NCBI GenBank assembly: GCA_004369045.1
Contig: ML213506.1
Span: forward strand, 1 to 64,000
Length of the DNA stretch: 64,000 bases
Direction: 5' to 3'
Origin: Heliocybe sulcata
Taxonomy: Eukaryota > Basidiomycota > Agaricomycetes > Gloeophyllales > Gloeophyllaceae
Shown here one piece after another: positions 1 to 64,000 of the stretch. Within the stretch, counting starts at the first letter, position 1. Every line of letters begins with the position of its first letter. Below the pieces are notes generated by a model. It worked only from the letters and a program-made list of their open reading frames with translations, was not told where the DNA came from and made no database searches. A program made the position numbers and the translations under genes.

Positions 1-29
1 CCTAACCTAACCTAACCCTAACCTAACCT
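1..29. repeat. Telomeric repeat tract
   Basis: The window begins with tandem CCTAA units, one of them CCCTAA, which is the C-rich strand of a TTAGG(G)-type telomere read from the chromosome end inward. The tract stops at base 29, where unique sequence begins. Only five to six units are present, so the assembly probably ends inside the telomere. Most units are pentamers rather than the TTAGGG hexamer usual in fungi; with so few units, this could be natural variation or sequencing collapse. Confidence 0.85.
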
Positions 30-1569
30 CGAAGGTCGGGTCGGGTTGGGTGATGTGGCGAGCGTCGGCAGGCGCGACGGAGGCGATAGCGGGGCAGCGG
101 AAGGTTGAGAATCGTCGATACGACATGTACCAATGTTTTGAACCTGTAATAAGAAGGTTTTGAGCCGCCGAGACCCGCCAGTGTCGATAGGCGAGGCGGG
201 CATGGCAGCCCCGTGCGTCAGGGCTACAAATGTCCGAGTGCTGAGGGAGATACTTACCTTCTATGCCGTAACTATGCTTGTACACCATCTACCCATCCCT
301 TCCGGCACTCCAAAATACCCAGCGGACACCGGAACGACCACGGTGTGCGGGTTGTCAAGTACCTGTTGAGGCCGGAGACTTGACAGAACCGCCGCCAGAG
401 TTGGTTCGACCACAGAGCTATAGACAGTCAAAAACGGAAGCAGAGCCGAGAATGTAGAGCCAGGACCAACGAACGCCGCGAAATACGCGGAACGTCCATC
501 AGAAGGTACGACGAGAGCAGGAGGAGGACGTCGAGCACGTCGCAAAGGCCTGCGGCGCCCGTGGGAAACGCCGCCACAGCACCTCTGCACCGAGTATGTG
601 CGAGGGGTGCACGCTGGAGGCCTCAACGGCAAATCGCCAGAATATTCATGTAGAGTCCTGTATATACAATAATACTTAATATAAAATCTTTCGGAGAACG
701 GACCAATGTGTCGAGCAGCAGAGGCAGGGAACGTCGTCTGCAGGCCCAGATTGGGTCGACTTCGAGCATTGTCTGACGGGTGCACGTCGTACAGCTCGGC
801 CGTTCACTTAAAAAATTTACCAGTATATACTATCAAATGAGGCGCACAAATGTCTCTATATATGTTGAGGGGTGCGTGTAGGTCTTGCAGGGGTGCAAGG
901 CCCTCCAAGGTCGGGAGCGACGGCCTCGCGACTCGCGACTTGGCCAGTTGCCCGATTTGGCAGGCTGGCCCGTCGCCAGAATGCTCATCTCGCTCGTTGC
1001 GCGAGGGCTGGAGGGTTCAATTTTAAACATTTGGCTTAGTCCTCTGGCAGGAAGACACTTTATTTTATTCTCAAGAGAACTGTCTACTTAGATTTCAGGA
1101 GTGCAGCGGTGCTGCGGCGGTGCGGACGGGTGCACGCTGGAAATGGGCTGTCGCGTCTCGCGACTTTGGAGTTACCGCAATAGGCAGGTGGCACGGCCAC
1201 TGCACCTCTGGCACGGGTGCACGGGTAAGGACCCTAGGGCTCTAGGGTTGGCCTGAACACTCGGACGTCTCATAGCTGAGCTGATTGTCCGGCATCGTGG
1301 GCGTAGACACTGGAGAATTCTGAGCAGTTTGTGTGTGTTCGAAGTTGGAAGAAGATTGCGAAGTAGAGCGCGGCGTGCGAGAAGCGAAACGGCCAAATTT
1401 ATGGCGCAGCGGCGCGGCCGTACAAAAAGCCAGAGAGCACAGAAACTAGAACGCGAGGCTCGAAGTGCCGTACCACGAGACCGAGATGAAGAAAGACGAA
1501 GAGACAGCGAGCAAGCACGTCCTGCGAACAAGGACGCGTGATGTGGTGCCTCGCACATTCCCCCGCATA
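30..1569. other. Subtelomeric sequence without a recognisable gene
   Basis: No open reading frame here resembles a known family. The longest, on the minus strand at 261-785 (174 codons), is arginine/serine/proline-rich with no domain I recognise. A short motif close to GGGTGCACG recurs near 606, 778, 866, 890, 1128 and 1212, often beside runs of TCGCGACT. This suggests a decayed subtelomeric repeat. Function unknown. Confidence 0.5.
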
Positions 1570-1680
1570 TTGGGACCTGCAACAAGAAAGTGCTTGGCGC
1601 CTCACGAAATCCAACCCCGACGTCTTCACGTATGCCTCCTACTCTCTCCGTCTACCAGTCTACTGACCCCGCCCTACCCT
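1570..1680 (+). pseudogene. Decayed copy of the 5' end of the UCH deubiquitinase gene
   Basis: Read on the plus strand, this stretch aligns with the first exon of the UCH37-type gene that starts at 7788 on the minus strand. The intact gene encodes a segment ending SGWHLTESDPGVFTYVS; here the same bases read SAWRLTKSNPDVFTYAS, and similarity fades past the point where the intact gene has its first intron. There is no in-frame start codon and no trace of the catalytic domain. I infer a small duplicated and decaying fragment placed next to the telomere. Confidence 0.6.
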
Positions 1681-1684
1681 GGTC

Positions 1685-2211
1685 AACATTTGATGTGGCC
1701 ACAGAATATTCCGGCAAGCACAGCATGAATCAACGAGTGAATTCAACGAGACCCGAGATAAACAAAAACGTCGTATATATGCCACGATAGATTAAGTGCA
1801 ATAAATATACACTACACAGGGAGCAGCTGTCCGTGCCAGTACCGATACAACAACTCAAGGCACTATCACCTTCACAGTTTCTGCCGTTTATCGAGCGCAT
1901 CCAGCGCGGCGCTCGCACGGACGTGGAGATTACTCTGCAACGAAATCGAATGAGACGCAAGAGCAACCAGGGAGATTAAACAACCAACCTCTAAGCTGTA
2001 CTTGCCCTTCTTACCCGCCGCGTTCACTTCCAGCGGCTTGCCTACGTCAAGATCAGCTTCACAAATCCAGCCATCCAAACACGGGCGAACACGGACCTGA
2101 AAGAACCAGCTCAAACTGGTGCTTCGCGCCCGCCTTATCGCCCGCGCAGAAGAGCAACCGCCCAAACTCATAATCTGCATCGATCAATGAGACTCAGCAC
2201 CTCGAATAGCA
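1685..2211. other. Intergenic stretch 3' of the IML2-like gene
   Basis: It holds an unassigned minus-strand open frame of 102 codons (1872-2180) with a soluble-looking centre reading VRPCLDGWICEADLDVG. It may be a small gene, the 3' untranslated region of the IML2-like gene, or chance. I recognise no domain. Confidence 0.3.
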
Positions 2212-4511
2212 TTAGGACGCACGGGAGTAGAAGACGAGATAATGATCCAGCTCAATCTTCGGCCCATGCTCGAACACAGCGGCAAAAGCCTCTTTCGCCC
2301 GCTTCTCCGCTTCCTCCTGCATGAGACCCATCTCGCCTTCCACATCCTCCACGATCGCATCCGGGTCCTGAAGCAGGCTCAATAACACGCTCCTCGAACG
2401 CGCTGAGACCAAGCATCACTCACCGGGTGTGCAACATACCTCCAACAAACCCCCTCCAAGAACCTCGCCAAGCACAGATCATCCCAATACCCCGGCCCAT
2501 ACGCCTTCGGATCCTTCTCGTGCGTCTTCAGCATCTCAAGGCTCTCCTGCACCATCGGCACCATCTTCGTCACCAGTACTTCCCGCGGTGCATGAGCGAT
2601 GCACAAGAACACATACGCAAACTCGAGGGCGGGGAGGAGGAGCCGACTTTGCGATTTATACTTGCGCGCTTTCCGCTCCGCAAATTTCTGCGCGGCCGTC
2701 AGCGCATGGAGGACCAGCATGAAAAGCTCATAGCCTACCTCCAGCGGTATAGACTTTCCCGCTATACGTTGCCGCAGCGTGGGGACCTTCTCAAGGAGCG
2801 CCGCGGCCTCCTTCTCATTGTCCTCGCCGCCGAGCTGAAGGAGGCACACCGCGACGCCGTACGCGTAGCATGCCTTCGACCACTATCCCACATATGAGCA
2901 CGTTTTCCACTCGCCCGCCAGATACACCGCTCACCGTAGACTCCTTCAGCATTGTCCGCCAGCACTCCAAGCTCGTCTCCACGTCCCACAAACACAAATT
3001 CGCCACGGCCATCTCCCACCAGCTCACCTGGTGCAAATTCGCGTACTGGCTCTGCGCGCGCATAGCCTGCTTGTAATACTTGATTGCCTCGCGCGGGCGG
3101 CTTCTGCACAAGTTGAGTCGGCCTGCACCGAAGAGGAAGAGAATGCCGTTCGGGTAGCGGCGGAGGCTGTAATCCAGGATCTTCTGCGCCATCTCGATGT
3201 TGACGCCGTCGAAAGTGAAGGAGGACAGGACAAGGTGGAAGATGAGGAGCGCGGCATCACAGATACTCCTCCGCACGCCCTCGGTCTCTACCAAGCCGTC
3301 CGGATTAGCGTCCGCCGCCACCTCCCAGCTGCGCACTCACCCTGCGGTACGTTGGGCTCCGCGCTCTCCGTCGACCACCCCCCACTCCTCATCAGGTAAT
3401 TCAGCCCAACCTGCCTATCCCCCTTGTACCCAAACAACTCCACGATCGTCTGTAACCTCTCCGGCATCATACTCAGCACCAGGTGGCTCATCCCCACGCC
3501 GAGGTACACGCCAGAGCGAAAGTCGGCGTCGATGGAGGCGTCGTACCCTCCTGCGGCGGCATCCACGGCTTCGAGGTATTTTCCGAGCTGGCGATAGATG
3601 TTGATGGTGGTGCGCATGTTAAGGCTGTGGAGGGAAGGAAGTGAGTGTCAGAAGGAAGAGAGGAGGGAATGGAGGAGCGTACGCTTCTTTGATAAAGGCG
3701 AGCCAATCGCCCGAGTATACGATACCGAGAATAGACTATTGTATAACACTATCATGTCAATGCAATCAAAAAATAAGTGAACCGGGGCCTTGCACCTTCT
3801 CGAACAGACTCTCCGCATACACAAGCTCAGCGTGGCGCTCGACGGGAGTCATGCTCTTGTAATAACCGACGCCGGAGGTATGCAGGGACGAGACGACGAG
3901 GCCGGCGAGCCGCGTCGCCATCGACGCACTCTTCTTCCGGTGGTGGCTTGCTATAGTGTTTCCGTGTTTTGCATGTCCAAGGGCGGTAAGGATGTCCTAT
4001 GAGCGAAATTCAATCAAGGACATCGTATCCACGATACTACTGATAAGTTACGCACCTCATTCTCGAATGACATCAGGCCCTTGACACACTGAATAAGACC
4101 GTACCCGGTCGTAAAGTACAGTCGCTCCCTGTTGCGGTCATGATCTGCAGAGCAGCCCGTACAGAGAATATAACGTACTTGTTCGGATCACAGTCATCGC
4201 AATATTTCTCCGATTCCACCATATAGGAGGCAAGAAACAAGTCGAGAGCGTACCTCACGCCCGGAATGTCGTCAAGCGCATGAGCGGGGGAGTAAGGAGT
4301 CTTCGGAATGCCCGGCGGCGGGGGCGGTATATCAGAGGTGTCGAGAGGCTGAAGGGTCTGCACCTCGTCTAGGATTAACGTTAGTAACAGAAGATTAATC
4401 AAAGTGGATCAGCGCACCCTGCAGGCCAGACTGCAACGCCTTCTGCTCGATCAGTACCGCCGGTTTCTCGTGCTCGGCGACTGCGACTGGGTTGTGCACT
4501 GCGGTGGACAT
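2212..4511 (-). CDS. IML2/TTC39-family tetratricopeptide-like protein
   Basis: A multi-exon gene whose conceptual product resembles fungal IML2 and animal TTC39. In yeast, IML2 is linked to inclusion-body clearance and lipid droplets. The start MSTAVHNPVAVAEHEK is at 4511. Successive exons give an N-terminal segment ending ESEKYCDDCDPNK; a helical block with GHAKHGNTIASHHRKKSAS and VERHAELVYAESLFEKALL; the family hallmark YPNGILFLFGAGRLNLC followed by REAIKYYKQAM; and a C-terminal helical block ending LDHYLVFYSRAS before TAA at 2212. Repeated paired helices are consistent with TPR-like folding. The family call is confident; exon edges were read by eye and are approximate. Transcription is toward the telomere. 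Confidence 0.8.
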
Positions 4512-4694
4512 GGTGATGGATAGAGTGTGGATAGTATGTGAGAGACGGGCGATGGGGCCATGCAGGCAGCTACAGAGGCGGGAGCATCAGCGGGCACGGA
4601 CGCTAGCCCGGGGACGGATATTACGAGCGGACCAATGACGCGATCGGATATTCTGACTTATCCCGCCTCTTGGCCACCACTGGCGCATACAACC

Positions 4695-6158
4695 ATGGCT
4701 CTGACGCTCTCCTCGACCGTAAAGCTATCATCAGGTGCGATTTGCGTGGTCTTCCATTTTTATCAGGACTCAACGCGATCTGCAGGCTATTTGATGCCCC
4801 TTCTGGGCTTCGGTGTCTACCAGAACTACGACGCGAAGCCCTCTTGCTTGGAAGCCTTCAAGGCAGGTTATCGGTGCGTACAAGTATCACTACGACAAAT
4901 ACATTGACAGTAAATATGTTCCATTAGCCACGTCGACTCGGCGCAAGTCTATCGAAACGAAACTGAGGTCGGAGAAGCCGTGAAACAGAGTGGGTTAGAC
5001 AGGAAGGATCTGTTCATCAGTGCGTCACCATCCTTGTTCTTCCAGCTATCCTAATCATGCATTCTTCGTGAAGCCACGAAATGTGTTAGCAAAACCCACG
5101 GCTACGAAAGCACCCTCAAAGGCGTCGACGAGTCTCTCTCCAAATTCGGCTTCGGTATGTCTGCTCACCCTTGTAGCCCCTCTCTTCAACACCCATCATC
5201 CAATCAGACTATATCGACCTCTTCCTCATCCACGACCCCCTCTCTGGCCCCGAAAAGCGCATACAGACCTACAAAGCCCTCCTCGAGTCTCAAAAGGCAG
5301 GCAAAATCCGCACGGTCGGTGTATCCAACTAGTACGTTCGTCCCTCCCACATGCATACAGTTCTGACCGGAGGATCGATAGCGGCATGAAACACCTCGAT
5401 GAAATCAAAAACGCCGGCCTGCCTATGCCCGCCGTTAACCAGATCGAGGTGAGTCAAAATCCCTGTCGTTTCCCACTGTCACAAGAGCATCGCTCTTCGT
5501 TGCCGTGAAGAGATCATGATGAAGCACAAATGTTTCATCTCGCCTCACATGGCAGCCAAGGCAGGGATGCTCGCCGTCCGAGACTCCTCTGTCTTTCGCC
5601 CCCATCCCGAAACGTGTACACCGACACCAAGACCACCTCTCCTACCCTCCCATTCCCCTCTCCCTCCACTCCCACCACCGACTAACGCGTCCACCAGCTC
5701 CACCCCTTCTGCCAACAAAAGCCCATTGTCTCCTACTGTAACGAGCACTCCATCGTCGTCCAAGCCTACTGCCCCATCATCCGCGGCAAGATGGACGACC
5801 CCGTTATCCAGCAGCTTGCATCCAAGGTGCGTTGTAGCTGTCACGCGGTGGTACGGTGAGCTGATGTCTATAACACACAGCACGGCCGCGACCCGGCCCA
5901 AGTTCTCTTACGGTGGTCTCTCCAACGCGGGTATGTCCTTATTCTCCCATTCGCAGCACCATTCTCATCCTTCCGCTCCCACTTTCCCGCCTGCCCTGTA
6001 GCTTCGTCCCGCTCCCCAAATCCGCGACCCCCTCGCGCATCCACTCCAACACCCAGCTCTACGACTTCTCCCTGTCAGCGGACGACATGTCCAAGCTCGA
6101 CGCCCTCGACAAGGGCAAGGATGGTGCGATCAGCTGGAACCCCGTCGACGCACCTTAG
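4695..6158 (+). CDS. Aldo/keto reductase
   Basis: An NAD(P)H-dependent oxidoreductase of the aldo/keto reductase superfamily, presumably cytosolic. The ATG at 4695 gives MALTLSSTVKLSSG. A 51-bp intron (4735-4785) then splices into YLMPLLGFGVYQNYD, the usual N-terminal barrel strand. Active-site features appear in order across several exons: Asp and Tyr in HVDSAQVYRNE, Lys in ITTKCVSKTHGY, and His in YIDLFLIHDP. KAGKIRTVGVSN, LPMPAVNQIE and AYCPIIRGK follow. The nucleotide-binding end has FVPLPKSATPSRIHSN, and the protein ends DGAISWNPVDAP before TAG at 6156-6158. The length (roughly 290 residues by eye) is normal for the family. The substrate cannot be told. The gene is divergent from the IML2-like gene, sharing under 200 bp of promoter. 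Confidence 0.9.
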
Positions 6159-6542
6159 TTTGTCGTTCGCCAGCGCGATTGACACGCCGTGTGAAGTCAG
6201 GTGGGTGTAAGAGAAGAGGAAGGGAAAGAAATCAGAGTGTAGGACATAGATGTATCATGTAACCCTGCCTGGATTGTAATCGTTGAAGAGCTCGCCCGCT
6301 CCGTAACCTCACCTCAAGCCAGGACGACTTCGAGCACTTGCTTCCGACCACGCTCCGAGCGCAGCCACGCCAGCTATCTGATCCAATATCATACGATACC
6401 CCGAGAACAGGGAATAAAGTCTACATAGGCCAAGAAGTAGGTCGCCGTCCCCGGGCACGTCCCCTTATGAGACCTCAATTTGTAAACGGCACACCATCAC
6501 AAAGAAAGGACGTCACCTGCAAGCCTCGTCACCACCCATCAC

Positions 6543-7788
6543 TCACTCCTCATCCAGGTCCATCCCCACCTCCTTTCGTCTTGCCACGCGCTCCTCCATC
6601 TTCCGCCGCGCCGCGTCCCGCGCAGGCTCGAGCGACCCTGCCTTCGCGAGCGCCACGAGCAGCGCGTGGATGAGCCCGAGGTGGTTATGTCTTCGAAGCG
6701 CATTTTCGAACTGCGTAGGATGCGTGTGTATGCATCAGAATCGCTCCGGGTACGCGGGCAGAACGAGGAGGAGAGGAAGAGGAAGGGAGTAGAGAACAAG
6801 GGGTGGAGAAAGGGAGAGAGACGTACCGCCCAGCGCTCGCGTTTTGAGTTCTCGTTCGAGAGCCTGACGATAAGCTCCGCCGCCTCGGCGTCGTTGCCGC
6901 GGCCTGCTTCTTGGAGCTCCTTTAGGCGGGACTGGAGGGAGGGAATAGGGTCGTCTCGCAGTGCGAGCAGGGAGAATTCGAGCTATTACAGCATAAGATA
7001 AGATGTGCGAGGTGTTTGACCGGCACGCACCGAGCCTGGAGGATACGTCGCTATTCGCGCCTCCACAGCCTCCCTAACACCGTCTCGGCAGGCGTACGGA
7101 GCGACAGGCAATAAATACGCACCTCGCTTTTGCTATCCATCCCTCCCCTTTCTCCTCATACGCACCATGCCGTATTGGGTGGCTCTTCAACCCATCAAAC
7201 TCGTACACACACCCCATCGCGGGCATGTACACAATAAAATGATACGCATCCTCGCTCGTCTTCGGCAACCCGAGCCCATCCAGACTAATCGCACTCGGCG
7301 GACTCAGCGCATTATGCGCCTCCCTCAGCCAATCCGAGCTCGTGATCACCATCCCTCTCGTTTGCGCGTCCATGCCCGTCGTAAAACTAAACAGCTCCTG
7401 CAGAGGTTGCCCGCAAGGCAAGGAGGGTATGTTACCGAGCGCGTTCATGACTGCCAGCGTCGCACACGCGTTGTTGACCACCTGTTGTGCGAAGAACCCG
7501 GGGAAGTCGGGGTCGAAGTGTGCGCCGGACGCGGGGTCGGGCTCCGACCCAGACGTGGGGAGCCATTTGAAGAGGAAGACGAGGGCGTGGATGGGCTGGA
7601 GGGCGGCGAGAGAGTCGGGGTCGAGGGAGTAGAGGTCGTCGACGATGTACGGGACGCCGAGCGACTTGAGGAGTTCGCTGCGTCGTAGGGCGAGGTTAGG
7701 CGAAGGGCGGGCTGGGAGGAGAGGAGACGTACGTGAAGACGCCGGGGTCGGATTCTGTGAGATGCCAACCGCTTTCTTCGTCGGACAT
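6543..7788 (-). CDS. UCH37-type ubiquitin carboxyl-terminal hydrolase
   Basis: A cysteine-protease deubiquitinase of peptidase family C12; UCH37/UCHL5 members act on the proteasome. It starts MSDEESGWHLTESDPGVFTYV at 7788. The next exon holds PYIVDDLYSLDPDSL and the oxyanion Gln with the catalytic Cys in FFAQQVVNNACATLA. The crossover-loop region follows, then the catalytic His in EDAYHFIVYMPAMG and the Asp in YEFDGLKSHPIRHG. Downstream exons carry a charged helical extension (NDAEAAELIVRLSNEN and ARRKMEERVARRKEVGMD) ending at TGA 6543-6545. The C-terminal extension separates UCH37-like enzymes from short UCHL1/L3 types. All catalytic residues are present. A decayed scrap of its first exon lies at 1570-1680. 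Confidence 0.9.
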
Positions 7789-7898
7789 GTTGCGAATAGT
7801 GGACGTCAAAGACCAGGACGCGTGGGTAATTCCACCTCGACGCGTTGTGTCACGCAGAGGCCACAGCACTGCAGCGCTCACCTTCTGCAGTGACCTCG

Positions 7899-8852
7899 AT
7901 GGTCGCTATCTTCGAATCCCTGCCATTGGAACTTCTGCGGCTTATCTTTTCAATGTCCTGCACCGACGGTGGTAGAACTGTGTGTTGCATAAGAAGGGTC
8001 TCAAAGACATTCCGAGACGCATCCGAGGAGTACCGATTTCGCAGCGTCGCACTCGACAATATCAGCTCAAACCGTACAGTTGCGGCATTCATAGACTCTT
8101 TAAATGGTGCCCCCTTTCCTCGGGTATCCCATCTCTTTGTCCATTTTGTCCAGCCCGTGGAGCGACTTCTCAGTATGTTCTTCTCCTTCTTCCCGCTTTC
8201 CTGAAAGCGCTCATCTTGCCAATCTCTTCTAGTCGAGTCCCTTTTCGAAACTGTGTCCGAGTCTCTGGATACGCTCTACTGCATCGTCGGAGATGTGGTC
8301 CATAACCGATCGGAGCCCTGCTACGTCTCACAGGCGCTTTGGCGCACCCGTTTCCCTCGACTTACTCACCTCACATTTCGGTCCGGTCCGAGACACTCGA
8401 CCAACGGCAGCGAGCTTCCGGATCGCTACCCTTCCCTAAGAAGCCTGCACGTATCCCCTCCAACGCCCATCCACTTCATAATTGGCCATCTCATCACTCT
8501 CAACTTCTGCGTGGGGGCTTCATCCGCTCTTACAGAAGTGTGTCTCTTGGGCGCAAATTTTCGCGGAATGCGCCTCGCTAACCAGATCCCATCCCTGAAA
8601 GCCACTTGCAATTCCTTCCGCGACCAAGGGTTGTACATTTCGCTGACCTCGCCCGACCGCCTACTGCTCCCCCGCTCTGTGCAGAGATATGAATTTATAC
8701 CAGTGCCCGGATACGTCTCTGTTGGTGAATCTGTCACCAAGGATATGGAAGGCCTGGTTTGTTCTACGCTGCGAGCAGAGCCTTTGAGGACTGTCGAGGA
8801 ATGGAAGCAGGAGTGGCTGAAGATGCTCGATGCCCACTACGCGTATGTCTGA
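7899..8852 (+). CDS. F-box protein
   Basis: Two exons (7899-8172 and 8233-8852, intron 60 bp) splice in frame to a 297-residue protein. The N-terminus, LPLELLRLIFSM, is a typical F-box helix, the Skp1-binding module of SCF ubiquitin ligases. It is followed by CIRRVSKTFRDASEEYRFRSVALDN. The rest has the loose leucine-rich pattern (FPRLTHLTFRSG, YPSLRSLHVSP) seen in the many lineage-specific F-box proteins of basidiomycetes. The ATG at 7899 was preferred over an in-frame ATG at 7845 because the F-box motif begins directly after it. It is divergent from the UCH gene with only about 110 bp between start codons. A relic of a related gene lies at 37.3-37.5 kb. Substrate unknown. Confidence 0.75.
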
Positions 8853-9374
8853 GCGTCCAGTGCAAACGCCCGACACTTGAAGTATGTTCATGCGGCCAAG
8901 CGCGGATATCCTTGGATATTCAATGACGATATGCAGCTCGGAAGATACTCTGGGGTATGGACCGCGTAGTATACAATAAGTTACGTCTCGGAGAGAATTG
9001 AATCGCGCTCAGGGAGTGCGACGGCCGGTACTTAACGCTCAGCATACAACCAGTAGTATGGTTTCGGCTGGAATATTGTCATTACTGTACAGGCCGGTGC
9101 ATATGTAAGGAAATGAGGTTGCGTGAGAAGACCAGGATGTGGAAGGGCGGAGCGGGAGCAAGTATACTCTTTTCCGCATGGGCACTAGGGGACATCTCTT
9201 CATACATGCAAGACCTGCAAGATGGATGCACGACGACAGTTGGGCCAATCCCAAGTTACGGCGAGACGGCGAGACGCACCAGCAGCGATATCACAAAGAG
9301 CTTTTCGGCATCCTCCGAATCACTACTCGCTCCGTTCTTGGTCTTGATCTACTTTACCATGCATCTACTAACTC
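8853..9374. other. Intergenic; no gene seen
   Basis: About 520 bp between the F-box gene and the PAXX-like gene. Short frames only. It should contain the 3' end of the F-box transcript and the promoter of the next gene; no clear motif stands out. Confidence 0.4.
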
Positions 9375-10461
9375 ATGTCGGACTCGGAGAATAGCCTTCT
9401 CACACACCTCGCCGTGCTCGACGACCTCATCCAAGTAATCTACCAAGGCCACCTAAAGTTCGTCGTCCTGTCTGCTGTCGACGACGACGCTTGGAACGTG
9501 CACGTCGGGCTCACGAGCCGGACGAAGGAAGGGAGGTGGTGGACGGGACAGTGGAAGCAGGAAGATGTCGAGAAGATCATGGTACGCTTATATCGAGTTC
9601 TCTAACATTCATCATGATCAAACTCATTGTAGGGTCCGAGGAGCTCGTCCAGCTTGATGGAGACCTTCGTTCAGAAGCTGAAGACTGCGTTCACGGAGGG
9701 TGACATGTTCATCGGAAACTGGAACCCAAGTAAAGGGGCAGAGATCAACGCAAGTACCCTTCATTAACGACCTCGGATCGCGGTCATGATACGGTACTCT
9801 TAGTTGGCGATCGGGACGACAGACAAGAAGCCCCTCTCTATCTCTTTGACCGAACTCTCCTCTCAAGATGCCGCCGCATTCGCGTCTGATGTTCTCTTCC
9901 GTGTGAGTATCATGTAACAAACTACGATCGGTGTAACTTATGTCACTGCACTTGCACTAGATTGCTCTGCAGGCCCAGAAGCACGGTTGTCAGCTCCAGC
10001 CGAGCACGCTGCCAGCGCCTCCGGTGCTACCAGACATGCCGCGCCAACCGCGCAGTAGTACGCATATTGTCTGTTATACCTCGCTTTCTCTGACTAATGG
10101 GCGCCTCGCTCCGCTAGGAACTACGACAGTCAAAGATAGTTCATCCACTAGCACCTCCACCAGTAGCAAGTCCGCTCAAGACCCCGAGACATTGAAGGAA
10201 ATTGAAGAGCTCAGATCACAGCTCGCTGAAGCGCACGCAGAGACGACTAAGTCGCCCAAATCCAAGGCGCCGAGCAATCCTCTCCAGCTCAGAATGAGTG
10301 AGTCGTATCCACTACACTTCGCCTGATAGATGGTGGTTCTGAAGGGTATCATAGAAGCGAGAGGACTGGCTGCTGCGAGCCATGTGAAGGGCGCGTCGCT
10401 TGCTAATCCGAATAAGAGGGTCCGGAAGATCAAGGAGATTGAGTTTGAGGACGAGGATTAG
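9375..10461 (+). CDS. Candidate PAXX-like non-homologous end-joining factor
   Basis: Six exons (9375-9581, 9633-9749, 9804-9902, 9961-10057, 10118-10297, 10355-10461) join in frame to 268 residues. The second intron has a GC-AG donor, GCAAGT. The N-terminal half looks like an XRCC4/XLF/PAXX head domain: short strands (LKFVVLSAVDDDAWNVHVG, AINLAIGTTDKKPLSISL as spliced) and then a helical stretch, DAAAFASDVLFRIALQAQKH. A charged, Ser/Lys-rich tail follows. The tail reads ASLANP, then a basic run, then KIKEIEFEDED at the very C-terminus. From memory, human PAXX has SLINP, basic residues and VDFDET in the same order and spacing; that end binds Ku. If right, the product is nuclear and stabilises Ku at DNA breaks. 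Family assignment is inference from pattern; I have no alignment score. Confidence 0.6.
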
Positions 10462-11100
10462 GGAAATGTGCGTCATGGCGGGAAACTTGACGGATCTTGG
10501 ACCGTGCACAAGTCAGAGTCGTGAAGAGCTTGTATTCGGATGCCGTTGTGTAAGGTTTCATTGCAAGGCTTGTGTATTGCTATGTTCACATTCGAAACCT
10601 TCCAGTGCGTCATCTGGATGCCAACGGCTATTTCAATTCATCAGAGCAACAGTGCAACGGAGCTTAAGTTCTCGGCCATCAACGTTCAACATATGCAGGC
10701 CCGGCGAAACCGTCTGCATCTACGGTTCCGTGTACGTGGCGCATGCGGGGTATACGTGGGCTGCTCAGAGCAATGCGCAGTTTTCGGAGGAGAGTAATGG
10801 AACCAATTATACATAGTTGTGTACTCTGAGTCTTTGCGCTGCCATTCAAGCTATGTTTACAGTATGTCAGGCGACGCTTGCTATTAAACTATCGCCTGAA
10901 ACTATCCCACATCGCCGGGGCCAAGCCGCGCCTGGGAAGCCCTGGATGAAGTGGCTGTGCACGGAAGGCCCAGGCTGCGGCTGTTGCCGAGCGTTCATTG
11001 CGGCTCGCGTGTAAACGTGCACTGCGTCCTCCGGTTCCGTCTTCAAATAGTCCTACGCCAGCTAATCTTCGCTCGTTACTTGTTTACTACCACTACCCCG
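10462..11100. other. Intergenic, with a possible gene scrap near 10.69-10.82 kb
   Basis: The plus-strand frame ending at 10816 contains PGETVCIYGSVYVAHAGYTW and NGTNYT. This recalls the extracellular beta domain of a common basidiomycete single-pass membrane protein family (typical pattern GTxVYVYGT). No start codon or transmembrane segment is seen, so at most it is a fragment. The rest shows no gene. Confidence 0.3.
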
Positions 11101-11496
11101 ATGTCGAATGCCCTCGGGTTTACGAAGAGGCCTGGTGCGCAGGCTCCGGCTGGGGGCGCATCTAATGGACTTGGCGTCGAGGCCATGTTCCAGCAGATCA
11201 TGGAGGCCGTGCAGAAATCGGTGAGGAGCGTCGGGACTGTCCTCTATGGCCTTTTGCTGACCGTTCGATAGCACTACGAGATTGCGGAGCTGAGGCACGA
11301 ATGCGCAGAGTTGAAGCAGGCGAACGCGACGCTGGAGCGGCAGCTGAGGGAGAACCTTCAGGTGACTACTTTTGTTGTTTCATTGCAGGTCCATGGCGCA
11401 GATCTATGTCCGTGCTGTTCTCTCCAGAAGAGACCCCAGATGAACGATGTCAGGGTGATTAGCAGGCACCCTGGACTCGGAAGGGTGGTCCACTAG
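11101..11496 (+). CDS. Small coiled-coil protein, unknown function
   Basis: Two exons (11101-11220 and 11272-11496) join in frame to 114 residues. A Gly/Ala/Pro-rich start (MSNALGFTKRPGAQAPAGG) is followed by about 45 residues with heptad character, VEAMFQQIMEAVQKS joined to HYEIAELRHECAELKQANAT and LERQLREN. This predicts a short coiled coil. The tail after residue 70 may be affected by an unrecognised intron (a GTGACT donor follows RENLQ), so the C-terminus is uncertain. I do not recognise the family. It sits on the same strand just before the guanylyltransferase gene. Confidence 0.55.
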
Positions 11497-11577
11497 GACG
11501 TATCTTGGAGATGCATATATGCACATCGCTACTGAAGAAGTCAACACGGAGGTGTACGATACCAGGATCACTGGACA

Positions 11578-13129
11578 ATGGACCGGACTTCTTTACTTAT
11601 CTTAGGGCATTGGATATTTCTGTCGGACTGCTTGATAGCAGTGTACTTATATAATATTGCGACGGTTCTGACACTTCCGATGACAGAGCAACAATGGCAC
11701 CAACTCGCCATTCCGGACCCCCGGATTCGTCACCCCGGGCTTTGCAACACCTGCTCCAGGCAGTCCCCAGCTGCGTGCCAAGTCGCCCTTCCTTACTCCG
11801 ACTGGCATCCCCTCTCTCGCGGTCCCCGCCTCGGTACACGTCCCTTCACCACTCAGCGACCACGTTCTCACCGCCTACCCCTTCGGGACCCGCGACATCC
11901 CCGGCTTCTACGTTGTCATCCCTGCTGGTGGCGCTGGCACGCGTCTCTGGCCGCTCTCTCGCGAAAACCATCCCAAGTTCCTCCTTGACCTCACCCTCAA
12001 GGGCCGCTCCCTCATCCAAGCAACATGGGATCGACTTATCCCGCTCTCCTCTCCTACACGCACGACCGTCGTCGCGGGTCCTTCCCACGTGACGAGCATC
12101 CGCGAGCAATTGCCAGAGCTTCTGGGCCACAACCTCTTCACCGAGCCCAGTGCGAAGGACTCCATGGCCGCGATCGGGCTGGCCGCGGCAGTTCTGGCCA
12201 GACGCGACCCTGACGCTGTGATCGGCTCGTTTGCGGCCGACCACATGATCTCAGGCGACGACGCGTTCCTCTCAGCCGTCGCGGAGGCTGTCGAGGTCGC
12301 GAGGAAGGACTACCTTGTCACGATCGGCATCGCGCCCTCGCACCCCTCTACCGGCTTCGGGTACATCCGTCTCGGCGAGAAGCTCGACGTCCTCGAGGCG
12401 CCGAACGCGCGGCTCGTGTCGAGCTTCAAGGAGAAGCCCGACGCGAGGACGGCCGCGGCGTACATTGCGACGGGTAATTACCGATGGAACGCGGGTATGT
12501 TCGTGACGAAGGCGACGTTCCTTATGCAGCTGCTGAAGGGGTACAAGCCCGAGCTGCATGATGGGCTGCAGAGGATTGCAGCGGCATGGCATGACGAGAC
12601 TCTCAGGCAGAAGGTGCTCGATGAGGTCTGGCCAGGGCTGGAGAAGATCCCGATCGACAATGCGGTGGCTGAGCCTGCTTCGATGGAGGGCAGGGTCGCG
12701 GTCGTCCCTGCTACTTTCGGTGAGCCTACGAATCAACCTGTGTCCGCTTAATGTCCACCCTCTCACCATGTCCTTCCTCCTTCCAGGTTGGGACGACGTC
12801 GGCGATTTCTCGTCCCTGGCCGACCTCCTCCCGGCAGAAGCGAGTCAGCCCCGCGTCCTGGGTGACAGCGGCCTCGGTGAGCTCCCTACTCGCTTCCCTC
12901 ACGATCGGAGGTCTGACAGTTTGTGTTCGATCCGTTAGTGCTGACAGAACAGGTCGCGGGCGGCATCGTCGTCCCCGGCTCCGGGCGCCTCGTTGCGTGC
13001 CTGGGCGTGGACGACCTCGTCATTGTCGATATGCCGGATACGCTGCTGGTCACGACGCGTGCGCGATCGCAGGAGGTGAAGCGGATGGTCAAGAAGTGCA
13101 AGGACGCGGGTTGGAAGCAGTTGCTGTAA
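11578..13129 (+). CDS. Mannose-1-phosphate guanylyltransferase (bacterial ManC-like type)
   Basis: Makes GDP-mannose from mannose-1-phosphate and GTP for glycosylation and cell-wall polymers. The nucleotidyltransferase signature FYVVIPAGGAGTRLWPLSRE continues NHPKFLLDL, and further family segments follow: IGSFAADHMI, TGFGYIRLG, FKEKPD, NYRWNAGMFV, IDNAVAEPA and WDDVGDF. The KFLL form and domain order match the bacterial-type enzyme rather than the classical eukaryotic GMPPB/Psa1. The last introns splice TFG to WDDVG and DSGL to EQVAGG; TAA is at 13127-13129. The N-terminus is uncertain. The enzyme frame has no in-frame ATG for about 220 bp upstream of the signature, so I used an ATG at 11578 with an intron 11641-11686 (46 bp). 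That gives a low-complexity leader before the catalytic domain. Confidence 0.8.
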
Positions 13130-13513
13130 TAATGTGGGAGTGGTGTCGGTGGAATAGTGGTATCTCGTTCGGAACATTTTTTTCCTGAATGATAATTTCT
13201 ACTTAAGCTATAGGACCTCTTGGACTTTGGACGCACAGTGGATGTGGCATAGTGGAATCGGCTTGTCTACACCTTATCCTTTCGTTCCTTCGTACTGTAG
13301 TATTGGATGGACGCAGTCTGACGTACATTCCGTAATGAAAACAAGCACATAATCTCATCTCTGCCACAGTAAATACCTGATACTGACTGGCTCCGTATTC
13401 AGAAGAGACCTCGAAAACGGCAGAGCTCTAGCAGAATCTTTATATTTTGTCTTCCAGGTGCGGATTGCTTCTCCAACGTTCTTGCTTGCAAAATTTGGAA
13501 TATGCGAAAAACG
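13130..13513. other. Intergenic; no gene seen
   Basis: About 380 bp between the guanylyltransferase stop codon and the tRNA gene. It is A/T-richer than its surroundings and has no convincing open frame. Confidence 0.5.
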
Positions 13514-13618
13514 TGACGAGAGTGGGATTCGAACCCACGCCCCCGAAGAGATTAGATATGATGCTGCGCTACGCAGCTAACCTTAGTCTAACGCCTTAGA
13601 CCGCTCGGCCATCTCGCC
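13514..13618 (-). tRNA. tRNA-Leu(AAG) with intron
   Basis: On the minus strand the 5' arm GGCGAGA pairs with the 3' arm TCTCGTC, with discriminator A at 13514. The D arm (TGGCCGAGCGGTCTAAGGC) and the T arm with B box GGTTCGAATCC are canonical. The anticodon stem TTAGA/TCTAA encloses loop CT-AAG-G, so the anticodon is AAG (codon CUU). An intron of about 23 nt containing the palindromic GCTGCGTAGCGCAGC lies after position 37, the standard place. A long variable arm confirms the class II leucine type. No CCA is encoded. Confidence 0.92.
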
Positions 13619-13779
13619 TTGATGCGATAACCCCCTCGAAGTGTCATACCAGTTGTGGCCGCCCTCGAGCAAAAGATCAATGACGAAATACGAGAACGCT
13701 AACTCGCGATTGCCCAAGGCCATCATCTTTATGGCATCGACGTGCAGGACCTCTCTCCTGCGTCCCTTGACACGACCGA

Positions 13780-16154
13780 ATGGCTCTCACTCACGGTGAT
13801 GGACTGGATACTGCTGAGACCGCAAATGACGCGCCCTCCACTGGAGTCGGAGCTCTTCCAGTCCCTCCAGGCGACAAACATGCCAGCCATCTGCATAGAG
13901 GACTCTCTGCAAGACAAGTCCAGATGATCGCTATTGCTGGTACCATTGGGACCGGGCTGTTCCTTGGGACGGGAAAGTCTCTGGCGGAGGGAGGCCCAGC
14001 AAGTATGCTGATATGCTACGCTATCGTCGGGTTCATTGTGTATGTGACACTCCTTCTGCTGGGTGAAATGGCTACGCAGTACCCTGTAGCTGGTGAGTGT
14101 CTTGTGTATTGGCAGATGAGACTGTGTAAAGGCGTTGCAGAGGCTGTTGGGGCGTCTGCCGCTAGAGAACATCAGGCCCTTATCCAGCCGTCGCTCCCCT
14201 AGTGCAGCTATGGCCTTTGATGATCTTGATACTTTCTTCACATTGAGAGCAATGACTCCTCTGGGTTACGCACCACGTCGACACGTTTTGCTCCTTGCTC
14301 CTACTCAATGTCATACCTTCTCTCCAGGTTCTTTCACGGCGTATACGACCCGCTTCTTCTCCCCATCCTACGGCTTCGCCCTCTCCTGGAACTACTGGTT
14401 CAACGACGCCGTCTCGGTCGCGTCCGATCTTACAGCAGCTCAGCTCGTGCTCCAATTCTGGAAAGTACCAAACTCATGGATTATCAGTCTCGTATTCTGG
14501 CTGTTCCTAGTCGGCATAAACGCCGCCCGGGTAAAGGCGTACGGCGAGCTGGGTATGTCCACCACCTCCGTAAGAACATGAGTATGTGGCTGAATAACGC
14601 CGTGATGGTGGCCTTGCAGAATACTGGCTTTCGTCCATAAAAGTAGTCACCGTAGTACTGTTCATACTCCTTGGCATCATCGTCAACGCCGGCGTCAATA
14701 GCTCTCGCGAGTACATCGGGACGAAATACTGGCACATCCCCGGTGCTCCCTTCGTCGGAGGTTTCGGTGGCTTCGCCAGAGTCTTCGTGACCGCGAGCTT
14801 CGCCTGTGCGCACAAGCCATTCTCGTTCGCCTTGTCACTGCTAAGCGGACGGTAGACGGTGGCACCGAAAGTCTCGGCGTAACCGCAGGCGAGACGAAGA
14901 ATCCCTCGCGAAACATGCCCAGAGTCGTCAAGTTCGTCTTCTGGAGGTACGTGCTCTGCATCACGTATCCTATCCTCCTCCTCAGCACTGGAATGTCGCA
15001 GAATACTCCTCTTTTACATTCTAAGCATCGCGCTCATCGGTCTGAACGGTAGGAGCTGTCCCGCGCATATCTTCGCTCGCTCACAAGCGCCTACTAGTGC
15101 CATGGGACTACCCGGGTCTCTCCAACCGAAGCACAACCACCTCGCCCTTCACTCTCGTCTTCCAACAAGCCGGCTCTCGTACGTGCAACCCCTTCCTCGC
15201 ATCCTTTCCCCTCTCACTCCTCTCCCCTCCTACAGACTTTGCCGCCTCCTTCATGAACACCGTCATCCTCACCTCCGTCCTCTCCGCGGGGAACCACGCG
15301 CTCTTCGCAGGCACGCGCATCCTGTACGGCCTCGCCTCCACGGGCCAGGCGCCGCCCGCCCTCGCGCGCACGACCGTGCATGGCGTGCCTCTCCGCGCGC
15401 TGCTGGCCACGGCGAGCGTGAGCGTGCTGTGCTTCGGGAGCAGCTTTGTTGGGAGCGGGGTCCTGTGGGGGTGGTTGCAGAATATTGTGGGGGTGTCGAA
15501 CCAGGTATACGGGTCTTTCTTTGTCTTTTGTCGAGATGAGGTGAGGCTGATGTGGGGCAGATCGCGTGGCTCTCCATCGGGCTCGCGAGCTGGCGGTTCA
15601 GGAAGGCGTGGGTGAGGCAGGGGAGGCCCATAGAGGAGATGAAGTATCGCGCGGGGTGGACGTGGCCGTGGGGCCCGCCGTTTGTGGTGCGTCTCCTAGC
15701 GTCGTGCCTCGTTGGGGTACCACTGAAGTTTGTCGCAGGTGATTGCTGTCGGGTTTTTGATCATCGGTACGCTGGGCCTTGTTCAGTGCTCTCGGCTTTC
15801 GTTAACGGTTGCCGTATAGTCCAGGGCTGGTCGTCTGTCATCCCGAAATTTAACCCCGTCGAGTTCATCTCGTTCTACATCGAGATCCCAGTTATGCTCG
15901 TCATGACCCTCGCGTGGCTTTTCGTCCACTCCCGCTCCGCTTCCTCTTCTTCTGAATCGGAGACGACGCCCCTCCTCCATCGGCCTACCGCGCCGAGGAA
16001 AGGATACACGGATATCGTGAATGTCGATGGAGTTGATCTGCGTGCGGAGGAGTACGAGGAAGTGGAGGATGATAGGGAGGAGGAGGAGCGGAGAGAAAAG
16101 AGGCTGGGCGGGCGGGGAGCGTGGGCGTGGAGGGTGTGGTATGCGCTTGTGTGA
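13780..16154 (+). CDS. Amino-acid permease (APC superfamily, fungal YAT-like)
   Basis: A plasma-membrane amino-acid:proton symporter with about 12 membrane spans. A polar N-tail leads to MIAIAGTIGTGLFLGTGKSL, the strongest family signature. Exons then give LLLLGEMATQYPVAG, FALSWNYWFNDAVS, the spliced FAYGGTESLG with VTAGETKNPSRNMPRVVKFV, SVLSAGNHALFAGTRILYGL and GWLQNIVGVSNQ, then IAWLSIGLASWRFRKAW and a final pair of spans before an acidic cytoplasmic tail (EEYEEVEDDREEEERREKR). At least seven short introns interrupt it. TGA ends at 16154. The ATG at 13780 was chosen because it is in frame with the first span and leaves a tail of ordinary length; specificity cannot be told. Confidence 0.88.
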
Positions 16155-16207
16155 GCGATGGGGTGAGGTTGGGTTTGGCGTGGGTAGGGGTGGGTGTCAA
16201 GGTATCT

Positions 16208-16315
16208 TGGTCGTGCGCAATTTGACTCCTTTGCGTACACGGCTTGGCTCCTTTGGGTGCAGAGTCTGACTGCTTTGCGTGCACGACCTGCCTTGTTTGC
16301 GTGCACATACAGAGC
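16208..16315. repeat. Short degenerate tandem repeat downstream of the permease
   Basis: Four imperfect copies of a 21-24 bp unit near TTGACTCCTTTGCGTGCACG follow one another; the core TTTGCGTGCAC is best kept in the last two. It lies about 55 bp past the permease stop codon and could be in the 3' untranslated region. Confidence 0.6.
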
Positions 16316-17175
16316 TTGCGCACTGCGAGTCAGTATGCTTTTACCTTGCGCCGTGCATCGACGAGAGCCGAGCCAATACTGGGGAGCTGAGATCGCATCA
16401 GCACCCCATGCCTCCCAGCGAGCTTGGGTTTCCCCGGATATTTTGCCTACCGCTTCAATGTTTGACCTGGCGGTGGGACATACACGATCGCTGTGTGTCT
16501 GGATCTCGAAATTATCTTCTCCCCGTGCGAGGTGATACCTTGCATTCTTGATGTACGGCATAGCATTTCGTAAGTGCTCTGGTGCGCGGGCGTAGCATTT
16601 TTACGTTCTTGGTGCGTGGCGCAGTGGCTCATCTTTTCGCCGTGCCGCGTATCTATCCTTCGCGCTGGATACTGAATAGTGAAGTGACCGTACACCCCGC
16701 CGTTTTACACGCTGCCACTGCTGCGCGTCCTCCCTAGCTACATAACAAGTCAGCTCGCCTTGAAAGGGACGCTGCAGTCGGCTTTGGTCGTGAAGCGTGA
16801 TCCAGATGAGCATCGTATTGGGACGCGGGTGGTATTGGCAAGACTACGTGGGTACGTTTTGGGGGTCTGTATGAATCGTTGTGCTTGCCTTGAGTGGTTC
16901 TAGTTGGGCATCACGCTTGAGTCTGAGTTTGAGTTTGATCCTCATTCAACCCAGCCGTGCGGAAGCGGGGTGATATGCTCATGTTCAGCCGGGGTATACA
17001 CAACAATGAGGAATGGAAGAGTAGATAAGAATACAAGGTTGCTTGAGGTTCTTGGTCGTAAGTCGTAAAAATGAGCTTGCTCCAGCGCATGGTACAACCC
17101 TCCTTCTCCATACATTTTATTGTCCGCCTCGGTACAGGAGTGCCGCTGGTTTGAGGGGAACAGGGGAGTGGGAGG
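16316..17175. other. Intergenic; no gene seen
   Basis: About 860 bp between convergent genes (the permease and a secreted-protein gene). Only short frames without recognisable domains. Confidence 0.45.
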
Positions 17176-17949
17176 TTACTGGATGGTGACGGTGAGGATG
17201 GTGGTGATGCCATCTGTGGAGATGTCTGTAGAGCGGTTAGGCGGGGTGGAGAGGGGAAGTGGATCGGACACTCACTGTGGTTGACGCCCTCTACGCCTGG
17301 CTTGAGCAGCCCCGTCACGTTGTTGGCGACCGTGTTATAGGTCACGCCGCCGTAGGACGTCGTCCCTACTGCAGCCTGCGCAAGAAGGTCCCTACATGCA
17401 AGGATCAGCGTCTAGTAACCTCCACCCTTAGAGTCAACCGTCTACACACCGCCCGATATTATACCCATCCGGCACGATCGTATGATGCTCCGTCACATCC
17501 TCCTCCTGGCTCGTCGCAAAGAACAACGCGCCCGAGTTCGCCTCCGTCCCGTTCTGCCGCCAGATCCGAAAGTGGTTCCCGCCGACGAGGGACTCGAGAC
17601 ACGTCCCGACGCCCGCCGAGCCGTAGTCCTGGCGAAGCTCAACCAGCTGGTCCGTGTACCCATTCCCGTCGCCGAGGTTGGCAGTCTGCGGGCCTCCCTG
17701 GTGGATGCCGAAGCACTCTTCCGAGAAGCCGATCGCGCGGGCGTAGTTGAGGACGCCGGCGTCGGTGAGGACGGCGGGGGAGGAGAGGCCGGAGAGGATG
17801 ATGTTGAGGGGCTCGCCGAGGCCGGAGGAGCCGACGCTGTCGAGCATGGAGCCGCCGTTGGCGTTGGGGTCGTAGTACGCGACGGGTACTCTGGGCACGA
17901 AGAGGGCGGAGGCGAGGGCGGGGAGGGCGAGGAGGGGGAGGGCGTACAT
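17176..17949 (-). CDS. Secreted protein, paralogue of the gene at 20451
   Basis: The start MYALPLLALPALASA is a clean signal peptide, followed by LFVPRVPVAYYDPNANGGS. The mature part shares runs with the plus-strand gene at 20451: GEPLNIILSGLSSPAVLTDAG, SEECFGIHQGG, LGDGNGYTDQLVELRQDYG, GTCLESLVGGNHFRIWRQNG, HTIVPDGYNIGR and YGGVTYNTVANNVTGLL. It ends DGITTILTVTIQ at TAA 17176-17178. Exons are separated by short introns near 17230 and 17400-17460. Two conserved Cys (in SEEC and GTCLES) and N-glycosylation sequons are visible. I do not know a function. The tail resembles fungal wall or surface proteins of unknown role. Confidence 0.75.
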
Positions 17950-20450
17950 GGGGCGAGCGGGAAGGGCGGGCGACCTTGGGGGTTGTGTCTACATTGGATG
18001 AGTTATATACGAGTCGGGTGGTAAGTGAATCATGTCAAGAGAAGGGAGAGACGAGCGAAGAGGATGGAAGTAACGTCCGCAAGTAAGGGAGAAGCAGAGC
18101 ATGCGAACGACGCGAAGTTGTTCGTGGGAGAGTTGCACGTGGCGCGACGAGGTTCTCTTCATTTCGACTTATCAGCGTACTCCTGCGTCTCTTCATACTC
18201 CAGACGCGTTTTAGCGATGCTGGAAGATGAAGACATCCTTGCAATTCGTCTTCCTCGCCCGCACAGTCAACCTTCATGCATTCATGGAGAGACAAGTACA
18301 AGGTAACCTTGGCTCATCACTTCGCATCATCTTCGACTAATCCAGGGTGACACGCTTCATGTGCTCCGCGGAGGCCAGGGTTAAATTTTAATACTGAACG
18401 TACTGAGATGCGGACGCGGTGAGCACTTGTACGTACTCTCGCCAAGTGCGGCGCTCCTCGACAGTATGCACTTTCTAGGTCCCCGCCCTTCCCGCATGCG
18501 CCCACCTCCTTCTATCTCGCTTTTCGCTCCCGCAGAGCTAAGCTGAATCACCCAGCCTATGATCATCTATAATCGGTGGTTATGGTGGTTATATCATTTT
18601 TTGCCGCCTAACCCAATAGTCGTCCAGGCAAGAGCGCGTCTCTCAATCGACCATGTGATAACTGAGCTGCGACCCATCTGCCCTCCCAATCCTGCGCTCC
18701 CAGCAAATCGCCTGTTAGCGTTTGTGTGTCACTATCAGTTCTCGAGCTCCATCACCTGTTTCTCTGCCGCTTCAACGTCTACTGCACCTACGGCTGTCGT
18801 CGAAAATCATGAGCACGCACCCGCCCTTCTTACCTCCTTACCCACGTGATTTCGGGAGAGCTCTATGCTTCGGACAAATAACTCTGCACTTGCTACTGCC
18901 GCTACTGCCGTGGTATTCTGACGTTTTCGAAAGACTCCGGGATCCCGCCTACGCCTGCCATCTTTGGAACTTCCAACAAGCTCCGTCTCCGTCTCTCTAG
19001 CAGGTCGGATGCGTCAGACGTAGACCGCTCTTCTGTCCATTACCACTTAACAGCCTCAGGAGGTCGGATTTTCGCCGGTGCGTCCTCGTGCGTCCTCGGC
19101 GAAGAGTCCGCCTTCATTGGACTCGTCATCTAAATCCTGGCTCCTGTCTACTGCGTTTCTATCTACAAGCAGATTCGACTCGATTCCCTACTAGCACATA
19201 CAGCGCCATCCGCGCTACGCGTATCTTGCCATTCTCCTTGAACAACGATCAACGCCAGTCTTCGCGAGGTGCGTGCTCGAATCGTCGGAAAGGCGAAGTC
19301 GACTACTCGTACGTCTGCAGCCCCAACCATTCCGGGCAACTATCCGCGCCAAGTCCGGTCTGCGTAACACCTGACTGTGTCGATGTACTGCCCTCCGAAT
19401 TCTGAGCCGCACCCTACTCTGTCGCACTTGTATTTGCCACCTGGCTCTATCTACAGGTGCCCGGGTGGGACGCCGCTCGGCACGTTCCCGGTGTCCCCAG
19501 TCTTAGCTGCTTCTCGCTCACGATCCCAGGCGCGTCCGATACCTCACTAGGAACCGTGCAATGTACGTTCTGTGGTCAAAGATCTTCGTTTGCGCCCGAA
19601 TATGTACACGACTACGATCTCTGTGCTCTATCCAGTCGTCCTAGTCTGTTGCCATATTCACTGCTCCTCTTATGAGTGCTAGGGTGGCCATATCGCCACA
19701 TGAACGACTCGCCTCCTGCAGGTCTGAAACCTGGTATCTGGCCTCCGACCTGGCGTAGCCCAGCTGGCTCACTCTGTGTCTCTTCCCACCAGGCGCTTTC
19801 GGGCTGGTCGATAAAGCGACATGCTACAGAGCTTAACGAACCTTGTGGACACTCTGACGTTCACGTCCATCAGACAGAACGCACATGCTTTCAACTCATC
19901 CTTCGACTCTCACCAACGCTCGGGACCGCAAATCATCAGTCCATTCTACATCACTGTTGTCCGTAAACACAGACTTCTTGATGAAACGTGCGTTACTCTC
20001 ACCCTCATCCCGATGCACGCCACCCATCTGATCCTGTAATTGGGCCAACTCGAGAGTAAGCTCTACCAGAACCACATGGCAACTACGACATGGGTCCGTC
20101 AACGTGCTCCTTGGAAGCCCGTACGCATCTATTTATACCTCCAATATTCACAACAAACTCACCTTCTCGAGTTGATATATGTCATACCAAGCTTCGCTGC
20201 CGCATTGTTCTCCTCTCATCACTTGGCGCTCAGGCGCCCGTGGTGAGATATATTGTCCTCGCCTCCCACCCCCACACGCCGCTGCCAACGTTTGTATTCG
20301 CCACCTCCGTTCCCTCGGTAGGCACAGACGTCGAGCTTGCTATTTATACATGTATGCCTCCGAATTCAGCGTATAAATGCCGCGTGAGGGAGCCCTAGGA
20401 ATGGTGTCGCCCAGCAGACTCACGAACGGCCCAGTCACGTCCCAGCCGCA
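17950..20450. other. Gene-poor spacer between divergent secreted paralogues
   Basis: Two and a half kilobases with no gene I can name. The plus strand is pyrimidine-rich from 18.6 to 20.3 kb and holds coding-like scraps in changing frames. One, near 19.00-19.13 kb, reads DVDRSSVHYHLTASGGRIFAG. Another, near 19.82-20.04 kb, reads LVDTLTFTSIRQNAHAFNSS and ends at TAA 20037-20039. These could be exons of an unrecognised or decayed gene. The rest presumably carries the two promoters. Confidence 0.35.
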
Positions 20451-21398
20451 ATGTACGCGAAGCTTGTCGCACTCGGCCTCCTCGGTCTGCAGCTGGCAAG
20501 CGCCACCCCGCTCCAGAAGCGCGCAGCAGCATACTACGCGCCATCGGCTGGAGGCGGGTCCGAGCTCGACAACGCGGGAGACGGGTACGGCGAGCCTCTC
20601 AACGTCCGTATCCCACACCCCATCCTCCATCCTCCAGCTGTTTTCGCTGAACCACCTCATATACACAGGTAATCATCTCCGGCCTGTCCTCGCCCGGCGT
20701 CCTGACCGACGCGGGGCTGCTCAACTTTGCGCACGCGCTGGGGTACTCGGAGGAGTGCCTGGACCTGCACGCGGGGGGCGCGCAGAGCGCGGACCTGGGG
20801 GACGGGAACGGGTGGGTGGACCAGCTGATTGAGATCCGCGAGGACTATGGGAGCGCGGCGGTTGGGACGTGTCTGGAGAGTCTCGTTGGGGGGAACCATT
20901 TTCGGTGAGTGAGTGGGGATTTGGGGAGACGGGGGCTGACGAAGTGGGCAGGGTGTGGAGACAAAACGGGACCGAGGCGGATAGCGGCGCGTTGTTCTTG
21001 GCGTACGTCCCGCTTGTCGAGCCCCTGTTGTTGACGTGCTGAGTCTGGGATGTAGGGTCTCGAAGGAGGAAGACATATTCGAGTCGCACACCATCGTTCC
21101 TGATGGGTACGACATTGGCCGGTACGGGGTTTCGAGCGCCCGTCCCGGACCGTGCAACTCACAGTGGCTGCTTGCAGGAATCTCCTCGTCGAAGCTGCTG
21201 TTGGTACGACGAGCTATGGCGGCGTGACCTACAGCACGACGGCGGAGAACATCACGGGTCTGCTTGCACCGGGCAGCGATGGCGTCAACCACGGTGAGCT
21301 CCATCACGCGCGGGTGATATAGCACAGCTCACCTGCGTAATGCAGATATCGCACAGGATGGGATCGTCACTCTCTTGACGGTGACGATCGTTTCATGA
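20451..21398 (+). CDS. Secreted protein, paralogue of the gene at 17949
   Basis: Six exons (20451-20603, 20669-20904, 20952-21002, 21056-21121, 21178-21293, 21346-21398) join in frame to 224 residues. The N-terminus MYAKLVALGLLGLQLASA is a signal peptide, followed by TPLQKR, a possible dibasic (Kex2-type) processing site. The mature protein follows its paralogue nearly residue by residue: GEPLNVIISGLSSPGVLTDAG, GYSEECLDLHAGG, GTCLESLVGGNHFRVWRQNG, SGALFLAVSKEEDIFESHT and YGGVTYSTTAENITGLLAPG. It ends DGIVTLLTVTIVS. The dense intron pattern looks shared with the paralogue, so both come from one ancestral gene by duplication that kept introns. No enzyme motif is recognised. Confidence 0.8.
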
Positions 21399-21559
21399 CT
21401 CCTGCTCTTTTGGAGATTGCTCGGTATTCACGAACATGTCACGACAACGTGTCTATAAGTATGAATGGAGCGCTTACAAGCAGCTTTCGGTTTCCTCCTG
21501 ATTGTCGGATACCATACGAGTTCAAAGTCAAAATCTCTAGGGTATGCATATCCAGTGGA

Positions 21560-23435
21560 GGATACAAGGGCTGATGCGCAGTCAATCACGCGGGAAGATC
21601 CCCTGCATCCTGGACATCTGCCGCGACGCGTCGTACGTGGCCGCCGGTACGTACAGCGCTCATCGTCACCATCACATCAGTGCGCAGTCGCCTGGGGCTT
21701 CTACGGCATATTACATCAGTGTTGGGTCGATCGTCGTGAGTACTGTATGCGGCGGAAGCGATGCTGGGGTATATCCCGATGATGCGGGGTTTGCATGGTG
21801 GTGATGCGAAGGAAGTGGTAATAGGTGCACGGCCCTTGGTCCGCTGAGAAGGTAAAGGTGGAGGCTGGCGATAGTCATCATGCTCGCAGCTTGGCGCGAC
21901 CATGCCAGAAGGAGAGGGCCACCGGCCAGGTTATGAAGCCCGGTCATAACGGTGCTGATGCAACCCATTGATCCCGGTCGACCAATCGAAAACTTGGCAT
22001 CGTAGTACCGTCGACGGGATGTCGTACGCGGAGCGCTCTGTCTATCCAGGTGTGTTTGTATCGCATGGCTGTCGGCCTCTGCGTCCAAGCACAATATTGG
22101 AGGAAAGTCGAGTTATATCTGATTAGATGAGGGTGGAGTCGTTGATCGGGATGTGGTTAAAGCGACAATTCCCCGCCTCGACGGCCTGCATAATGGACGT
22201 CCGGAGCCTTGTACCCTCCGACAGGCTCCTATATTTTTGTCGTTCAAGAAAGCAGTAGAATATTGTTCCCTTGCTCACCGAGCCTGAAAATCTTCAGATA
22301 ACCGTACGAGGGCCGGACCCCGCCACCTTCAGGTACCTTGGCGCCTGGAGAGTACACCGGCTCCTACCAGAGCTCAGCGTGCCCTATGAGAAGGTCGGAG
22401 TGGAGGACTAGCCCGGAGGTGGGTTAGCTACGCGTATTGCCCATGAAACCCGGGTGTCATAGTCTGATAGCAGGAGAGAGGGACGTCCCGAGGGCTCCTT
22501 AAGATCTTGCATCCGGGGTCGAGCACGCCGTTGTCAAAGTCGTGGAAGACACTCCTTCCGGCGTCGGGCATGCGGCGGATTTCTGCGAGCTCATCTTTGA
22601 AGACGTCGTAGATATGCATGAACTGAACGTCCAGGCCGTTGCCATCGCTGGCTCGAGCGTCAGAAATGACCAGGGTACTGCGACGATATGACCTACGACG
22701 AGAACCAGAACCTCCACAGGAATGGAGGGAAGTAGTGGGGTAGAGGATCTCCCTCCATGGCAGGGTAGGCCATGGGTTGTTTTCGTCTCTGGGTGTTACC
22801 CCACGTCGCGCACACCATTGTGATCCTACGTAATAACCTTAGACAAAGGTATCTGATATTATTAGCCAAGATCGTTTCAGATTACCAGTCCAGTTGCCTC
22901 GAGCTCTAGCAAGCCACCAGGGTCTTCCGCTCGAGTCTATCGTCGGGTTTGTGAGGGCACTGCTACTGCAGCGCTTTCCAATCCATTCATTCAGCAGAGC
23001 ATACAGAATGACTTACCTTTTTGGGTAATGGGTTACCCTCACGTGACACGTTCACGCAGGAACACCACCTGGATCCCGCTTGTCCTGTTTCCCTTTGTAA
23101 CAAGGGTCAGACGGCGGCACGGCTGAGTGAGATATTTGATGCTCTGAAGGCATCGCGTGTAGCCCAAGTAACTCCTTGAGGGTATCGCAACGCACTATCT
23201 TCGCGGGCACTGTTAAACATTCAGCTCGGAAACATTTACCGGTCAAGCCCCCGCTATATCACGCCACCGCATCATTCATAACGTAGTCGATAGCCGTGGC
23301 CTCTCGATCATCGTGATCCGCCGACCACTAGTACTCGCCGTTATAGCACCGAAACATGAGCTACTTAGGTCTGTGGCACAGACCATTTCGAAGGAACCAT
23401 TCTCAAACATGTGAGGTACTCGTATCTTATTATTA
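21560..23435 (-). repeat. Inverted duplicated segment, copy 1
   Basis: Read on the minus strand, 23435 down to about 22503 matches 32065-32938 (block B: promoter and 5' coding part of the DUF4238-kinase gene). The adjoining 22497 down to about 21560 matches 30855-31998 (block A), with many substitutions and small indels. Here B precedes A, whereas in copy 2 A precedes B. Block A starts at AGCCCTCGGGACGTC and includes GCGGGGAATT and ACATCCCGATCAACGACTC. Opposite-strand frames in block A (for example ending PDDAGFAWW near 21.8 kb) are not recognised. Confidence 0.75.
22506..22758 (-). pseudogene. Truncated 5' copy of the DUF4238-kinase gene
   Basis: The same start codon context, CTGCCATGGARGGAGATCC, opens a frame matching the first exons of the gene at 32686: HYFPPFLWRFWFSS, then MHIYDVFKDELAEIRRMPDAG and SVFHDFDNGVLDPGCK. 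Directly after GGATGCAAG the sequence switches to block A (AGGAGCCCTCGGG). Only about the first 75 codons remain and no kinase domain follows, so this is a broken copy. The reading frame over the retained part is still well kept, suggesting a fairly recent event. Confidence 0.75.
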
Positions 23436-25585
23436 CTTTCATTGACGTGTAACAATGTATCTACAATAACATTCGCTGTGGAGATGAACATGACCCTGTA
23501 GATGGCCGACTCAGAGAAGCAAGGCCATCCCGATGGTAAGACGACGCACGCAGGACCTACATAGTTTCTGGACGGGAGCCGGACTGCCTTGTAGATCTGG
23601 CTACGTCCGGCACAGCTGCTCATCACTGCCCTGGGAGTCCACATCGAGAAATAGCACACAAAACACTCAACCTTCAACGCTCGCAGCGGCGTCTCCGTTG
23701 CTGAATACTAAGTACTGAGTGAGGGTGCCGTCTAGGTGGTCTCCGCTTGCTTCTCCTACGCAGTCATGAAGGCCCTGTGTAGTGGTGAGACGGCGGAGAA
23801 GCGGGCGAGCTTCTATTTCCTCGGGACCCGCGGGGAGCGGCTCGAAGTCTTCCAGCAAAGTCAGTGGTGCCGACAGACTGCGGAAGCGTGGGTGTCAGTG
23901 ACCCTCACCAGATATTTGTTTGGTCCAGCGGTCGGGACCTACTTCGGCACAGGAACATGCGGTTGATCTAGGGCTGCGAAGGTCATAATACCTTCCTCTT
24001 CATCGTACCTCGGAAGGCTGACATGGCTGCTACCCGAGCCTACGCCGTTCATGCCGCTCCGCCCAATAGCCTCCTTTAGAGCGTCGGTCCATATACGAGT
24101 CACGTAAGACCGAGGCGGTCAGCTAAGGATCATGATCGCGGCAGAATCTGCACAGGTTTTCTCCGGTTTCCTACCGCCCGGAACCTCGAGAAAGCCGTAC
24201 AACGCCAACGAGGACCTTTCATCCTGAACCTTTGTAGAACCTAAGCAGAGCTGACAACCCCACTCAGAGTCGGGCGGGGAGAGGTCTCCGCAGCTCACCA
24301 TTCCCCCACCCGAGGCGCTGTGGGGCTTTGCCAACGGCTCATGAAGTGAATTGACTCCGACTGATAGATAGGCAGCTCTCGTGTTGTGGCAAGAAGCTGT
24401 GTCGTGCCGACCCCGCCAAGAGATAGGTGGCTGTAAATATAGCGTTGGATCAGCTGGCCAAATATACGATGCTTTGTGTTACTTACTGGCTCGTCCTGGA
24501 GGGGTGACGACCCTGTAATTGTAAGCTTGAAGTTTGACAAAGCATGGGACACAGGGACCCTGGCGTTATGGATGGCTACCCGGTCCCGTCGAGTCCAAAT
24601 GACAAAGGTCGGCCGGATCACATAGGCTGGTAAGCTTCGAGCAAATCACATTCGGCTCCGTCCAACTTCCATCGAAGCGCGTCTCGACAATGCGTCCGTG
24701 ATGTTCTGTCGGGTAGGACGGGCTCCTCGAGATGCTTCGCAATCGTGGACCTAAACATATCAGGGTGAGCTCTTCCCGAAGCCTTACAGCACTGGTCTCG
24801 CCTTCTCGATCGAGATGAATAGTCGCAATGCAAAGGGTCGTTGCATTTAGTAAGCTGAGAGGAACCGGACTGTATCGGCCGATTGTTGTGAAGAGCTGGA
24901 GGTAACGGAAGCAGGAAGCACACATATACCCCGTAAGCCTGAGGCAAGATCATATGCTGACATAGTGCGAACAGGAACCCGCCATTGATGTGACAAAGCT
25001 GCTGGCGATGTAGGTCATGGTACTTACGAGGTAAATGGACTTCAGTCGCGGGAAGGCGATGAGTGAACACAGTAGATATCCGTCGGTATTCGTGCCCAGC
25101 TCTGGATCCGCGTGGCAGTAAGAATTATATGATCCATCCTGCGTCTGAGCCAGCAGCCTTCGAATGCAAGAGCGAAGTCGGGACCGCCATCGTCCCGATA
25201 GTTTGTGGTACGTGGTGTGGACCAGATGCCGTGCCTACTCGTCGCGTGCTTTCTGATGAGGACGACGTTCGAGCAGACATGGGTGAGTTGCTGTCGGTCG
25301 TTCGAGGCGAAACTTCACGCGCACGGGCGATGATCGATGCAGACCGGACAGTACAGGCGCGATTCACGTACATGCCAGTTGGTCGTACGAACGATCGATA
25401 GCTTTCCTTGAAGATTTCAGAGCGAACTTTTTATTCATCAGCGCCAGAGACTCAAGACACTGGACAACCAGGGATTTCATGATCATGAGCCCACAGGACG
25501 AGGGATTTCGGGAGCATCTTCCTCAAATGGACGCAATTCCCGTAATCACAGCCCATTCCCACGCTTACAACTTCATGCTGACCCT
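23436..25585. other. Long stretch without a recognisable gene
   Basis: Several coding-looking scraps exist but none forms a family I know. On the minus strand, 24.6-24.93 kb includes IATIHLDREGETSAVRLREE and RIVETRFDGSWTEPNVICSK. On the plus strand there is a 112-codon frame at 25063-25401, and a frame at 23736-23966 with EKRASFYFLGTRGERLEVFQ. This is either the remains of decayed genes between the inverted copy and the transporter gene, or an unknown intron-rich gene on the minus strand. Confidence 0.35.
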
Positions 25586-27441
25586 ATGATACACCCCAAT
25601 GCTGCACACAACGGATACGCCCTCGCCAGCCCCTCTGCCGACACACCCTACTCGGACCACCAACCCCAACCTATAGACGATAGCGAGAGAGCTGCTGCTG
25701 CGGACGGGCATCTTGCCAGCATAGAGGAGAAGCGGCGGCTCTGGTGGCGCAACGCAGTCGTAAACGTCATCTTCATAGGCTCCTGGTGCGTCTCGTCTCA
25801 TCTTCCTCTTCCTTGAAAAAGAGCGAGTGCCAATGCAGAATGAGAATAGGTTCCTGTTTGCCACGCTCCTGTCCGTGTATAATAAATGGATGTTCTCGCC
25901 AGACCACTTTGGCTTCCCGTACCCGATGTTTGTGACGACGTTCCATATGTTCATCCAGTTCGGGCTCGCAGCGGGTTTGCGATACGCTTTTCCGCGCCAT
26001 TTTAAGCCGGAGGCGAGGCCGGGAAAGGGGGATTATGGGTACGTAGATATTTTCTGTGCGAGCTGTTGATGTCTACTAGTGTTCGTGCTGATAGGTTGGG
26101 TTTAGACGCAAAGTGGTCCCGTGTGCGGCGACTACTGGACTGGACATTGGGTTCTCTAACTTATCCTTGAAAACCGTGACCTTGTCCTTTTACAGTACGT
26201 CCTCTCGTCCCCTCTACCCTAACACGGTCTCATACCCTCCAAAGCAATGTGCAAATCCTCCTCGCTAATATTCGTACTCATATTCGCATTCCTATTCCGA
26301 CTCGAACAATTCTCCCTCCGGCTGATCAGCGTCATCCTCCTCATCGTCGCGGGGGTCGTCCTCATGGTCGCAACAGAAACACACTTTGTCTTGGGCGGGT
26401 TCCTGCTAGTCATCACGGCGAGCGCCCTGGGGGGCCTGCGCTGGAGCTTGACGCAAATACTGCTCAAGAACAAGAAGATGGGCATGGATAACCCCGCTGC
26501 GACGCTCTTCTGGCTCTCCCCGGTAATGGGTGTCACGCTGTTGGTCGTCAGCGCGGTGATTGAGCAGTGGTGGCCGGTGTTCAGCACCCCGTTCTTTGAT
26601 GGACTGGGCGCGACGGCATATACCGCGCTATATCTGCTTTTTCCGGGCGTCCTTGCCTTTTGTATGGTCCTCAGCGAGTTCTAGTGAGTGGCGGTCGATA
26701 GTGACGTTGCTGCTCCCGCTTATAACTCGTGGTGGACTAGTATATTGCAGCGCGCAGGCATGCTCCCAATGTCGATAGCCGGTATCGCGAAAGAAGTGAC
26801 CACGATCTCCATCTCGGCGTGGCTCTTCGGGGACGAGCTCACACCGCTGAACATCACTGGTGTGGCCATCACTGTCTGCGGTGAGTAGCCACCTGTCCCG
26901 CTTCGTATTTCGAAGGTTCTGACCTACTGGTGGAAGGGATCATTTTGTTTACGTATCATAGATATCGAAAGTCAATTGAGTCGACCCTACCCCTGGATGC
27001 GCATGGGAACCCTGTCGAGGAAGAGACGACGCTTTCTCTGACTCGGGTGCGTCTTCCCCGCAGCAGCCTCGAACCGCTCCGCCGCAGCGCGGAGAGCCCA
27101 TTGGCTGATTATGATCCTGTTGAGGTATGTCACTGTCTTCTCCACCGATATCTGTGGTGCGATGTTCGCTAGCCTTCTGGTTCATCCTCTCACGAACGCG
27201 GATTTACTTGACTGTATCTGAGCTACGGTACGATCGAAATTGATACCTCCGCTTCTAGGGCGATGGCGACCCACTGTTGTTTTCCGTCGGATCTGATGAT
27301 GAGCAAGATGCAGAGGAGCTGCGAAGCATACACTCTTCGAAGATACGAAGCGAGAGGGACGGGGCCCTTCGCAGGTCGATAGAGTCTGAGGACCCATGGG
27401 CAGGGGCGGGTGAAAATGGACATCTCAGCGTGGGGGGATAG
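25586..27441 (+). CDS. SLC35C2/Ymd8-like nucleotide-sugar or triose-phosphate transporter
   Basis: A Golgi/ER-type drug-metabolite transporter superfamily member with about 10 spans. The start MIHPNAAHNGYALASPSADT gives a polar cytosolic tail. Exons yield WWRNAVVNVIFIGSW, then FATLLSVYNKWMFSPDHFGF (the TPT-family start), GLDIGFSNLSLKTVTLSFYT and MCKSSSLIFVLIFAFLFRLE. These are followed by GGLRWSLTQILLKNKKMGMD with NPAATLFWLSP, then SIAGIAKEVTTISISAWLFG with DELTPLNITGVAITVCG. The same order occurs in human SLC35C2 and yeast YMD8. A long acidic tail ends at TAG 27439-27441. The substrate is unknown (GDP-fucose has been suggested for SLC35C2). It lies between the two inverted segment copies. 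Confidence 0.85.
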
Positions 27442-28290
27442 TAGGTATCCGTGCTTCGCGGGCTGTGAGAAGAGTGGTATGCATAATTTATATTATTCGC
27501 GGTTCGAGGAGGAGCGACAGGACTGGCTGCGTGGGTGTGCCGAAGGAAGCTCTGGGCGGCCACAGACGAGTGCGGTCCACAGACGGGTGGCCCTGACAGA
27601 GGGTGGGTTCTCTGCTTTACGGGCTAGGGCGGGCAGGAATGAGTAAGTGGTACAGTCAGCGAGGGCGCTGTTGCATAGTGGACTGATGGTTCCACTTGAC
27701 CGTGACTACCCGAAGTACAAAGGTAGGTGATGGGCCACGCGTTTCACGTGGGAGCCACATGTTTATCTGGCGCTGCTTCGTCGCGAATAGGGTTCCCCCT
27801 TTGGGCGATCTGACCCTGGTGCGCCGACGGCAATTGATGTGATGTGCGGTTTCTCGGTCTTTGCTGCTGCGTTTCGGGGAGCGTGGGAGGGAGCTGGGGT
27901 GCCTTGATGGGAAGGAAAATCCAAGTGATAGACGCCGGCGCCTACGTACCAAGCCAATCACCCGTGGCCAGTGGCTGATCAGTCAGCTCGGTCAGTGTTG
28001 TTCTCGTCAGCTGAGGGTGGCGCAGTTAGAGCGCTAGGAGGTTACGTCAAGGATGCCCTGGAATGGGTTCTTTTTCGCGACCCCGTGAAGGTCGGGGGAC
28101 GCGATATCTGCCTCACAGACGCCATCAATCGATTGGGTTTCTCGGTCAATCCAGGCGGCTGTGCTTGTTAACATCCTACCAGATCTCTCTCCTCCAGATC
28201 TACGCGAAGTACCGCCCTTTCGATCATACCTATATAATTCGCGCTCTAGTGGCATGCACCGACATCATTCTCCTGCATCCCTCCACTACA
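27442..28290. other. Intergenic; promoter side of the transcription-factor gene
   Basis: About 850 bp. It contains a 66-codon plus-strand frame (27971-28171) including EGGAVRALGGYVKDALEWVL, which I do not recognise and which may be chance. No other gene is seen. Confidence 0.4.
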
Positions 28291-29794
28291 ATGGAGGACT
28301 TTCGCTTTGTCCACGAGTCGCCGCAGTCGCAACAGGTGCACAGGAAGCGTCCGCGGCTCGTTACTGCGTGCGATAACTGGTGAGTCAGACTATGTCAAGT
28401 ATAGATTGCCGCGGACGGTTAACATGCCTATAGCCGCGTCAAGAAAATCCGCTGCGTCAAGCCGGCGTCGAACGAGAAATGCGAAGCCTGTGCGGCGGGG
28501 AACGCCGTCTGCGAATTCCGGGATCGAGAACGGTACTTCCAAGAACGGAGCCGTCTGATCGCGGGGTCGACCGCCGGTGTGGCTGCCATGGGGTCACGCA
28601 GGAGGACGCCGCCGTACGCGCGCCATAGCCGTGTCGACGATAGCCCGTACTCGCGCTACTCGGATCCCAACCCCAGGACGCCGGGCACGCCCTCTTCGAC
28701 CCCGCCGACGGAGTACCTCTCTCTCAAGCACGATCGGCACTTGTCAGAGCCGACGGATTATTATAGTGAGGAACAGTATCTGTGAGCGTTTTTACAGCTT
28801 GGTTTTGTCTTCTGATGCTGAACGTGTCTTTAGACCACGCACGGTATCGTTATCGTACCCTAGTCCTTCCAGTAATTCACTGTGGACCTACCCGTCCAGC
28901 TCCAGCTCCGCATCCCCCAGCTACTCCCCGATCCTGCCGATCCACCCTTCCCCGCACATCGCCAGTGTCGACCCCGTCCAGCTCTTCGACGCGTCCAACC
29001 CCGCGTACCCGAGTTTCACGCTCATGCCGCACTTTCTGTCGCTGTTCTTTGACAACTTTGGCGCGCAGTGCCCGTACCTTGATCAGGACGACTTGCTGGG
29101 TCGGTTCTACGACCAGACGCTGCCCGCGACGATCGCCAACTCGATCGCGAGTCTGGCGGTTCGGTATACGGATGTGCAGCAACTGCAGTCAATGGGGCTG
29201 CGCTCTATCGCGGATCAGTATAGCGTTAATGCGAAAGTACGTCCTTTGCTCTATCGACGATTGGGGACGGGTTCTGAGCGGGCTACAGAGCAACCTCGCG
29301 TCGATTCTGCCCATCGCGTCCCTGGATACCCTGCACGCTCTCATGCTCCTCTCCTTATCCGAGTACCGCCGAAGTCAAACAGCCGGATACGTGCACTACG
29401 CCGACGTAAGCACCTCACTCCTCCCACCCATACTCTTGACTGACGACCAACGCAGATGTCCTTCCGGATGGGCATGGACCTCGGGCTGTCCGATACGCGG
29501 ACGCTGCAGATGCTGGTCACGACGAGCCCGCAGGAGCGGCAGCGCCTGCAGGTGACGTGGGACTGCGTCTTGGAGCTCCACACGGCTGCGCTCTCGTGTA
29601 CGTCTGTCGGCTGTACGTCCCCCGCCGCCCGATCTCGCGTGGATTGACACTCAATTCTGTTGGCGCAGATAGGGCATGACACGGCGTTTTGGGAGTACAA
29701 GCCTGCAGACGTCTCGCTAGTCGGGCTCTCGAAGGCAGGCGGGGAGTGGGTCGTGAAGGCGCCCTCTGCGATTTTGATTTCGTCCTATCTGTAG
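28291..29794 (+). CDS. Zn2Cys6 fungal transcription factor
   Basis: A nuclear DNA-binding regulator with a binuclear zinc cluster. The start MEDFRFVHESPQSQQVHRKR leads into a basic stretch. The cluster is split by the first intron: TACDN joined to CRVKKIRCVKPASNEKC and EACAAGNAVCEF, giving all six cysteines. After a Ser/Pro/Tyr-rich linker comes the middle-homology (fungal_trans) region: MPHFLSLFFDNFGAQCPYLD, IASLAVRYTD, LHALMLLSLSEYRRSQT, and FRMGMDLGLSD. It ends KAPSAILISSYL at TAG 29792-29794. The gene is shorter than many in its class. It shares the interval between the inverted copies with the transporter gene; whether it regulates neighbours cannot be seen from sequence. Confidence 0.85.
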
Positions 29795-30854
29795 CTATTT
29801 CGTGTTCGCGCGTGCGGTCTGATAGTGTATATTTAGTGCTAGAAACTGTATCCATTTCGCATCTCGGACTTATTTTACAGTCGCTGTAATCACCGTGTAT
29901 CCATTTACGAGCATAGCTATGGAATCAATTCTCTGTTCAGGAATGTCCGATGGATCTTGGGGACAGTCGGTTAGCGCCAAGCGAGTACGCGCCGGAATGC
30001 TGTGCTGCCATCGTGGCGGCGTGATACCGTCGGCAGGGCGCAGCAGCGCCCATACCGGCTAGGCAGGCACCGAGAGAAGCTTCCGTCTTCTCTCGTTAAC
30101 GAAATCACTAGTCGTGAAACGATCATCACGGGCCATGGCCATGGAGACGTCTTGTGTCTCGTTCATTAACGTGCATCTGACTTCTTGCTCGTAATTTCCG
30201 GGGGATCAGACGGTTCCCCGAGGTCCCTGGAGAATTAGAAAGGCGGTAAGCGCGGGCGCTGATCAGATGCCGTCGATCGTGGTTGTCCTTCGCCGCCGAC
30301 GAGATCCTATTAAATTCCGAGCCGCCTCTGCATCAGAACCTGCGAACATCGCGCAGTCCTATTCCCTCCTAACCAAGGTTGCACTAAGCTCTGAATCGAT
30401 CGTCATTCTCGCAGCAAATCCTTGCGTCATTATTGGGGTTACTACAGATCGTGCTAAGCAAAGTCTTGTGATGCTACCTGACCAGTCAAAGTCTGCAGAA
30501 CGTGGCGACAAACGCCCAGGGCCGGCCATCGTGGCTTCAATAGCCCTTATGTCGGCTAGCTGCATCAATACCGTGACACGTAAGTGCTTTGGATCGACAG
30601 TCGACAACTATCAATGTTTCGGTGCTAAAAGCATATCAAAGCGAATCTTTGTCGCCCTCTCGCGGGGACTGCGTACACCTCACGTCACTCCCTGTCCAGA
30701 GTCCAGCCCTGTGGCCGCACGCGCCAATCCCGGCACAGAGGAGGGGCGCCTAGTTGTCGACGCGCCGCACCGGAAGGGATTAACCTTGCTACAAACGTCA
30801 AGTTACCGAGGGCCCGCGGGGTTCACTTACGTCCCCTCGGAAGAGCGCACATAA
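29795..30854. other. Stretch with one unassigned open frame
   Basis: A plus-strand frame of 195 codons (30267-30854) runs up to the edge of inverted copy 2. Its minus-strand counterpart at 30359-30607 reads KHLRVTVLMQLADIRAIEAT, which looks more protein-like. Neither has a recognised domain. This could be part of a decayed gene cut by the segment boundary. Confidence 0.3.
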
Positions 30855-32938
30855 AGAGCCCTCGGGACGTCTCTCTCTCCTGCTATCAGACTACCACGCC
30901 CGGGTTTCATGGGCTGTATCCGAAGCGAGCTCACCCTTGGGCTAGTCCTCCACCCTGAGCTTCTTCTAAAGCACGCTAAGGTCTGGTAGGAACCGACCGT
31001 ACTCTCCAGGCGTCAAGATACCAGTTGAGCTGGGCGAGGTACCTGTCAGTCCAGCTCTCCAACGGTTATCTGAGAATTCCAGGTTCTGTGAGCAAGGGGA
31101 CAATCCACCGCTTTCTTGAATGGTAACCACTATTGGAGGGTACCAGACTCCATCCGTCCGAGGACATATTCTTGACTACTCTAAACGCCGTCGAGGCGGG
31201 GAATTATTAATTATCGCTCTAACCACATCCCGATCAACGACTCACTCATCTAATCAGATATGACTCGTCTACCTTGTTGCTGGCGCTCTCCACAACACCC
31301 CCCTCACGCGATACGTGCATGCCGCTTCTGCGTACGACATCCCGTCTCGACGGTGCTACGATGTGAAGTTTTCGATCGGATCACTGGCTTGCATCAGCAC
31401 CGTTATGACCGGGCTTCAAAGCTTCATAACCTGCCTCTCCTTCCGGCACGGCGGCGCCAAGCATGATGCTGAGGAGCGGGCGACAACTCGTTTCTGAACC
31501 CGTCATGGATCCGCTCAAGTGTCAGTCTCGAGTTTGCCACCTTGGAGTGTCGTCACTTTCGCTCAGGCGTACTCAGACTACGGTCTTGTACCCGTCGTAT
31601 GCTAATACCTAGTTTTGGGCTTCTTATCTCTTCCCGTCCGAAGCGGCGAGGCGTCCTTCACCGAGGAAAAGGAATGTGACAATATTGTTAACTCACTCAC
31701 GCCTCTACCTTTACAGCCCGAACACCTTCTGAACGGACCCAGGACCGCTGCACCTTCGCCATTACCGCCAACAAGGCTCATCGCACCACTAAACCCCGCA
31801 TCATCGGGATATACCCCCGCCGCATACAGTACTCATGACGATCGACACTAGATTGATGCAATATGCCGTAGAAGCCCAGGGAGCATCAAAGGACGACTGC
31901 GACGATGAGCGCTACACGCACACCGGCATCGCATAACGCGTCACGGCAGACGTCCAGCTGCAGGCGCGCGACTGACTGCGCATCGGTTCGTACATCGGGA
32001 ACTCCCTTCTCTGGTCAGTTATCTGCGGGGTCATCTTCGTCTACACTGTTACCCAGCAAGAATAAGATATGAGTATCTCACATGTTTGAGAATGGCTCCG
32101 TCTGTGCCACGGACCTAATTAGCTCATGTTTCGGGCACTGTGACGGCGACTTAGTATTCGGCGGATCACAGTGATCGACTACGTACGTTATTGATGCAGT
32201 GGCGTGATATAGCGGGACTTGACTGGTAAATGTTTCTGAGCTGAATGTTTCAGTGCCTACGAAGATAGTGCGTTGCGAGGACCTGAAGGAGTTATTGGGC
32301 CACACCGGTTGGATCACGGCGCCTTCAGATCTCACTCAGCCATCCCGCCATCTGACCATTGTTACAAAGAGAAACGGGATCCGGGCGGTGTTCCTGCGTG
32401 AACGTGTCACGTGATGGTATCCCATCACCCAAAAAGGAAAGTCGTTCTGTGCTCTGAATGAATCTGGACAGCTGCAGTAGCAATGCCCTCACACACCCGA
32501 TGATAGACTCGAGCGGAAGACTTGAAGCTTGAAGACTCACTGGAGCGTAAGGCAACCTGGTAATCTGAAACGATCTTGGCTAATAATATCAGATACAAAG
32601 TTACGTAGGATCAGAATGCTGTGCGCAACGTGGGGTAACAGCTCCGGGCACCCAGAGACGAAAACAACCCCTGGCCCACCCTGCCATGGAAGGAGATCCT
32701 CTACCTCACTACTTCCCTCCATTCCTGTGGAGGTTCTGGTTCTCGTCGTAGGTGACATCGTCGCAGTACCCTGGTCATTTCTGACGCTCGAGCCAGCGAT
32801 GGCAACGGCCTGGACGTTCAGTTCATGCATATCTACGACGTCTTCAAAGATGAGCTCGCAGAAATCCGCCGTATTCCCGACGCCGGAAGAAGTGTCTTCC
32901 ACGACTTTGACAACGGCGTGCTCGACCCCGGATGCAAG
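30855..32938 (+). repeat. Inverted duplicated segment, copy 2
   Basis: Block A (about 30855-31998) and block B (about 32065-32938) match copy 1 at 21.56-23.44 kb in opposite orientation. Block B holds the promoter and first exons of the intact DUF4238-kinase gene, so this copy is in its working place. Just before block A comes CACATAAAGAGCCC, a TATA-like run. Between A and B is a short stretch not clearly shared with copy 1. Confidence 0.75.
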
Positions 32939-34997
32939 AGGGCGCTCCGCCAGGCAGAAGCAGCTTTCAATCGCTTGGAGTATGAAGTCGAAGGCGTGCT
33001 TCGGGACGTCATCGAGAAGATAACTGCGCGCGGCGACCGTCCCGACCGGGAACCCGTTCACATGTCCCAAGCTTCCGTGACGAGTTTGAGCAGATACTTC
33101 ACTTTCCTGCGCTACAGAAACAGTATTGGTTATTACGACACGCTCAAGAAGCTGGGATTGATGACAAGATGGTGGTCAGGCCATCTCGGCACCTATACTC
33201 CCTTCCAGAGCATGCGGCGAAGAGCCATCCTGGCCAGTTTCACGTCTTTTCTGGATCACGATCCCGGTGATGCCCCTACCTGGAACGGGTTCTATGAAGA
33301 CGTACTCGATAAACACTGCTTGCAACACAGTCAACTCGACTTGAACATTGGGGTTGCGTCAGAAGGCTCAGAATTTCTGCTTTCGGACACTTGCTTTGTC
33401 GCAGTGGAAGAGGACGACGGTGCGTCCCTCCTAACCAAGTTAACGTCCAAACTGATGATGTACCCTCAGATCCGGAGACTGGATCATCCTATCTCTTCCC
33501 CATCAGCGCCAGCATAGGTCTCTACCTAGTCTCCTACCCAGTGAACTGGAGCGGCACCTTTCAGAAACAGGGCGCTTCCGCTGCGACCACCATCGACTGC
33601 GATCTCGAATCCGTCCCTGATGTCCATATGCGAAACACCATCCTCTTGCGCAGCAACCCCGCCCAAATCTACTTCCGTTCGCTGACCTCGATCGTCAAAT
33701 CGCTTACGTGGTCTCACGATTTCGAGGCGACCCCGGGCCAGTGGGACTACACGCGTCTCAAAGCACAATGCCGTGATCGAAGCATCCGGGACGCGGTAAA
33801 GAAAACGTTGACGCTAAAGGACACGCTGGCAGTCACGGATCTGACGGAGGATGTCGTATGGATCGGAGAAACGCCCGTGTGTTACGGGTCATTTGCAGAT
33901 ATCTGGAAAGGCACGTGGACCGATCGCATCGACAAGACCAGTCGTGTAGTAAGTCCACACGTTTGATCCTTCCGCACACCGTTGCTGATACACCGGACGC
34001 TCCCAGGTTGCCACGAAAGTTCTCCGATCGGTCATGGTCCAGAATGTCAAAGAAAAGTTGCTCTCTGTCAGTTCTTTGTTATAGGATGCCCTGCGAGGCA
34101 CTGACACGTCCTGCGGGGTATAGCGCCTGAAAGACGAGATCTTAGCGTGGCATCGGTTGAGCCACCCTCACATACTACAGTTCCACGGAGTCGTCCAGAT
34201 GGCCAACACCCTAGGAATGGTATCCGCGTGGTGCAATAACGGCACCGTGATCCATTATCTGAAGCAAGTCAACCCCAGCGCTGACAGACTCGACCTAGTA
34301 TGGTGCCCCATAATGCCAATCTAAACCCTTCTGATGTCAGAATCCAGTTATGCCAAATCGCCTCGGGCGTCTCGTACTTGCACCACTTCAAGCCGGTCGT
34401 CATACACGGCGATCTAAAAGGAGTACGTCCTAATCAACTCTACGCAGTCGCATGACTCACCCGCGCAGAGTAACATCCTAGTCGACCAGCACGCGCGAGC
34501 CGTCATCACGGACTTTGGGCTCTCCAAAGTAATGGAAGACTTTAGCGACTCGATGAACATCCTGACCTCCTTCTTCGCGGGGTCGACCCGGTGGATGGCG
34601 CCAGAGCTCATCCTGGCGCTAATCGAAGACGACGGGCACCCGCCACCGCTGACGACGCACAGCGACGTCTACGCGTTCGCGTCCGTATGTCTCGAGGCGA
34701 GTCCACACGCGCTCCTACTTTCTCTACACTGCACTAACCCTGCGTCTTGCGTAGGTCGCGACGGGGCAGCTGCCGTACCCACATCGAACGAACGACCACG
34801 CCGTCACGGTGGACATCATGCGGGGCGTCAAGCCCTCGCGCGGCGCGCGCTGTCTCGTCGACTGTCTCGACCACGAGGCGTTCTGGTCCATCTTGGACAG
34901 ATGCTGGCACGCGTCCCCGCACATGCGGACTCGTATGACCGAAGTGACGCACTCGTTGCATTCCCTGAAGAAATCCGCTCTCCCTCCAATCCAGTGA
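32686..34997 (+). CDS. DUF4238 domain fused to a TKL-type protein kinase
   Basis: The ATG at 32686 (MEGDPLPHYFPPFLWRFWFS) begins a DUF4238-like domain whose usual HYIPxFLLRxF opening is matched by HYFPPFLWRFW. After an intron come DGNGLDVQFMHIYDVFKDEL, GVLDPGCKRALRQAEAAF, a helical core (ASVTSLSRYFTFLRYRNSIG), FLLSDTCFVAVEED and SYLFPISASIGLYLVSYP, the familiar SDNPxxx...PLSP pattern. Next is a complete kinase domain: glycine loop ETPVCYGSFADIWKGTW, VATKVLRS with the ATP-binding Lys, HPHILQFHGVV, catalytic HGDLKGSNILVDQ, DFGLSK, STRWMAPEL and SDVYAFASVCLE. TGA is at 34995-34997. Estimated length is about 690 residues. All catalytic kinase residues are present. DUF4238 function is unknown; the fusion suggests a sensor or regulator attached to a kinase. 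Confidence 0.8.
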
Positions 34998-35697
34998 TAC
35001 CTCGTAAGAACGCTTACCGTCATCTTCCTTTTCGATTCGTTCTCGGTGACTTTCCACGCTCGGCGCGGACCTCCTGGCCGGACTTCCTAATCGGCGCGAG
35101 GATTCGCCTCCCTCGCCTCGTCCTACCCTACGGATCCTCCGTAATCCTGGAGGAAACAACTATGCTCTCATCCCGCTGTCCGCCACGTCGGAGGTCTCTG
35201 GGTCGCTGGCCGCAGTCGCCGACTTTTCTCTCATTAGTCAGTCTCTCGTATACTGAACGAACCTTGCTTGGATCCCCCAGAAATATCACCAAGAATCAAA
35301 TGCGTGACCGTGTAGGCCTGTCAGAGGGATGTGGTTTTGTCCAGGTCGCCCAGCAAAGGTGACTCGGAGGCGCGGTGCGTCAGCTGTTTTACGGAGGTCT
35401 CCGGGTGGTAGCGGACTATGTAAATGTGGTAGTGATGCCGTGAGCTTGCAAGTAGCACCTTGAGCCCTGATCATGCGACGATTTCGTCAGGATAATCATG
35501 AGGGCAGCAGGAAGAGTCCCGTCGTTGGCGAGAACAGACGCTCGAATATGTTGAACCATGGGGATGGGAAACAAGATTCGTGGCTCCTCTGTTTGATTCG
35601 CCTGCGCTGAGATAGGGCGCGGTATCGTGCCACCAGAAGTCCGTTGCTGGCCTGCTAGTTTGAAGGAACCACGTGAAGTTACACGTCGAGTTATTGA
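34998..35697. other. Intergenic; no gene seen
   Basis: 700 bp after the kinase gene. No credible open frame beyond read-through of the kinase exon's other frames. It ends at a TCACGTGAT palindrome that begins the direct repeat unit. Confidence 0.45.
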
Positions 35698-37240
35698 TCA
35701 CGTGATAATCAACCTCGCGATGTCACGTCGCGCCCCCCATGACCAGCTCCCGGTTCACGCATAAAGGAACCCTGACTCGCATTACCCTCAACCATACCAT
35801 GTGTCCGTACGAAATTAGCAGTAAGACAAGTAAACGATCACAGCCCATAGGTAAACTCCTCATCTCCCAGTACCCACCGCATAGCTCACTGCAGCGCATT
35901 AACGTACAGATCAACCTTGTAACACGCCGCGTCCACGTTGGCGTAAGCGCCGGGCACACTGGTGCCGTTAAAGACTGCGCTCTGTCAGCAATGTACATCA
36001 AATCCGAAGACAGCAGGCACGCACTGACGACAGCCTGGCCGAATTCACCGGGATCGTAGTGGCAGATGGAGAAGAGGTCGTGGTGGCCCTTGACAGCGAG
36101 CTTCGGGCGCTGGCCAAACTGCGGGGACGCCTGCGTGCGCGTTAGACATTGTTGTTGTTGATTTGTGGGGGAGAGATACGCACGACGACACAGTACGAGT
36201 CTTCGGGCGCGGCGCCCTTGAGCTCGTCGGTGTTGGCGGTCATGAGCGCGCTCCCGGAGGAGACGGGCGCGGACTTGAACACGACGGGGTATGCCTCGGA
36301 CAGGACGCCATCGGTGAGCGAGAGCGTGTTGTCGTCGATGGAGTTGTAGATCGGGTCGTACGCGGGGTTCTGTGAGGCGTTCGTGTGCAATCAATAAGGT
36401 GAACAGGGACGGAAGAGGAAGAGTTAAACGCACTGTGAGCCACCATGAGCCATTCGCTGCCACGGGTCCTAGCGCGAGGCCCCAGCCCAGCGGCGAGCCC
36501 GTCTTGTTCGTGTTCGGGAGCGTGGTGTTCACGGCGTCCACGGTAAAGTTGAGCGTGTTGACACCGACGCCGTTCCACGTGAAGCAGACGCCCGCGTGCG
36601 CTGTGTTCGCGAGCGCACCGAGGACGAAAGCAGCAGTTAGAGGATGCACGGAGATCATAACGATGTGCGCACGTGGGCGGGCAGTACCAGAGTCCAGGGA
36701 TGGGGATGCACGAGAGCGGGAGCGCTGGTCTGTGCGATGAGGATATACGCGGCGAAGGGGAGGTGGTTTTATATGACGCGGTGAGGCTCGTTGACGGGCT
36801 GCTCAGCCCGTACCGTCGTCGTGATGTTTGAAAGTTTACGTTGATCACCCGCGGAGGCACCATCATGTCGTTCTCGGCTCTTCGCAGCGCCAAAGTGTGG
36901 CGATTCTGAGTTTAGCGCCTCCAATGGTAATGGGATATCCAGGTGTGAGATGCTCGTCGGGGCCTGCTCGTGGAACCTAGGTCTATGCATATGCCCAGTG
37001 CGACAGGACGTCTGAACCCTTTCGCAATATCGCCAGCAGTCGTCGGTCGGTGGGGAGGCACCATCTAGTCGGTCTCGTCTCTCCGCCACGCCATCAGTGC
37101 GGCCATTCATACAGAGAGTCAGGATACTCAGGAAAGACGTAGAGCGTGTACGTAAACCGTAACCAATCAAATCCGTGCATTGCACCGCCTCAAGCCTCTC
37201 CACAACGCCCGCCTGGACCGGGCTGTGCCATTCTCTTGAG
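35698..37240. repeat. Direct repeat unit, copy 1
   Basis: Matches 39525-40995 in the same orientation. Both begin at TCACGTGATA, followed by TCGCGA and GTCAC motifs, GTTCACGCATAA and ACCATACCAT. Both contain a small secreted-protein gene on the minus strand. Both end near ACAACGCCCGCCTGG, preceded by similar CCGTA-CCAAT sequence. Divergence is moderate, with small indels, so the duplication is not very recent. Confidence 0.7.
35886..36658 (-). CDS. Small secreted protein, paralogue of the gene at 40467
   Basis: The start MISVHPLTAAFVLGALANTA is a signal peptide ending at AHA. The mature protein begins GVCFTWNGVGVNTLNFTVDA and has many N-glycosylation sequons (NFT, NTT, NKT, NGS). Later exons give NPAYDPIYNSIDDNTLSLTD, SAPEDSYCVVV-like sequence (here AAPEDSYCVVV), KLAVKGHHDLFSICHYDPGE and VFNGTSVPGAYANVDAACYK with VDLYVNALQ, stopping at TGA 35886-35888. 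About 210 residues, four or more conserved cysteines. Splice edges were judged by comparison with the paralogue. No catalytic motif is seen; function unknown. Confidence 0.75.
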
Positions 37241-37299
37241 GCGGTGGCACCTGAACTGGCAACATTGATTCCTAACCTCTGAGATCTGTTTCTGAGTCT

Positions 37300-37510
37300 T
37301 TATGTTGTGTATATCAACATCACAGCCATCTTAGGAAAGGGCGCATTACGAAGAGCGCCTAGAAATGGGTCGCTTTTGAGTTGGTTGTCGAGTGCGAAAC
37401 TGCGGAATCGGTGGACCTCGAATGTATCTCCGGATATCTTTTGAGACACTCGTTGTGGCACATACAGTGCGATTACCGTCAAGACCCAGGAGCTCCGATA
37501 TGCCCACCTG
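37300..37510 (-). pseudogene. F-box gene fragment related to the gene at 7899
   Basis: The minus-strand frame contains VPQRVSQKISGDTFEVHRFR, SFALDNQ and FLGALRNAPFPKMAVMLIY. The intact F-box gene at 7899 has IRRVSKTFRDASEEYRFRSV, ALDN and FIDSLNGAPFPRVSHLFVHF in the same order. The F-box helix itself and everything after this stretch are missing, so only an internal piece remains. Confidence 0.55.
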
Positions 37511-37602
37511 GATGCTCCGAGTTTCACATCACGAGTATTTGGCTATCCGCCATGGCGCTATCGCACTCTCGCAATAATACCACAGAAGATATCGACTCGG
37601 AC

Positions 37603-39405
37603 CTACGCGACGGTCTCGTAAAGCGAAGACTCGGGAAAATACCGCTTAATCGCCTTATCCAGAAACATGTATGGCGTCACGTAGGTGACATCAATATCGT
37701 CAGCGGTGCCAGCGCCTCCAGTAATCATCCCCAAAATGCCGCCGCTTCTGTCGAGCACAATCGAGCCCGAATCGCCCGGGGCGGAGAACGGACGCGGACC
37801 TCTTTTGTACCCGTACGGGAGCACACCAATCTCGACCGAAGTCTTGTCGATCTTACCCTCCTTGTAGACGCGCGTATACGATTCCATGCCCAAGACCCGA
37901 CCAATGGAGGTCCCGGTCGCGAGGCCGTTCTTGACGACTAGAAGACACTGCTCCCCGTTGTCGTCGACCTGTTTAGGGTTGTAGATATCATCAAGCTGGA
38001 TGGCCCCGCGTGCCTGGAGAAGGCCGTCATCCGGGTAGACGTAGCCGATTCGGTCCTCGTCCCTTGGGAACAAAATCCTTGCGTACTCTCCCACCGAGAC
38101 ATTGCCACCTAAAAGTGAACATGATAGTCAGTTAGACTGCGGGACAAGGATAGAAAAGGACGCGCCGATGTAGACCACGTTGCCCTTGAACTTGTCCCAC
38201 TCGAACTTGCTCTCATCGAGCGCGACGAGAGCCCAATCTTCCGTAAACTTTTGAGGCCCGACGCTTGCGATGGGCTCGACATGGATAACCTCGCCAATAT
38301 CACGGTCCTCTGCAACTGTCCAGAGCTTCGTGATGTGGCTGTGAAGTTCGTCGATCTCTCTAATCTTCCTTTGAGCCCTCTTCATTAAGTTCAAGTGTTC
38401 CTTCCGCATCATGGTAGTTTCCTCAGACTCGCCCTCCTGGTACTCGCCTAGGCGAGTGAGCATGTCCTGCCAGGATTTAATCAACGACTCTTCGCCAGCA
38501 ATAGCTTCCGTCATACTTCGGAGGGTGCTGGCGTAGCCAAAATGGCCGAGGGCAATGATGTGATCGCGGGGACTGCTCGACATCTTGTGAACTAGGCCCA
38601 TGCTACGATAATCAGAAACTGGTCGAGCGACATGGGTGCAGGTGAGGAGAAAGATCCGGCCACCCTCGTTGTTCTCGCGAATATACAACGCGCCGGTGCC
38701 TTCATAATGGGGCGTCTTCAAGGGGGCGATAGCAAGTCCGAGCGTAGGCGTGAAAGGCTTCCTAAACTCGGGAATCGCGTCATACAGGGCTCGAAAGGGA
38801 GCATCTTGGGGCGGGCGACCGCCGGCGTAACAACGGACTCGCGAAAGCCAATCTCAAAATCACTGAAGCCGGCCTCGGAGATGAGCTTAGTGACAGCTTC
38901 AGCCGCGGTATTGGCAAGCTCGTACGAAACAGACCCGGGCACGACGCCGACCCAAAGGAGGAGCAGGCTGAACGTCTTCTTGCCCGCCTCTGCAAACGCC
39001 ACGGGATCAATCGACGTCCAGCGGACGCCCTTGTCGTCTAACAACTTGTAGACACGCTCGCCGAGTTCCAGCCACACGGATTGCATAGGATGCCCGTACA
39101 CTGCTCGAGCCTCTCGGATGATCCGCCAGGCACCTGGACCGGTGCGCACAGGCCAGGCGCTTCCGCTCTTATAAACACATAGAGCAGGCCGCTGGTGAGG
39201 CCATAAAAGTCGTAGGCAGCATTCGGGTAGAAAGCGGCAAGACGCTCCCAGTCGTAGAAGACATGCTCACTGCCTTCCTGGAAGCCGAGTGCTCTGAGCT
39301 GGGAGAGGCTGAGGGGACCGATGCTGTTATTGGAAGGGACGTCGGGGCCCCGCTGGACAGTGACTTGCTGGTACGGGTTCGAGAAATCTCGTCGATAGCG
39401 TCCGA
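37603..39405 (-). CDS. Trypsin-like (PA-clan) serine protease-like protein, probably frameshifted
   Basis: The C-terminal two-thirds is a protease-like domain common in basidiomycetes. A possible catalytic His lies in IFLLTCTHVARPVS, an Asp in EDWALVALDESKF, and the nucleophile motif is APGDSGSIVLDRSG. It ends KRYFPESSLYETVA at TAG 37603-37605. The N-terminal part reads SNNSIGPLSLSQLRALGFQE, HVFYDWERLAAFYPNAAYDF and YGLTSGLLYV. The next family segment, YKSGSAWPVRTGPGAW, is then in another frame by two bases, near 39175. So either there is an unusual intron, an assembly error, or a real frameshift. A helical segment (SVWLELGERVYKLLDDKGV) links the parts. No good start codon is seen; the 5' end abuts the direct-repeat copy beginning at 39525, which may have removed it. 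Confidence 0.6.
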
Positions 39406-39524
39406 AGACACGGGAAGCGAACGCTGAGCAACGAAGGAGAGGGTGCTGCGCCCAGCATACTTGTCAGGATAGGGTCACCGTGCGAACAAATCGACTGGGT
39501 GCCGAAAGTTGGCCACAATTTACT

Positions 39525-40995
39525 GGTCACGTGATAGTCGACCTCGCGACGTCACATCACGTCTTGTGCGCCTTCCCATGAACAGCTCCAGTTCACGCAT
39601 AAGGAGTGCATTATCCTCGACCATACCATATCCGCCCGGTATTATTATTAGAATAAGTAAACGAGCACAGTCCGCAGGTCCACCCTTCCCTTCCCAGCAC
39701 CTACCGCACATTAACGTAGAGATCGACCTTATAGCACGCCGCGTCCACATCATCATAAGCGCCGGGCACACTGGTCCCATTAAAAACTGCACTCTCTCAG
39801 CACCGCACGCCATCTCATAAAACAACAGGCACGCACTGACAACAGCCTGTCCAAACGCCCCGGGGTCGTAGTGGCAGATCGAGAACAGGTCATCGCGGCC
39901 TTTAACAGCGAGCTTCGGGCGCGCTCCAAACAGCCCGGGCGCCTGTGCGCGCGCGTCAGTCATAGGGATAACGTATGTAGGAGAGAGGGAGGGACGCACG
40001 ACGACGCAGTACGAGTCCTCGGGCGCGGAGCTCTTGAGCTGGGCAATGTTCGCGGCCATGAGCGCGCTCCCGGGGGCGACGGGCGCGGACTTGAATTCGG
40101 CGGGGTACGCCTCGGCGAGGACGCCATCAGCGAGCGAGAGCGTGTTGTCGTCGTTGGAGTAGACGGGGTCGTACGCGGGGTTCTGCAGCGTGTGTTCGCA
40201 ATTAGTACTCAGTGAACAGGAACAGAAGGGGTGAAGAGAGAAACGAACGGTGAGCCACCACGACCCGTTCGCGGACGCGGGCCCGAGCGCGAGACTCCAG
40301 CCCAGCGGCGCGCCCGTCCGATTCGCATTCGGGAGCGTCGTGTTCACAGCGTCCACCGTAAAATTGCTCAGCGTGTTGACGCCGACGCCGTTCCACGTGA
40401 AGCACACATCCGCGTGCGCACCGAGGACCAAAGCAGCCGTTAAAGCTAAAGAACGTGGGGAGATCATGATGTTGGTAGTAGAGTCAAGTACTTGGTGGCG
40501 ATGAGGATATACGTGATGAAAGAGAGGCGATTTATATGGATCCTCTGCCCGCCGTCGTCGCCAAGGGCAGGCACCACCCACACTCTCGGCTCCTATAAAA
40601 CCCGATCGATGCTCGCGTCAGTTCCATCGAGGAGACGCGCCCGCAAGTCTACTTGCACGCGCCCGTTCGCTCATCACAGGGGGGACAAAGCTGGACTCGC
40701 CTAGGCAGTTTTCTGGCGAGACGTTCTCCCCAACTCGGTGGTCACGCAGAAACACGAGCCAGACGAAACATGCCTGAATAAGAAAAAGGAAAGACCACAT
40801 CCCTAGTACGAGGCTCGCAGAGCCTCGCACTCAGAGTTAGACGACCGCAGCGACACTCAGGCCTCAGGACCAAAAGCAAAAGCCAGAGTGCGTGTAAGCC
40901 GTACCCAATAAAATCTGCCCGAGTCCCACATCATTGGCATCGCACCGTCTCCTGCTTTTGTACAACGCCCGCCTGGTTCGCACCGGTCCTGTCAC
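39525..40995. repeat. Direct repeat unit, copy 2
   Basis: Same orientation and content as 35698-37240, starting at GTCACGTGATAGTCGACCTC and ending near CAACGCCCGCCTGG. It contains the second small secreted-protein gene. Its left edge coincides with the apparent 5' limit of the protease-like gene. Confidence 0.7.
39711..40467 (-). CDS. Small secreted protein, paralogue of the gene at 36658
   Basis: The start MISPRSLALTAALVLGAHA is a signal peptide. The mature protein is DVCFTWNGVGVNTLSNFTVD, then NTTLPNANRTGAPLGWSLAL, NPAYDPVYSNDDNTLSLADG, SSAPEDSYCVVV, KLAVKGRDDLFSICHYDPGA and FNGTSVPGAYDDVDAACYKV with DLYVNVR, stopping at TAG 39711-39713. Its sequence follows its paralogue closely across exons and intron places. 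An extra in-frame ATG upstream at 40581 would add a non-hydrophobic leader, so the ATG at 40467, giving a signal peptide, is preferred. Function unknown. Confidence 0.77.
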
Positions 40996-41389
40996 AGGGG
41001 GTAATGCACTGGACGATATATATTGTTCCGAAGGTTGTGGTCACCGGTCATGCAGCGTACAGTTATCAATTGTAGATGGACTTGAGATGAACATGACGAG
41101 CCAACGATCGCGTTACGCGTGATACCACGCGCGCACCGACACACGCGTCTGAGTTCAAACCTTGCAAGTTACCGAGCGCCATACATGAAAGACGGAATAG
41201 CAGATCATTCAAACGCACTCAAATATATACAGATTACTACACTACTTTCCTCCTACCCGAAAGTACTCATACAACGCAAAGCAGTCCGTGAAGCGTAACA
41301 CAACAAGCGAGAAACTGAACGCAAATCAAAGCGAGACATGTTCCATCTCATTTCAAGATCGTGTTTGTGTGGCGAAACCTCCTCTTCGC
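40996..41389. other. Intergenic; no gene seen
   Basis: About 390 bp with only short frames, between the repeat unit and the 3' end of the membrane-protein gene. Confidence 0.45.
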
Positions 41390-42338
41390 TCATCCACTGC
41401 CCACCAACGGCGCGCGCTCGGGATCCTCCAACGTGATCCCGCCGCCCCTTGCCCTGCGCAGCCGCGAGCCGACGCCCCACGCGCCCTTGACGACCCACAC
41501 GAGCGCGAGGATCGAAAACGCGAGCGCGGAGTAGTGGATGAACTTGCCGGACGTGCCGACAGTCTGGTGGGAGTAGATAGCCCAGAGGGACCAGGCGACG
41601 GCGATGGAGGCGGGGAGGTCGCCCTCGGGCGAGGCAAAGGCGTAGGTTGCGGCTGTGCCTTCCAGGAAGAAGCTGCAAGGTTTGTTAATTAATGTAGTTC
41701 GTAGAAGGAGGGCGAGGGTTTTGAACGTACAGTGCGAGGAAGACAAAGACCTTGGTCCAGACGCCGGCGTGGTGGGTGACGGCGTTGACGCCAAAGGCCT
41801 CGAAAGCGGTGAGGACGACGAGGACGGTGGTCCAACCGTGGTAGAGTGAGAAGGGCAGGTGCACAAAGAGCTCGTCGGCGATGGAGGAAGGCTCATGGTA
41901 CTTCTTAACGGTGTAGTAAATGTGGGTAACTGCGGACGAGACGAAGAGCGCGAGGATGAAAGCTGCGGGAAACGTGTTAGACGTGCACGGGGAGGGAGAG
42001 TGGATTGGATACTCACCAAAGATGTAGTTCCCGTTAGCCCAGAGGTTGACGTACGCCGCGTTGAGCACGGCGAGCAGCGGGAAGCGCCAGCCGATGCCAT
42101 CAATAATGACTGTCTTTCCACCACTGAAGAACTGGTAGACGACAGTCCCGAGGAGGAGGAGATGGATGAGGGACCAAATGCCAAATGCCCATGGTGCGGG
42201 GGTGATGTAGGTCTCCTTGCCGGAGAAGTAGGGCCCGGAGGGCTGTGCGACGGTGTAGACGTTGCTGCCGAGGAAGAGGAGGTAGACAACGACGTTGACG
42301 ATTTTGAGAAGGATGCCGTCTTTCCACGAGTCTGCCAT
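41390..42338 (-). CDS. Multi-span membrane protein (TspO/MBR-like pattern)
   Basis: The start [20 protein letters not shown] enters the first span. Then come [20 protein letters not shown] and [72 protein letters not shown] and [14 protein letters not shown], and lastly [18 protein letters not shown], before a basic and polar tail ending ERAPLVGSG. At least three short introns. The TPxxWAFGIWxxI motif and Trp-rich spans recall tryptophan-rich sensory (TspO/MBR) proteins, although this product seems to have six to seven spans rather than five. The membrane nature is certain; the family call is tentative. Confidence 0.7.
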
Positions 42339-42435
42339 GGCTGCTGGGGAGTACGCTGGAGGTACAGGGAGAGACAGGTGCGCAGGGCGAGCCTTTTGAA
42401 GGGCTGCGCAGCACTGCCGGTGACGACACGAGGGA

Positions 42436-42447
42436 CACGTGACGTCA
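42436..42447. promoter_or_regulatory. Overlapping CACGTG and TGACGTCA sites
   Basis: About 100 bp upstream of the membrane-protein start codon, an E-box (CACGTG, 42436-42441) overlaps a perfect CRE palindrome (TGACGTCA, 42440-42447). bHLH and bZIP (ATF/CREB) regulators bind such sites in fungi. Binding here is inferred from sequence only. Confidence 0.5.
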
Positions 42448-42471
42448 TGTGGCTCTGGGCGCGTGTTCTGA

Positions 42472-43047
42472 TTGGCTGGATTGGCCCGCCTGACCTTTCG
42501 CGGTGTCGTCCTGACCTTTCTCGAACGCCTTCAAGGCTTCACAATAGCCTCTCTAACTCGCAATTCTCTTGTCTTCCCTGTTGAAGAAGACGACTCTTTA
42601 CTTTCGACGGTTTTAAGCTGCGAAGAGATGAAGTCTAAATGGAGCCCCGGCGTACCTGGCCCACTCCAGCTATTTTGTGACCGCATCGGTCATGCTCGAG
42701 TTCCTGACATAGCTCCTGACATAGCTCCATGCTCCGTCCATCTCCCGGTCCTCACTGCGGCGGTCTCGACGATGGCGACTACGGGTGCTCTCATCGTCTA
42801 TGGCGCTGCAGCACGCAGTCTTCTCTCCGCCGTCCTTACGTCCCCCGCGCTTGCTTCCCCGGCATTCTGGCAATCAGGCCGTTTAAACGCCAGCAAAGGA
42901 ATTGATGCAACTCTCTCTGATATCGTTCTCGAAATTCGATTCCTACGTCTCACGGGCGTTCTCAGTCAATATGACAACGACGCCATACAAGAATCACGCC
43001 CCATCACCCGTACGGTAGTACGTGCGTGGATTCCAAATCTTGTATGA
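42472..43047 (+). other. Unassigned open frame, 191 codons or fewer
   Basis: An uninterrupted plus-strand frame; a likely first ATG is at 42772 (MATTGALIVYGAAARSLLSA). Ala/Leu/Ser-rich with no domain I know. It runs to just before the broken F-box copy and could be an unrelated small gene, a decayed exon or chance. Confidence 0.25.
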
Positions 43048-43104
43048 CCAGCCCTGTACTCGACGGGCGACCATGGTAGACGGAGTACTCCCATAATCCA
43101 GAGA

Positions 43105-43545
43105 TAATCGGCAATCCAGTAATCGGCCGCCCTCCGGTACGCGCTCCAGCTGTTCGCCGCTTGTGCTGAGGACAGCCCGTCTTGCGCCTTGCATGCATCG
43201 GAGAAGCCTGAGCGATTGCGACGAGACAGGGCACGTGGTTGCGGTCCGTCAGACATAGAACATCCTCGGTTCGTGTCCAGCATGTTTCGTGAGCCATGCA
43301 TAGTTTTGCTGTCCAGGTGTACATCATTGGTCTCCAGTATATGCGCCTTCAGTCCTTGGATGGTTTGGAGGAAGGCAGGGAGGCCAATATTCCATGGCAT
43401 AGCATGGAAACGATGCATGACATTGGGACAGCCGTTGAGGAACACGATCGTATAGCTGCAGTGGGCCAGTGAGTTTCTTAATGCTATATCTTCGTCAAGA
43501 TATGTATGTCTAGTGCATTCGGAGACGACTACTTCATGTGGTTCC
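43105..43545 (+). pseudogene. Broken F-box gene copy
   Basis: A fragment of the F-box family found whole at 45424-47661 and 48560-51166. It begins around the part equal to NNIIQQSAALQY and reads LRYALQLFAACAEDSPSCAL. It then shifts frame, and contains a stop between VRHRTSSVRVQHVS and the continuation. Family sequence resumes as LQSLDGLEEGREANIPWHSM and HDIGTAVEEHDRIAAVGQ, followed by the conserved donor GTGAGTTTCT and the start of the next exon (GDDYFMWF). The F-box itself and the C-terminal two-thirds are absent. Confidence 0.7.
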
Positions 43546-43891
43546 ATTCATTTATCCTCGTCGTTATTTCGACCTGTGTCGACGCTGTACCACTGTCAGT
43601 GTTCTTGTATAGTCTGATACTTCCAGATCTCGGTGTACTATCTTGCGTGCACTTTTCTGTATCTATTTGCTATGCTAGGTTATTACTCGTTGACCTCGTC
43701 TGGCGGTGGTCGTGGTCGAACTCCGCTCGCTAGGCTGACTTTGTGTGTGGCAGTAGGCATAGTAGGCACCATTACAGTTACCCACTCCTTCAGAGAAATA
43801 CTTGTCCTCAGCAAACGAGAGGCTTCGGCAGTGTTACATAGAAGTCACGCTCCCGGATCTCGGACCGCCCAATCTCCCTCCTCAAGCCACC

Positions 43892-45301
43892 ATGTCGACG
43901 TACGGCGCGCGGCACGCCCCCTCCGCCTTCTCCACGCCCGCCTCCATCGCGCTCTTCCGCCGCCTCACCTGGGAGGGCACCGTCCCGCTCGAGATCCGCG
44001 TCGACGGCAAGGAGCTCCCCGCCAACTCCAACCGCGGCCTCGAATGCTACTTCGTGCAGGCCCCGCGCGTGAGCTACCTCCCGCTCCTCGTCCCGGAGGT
44101 GCGGCAGTTCCTGATGGACGTCGTGTTTGACGAGAACGGGGGCAGGGTGGTTAAGGAGGAGGAGTGGTGGTTCGAGCGGGAGGACGGGGGGCTCGTCAAG
44201 TGGTGTGTCCCGTGCGGCTCTTATTCTGATTCCGATATGTGATACCGACGGACCAGGCATTGGCCCATCGGTCTCATCTACGACACCTATACCACCTCGC
44301 TCGCGCCCGCCGCAGCGGCTGCTGCCTCGCCTGTGCCGCTGAAGCTCGTCCTGCACCTCGCGTCGCCGCCCACGGACAAGCTGCTCCTGCAGCCGAGCGC
44401 GGACGCGTGCAAGCAGGCGTTCATGGGGCAGCTGAAGGAGGCCGACTTTCTGCGCTGGGGAAGCACGAAGCGTATGACGGGGCTGCGGAAGCAGGAGCAG
44501 GACGGAATTTGGGATGGGATCAAGGAACGTGAGTGCGGTTCCCTAGGTGTTTGCTGCTTGCGGACTTTCTGCATCTCCTGCTCTGGTAGTCTACGTGTAC
44601 ACTGACACAAATTCCCCAGACAATTTTGACACCTACTGGCGCATCGCCTCCAAGATCACGCCGACACCCTCGCCCAACGCACAGGGCGGGAGATCCCCCT
44701 CACCCGCTCCCGTCCCACCCTCCTCAGCAAGCATGGTGCATACGCGGCCGCCGAGCGCCGAGCCAGGGGCCGGGTGAGTCGTGATTCCTTGTATTCTTCC
44801 CCCCCACCTCCTTCCCGTTATGTGCGTCCTTCTTGCTGAGCTCATTCATGATCCTACCCACGCAGCTCCGACGCCAACCGCGACGCCGCGACGTCTGTCC
44901 GCTCCGTACCAGTCCGCATCTACCTCCCCGACGGGCCCGTCCTGCAAGACCTCGTCCCCCCGACGCTCGACGACGGCGCGCCGCACATCCTCGGGCGCTT
45001 TCTCCACTCCCACCTGCCTCTCCTCTTCCCCGCGCCCCCAGGGGTGAGTAACCGGCATTCCGGTGAGCACCTCCTCCTCTCCTGCGTACCGTCCTTTCTT
45101 CTGCTCATCCCTACACACTGCTAACGCCCACCCCTAGTCGCACGCAGACAAGCCGCCTCGCAGCCCTCCGAGCTCGCGTACGCGGTCGTGCAGGGCGTGC
45201 TGTGCCCGATGGACGCGGAGATGGCGTGGCTCGGCGCGTGCATGGCCGGCGCGGACGGGTGGGTGAGCGTGTGTGTCGGGATTGGGCGGTTTGGCGGGTG
45301 A
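43892..45301 (+). CDS. ATG5: Autophagy protein Atg5
   Basis: Atg5 is conjugated to Atg12 and, with Atg16, acts as the E3-like factor that lipidates Atg8 on the growing autophagosome. The start MSTYGARHAPSAFSTPASIA leads to LFRRLTWEGTVPLEIRVDGK. The first exon ends at 44202, and splicing gives VKWHWPIGLIYDTY, the family signature. Next are PLKLVLHLASPP, ACKQAFMGQLKEADFLRWGS with TKRMTGLRKQEQDGIWDGIK (the region of the conserved Lys that accepts Atg12), and NFDTYWRIASKI. A Pro/Ser-rich insertion is followed by SVPVRIYLPDGPVLQDLVPP and AYAVVQGVLCPMDAEMAWLG. TGA is at 45299-45301. Size and order fit the family. Confidence 0.9.
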
Positions 45302-45423
45302 ATGGGGGAGGTATTTATGTTTTGGAATGGGATGGACGTGAGTTAGAAGATAATTAATGGATGAGGAAGCGGTCTATATACCGTAGCTCCGTCTAGTATA
45401 ATACAGCATCTCGAAAGTGCTCG

Positions 45424-47661
45424 TCAAAACTTGGCCAGAAGTATTAGTGAAAGCATGCATCCTTCAGCCCATATAGATAATATCGAGCTTCCGAGTATGC
45501 TCATTCTCCTCATCATTCTGATACAAACCATCAACACCGCAACTACGCCATTCTTGTATGCAACAGCACTCACGCAAATGCCAATAATTCTCTCTCCATC
45601 AATCAAGATGCCATCGTACCGAACCTTCCTGTGCGACACCGTCTCGACATACGGCAGCCTACTCTCTACAGGGCTCTCGAATACACCCATGTCTTCGGGC
45701 AACCACGTCGGCAAGCAATTCAGCCACACCGTCGCCTCCTCTGTCCGCTCGATCGGCACCATATCCATGCCCACCCTGTCCTTGTCATCCTCCTCCTCCC
45801 AAAACCCTTTCTCGACCGCGTACGGCGTGAAGCTGCCGTGTGCAATCCGTCGACTGCCCTCCCTCTCCCCGCCCGCCCCGTTCGCCCCGTAAACGCGCCG
45901 CCTCTCCCTCCCCCTCACCGCCTCCCAGACCGTCCTCGCAGGTATCCCCACCGGCAACACCTTCCCATCCGTCATCATCCTCCTTACCTTGTAGCGATTA
46001 AAATCCATGATACTAATCCTGCTCGGCCTGTCTTCCCTGATGCTCGCGAACCGCTGCCCGCTGATTGTCCTCGTCCACTGCATCTCTACCTCACTCGTGT
46101 CAAACCAGCGCGTCCCGGGCGGGCCCCAGAACGGCCAGCGAATCACCGTCGTCCCGCTTTGGCTGTCCCTGCGTCTCCGAAACCACTCGTACAGGGTGCG
46201 CCGGTGCACGATGCACGATACCGGGACCACGGCATTCCCAAGCGGCTCCTGGTGAATCAGGAAGTGGAAGATAATCACCGCGTTCTCTGCGCTCTCGCGG
46301 AACGGCTGGCTCGAGCAGCGGTCCGGACAGGGTGAGGCGGGGCTTGGCTCGCTCGCGCACTCGGTGCGCAGGATGTGAGAGCGTGCGCGAAGCGGAGGGA
46401 GCTGGAGCTGCACCGGGATGAGCGGTTTATCTGAGCCTGCGGCGGAGAGGTCGAACAGCTCGAGTGTGGCGAGGTCATTGTTGGGCATCACAAGCACAGT
46501 GGGCGAGATGAAGGTGAACGTCGTGTACGTTCTCGGATCCGCGGTATGGACCTGCGTCCCCACGCACTCAGTCCTATGATGAAGTGACGAGAGACGTGAC
46601 GTACGATGAGTTCAGTGGCAGTCTTCCAGTTGTACACGAACAGCCGGTCGTCGGTCACGTGCGTGGGCGACAAGGGGAAGGTGAGCAGCAGAGCGAGGAG
46701 GTCGCCGACGATCGCGATCTCGACGCTTGCGTGGCCCAGAACCTCCTTCTCGTGGACGACGGTGAACATCGGCATGCACGCGAGCGGGTGCGGTTGGCCT
46801 GTCGAGAACTGGATGAGCTCGATGAAGATCTCGCGAGTGCGGGGGGTGTTGTTGTTGGCGGTGCGTCTGTGCAGAGCGTGGGTGAGTGGGCAATACGCAG
46901 CAATTAAGGTGGGGAAAGGGATCGCGCTGATTGTTCGAGAAGTGCCACCATCGGCAAGATGGATGATAAATGGGCCATATAGAAAGCACATGAGCACATC
47001 AACATGCGCCACGCAGATTGAACAGCATGCACCAGTCGTCTCCGGACGCACTAGTAGCATACATATCTAGACGAAAATGAGAAACTCACTGGCCCACCGG
47101 AGCTATAAGATCGTGTTCCTCGATGGCCGTCCCAGTGTCCAAGATAGCGTTCGTCAGTTCCATGCTATGCCACGGAAGGTTGGACTCCTTGCCGGCCTCG
47201 AGATCGTCCAGTGAAGGAAGGCAGATATACTTAAGGGCAATGGTAGAGAACGAGGTCTCCATCCCTGCCTCTCCGAGAATATACACCCCGCCAGTGAAAT
47301 CGTACATGCCCGACATAGCATGCTGGACATCGACCGAGAGTGTTCTGTGTCTGACGAACCTCGACCAGGAGTCCTGTCGTCGTCGCAATCGCTCAAGCTT
47401 CTCCGATACATGTAAGGCGCAAGACGGGTTGTCCTCAGCACAGGCGGCGAATAATTCGATGGTGTACTGGAGGGCGGCCGATTGCTGGATAATATTGTTG
47501 AACAGCCGGTTTATTTGCCGACAATTGAGCAGATCGAGGACATCTAGAAAGAAGAGACATCGGTGTAAGAGTTCAGCAGGAAGGTCAAGCAGCTGTAGCT
47601 GCACAGCTAAGGTCGGCAAAGACTGAAGCAGCGAGGAGAGCAGGGCTGTATGGTGGTTCAT
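45424..47661 (-). CDS. F-box protein (large, C-terminal domain of unknown fold)
   Basis: The start MNHHTALLSSLLQSLPTL is followed by LQLLDLPAELLHRCLFFLDV and LNCRQINRLFNNIIQQS, a clear F-box. Exon 1 continues through LFAACAEDNPSCALHVSEKL and MYDFTGGVYILGEA to EEHDLIAPVGQ with a GTGAGT donor. Later exons give TREIFIELIQFSTGQPHPLA, FTVVHEKEVLGHASVEIAIV and DDRLFVYNWKTATELI, then VHTADPRTYTTFTFISPTVL and a long C-terminal region (PGTRWFDTSEVEMQWTRTIS, RISIMDFNRYKVRRMMTDGK, TVWLNCLPTWLPEDMGVFES). TGA is at 45424-45426. It is divergent from its paralogue at 48560. The middle exons near 46.9-47.05 kb are hard to place, so the joins there are uncertain. Target unknown. Confidence 0.75.
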
Positions 47662-48559
47662 CGTAACGAAGAACGCGAAGAACGCGATAAGTTCGAATAG
47701 AGATCAATCAGAGACAATCTAGAGATCAGAGACAATGAAGACCTCGGAAACCAGTGATTCGTACCCATCTTTGCGCAACGGAGCTTATTGCTTCGATCTA
47801 TGGTTGTTTCAAGTAGCAAAATGTGCAATCTGAACTAGATACAGACAAGACATGCAGAGTCGTCAGAGACATACAAGCGCTCAGAGTTCTGATCTCGTCT
47901 AACGCACCTGCATCCAAGAACCATTCGGACGTGCATAGTGGCGAGGTAGGTCAAAAAACACTTGAACAAAAGAATCTCCTAAAAAAGCCTGCTAGTAGTG
48001 TCTTGCAGGCATACTCAGCGATATAACGGTATACGGAAATATAACAGGACTCACTAGCCAACCCATTCTTCCTCTCCAATCCTCCTCGACCGCTTTTGAG
48101 TCGCCCGAGGGCCGACATATAACCATAAGCCCATTCCCCGTTATGCCAGTTCTTTCGTCCGTCCACCATCAGCTGTTCCAGGCTTTTAGCTTCCCGCAGT
48201 GGCAATAAAACATCCTAAGGAAGTACCCTTGTAGACCTGATCATGAATGCAGCCCGAGGCATGCTACGAAAGCGCCAGTTCTCCCTCAGGCGGAGTACCT
48301 TCGGTCTGCACAAGCAGGATTCGTGCTAGTATATTACTCACAGACTTAGTCCTCTAGTCCGCCGATTCAAATGCTCTCCGTGGATCGTGAAAGCAATGTA
48401 GAGAAGCTCGTCAAGACTCAAGACTCACTAAGCTTAAAGGTGTGAACTATAGTCCTCGGGGTCTTCCGCACTGCGGACGGTTCAACTTTGTGAACTCTTT
48501 CAACCTCTGTATTCAAGTCTACTTCAGTGCGCTCTTAAGCTCCTCTGCGACGGCTTATC
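47662..48559. other. Shared promoter region of the divergent F-box pair
   Basis: About 900 bp between the two start codons. Only short frames are seen. No strong motif recognised. Confidence 0.45.
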
Positions 48560-51166
48560 ATGTCCCTACAACTTCTTGGCTTGCCTGCTGAGCTCTTACA
48601 CCGATGTTTATACTTTCTAGATGGCTACAGTCTGCTGAACTGCCGGCGAATCAACCGACTGTTCAACACCATCATCAAACAATCAACCGCTCTTCAGTAC
48701 GCTATTGAGCTTTTCGCGGCTTGTGCTGAGGACAACCCGTCTTGCGCTCTATCCGTGTCAGAAAAGCTTCAGAGACTTCATCGACGCCAGGACGCGTGGC
48801 ACAGGTTCATACGACATAAGTTCATCTCAGTGGATGTTCAGCATATTCCGTCTGGTATTTACGATTTTACTGGCGGGGTCTACATCCTGGGAGAGGCGCC
48901 GCAGGGAATGTCTCGCTTTACCAGTGGATTAAAGTATATCTGCCTGCCTTCTTTGGATGAGCTAGAGGACGATAAGGAGGTCCAGATTCCGTGGCATAGC
49001 ATGGAGACGAAGGATGCCATTGTGGACCTTGGGATGGCGATCCAGGAGCATGATCTGATAGCGGTGGTGACCCAGTGAGTCGCGTTTGTCGTGTTTTGAT
49101 TAGTCTTTTTGTCTCTAGTCCGGCAACGTTCGTTTTCGGTGCTGCTCATCGTGGATTCTGACTGGGAAATAAACTCTGTCCATGGACGTCGAAAGTGCAT
49201 GTCCTGACGACTTATCGGCATGTGATTTCTATTTGTGGGAGGCTTTCTGCTTATTCAGACTTGAACAACACTCTGCGGTACTGATGGCTCGCACCTCTGT
49301 CTATTTTTTATTGTTCCGGTCTGCTTGCCGCTTTGTACGGATGACATGCGTATGACACTTCTCTCCTCCGGATTAGTCGAGAGCCCATATTGCTTGTCGG
49401 GATAATGGCCCGAGTTCGAACTTGCTCTCATCATTCTTTCCCTGTCTTGGTGGTTGTCCGACTTTGAGCGGTATTTGCGGGGCCTCTTCTGCAACTTCGA
49501 TGTTCCGGCAGAGTTTCCCTGGTCCTCGCGGGTTGGTGACTACGTCAGCAGCCAACGTGACATGGCTTGCTGGTGTTACTTCTCTTCATCTGGAGGTGCA
49601 CAGGATATCTGTTGACGCTCTTTGAGTGGCATCGGCCCGCTAAAGGGATACTCTCTGTTCCGGACTGGCTTTTAGCGCAGAAGGTTCTCCGTTATCGTTC
49701 AGAGACAGACTACTATGGAGATGGATGTTCGATCAGTTGCCGATCCTGCTGCTTTCAGTGCTTTCACAGCATAACGCCCTGTCCTCTCAAATATACGATA
49801 ATTGCCGTTCCTGTGACTAATGGTCCTATAGGCGCACTGTCAGCAGCGACCCTTCCTACACTCGCGACATCTTCATCGAGTTCATCCAATTCTCGACCGG
49901 CAAGCCGCACCCGCTCGCTTCAAAACCAATGTTCACAGTCTACCACAACGTCGAAGCCCTCGGGCACGCGAGCATCGGTATTGAGATCGTCGGTGACCTC
50001 CTCGTCCTCCTGCTCACCTTCCCCTTTTCGCCCACGACCGACGACCGACTGTTCGTCTACAATTGGAAGACCGCCACACGCACAATAGTAAGTCCCCCAC
50101 CCCTCCCGGTAACCCACCAATCTGAGTTGCTTCGTTAACGCAGGTCCACACCGCACACCCGAACACGTACACCTCATTCACCTTCATCTCCCCCACTGCG
50201 CTCGTGATGCCCAACAACCGACTCGCCACGCTCGAGCTCTTCGACCTCACCGCCATAGGCGCCCGCGCGACGCTCATCCCTGTGCGCCTCAACCTCCCCG
50301 CGCTCCGCTTGCGATGCCGCATCATCCGCGCTGCGTGCCGGGGCGAGCCCAACCCCGCGCCTGCGGGCCTCAATCACCGCTCAGATCAGCCCTTCCACGA
50401 CCGAGCGGAGGACGCGCTGATCGTCTTCAACTTCCTGATCCAGCAGCAACCGCGTGCACATGGACTTATCGCGGTATCATGCGTAGTGCACCGCAGCACT
50501 CTGTTGGACTGGTTCGAGCGGCGTCGGTACGCGGATGGCGAGTTGGAACTGTTCTGGGAGGACTGGGGCGGTCCGCGTGGGACGCGGTGGTTCGACGCGA
50601 ATTTTGTGGTGACGCGGTGGGTGACGACGACGTGCGGGCAGCGGTTCGCGGTCGTTAAGGAGGACGGGCCGAGCAGGATTAGCGTGATGGATTTCAATCC
50701 GTATAGAGTGAGGAGGATTATGGCGGATGATAAGGCGTTGCCGGAGGGTGTGGAAATACCTGCGAAGACGGTGCGGGAGGCGATTAGGGGGAGGGAGAAG
50801 AGGCGGGCTTTTGCTGCGGATGGGATTTTCGACTCGGATATGGATATGGATGAGATGGACGCGGACTACGAACAGTACGGGTTTGCGCTATATGAGGAGG
50901 AGGAGGGAGTGTGGGATGAGGAGGAGGATCAGGAAAGGGTGAGGATGGATATGGTGCCGATTGAGAAAACGGAGGAGGCGACGGTGTGGCTAAACTGCTT
51001 ACCAACATCTTTACCTGAGGACCTCGAGGTGTTTGCCATCCCAGTTGAGTCCAGCTTGCCGTATGTCGAGACGGTCACGAAGAGGAGGGTTAGGTTTGAC
51101 GCAGTCCTAATCGATGGAGAGAGGATTATTGGGATGTATGTGAGTAGTATTTCGTATGTACATTGA
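48560..51166 (+). CDS. F-box protein, paralogue of the gene at 47661
   Basis: The start MSLQLLGLPAELLHRCLYFL begins directly with the F-box, without the 14-residue leader of its paralogue. Exon 1 ends EHDLIAVVTQ at a GTGAGT donor (49079). Family sequence resumes only near 49.83 kb with RTVSSDPSYTRDIFIEFIQF, then FTVYHNVEALGHASIGIEIV and DDRLFVYNWKTATRTI. The last exon (VHTAHPNTYTSFTFISPTAL through RISVMDFNPYRVRRIMADDK and TVWLNCLPTSLPEDLEVFAI) ends MYVSSISYVH at 51166. An Asp/Glu-rich insertion (DSDMDMDEMDADYEQYG) is unique to this copy. The gap between exons is about 750 bp, against about 225 bp in the paralogue, so there is extra sequence in an intron or a lost middle exon. Confidence 0.68.
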
Positions 51167-51617
51167 GTAGGCTGCGTATTCTTTTGCTAATGTCTCTGCG
51201 ACAGATGGATGAACTGCACGACCGTGTCCGAAAAGTCGACATACTTTACATGGGCTGAAGCGACTGTCGGCTCTATCATCCGTGCTTCTTGTACACTTCG
51301 TGAGTTGTGCTACGACTGCTATAGCGCCGCTGAATCACTATGTACAAGGCTAAAATGTAAGACTGCTATATTAATTACCTTTGCGACTTTGTACCCCTAA
51401 ACACTTGTGATGCTGCCGGTCTTCCGTGACGTCCAACCTAAGTTGGTACTCTGCCGTCTTCTCTTTGGCATGTATCCGTCAACTCTCTGGGCTTTTAAGC
51501 TTGATGTCTCTATCATTATTGGACTACAGCACTACTGGACCAAGAATGTGGAATGATTTGTAGCGACGGATAACTGGTTCGCTACTCGGCGACGTCCGCA
51601 TACAGCACCGCCTTCAT
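51167..51617. other. Intergenic; no gene seen
   Basis: 450 bp between convergent genes (the F-box and the MYND protein). A/T-richer, no credible frame. Confidence 0.5.
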
Positions 51618-54600
51618 TCAGCCCGTGCACCTCTTCTTGTGGGCCTTCCAGTCAGCTCTCTGGCACGAATCCGAACAGTATTTGGCGACCTTGCATCTGC
51701 TGCACAGCAACAGCATCGGCTTGCCAGGCCCGCCGCACTTGCGACACCTCTCCTCCCTGGCGTGAGCTGTCTCCAACAACTTCTCGGCGCTCTTCATCAT
51801 GTCCCTAACAGCACTCCCAACCGGTTCTACGTACGATACCGCGAAGATGGGCCCAAGAGCCGCGCGTGTAGCATAGGTACGAAGGAGCTTCCAGCCGGGC
51901 AGCGCTTCCAGATTCGTGAAGAGCTCGAGACTGACGCCTCGGCCGCACGAACATATGCATGGCTCGCCGAGGACAGAAGAGATAGGTATCTTGAGACGAC
52001 TGGACTCAACCCCGTACTCGCAGGTCTTTTTGTGATCCCAGGTGCGGCAGCGCTCCACCGTGGTCGGAAGTAATTTACGCCAGGCCTCCGCCTCAACGCC
52101 ACGTGTGACAATGATACGAATGCTACGGCTGTTGTGCAGGGCTTGAATACCCGGTCTGATTGATGACATGAGACCATGCTCTAGTGGCAATACTGCCACA
52201 TCAGCTACGACGGTGAATGCAGCCAAGTCAAGTCGCAGATTCTCGACAAAAACAAGCGTATGCACACCACCGCGGCCCGGCTCGTGCAATCCGTATACGC
52301 GAGGATGATCCTTAATCTGGTCCTGGCCAGCGAACGATACCAAGATACTGTGTATGGAATCCTTCATGTTCATGAGCATGTCCGACCCTCCTGTTCTGGT
52401 TTCATGCAAGGAAAGCTCGCGGTCGGACATCTGGAAGATAGAGTGCATTTGGAGCCACTTCAAATGAGGGCTTCGAGCGTCGAGTACTGGGAGAATGTCT
52501 AGATTAAGACCGTGGAGGCCCCATGCTTGAGGACCTCGAATGACTGGGAAGGGATTGTCCAGATAGCCGCCCGGCGTTCGAGCACCCGATGGAGCAACTA
52601 TGACCTTTGAACAAGGCTATCAGAACCGACATATTATTTTACGGGAAGAGCATGGTATACCTCGATGTATCCGGATTTTCGTGCAATCCTAAGCTTGGAC
52701 TTCTCCCCGTTAATCGGCAACGGGTAGGTGATACTGTATTTGAAGGACCCCATTGAGACCGCGACTGTGCAAGGCCCACTTTTTTCAGTAGTAACGTCGG
52801 CCTTGCATGCCAGGGCATCTCTGGCTGCTTCTTCACGGACATCGATCCGACCGGTGAGTGTAATGATCTTGCCATTCGAGAGATTGATCTCGGTACAGGG
52901 ATTAGTCGGCACGGAACCGGACAATGGCAACGAAAGGACCCTACTACGTTCCGGAGGGATACCAGGTAGCGAACGTAGTATTCGAACGCTATCCTTGTCC
53001 ACAACAGGGGAGGTGTATAAGATCAGCATCGGGCCCAATTGCGAAAGAAACTTTGTGGCCATCTGTGGCGTGCTCTGAATCGTCAGACCGATGGTTGTGG
53101 ATGGAAAGGTAAGCAGCCAAGCCGGAATCCAACAGAAGAATACAAAGGACTGTGCAGCGAAAAATGGCTTTGACTCCCGTATGGTCGGAGGCTCTGATGA
53201 GAAGTCCAGTTGCCCAGCGACGCCATGCAGGCAAGCGAATGCATTCGAATGACCTTCTCCTGTATCAAGCTGCATGCTGAGAATCGGGGAGCCCAGCGGA
53301 TCCTCTCCACGCCATTCTGTGAATGGCCGAAAAGCGTGGCGCGGCACAGTCAAGGAGACGCATACGACGGGAGGAACATTAGACCACCCGCGAAATAGCT
53401 CCTTGGGCACAGGTCGAATCCCAGGACAATGCATCCAATTATTACGAAGATTGTCAGTCGTATAAAGATCATGCGCGTGTAGCTGAAAGAACAGCTCTTG
53501 AATGTAGTTCATGCCTACAAGACGGCGAGGATCCCCCAGAGCCTTCTCTAGGAACACATTCATAGCGCTTCTCCATTTGTCATCGGAGACTCTGACCCGA
53601 ACCCTGACAAGCTGGAGTAATCGCACAAATGTCTTCCGATTGTAATGAATATCTTCCATGCTCCTCACTTCGTTGATGAGCGCCTGTGACCTTGGGCGAA
53701 GAAGCGCTGTCAGGTCATTGTGCTCGGAAGCGAGCGTCCGGTCATATAAGTCAAAGATTTGTACACCTAGATCGTGCGCTGTGGTCGCGGCACCTAGTAG
53801 GACGGTGGAGGGCGCTTCGCGAGAAGCATCACCAGCCACAGGATCGACCCAAGCGACGCGCTCATGGAACTGCCTCTGACCTTTATCCAGTCCGATATGC
53901 AAGAGAAGTTCGTGGCTATGGGATGTTGATTGGAAGCCAGTGAGTAGAGGCCGTGGAATTAGACCAAAGATCAGGGCCATGACTTGTGGATCCCCACCAA
54001 GTCTTCCAAGGAAGGAGCGCGACGCATCCTCCCCGGAAGGCAGCAAGGTTTCAGTATATAGGATGGCGCTGCTATCGATATCCTTCTTGAATAAAGGAAC
54101 GCAGGCAAGTAAGACGTTGGTCAAGCCCAGGTGATCGGTGAGATTCGACGTGTCGATCACATCGAAAGCTCTCGGGCACCGCGTTGCATCAGCTCCATCC
54201 AAGTGAACTGCCGAGCCGCACCAGGGGGTACTGTAGACTGGGGCAAGCGACTCTCCAGTGGACCGGTAGTACAGCAAGCCGTGGCAGAAGGCCAATGCGT
54301 CACCTGTATAAAAGCGTAGCACAACTCGAGGCTGGTCCCCAGCTCCTACTACTTGTCGGAAGCGAGCACACCACGCCGAGAACTCGTCCTTGGCCGTTTG
54401 CACCACCCTCGCCTCAGAGCCCATAGGGCTGGAGACATTGCCAACAGGAGAGAAAGCATGGGCAAGGTGGAAAGATTGTAATGGGAAAGTCCCGTGATGA
54501 GGTTCCAACTTCTCACCATCGATAGAGTATACGAACGTGGGATTGATGAATTGTGCAAGTCGCACTGCTCTAGAGTCCAGGAAAGTCGTTCCCGATCTCC

Positions 54601-55355
54601 AGAACTTGCGGTATAGTTCTGACATGGTAAGGATGGCCTCCGCCATGAGTGGCCCAGCGCAGCGCGCGCAACTGTAATTGTATGTTTCATCATCCCTATT
54701 ACCGGAAGCCAGCTTGTCGAACTGTCCGCGCAATGTAGTATCCTTGTCGGAATTCTCGCATTCGAAGTCGACATATGACTGCCAGTAGGAGCGGATTTCT
54801 GCCAACGTGCGGCTGTCCAAGACCTTCAACCATGAGCCGTATCTGCAGCTGTTCCACAAGTCTAGAGAGACAGTGTGCGTAAGGAGCTTCTCGCAGTAAC
54901 GCACGAGGATAGCGAGCGACGCGTCGTCGATGAAGAAGTGATAATAGATGTCCCAGATTTTGTCGATGGGTTCTCCCTCCACGATCAGCACGTAAAGCAA
55001 GATGTTTCGGGCTGACCGATAGCCGTGAGCATAAGAAGAATCGAGGAGCAAAAAACTACGAACCGAGAATAGCAGGCTGGTAATCACAGCAAGTGACGTC
55101 GAAGTTCCGAGTACCTGATGACATTGGTAGATCGTTGAATTGGTTGCTCCAAGACCATGCATAATGTCAGATCTTACCCGACGAAGACGGTAGGTCTGAG
55201 TATATGGTGTAGAGGACGTTCCGAGCATCCCCGCAACCGAGGAGAAGCACATCGGCCGACTGCCCAGGCGGGAGGTCCTGCGTGAGGCAGACAGCGGGCG
55301 TGTTTCCGATTGGATAGAAATACGTCTTTGTCGGCCATATCAGGGGAGCGGACAT
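51618..55355 (-). CDS. DUF4470 - MYND zinc-finger protein
   Basis: The start MSAPLIWPTKTYFYPIGNTP opens a DUF4470 domain: AVCLTQDLPPGQSADVLLLG, CGDARNVLYTIYSDLP, then by splicing NFDVTCCDYQPAILARNILL with YVLIVEGEPIDKIWDIYYHF. A very long central exon (to about 52.64 kb) gives some 800 residues, mostly helical, with no other domain I can name. A further exon joins VIVAPSGARTPGGYLDNPFP to a region ending in a MYND finger, CRKCGGPGKPMLLLCSRCKV then AKYCSDSCQRADWKAHKKRC, with all expected Cys/His. TGA is at 51618-51620. The MYND finger is a protein-binding zinc module. DUF4470 also occurs in animal dynein assembly factor DNAAF3. The same architecture recurs in many Agaricomycetes; its role is unknown. 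Confidence 0.85.
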
Positions 55356-58300
55356 GGTCGGACTCGTGTAGTATGTGCAGATAGCAAGAACGTGAGGCCC
55401 AGCATCGACGGTTTTATTCTCGGCGTACGTTGACGCCTCGAGGATCGATAGCATCAGAGGCACGTGCGGCACATCCAGCGGACTAAATGGAACTGGATTT
55501 TGAATTGCTGTGTACGGGCCTTCACAAAGAAACTGGGCATCAAAGGGATGAAACCCAGGAATCAAACTTCGGCGTTTTCGTAGGGATAAACCAGAGACTC
55601 CGGGACGGTGAAATCTCATTCAGTGACGGACAAATAGAGTGCTGACGCCCTTGCGCTCCGGAAGATGTATCCATGTACGGACCGCAGTCAGGAGTGCTGT
55701 GACTTCGCAATATAATAGCGGCGACTGATGTTGAAGGCTCCAGGGTCGATACTATTGCCCGTCCATATGTTGGGTGAGTCTTGATCCATATAGCCTGTTC
55801 AAGACGAGCGTAGGGTAGGGACAAGGCGTGTTCAACGGTATGGACACGGTATAGCTGGAATTTGGGGCCAACAGAAGAGGGGATAGAGCTGACTAGTCAA
55901 GGCAAGGCAACCAACGCAGATCAGCGTGAGACACCGCGCTGGGAAAGAAAATTACTAGCCTTCAAGGACGCAAGGAAGAGCCCATGTGCAGGTAATGGTT
56001 GGACATAAGCCGCAAGTAAGAAGAATATGTTTGGACGACTGTACTTTCCCGTGACTGACCAGGATACATTTGTAAAATACTTGTTGAGGTACACGACGGG
56101 GATGGCCGAATATTGGTTAAGGATTACAACTTGATTTAAATTTGTGTGTTCGAACTCGCGCCCAGAAACCGTTATCGCTGTGTCCATTTTACCTATCCGA
56201 CACTGACTACACCCTGACTGTTGAGCGCGGCCGAGGTTATCCTGATCTCGTTGATATCGCAACATCCTATCGCCCTTCCGCGCCGTCTGGCACATCATCG
56301 TATATGTATGTTTAACCACGCTCATGACTCCAGTCAGGTTGATGATGGTAATAATAATTCCCGATTAGCTATTACAGAATCAGGCATCGAAGAAGGGACC
56401 CTTCGCCCGTTTCACATATGGTTTGTCCTCGCTACCGAGATGGAGAACGAGCTTGGAAGCGAACTTCCTTGTCCCTGGTCGTGCACTATGGTCGCAGCAC
56501 CCCCAAACCGTCACCAAAGTTCTTTCTGGCAAGCTGCAAACTGGATGGTCAATTCCTGCGAAGATTCAGTGCCGTAACGACCAGCGACGCCGTGATTTTT
56601 CATGAAAGACGAGGTGGGCACCGCTGCCGTCCATCAGTCACGCCGACGCAGACAGCTGCCAGCGGCGAGACCATGATATAGCCGTCGACAGTGGCACTCT
56701 TGTCCTGTTGTGCTTTCACGAGATTCCTGTCGAATCTTGTCTTCTTCGGAGTGACTATCCTAACCCTCGACCTCGAACACAGCGAGAGAGGCCTGAAACG
56801 ATCAAGTGGTTGGGATCCGGCATGAAGTCAAGTCTGATGCGGGCCACCGGGACATGTTTAGATGGACCAGGCTTTGATAGATGGGAGGGAACCTACCATA
56901 AAGCCCAGGCAGGTCATAGACCCGCTTTGAGCTTACATCCGAAGGAGCAACTGAACGAGCGGCTCATTGTTCGGCACTGCTCGCTGTGCTAAGCCTAGAT
57001 GGGGCGTCACATGCACCGAACTGCGAGCTGGAGCATTGGTAAGAGATGGAGATGAGAACGTCTTGAAGCCAATGGCAGAACACATATAAACGGAGGGAGA
57101 TGAGGGCGCAAGCCATGGTATTCGGTAGTTGCGATCGGCCAGATGCAATTAGGCGAGCGAGGAGCGAGCCAGCGAGTTCAGGTTCCAAATGGGCCACGTG
57201 AGGATGAAGGAACGAGCCTGGACCTGAGACAGCCAAGGATTCTGAGAAGACAGCTATGGAATAAGCGCTCGAGTTCTCCGAGCGTATAGAGAGGGATCCA
57301 GAGCATCGAACCGGGCGATAATAGCAAGACATAGAAACCGGAGACGTTCTTGGTACTAAAGATCGCCCGACGAGGATCGTATCACGGTAAGAATAGGTCG
57401 ACACAGGAAGACTAGTCCTAAAACATACCCGAATCTCGAGCTGTGATTCTACTGATATGCCGGCTTATACTAGATGGAGGCTCCGCTGTCGATTCATTTG
57501 CAGGAGGCTGGTTGACCATTGCGCGACCGGAGAGACAGTGGCTGGACGTAGAGACCTGGATTGATGATGTCCGCGATAGCGAAAAGCTATGACTGAAGGG
57601 AGCCAAGACTGGTAAAGACGAGTATCGAGATGAGGATAGATGGTATAGAGTCCGAAGAAGCTCAAAGACAAAATTGAGCCGGGTAGGAGCGTCTCGAGCG
57701 TCGAAGAATCGAAGTCGTCGAGGGTCGGAGTCGATAGGCATACTCTAATTAGAGCTTTCTTTGTATGCGACGCCTCTGTCAACCACTCTGGTACGTCCGG
57801 TTCCCAGGCGGTAGGGTCGGCCAATGATAGATGGAGGTAAGCTAGGTTTTCGGATTAGACGTGGTGGCTTGATGGAGTCGAAGTATGGAGCTTTGCAGAG
57901 ATGGATAATCGGGAGCAATGGGAAGCCGAGCGGATCTATCCTTGGTGGGGGACGGGGAAAAAGGTAGACGGATCTATCCAGATACGTTCTTGGACTGCGC
58001 GATGGGCTTCTGACCCCGATATCATTCCAATTTGGGGTGAGGTTTGCGAATAGGACGGCACCTAGAGGCCAGATGCTGGAAGCCGTAACTATCAGTTGGA
58101 CTCGTCTACCGTGGGAACTCCCCCGAGAAAATGCCAGCAGGAGGGACCTACGTCGACTTTAGATATCGAGAGGGAGATTCAACCACGTCAGGACGAGCAC
58201 TACCAATGAAAATCGCGCAAAGGAGCTTGATCCGAGATGCCCAGATGGCTTAGTAGACCGGAGTAAGTCTAGAAATGATGGTGGGATGTGAATGACGGGT

Positions 58301-59706
58301 TTGGCAAGTCTCGGAAAGTGCAAGGACGAGTATAGCCAGAGGGTGCTGCATGTTCTGCCTTCCATACAGAGAAGGAGTTGCGATCGGCCTTGGGAGGCTA
58401 AATATGAGTATGCTGGCATTGGAGCGGGAGTGGGTTTGCGCATAGTCTAAGCGGCATATTGCTTTCGGGAAGCGAATACGCATATCCGTCGCTAGGGTTC
58501 AATGTACCTTGCCTGTTGGGTGTAGATAGAAATCTGCTTGAGCTCCGCGGCCGTAAAGGTCCTCGAAGCTGAGACAGCAAGGTCGCCGAGAGTACACAAG
58601 GCAGGGCACGCGGATACACGAGGCGGACTAGGATAGCACAGAGAGCCCGGACGCACCAACTGAGCGGACACGTTCTGTTCGTAGACGCGCAAGGTAGGCC
58701 GAGCCATCGGATATCAGATAATATTGGATGGATGAATCATGTGTGCTGGGCATCAGTGATTCAATCTGTTTGTCATGGACGTGGGGACAATAAGCCTCGA
58801 CGAACGAAGGATCAGGGACAACAGCCACACGTATAGCCTGTAGGCAGTTGTTCTATTCATGTCTTGAGCGCCTTCGAGTGATCTGCCAGCGGAGACAAGA
58901 CGCAGCTGTATGCGACTTAAGGATGATATATAGGTCAGCATCGATGGCGACCGTATGAGCAATATTGGTTCGACTTACCTTGGGGAAACAAAGGAAAGGC
59001 CGAAAACAACGCAGGATGTTAGCCTAGGCGCCTATGACACTCCGAATGATGCATGTTAATCAAATGGGATGGATACCAAGGGAATACATTTAGCGGGCAT
59101 CACAATAATAGTATTCTCTCAAATGGAACAACAAAGGGTGTCCTGGCAATGCTTACGGAGGTTGTGCAAGGTTTTGTTCAGGATTTTGTTGCGATATCAC
59201 ATATATATTGGCGTGACATCTTTGCAGACTCTCCAAATTACGCCTTGCCAGAATATAGTACCACAAGAATATGTGATATAATCATAATATTTCGCGCAGT
59301 TCCTGTATCTAATGCCAAAGACGAACCTTCTTACCCCATTTTGGGGTACATATGCCAAAATATTATATTTTGATCCGCAATTTCTTTGATATCCATTCCG
59401 CTTACGTCAGCGATAAACGCCTGGTATTATGAGCGTACCCGCCGAGCGCCCTTTTGCCATCTCCCCGCCATCCATACCCAGCCTTTGCTGCTGTCACCAG
59501 CCGCATAGCCGTCCGCGCTGGCCAGAACTATCTTGTTGGGGCCTGCAATTCCTCGCTTACCCGCGCAAGGGCCGCGCGGGATCGGCTATAGACTCCAGTA
59601 ATTAAAACAATTGGCGCGGCAGCTCCAGAACGCCGAAACTCCCTCCGTCTCTCGAACTTGTTTGACTGCATATTGCGCTCTCTACTCTTACCATCATCGT
59701 TTGGCA
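55356..59706. other. 4.3-kb stretch without a recognisable gene
   Basis: The first 500 bp are the 5' flank of the MYND gene. The minus strand from 59.0 to 57.4 kb has coding-like pieces in changing frames (for example MADPTAWEPDVPEWLTEASH at 57.82 kb, with SILSLSFFGLYTIYPHL near 57.7 kb), perhaps exons of an intron-rich gene I cannot assemble or name. A plus-strand frame at 56221-56577 and an A/T-rich 107-codon frame at 59053-59373 also lack recognised domains. Confidence 0.35.
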
Positions 59707-62700
59707 ATGCCTGGACCGACCAGAACACAACGCGCTGAAGCAAAGTACAATGTTACAACCGATTGTATGTATACGAGTCTTGGGCGCATGTGATAGTGCT
59801 GACCTAGCCGTGCAGATCCTTACCTTGGTCTCCACCAGGCCGCGGCGACTGGTGACATAGGTCTCATGAAGTATGCGATATCCCATGGCCAGCCAGTCAA
59901 CTCTGTCCTCGACGGCGTCCTCCCTTTGCATGTCGCTTGTTCGGCAGGAGACGAATTTGTTGTAAAGTACTTGATAGAGCACGGAGCGGATGTCAATGCG
60001 CCTCGGTGAGTACCCTGCTTGTTGCTTGGCTTGATGTGAAGGAGAGCCCACTCTGTTCCCGAGCTACTCGCGTATGTTTGGTTCAAGAAGGCTGTTCCTC
60101 GTGCTATCAGATCCATGTCATCCGTCCGCCTTCGCGATGATGATCGCAGCGCACTCTCATAGCCCTCTCTCACATCCCATTGATCTCACACTGACTCACC
60201 TCACTCAGACTACCGCGCCGGTACTCTAACGACAAGAACCGAGCGACCCCTCAGCAACCCATCATCGGCACCTCCGGCTCGACACCGCTGCATTTCGCCT
60301 CTGCCAACGGGCACGCTAACATCGCCGCCACGCTCCTTCAGCATGGTGCGCACCCCGACCGCCCCGACAAGCACGGCATCACGCCCGAGATGCTCGCGCG
60401 CGACGGGGGCTATGCAAATACAGCAGAACTGCTGAGGAGTTGGAGCTGCAATCGAGACAGGGATCTGAGAGAACGTGGGTATGCGTATGGGGAGGAAGGA
60501 GGGAGAGAAAGGCAGGGAAGTGTGGATGGCGATGGGAGTATGCGGAGGCGGCTGAATATGAAGCGGTCGGTGGAGTTTGCGCTGAGTACACTGAAGGGCT
60601 CCTCGTTGCATGCTCACTCGCAGTCGGCCTCGAGCACTGCTCCTCTTACTTCTCGAGACCGATCTCCGTCCACGTCCCGCACGCAGCCTCAGCCCCTCGG
60701 CGAGTACACGTTCTACCCTGCGCCATCTACTGATCCATCCCGCCCGCCAAACCTCTCGGAACGGCGCCCTTCCCTTCCTCAGATATACGACACCATGCCG
60801 AGCGCGCCGAGGAAGTCGTCGTCGTCGTCTCGGCCCAGCTCAAGAAGACCGCAGTCGGCAGGAAATGGTGCGGAGCCCTCGCCGCGGCGGAGACTCGGCA
60901 GCAAGTACTCGCTCCTCAACCTGTTCAAGAAAGCCAACCCGGACGAGTCCTCGTCGCCTCCATCGGAATCCTCATCGCCACCGCTTGCGCCGCTCACCAC
61001 GTCGCCCCTCCCCACTGCAACCTCTTTCTCGGATAAGAGCCCCTCGCCTGTGGAGGGCCCCTCGCATTCTGGGAGGTTCCGGGCGCGGTATGGGAGCGAG
61101 GGGACGGCTAGCTCCAGGATGCCTGTGCACGTCGCCAGTGCGTTTGATTTTGACGTCGGGTCGGCAAGGTCGAGGACGCGATCTGGGTCCGGCGCGAGCT
61201 CGAGGAAGAATGAGGGGCAGGAGCAGCAGAGGGAGGGGAGCACGCCGCCGAGTCGTCCCGGACCGGGGATTCTGAAAGGACATATGAGAAATGTGTCGGG
61301 CTCTTCGGGGCAGGACAGTGGCGGGCGTTCGCTCCGATTCGACTCGAACGCATCCATGGCGCTGAGGGGGGCGAGGACCGAGAGCCCCCGCACTCCCGCG
61401 GACACGAATTTGTCGATGTACGTCGGCGAGAATGTGATTTCCCTTGACTCGCCGCCGCAAGTGGTGGAGCAGATTGAGGGCAGCGGGAGCGAGCAGGGTC
61501 ATCGGAGGGCTGGTGATGAGGAGGAGGAGGAAGAGGAGGAGTATGGGGAGGTTATTAGGAGCGGGCTCGGGTTCGCGCCGAGTCCGAAGGCGGCGCTGCT
61601 TGAGATTTCGACAAGGCGTGTGGGGGCGCTGAGCCCGATATTGTCGGCACAGGACGTGAGCGCGTCCCCCACGGACGCAACGCATTTCCCGTTCAGCCTG
61701 GACAGGCCACTGCAACGACCTGGCGGGCTGAGTGCGGACAACAGGCTAAGGGGCGACTCGGTGAGCAGTATGGCGACGGACGCGAGCGCGCCGAGCTCTG
61801 GAGGCGTGACCACGCCTGCGATCGGGGAGCATGCACTGCCGCCGGCGGTGGTGGCTGCGATCAATTTGGACGAGGACTTCGATCCACCTGAGGTCTATGC
61901 CGGGAGTGCGCTGCTGCTTGAGGATGCGGAGGTGGGATTCGCGGCGGGGGCGAAAAGGGTGCCGCTGGGGATTGATATTGGGCTGATCTCAAGCCATGCG
62001 CAGGCGGAGGCGCTGGTGCGGGCGGCGCAGAAGGAGATATTAGAGACGGAGCATGGAGGAGGAGATGAGGAGGTGCCGCTCAGCGCGAAGCTCGCGGCGT
62101 ATGGTGAGAGTTTGGCGATTGAGAGGAGGTTTAAGGAGGAGCGGGAGAAGGCAGAGAGGGAGAGGCAGAGGGAGTGGGAGGGTGGGAGGGGCCAGGGGCA
62201 TGCGAGAAGGCCGAGTGCGGGTGCGAGGAGCAGCTCGAGGGGTGCGGCTCAGACGAATACGCCGCCGAGGGTGAAGAAGATACGGAGGCCGCATACGGCG
62301 GGCGGGGAGTCTGGGTCTCGTTATCCTGGGGGACAGATGGGACTGGGGCATGCACGCCACGCGCAGGGGATGATGCGCTCGACTTCGGTGCATGTCTCCG
62401 GGCACTCGCCAATCACACAGGCGTCCGAGTTCCCGTATTCGACGAATATCGAGATCGTGGAGACCGCTGCGACGCCTGTCGAGGGCTCGCCGGTGCGGGT
62501 AGCGCCGCCGTTTGAGCGCGTGCGCTCGCGGACGCCTGATCCCGAAGGGGAGCGGTATAGTCTGGACGAACAGGCGCTGGGGGTGCCGCTGTCGCGCGTG
62601 TCGACGGCGCCGTGTGAGGATGCGGTGCTTGGGCGCGGCGCGAGGAGCAGGAACGTCGCGCGGCATGTGGCGAGTGCGAACAAGCTGACGAGGATGGGCT

Positions 62701-62816
62701 TCGTCGCCACGGACGGGTACCAGACGCCGAGTGGGTACTCCACGCCGGGCGCGGGAAATAAGAACAAGTTTGGGGGATTGAAGTCGTTTGTGCAGTCGCT
62801 CAAAGGAAGGGCGTAA
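59707..62816 (+). CDS. Ankyrin-repeat protein with long disordered tail
   Basis: The start MPGPTRTQRAEAKYNVTTD splices to YPYLGLHQAAATGDIGLMKY. Ankyrin repeats follow: AISHGQPVNSVLDGVLPLHV, ACSAGDEFVVKYLIEHGADV with NAPR, GSTPLHFASANGHANIAATL with LQHGAHPDRPDKHG, and ITPEMLARDGGYANTAELLR. A last exon of 2.4 kb encodes about 800 residues, mainly Ser/Pro/Arg-rich and probably disordered. It includes LGSKYSLLNLFKKANPDE, an acidic EEEEEEEYGEV run, a charged helical stretch (AIERRFKEEREKAERERQRE) and a conserved-looking end KFGGLKSFVQSLKGRA. TAA is at 62814-62816. Likely a cytosolic scaffold; the ankyrin block is the only part with a known fold. Confidence 0.85.
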
Positions 62817-63320
62817 GAATCTCTCTCTCTCTCTTCTCTGTCATTCTGTCAGTCCTCTGGAGGACTACGGACCGCATTCTATATGGTCAGCTTCGCTGCT
62901 CGCCTCTCCTTTTCTCTCAATGTTTATTCTACACGGACTATCGCTCTTTTGTATTGATGTCTATCAGCTGTGATGTTGTATGCCTACTGTATCGTCGCTC
63001 GTTACGGCACATATGTATGTTATCCACTGTATTTCTGCGTTCCGTAAAGTTATATAACAGTGTCTTCCATGTTTTGTAACAAGTAAGAGGTGAAACAATG
63101 AGTTGGATTGCATGAGGAAAGCGATACAGTGCAAGCTATTAACAAGAAAATGACCAGACAATATACAAGAATGCAGTATAGTACAGAGAATATAGCACGA
63201 CAGCCAGTGTACAATAGATACATTTAAAGTTACAACATAGTCTCTATACATGGCCGGTGGTGGATCAACAGCCTATACCCGGAAAGTCGTCAGGATCATG
63301 AAATAGCAACAGACCTTCTA
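62817..63320. other. Intergenic between convergent genes
   Basis: 500 bp of A/T-richer sequence with the 3' ends of the ankyrin gene and the low-complexity gene. A pyrimidine run (TCTCTCTCTCTC) follows the ankyrin stop codon. No gene seen. Confidence 0.5.
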
Positions 63321-64000
63321 TCAGTTCTCTCTAGCAAAACCTCCCATACCCAAACTGCGCTCCGTGAGAAACGAGAGCGGCCGGTTGCCTGGGCCCGGCG
63401 TCATCCCAGCATTCGTCCGTGAAGGTGTCTGCGCATAGAAGCTCGTATGCGGGGTCGAGGAGCCGACGGTGGAGGGAGGCAGCGGGACGCCCGCCGCCGT
63501 ATATCCGGACGCGGGGAGGGGAACTCCAGCTGCGGTATACCCAGACGCGGGCAGCGGGACGCCGGCTGCTGTATACCCCGAGCTCGACACCGCGGATCGC
63601 GCCGTCTTGGTCTTCTTGGACTTTGACCTTGGAGGGGGCGTGGTGAGCGTGTCCCCCGAGCTCGTCGTCTCGGTCGTGGCGTCGGTGGAGGAGGAGTCGT
63701 ACCGCGTGCCCGGCAGCCGGCCGTGCGCGCCGTAGCCTTCTGGGATGACGGGCTGCGTGGGCGGCTGCTCTTGTACGACGTATGATGGGGTTGGCGGGAA
63801 TGGCACAGTGTTCCCTGGGCCATTGGGGAGGTCTGTTGTACCCGCCGCGGGCGTGGGAATCACTTCGGTGGGGGTGAAGAGCTGGCCGTTGGGGAGGACT
63901 ATGGGACCCATCGAGACGGGGGTAGCCTGGTAGATTTGCGTAGAAGCTGGCTGGGGCTGGGACTGGGGCTCGTCGTCGTCGTCGTGGATTGTGGGGAGTG
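63321..64000 (-). CDS. Low-complexity Pro/Ser/Thr-rich protein, 3' end only
   Basis: The frame is open from the right window edge to TGA 63321-63323, about 225 codons, with no start needed inside the window: PTIHDDDDEPQSQPQPASTQ runs in frame through MGPIVLPNGQLFTPTEVIPT. It contains a basic patch (RSKSKKTKTARS), three 12-residue repeats of SGYTAAGVPLPA, and ends SFLTERSLGMGGFAREN. No domain recognised; perhaps a cytoplasmic tail or disordered region of a longer protein. Confidence 0.7.
   Translation of the reverse strand, partial: LPTIHDDDDEPQSQPQPASTQIYQATPVSMGPIVLPNGQLFTPTEVIPTPAAGTTDLPNGPGNTVPFPPTPSYVVQEQPPTQPVIPEGYGAHGRLPGTRYDSSSTDATTETTSSGDTLTTPPPRSKSKKTKTARSAVSSSGYTAAGVPLPASGYTAAGVPLPASGYTAAGVPLPPSTVGSSTPHTSFYAQTPSRTNAGMTPGPGNRPLSFLTERSLGMGGFAREN
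63474..63581 (-). repeat. Three 36-bp coding tandem repeats
   Basis: Three in-frame 36-bp units (63474-63509, 63510-63545, 63546-63581) encode the repeat SGYTAAGVPLPA, the last ending PLPP. Bases differ mostly at third codon positions, so the protein repeat is better kept than the DNA. Confidence 0.85.

Follow-up and report, generated by a model that had tools for sequence, protein, structure and literature searches.

Does the gene at positions 9375 to 10461 of the window (the whole stretch of 64,000 nucleotides analysed here, part of a 31.6-Mb assembly of 51 contigs) encode a fungal PAXX, the Ku-binding factor of DNA end joining? The initial annotation had put this forward on the basis of a spliced 268-residue product with a head resembling the XRCC4 superfamily and a C-terminus resembling that of human PAXX. 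Our analysis suggests that, within the XRCC4 superfamily, the gene product probably belongs to the PAXX branch as a divergent member. The proposal gained from the rank of PAXX among the families matched by the head and from four mapped Ku-binding positions in the tail, but the profile score did not reach the curated cut-off, and of the mapped contact residues of Ku70, three out of four differ in an approximate alignment.

The 268-residue product was reproduced as an 807-nt open frame on the forward strand, spliced from six exons and ending in TAG (Table 1). Four of the five introns of this gene have GT-AG borders, while intron 2 alone is GC-AG, a detail absent from the initial annotation. We read it as GC-AG because retention of the frame requires it; by inspection, no GT donor was found that would preserve the NLAIGTT stretch in frame. 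Such an intron may be missed by automatic gene callers, which would break the protein. The introns of this gene are short (51-60 nt) and densely spaced, and in this the DNA looks fungal. The stop-to-stop frame opens at 9372 and its first ATG is at 9375. The chosen frame was supported by codon usage, for which it scored best when all six reading frames of the spliced transcript were compared (with training on one neighbouring ORF), by its GC3 of 0.69, and by the number of stops in frames 1 and 2 (8 and 15, respectively). A search of the same genome found no second copy of the gene: one match (C10, E 5e-4) spanned only the linker and the start of the tail and was tentatively ascribed to composition, and another (C23) had an E-value of 0.82.

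Table 1. Exons and introns of the candidate PAXX gene, in window coordinates, with the protein features assigned to each.
Feature	Coordinates	Strand	Content	Basis
Exon 1	9375..9581	+	Residues 1-69; N-terminal helix, then beta strands 1-3 and helix 1 of putative head	Open frame and splice sites; low-confidence model and sequence for strands and helix
Intron 1	9582..9632	+	51 nt, GT-AG	
Exon 2	9633..9749	+	Residues 70-108; helical region, second strand group begins	By inspection
Intron 2	9750..9803	+	54 nt, GC-AG, donor GCAAGT (AAC/GCAAGT...CTCTTAG)	
Exon 3	9804..9902	+	Residues 109-141; last strands of head, stalk helix begins	
Intron 3	9903..9960	+	58 nt, GT-AG	
Exon 4	9961..10057	+	Starts at residue 142; stalk helix ends, proline-rich linker follows	Helix by inspection
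Intron 4	10058..10117	+	60 nt, GT-AG	
Exon 5	10118..10297	+	Ser/Thr-rich linker, short helix-like stretch ETLKEIEELRSQLAEAHAE	Helix by inspection
Intron 5	10298..10354	+	57 nt, GT-AG	
Exon 6	10355..10461	+	Up to residue 268 and TAG; SLANP (248-252), basic run (254-260), IEFEDED (262-268); putative Ku-binding motif	

Upstream in the window lies an F-box-type gene (7902-8852), in which 7902-8204 matched the Pfam F-box family above the cut-off (E 2.8e-4) and the frame that follows, 8205-8852, matched no Pfam family at E up to 0.1. Downstream is a nucleotidyl-transferase gene (11684-12751; PF00483, E 5.6e-33), the product of which, given its GGxGTRLWPLSR motif, is probably a sugar-phosphate guanylyl- or uridylyl-transferase. 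Neither neighbour says anything about end joining.

A profile search, which the initial annotation had proposed as a check, was run against Pfam (24,736 families) with seven constructs carrying the real head, namely six unaltered stretches and one from which the linker was deleted. PAXX (PF15384) was the top-ranked family for four of the six unaltered constructs (residues 1-154, E 0.016; 15-165, E 0.010; 1-173, E 0.013; 25-154, E 0.013), and in these the head came nearer to PAXX than to any other family, XLF and XRCC4 included. The alignment obtained with construct 1-154 was co-linear, pairing residues 41-147 with positions 28-125 of the 194 in the profile, and extended, as judged by eye, from strand 2 to the stalk helix inclusive. 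The proposed XRCC4-superfamily-like head was supported in this way, with PAXX as the top family, but below threshold: the unaltered head segments reached 15.3-15.9 bits against a curated Pfam cut-off of 25, the full-length protein had no PAXX match up to an E-value of 10 and was led by STAS_2 and DUF1999 (E 0.14-0.15), and construct 1-141, which lacks part of the stalk helix, did not match PAXX in Pfam either.

Controls indicated what this signal responds to. None of ten randomised heads (nine shuffles and one reversal) matched PAXX, nor did any of four shuffled heads carrying the real tail, and human XLF and XRCC4, both whole and as heads, did not match PAXX up to an E-value of 10, in a setting where HMMER filters discard most matches above E of approximately 0.1. 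In these tests, the head match was specific to PAXX, though sub-threshold. Human XLF and XRCC4 matched each other's Pfam families at E 0.0037-0.016, so the PAXX signal of the fungal head is of the same size as that between accepted members of the superfamily. The linker-deleted construct matched PAXX at E 0.0009 (19.3 bits, also below the cut-off of 25), which we considered as reinforcement between head and tail; this reading was dropped, given that the real head joined to shuffled tails scored alike in five of five cases (E 0.00076-0.014; 15.5-19.6 bits). Because shuffled tails did equally well, no measurable part of the profile score comes from the tail.

Other comparisons of the head gave less. 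Its pairwise alignment with human PAXX was at chance level (Z -0.34), and those of human XLF or XRCC4 with PAXX were near chance too. Low overall identity is normal in the PAXX family, given that human and sea anemone XLS/c9orf142 were reported in 2015 to share about 20% identity, with a surprisingly conserved C-terminal region (PMC4423191). PDB searches with full-length, head-only and tail-only queries returned no chain of the XRCC4 superfamily, and the hits that did appear, on antibody chains and an RNA helicase with E-values no better than 0.44, were taken as chance. A single-sequence fold of a read-through containing two introns had a mean pLDDT of 40 and was unusable, with an order of helices and strands compatible with an XRCC4-type head. 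By inspection only, the putative stalk consists of one helix of about 25 residues followed by the proline-rich linker, and a single helix running into prolines fits a short stalk like that of PAXX, unlike the long one of XRCC4.

The C-terminus of the fungal protein reads KGASLANPNKRVRKIKEIEFEDED, and that of human PAXX GESLINPGFKSKKPAGGVDFDET; the human sequence used for comparison differed from PDB 7zwa at one residue (147), and chain J of PDB 8asc covers human residues 177-204. The layout attributed to this tail, that is, SLANP, a basic run and IEFEDED arranged as in human PAXX, was confirmed, with an unchanged order and nearly equal spacing, since the stretch from the S of SLxNP to the F spans, inclusively, 17 positions in the fungal protein and 18 in the human one. 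Human S184, N187, V199 and F201 correspond to S248, N251, I262 and F264, of which three are identical and one is a change from V199 to I262. That the human tail is the Ku-binding motif agrees with a report that human PAXX peptides with S184A, N187E or V199A+F201A lose their interaction with Ku and that the motif contacts two patches on Ku70 (PMC10413649).

Against the human PAXX tail, the local alignment score of the fungal tail was reached by 23 of 3000 shuffles and the global score by 31 of 3000. The pattern SLxNP followed by [VIL][DE]F[DE] at the C-terminus has an expected frequency of 5.5e-8 per protein end, a value that assumes independent letters and applies to a pattern drawn after the match had been seen. 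Tail-only queries had no Pfam match in any of three versions; the human PAXX tail, queried by itself, scored 55 bits against PF15384. With no profile score contributed by the tail, the case for it is one of motif evidence, and it is independent of the case for the head, given that the head constructs contain no tail. We conclude that the two-part Ku70-binding motif is present as a sequence motif and that the protein is a candidate for Ku binding. If the alignment is continued without gaps from SLxNP, R257 falls at the position of human K193, where a K193R change reportedly renders binding to Ku constitutive (PMC12357295); we regard this as a curiosity rather than as evidence.

Three other explanations were weighed against a divergent PAXX. 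The gene could encode a fungal orthologue of XLF (Nej1/Xlf1) that acts via XRCC4 and Ku80 rather than Ku70, its tail having converged on that of PAXX. XLF likewise combines a head with a short stalk and a Ku-binding motif at its C-terminus (PMC13041557), the Pfam XLF model found nothing else in this genome, albeit in a search without a working control, and plant PAXX is described as interacting with both XRCC4 and Ku in plants that are said to lack XLF (PMC12707071). We nevertheless consider an XLF unlikely, given that no construct matched PF09302 at E up to 10, with human XLF scoring 73.8 bits as a control, and that the tail is not XLF-like, as in alignments with the human XLF tail its local score was reached by 817 of 3000 shuffles and its global score by 215 of 3000. 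A divergent XRCC4 of the Lif1 type, binding DNA ligase IV, would account for the match of construct 25-154 to the XRCC4 head model (PF06632, E 0.14) and for the finding of no other XRCC4 in the genome, where the head model was searched without a working control and the coiled-coil model was also empty. However, PAXX outranked XRCC4 in that construct, no other construct matched the XRCC4 head model, and none matched the coiled-coil model, with human XRCC4 controls at 92.2 bits (head) and 142.8 bits (coiled coil). By inspection, the stalk helix is broken by prolines soon after residue 152, leaving no space for a long coil that binds ligase IV, and with a tail that resembles PAXX, this makes an XRCC4 very unlikely.

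The protein could also be unrelated to all three families, a lineage-specific fungal product in which a PAXX-like head and tail arose by chance. This would be in keeping with profile scores that were all sub-threshold, with the lack of pairwise similarity in the head and of a match at full length, and with the closeness of STAS_2 and DUF1999, the E-values of which were only about 5- to 17-fold worse than that of PAXX in constructs 1-154 and 15-165 and which were ahead in the full-length protein and in 1-141. Chance would, however, have to produce two independent parts that indicate one and the same family, while shuffled or reversed heads produced a PAXX match in 0 of 14 cases. Moreover, by the definition of E, values of 0.010-0.016 over 24,736 families amount to approximately 5e-7 for a single family named beforehand. 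We therefore regard coincidence as quite unlikely, and retain a divergent PAXX as the preferred reading.

The same genome holds two Ku loci. One, on C12 (686500-694500, minus strand), is the best match of human Ku70 and also matches Ku_N; the other, on C19, is taken as Ku80 by elimination. In tblastn pieces compared with human Ku70, the contact residues H163, R165, F471 and R517 correspond to T, R, V and A in the fungus, the piece with F471 being a weak HSP (E 26). In this approximate reading, made without a Ku70 control from a PAXX-free species, one of the four mapped contacts is kept (R165). Such changes may either count against a contact like the human one or reflect co-adaptation. For the ATP-dependent ligases, ten matches at five loci were obtained and three of these were compared with PDB: two were ligase 1-like, and the third, at exons C8:439380-440203, had human DNA ligase 4 as its best PDB match by a narrow margin (E 5.3e-7 versus 7.9e-7 for ligase 1), so that ligase IV at this locus is a likely but tentative reading. 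The PAXX, XLF, XRCC4, DNA-PKcs (CC3) and ligase IV models had no match in this genome, and given that the control genomes were silent too, these searches are uninformative on absence; the XRCC4 coiled-coil model matched, among the controls, Bacillus subtilis alone, below the cut-off. Pattern matches to possible relatives numbered 56 in viral contigs and 144 in prokaryote genomes, and none was confirmed.

If the protein is a PAXX, it would have an N-terminal beta-sandwich head (about residues 25-128) and a short helix (about 128-152) through which it may dimerise, followed by a long disordered Ser/Thr/Pro-rich linker that would carry the two-part Ku-binding motif at the C-terminus. At the first patch, S248 and N251 would sit between the vWA domain of Ku70 and the Ku core; at the second, I262 and F264 would dock on helices of Ku70. 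A dimer with two such tails could then tether two DNA ends, each bound by Ku, while they are joined. For human PAXX, a recent review describes how the tail inserts beneath the vWA domain of Ku70 and how Ku-bound ends are bridged (PMC13041557).

The distribution ascribed to PAXX has changed over time. In 2015, it was described in vertebrates, while yeast and most invertebrates were said to lack it, and co-evolution with DNA-PKcs was considered possible (PMC4339890); a 2022 review repeats this picture (PMC8926060), and a 2026 review instead places PAXX from yeast to humans (PMC13041557). In plants, PAXX is described as having an XLF-like function, and plants are said there to lack DNA-PKcs (PMC12707071), while another review lists plants among the groups that have DNA-PKcs and reports its absence from Dikarya (PMC8549938). 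The initial annotation was right in its premise that animals are where PAXX is best known, but a plant PAXX was reportedly published in 2023 by Khan and Ochi in Plant J. Among the open-licence PMC papers listed, none named a fungal PAXX in its title or in the beginning of its abstract, none combined "PAXX" with "basidiomycot", and passages from a few papers on PAXX and fungi did not mention one; an earlier mention elsewhere is possible. A dikaryal PAXX would thus add a member to a known family that is already known in plants.

If the assignment is true, PAXX is of greater age and occurs more widely than its image as an animal factor implies. Given the reported absence of DNA-PKcs from Dikarya (PMC8549938), a dikaryal PAXX would argue against coupling between PAXX and DNA-PKcs, and the fungus would offer a tractable system for the role of PAXX without DNA-PKcs. 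The finding would also have practical importance, given that the removal of end-joining factors is routinely used to make gene targeting in fungi efficient. Going further, one could picture PAXX as an ancient factor kept in Dikarya after the loss of DNA-PKcs, here, if the fungus is a basidiomycete as the initial annotation held, perhaps serving as the main or only tether of the XLF type, Ku70 and the tail having co-adapted so that their contacts depart from the human ones, much as plant PAXX seems to merge the roles of PAXX and XLF; we consider this scenario possible but doubtful.

Among known systems, XRCC4/Lif1 (PF06632) would have the superfamily head in common with the fungal protein, as reflected in a single weak match, but differs in its long coiled stalk, which by inspection the fungal protein does not have. 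XLF, Nej1 and Xlf1 (PF09302) follow the same superfamily plan with a C-terminal Ku-binding tail (PMC13041557), but gave no profile match, and the tail of XLF is of a different type, with Ku80 as its target. Plant PAXX, which is known here by description rather than by sequence, is also a PAXX homologue outside animals, from a lineage that is said to lack both DNA-PKcs and XLF, and is reported to bind XRCC4 besides Ku (PMC12707071). Compared with human PAXX (C9orf142; PF15384; PDB 3wtd, 4wja and 7zwa), the fungal protein is longer (268 versus 204 residues), with a longer Ser/Thr/Pro-rich linker, a head without pairwise similarity and with a Pfam score under the cut-off, and a putative Ku70 partner in which, by approximate alignment, three of the four mapped contacts are changed. 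It resembles human PAXX in having this family as the best Pfam match of its head in four constructs, in its putative short stalk (by inspection), and in a tail in which S-L-x-N-P, a basic run and a hydrophobic-acidic-F-acidic element follow one another in the same order and at almost the same spacing.
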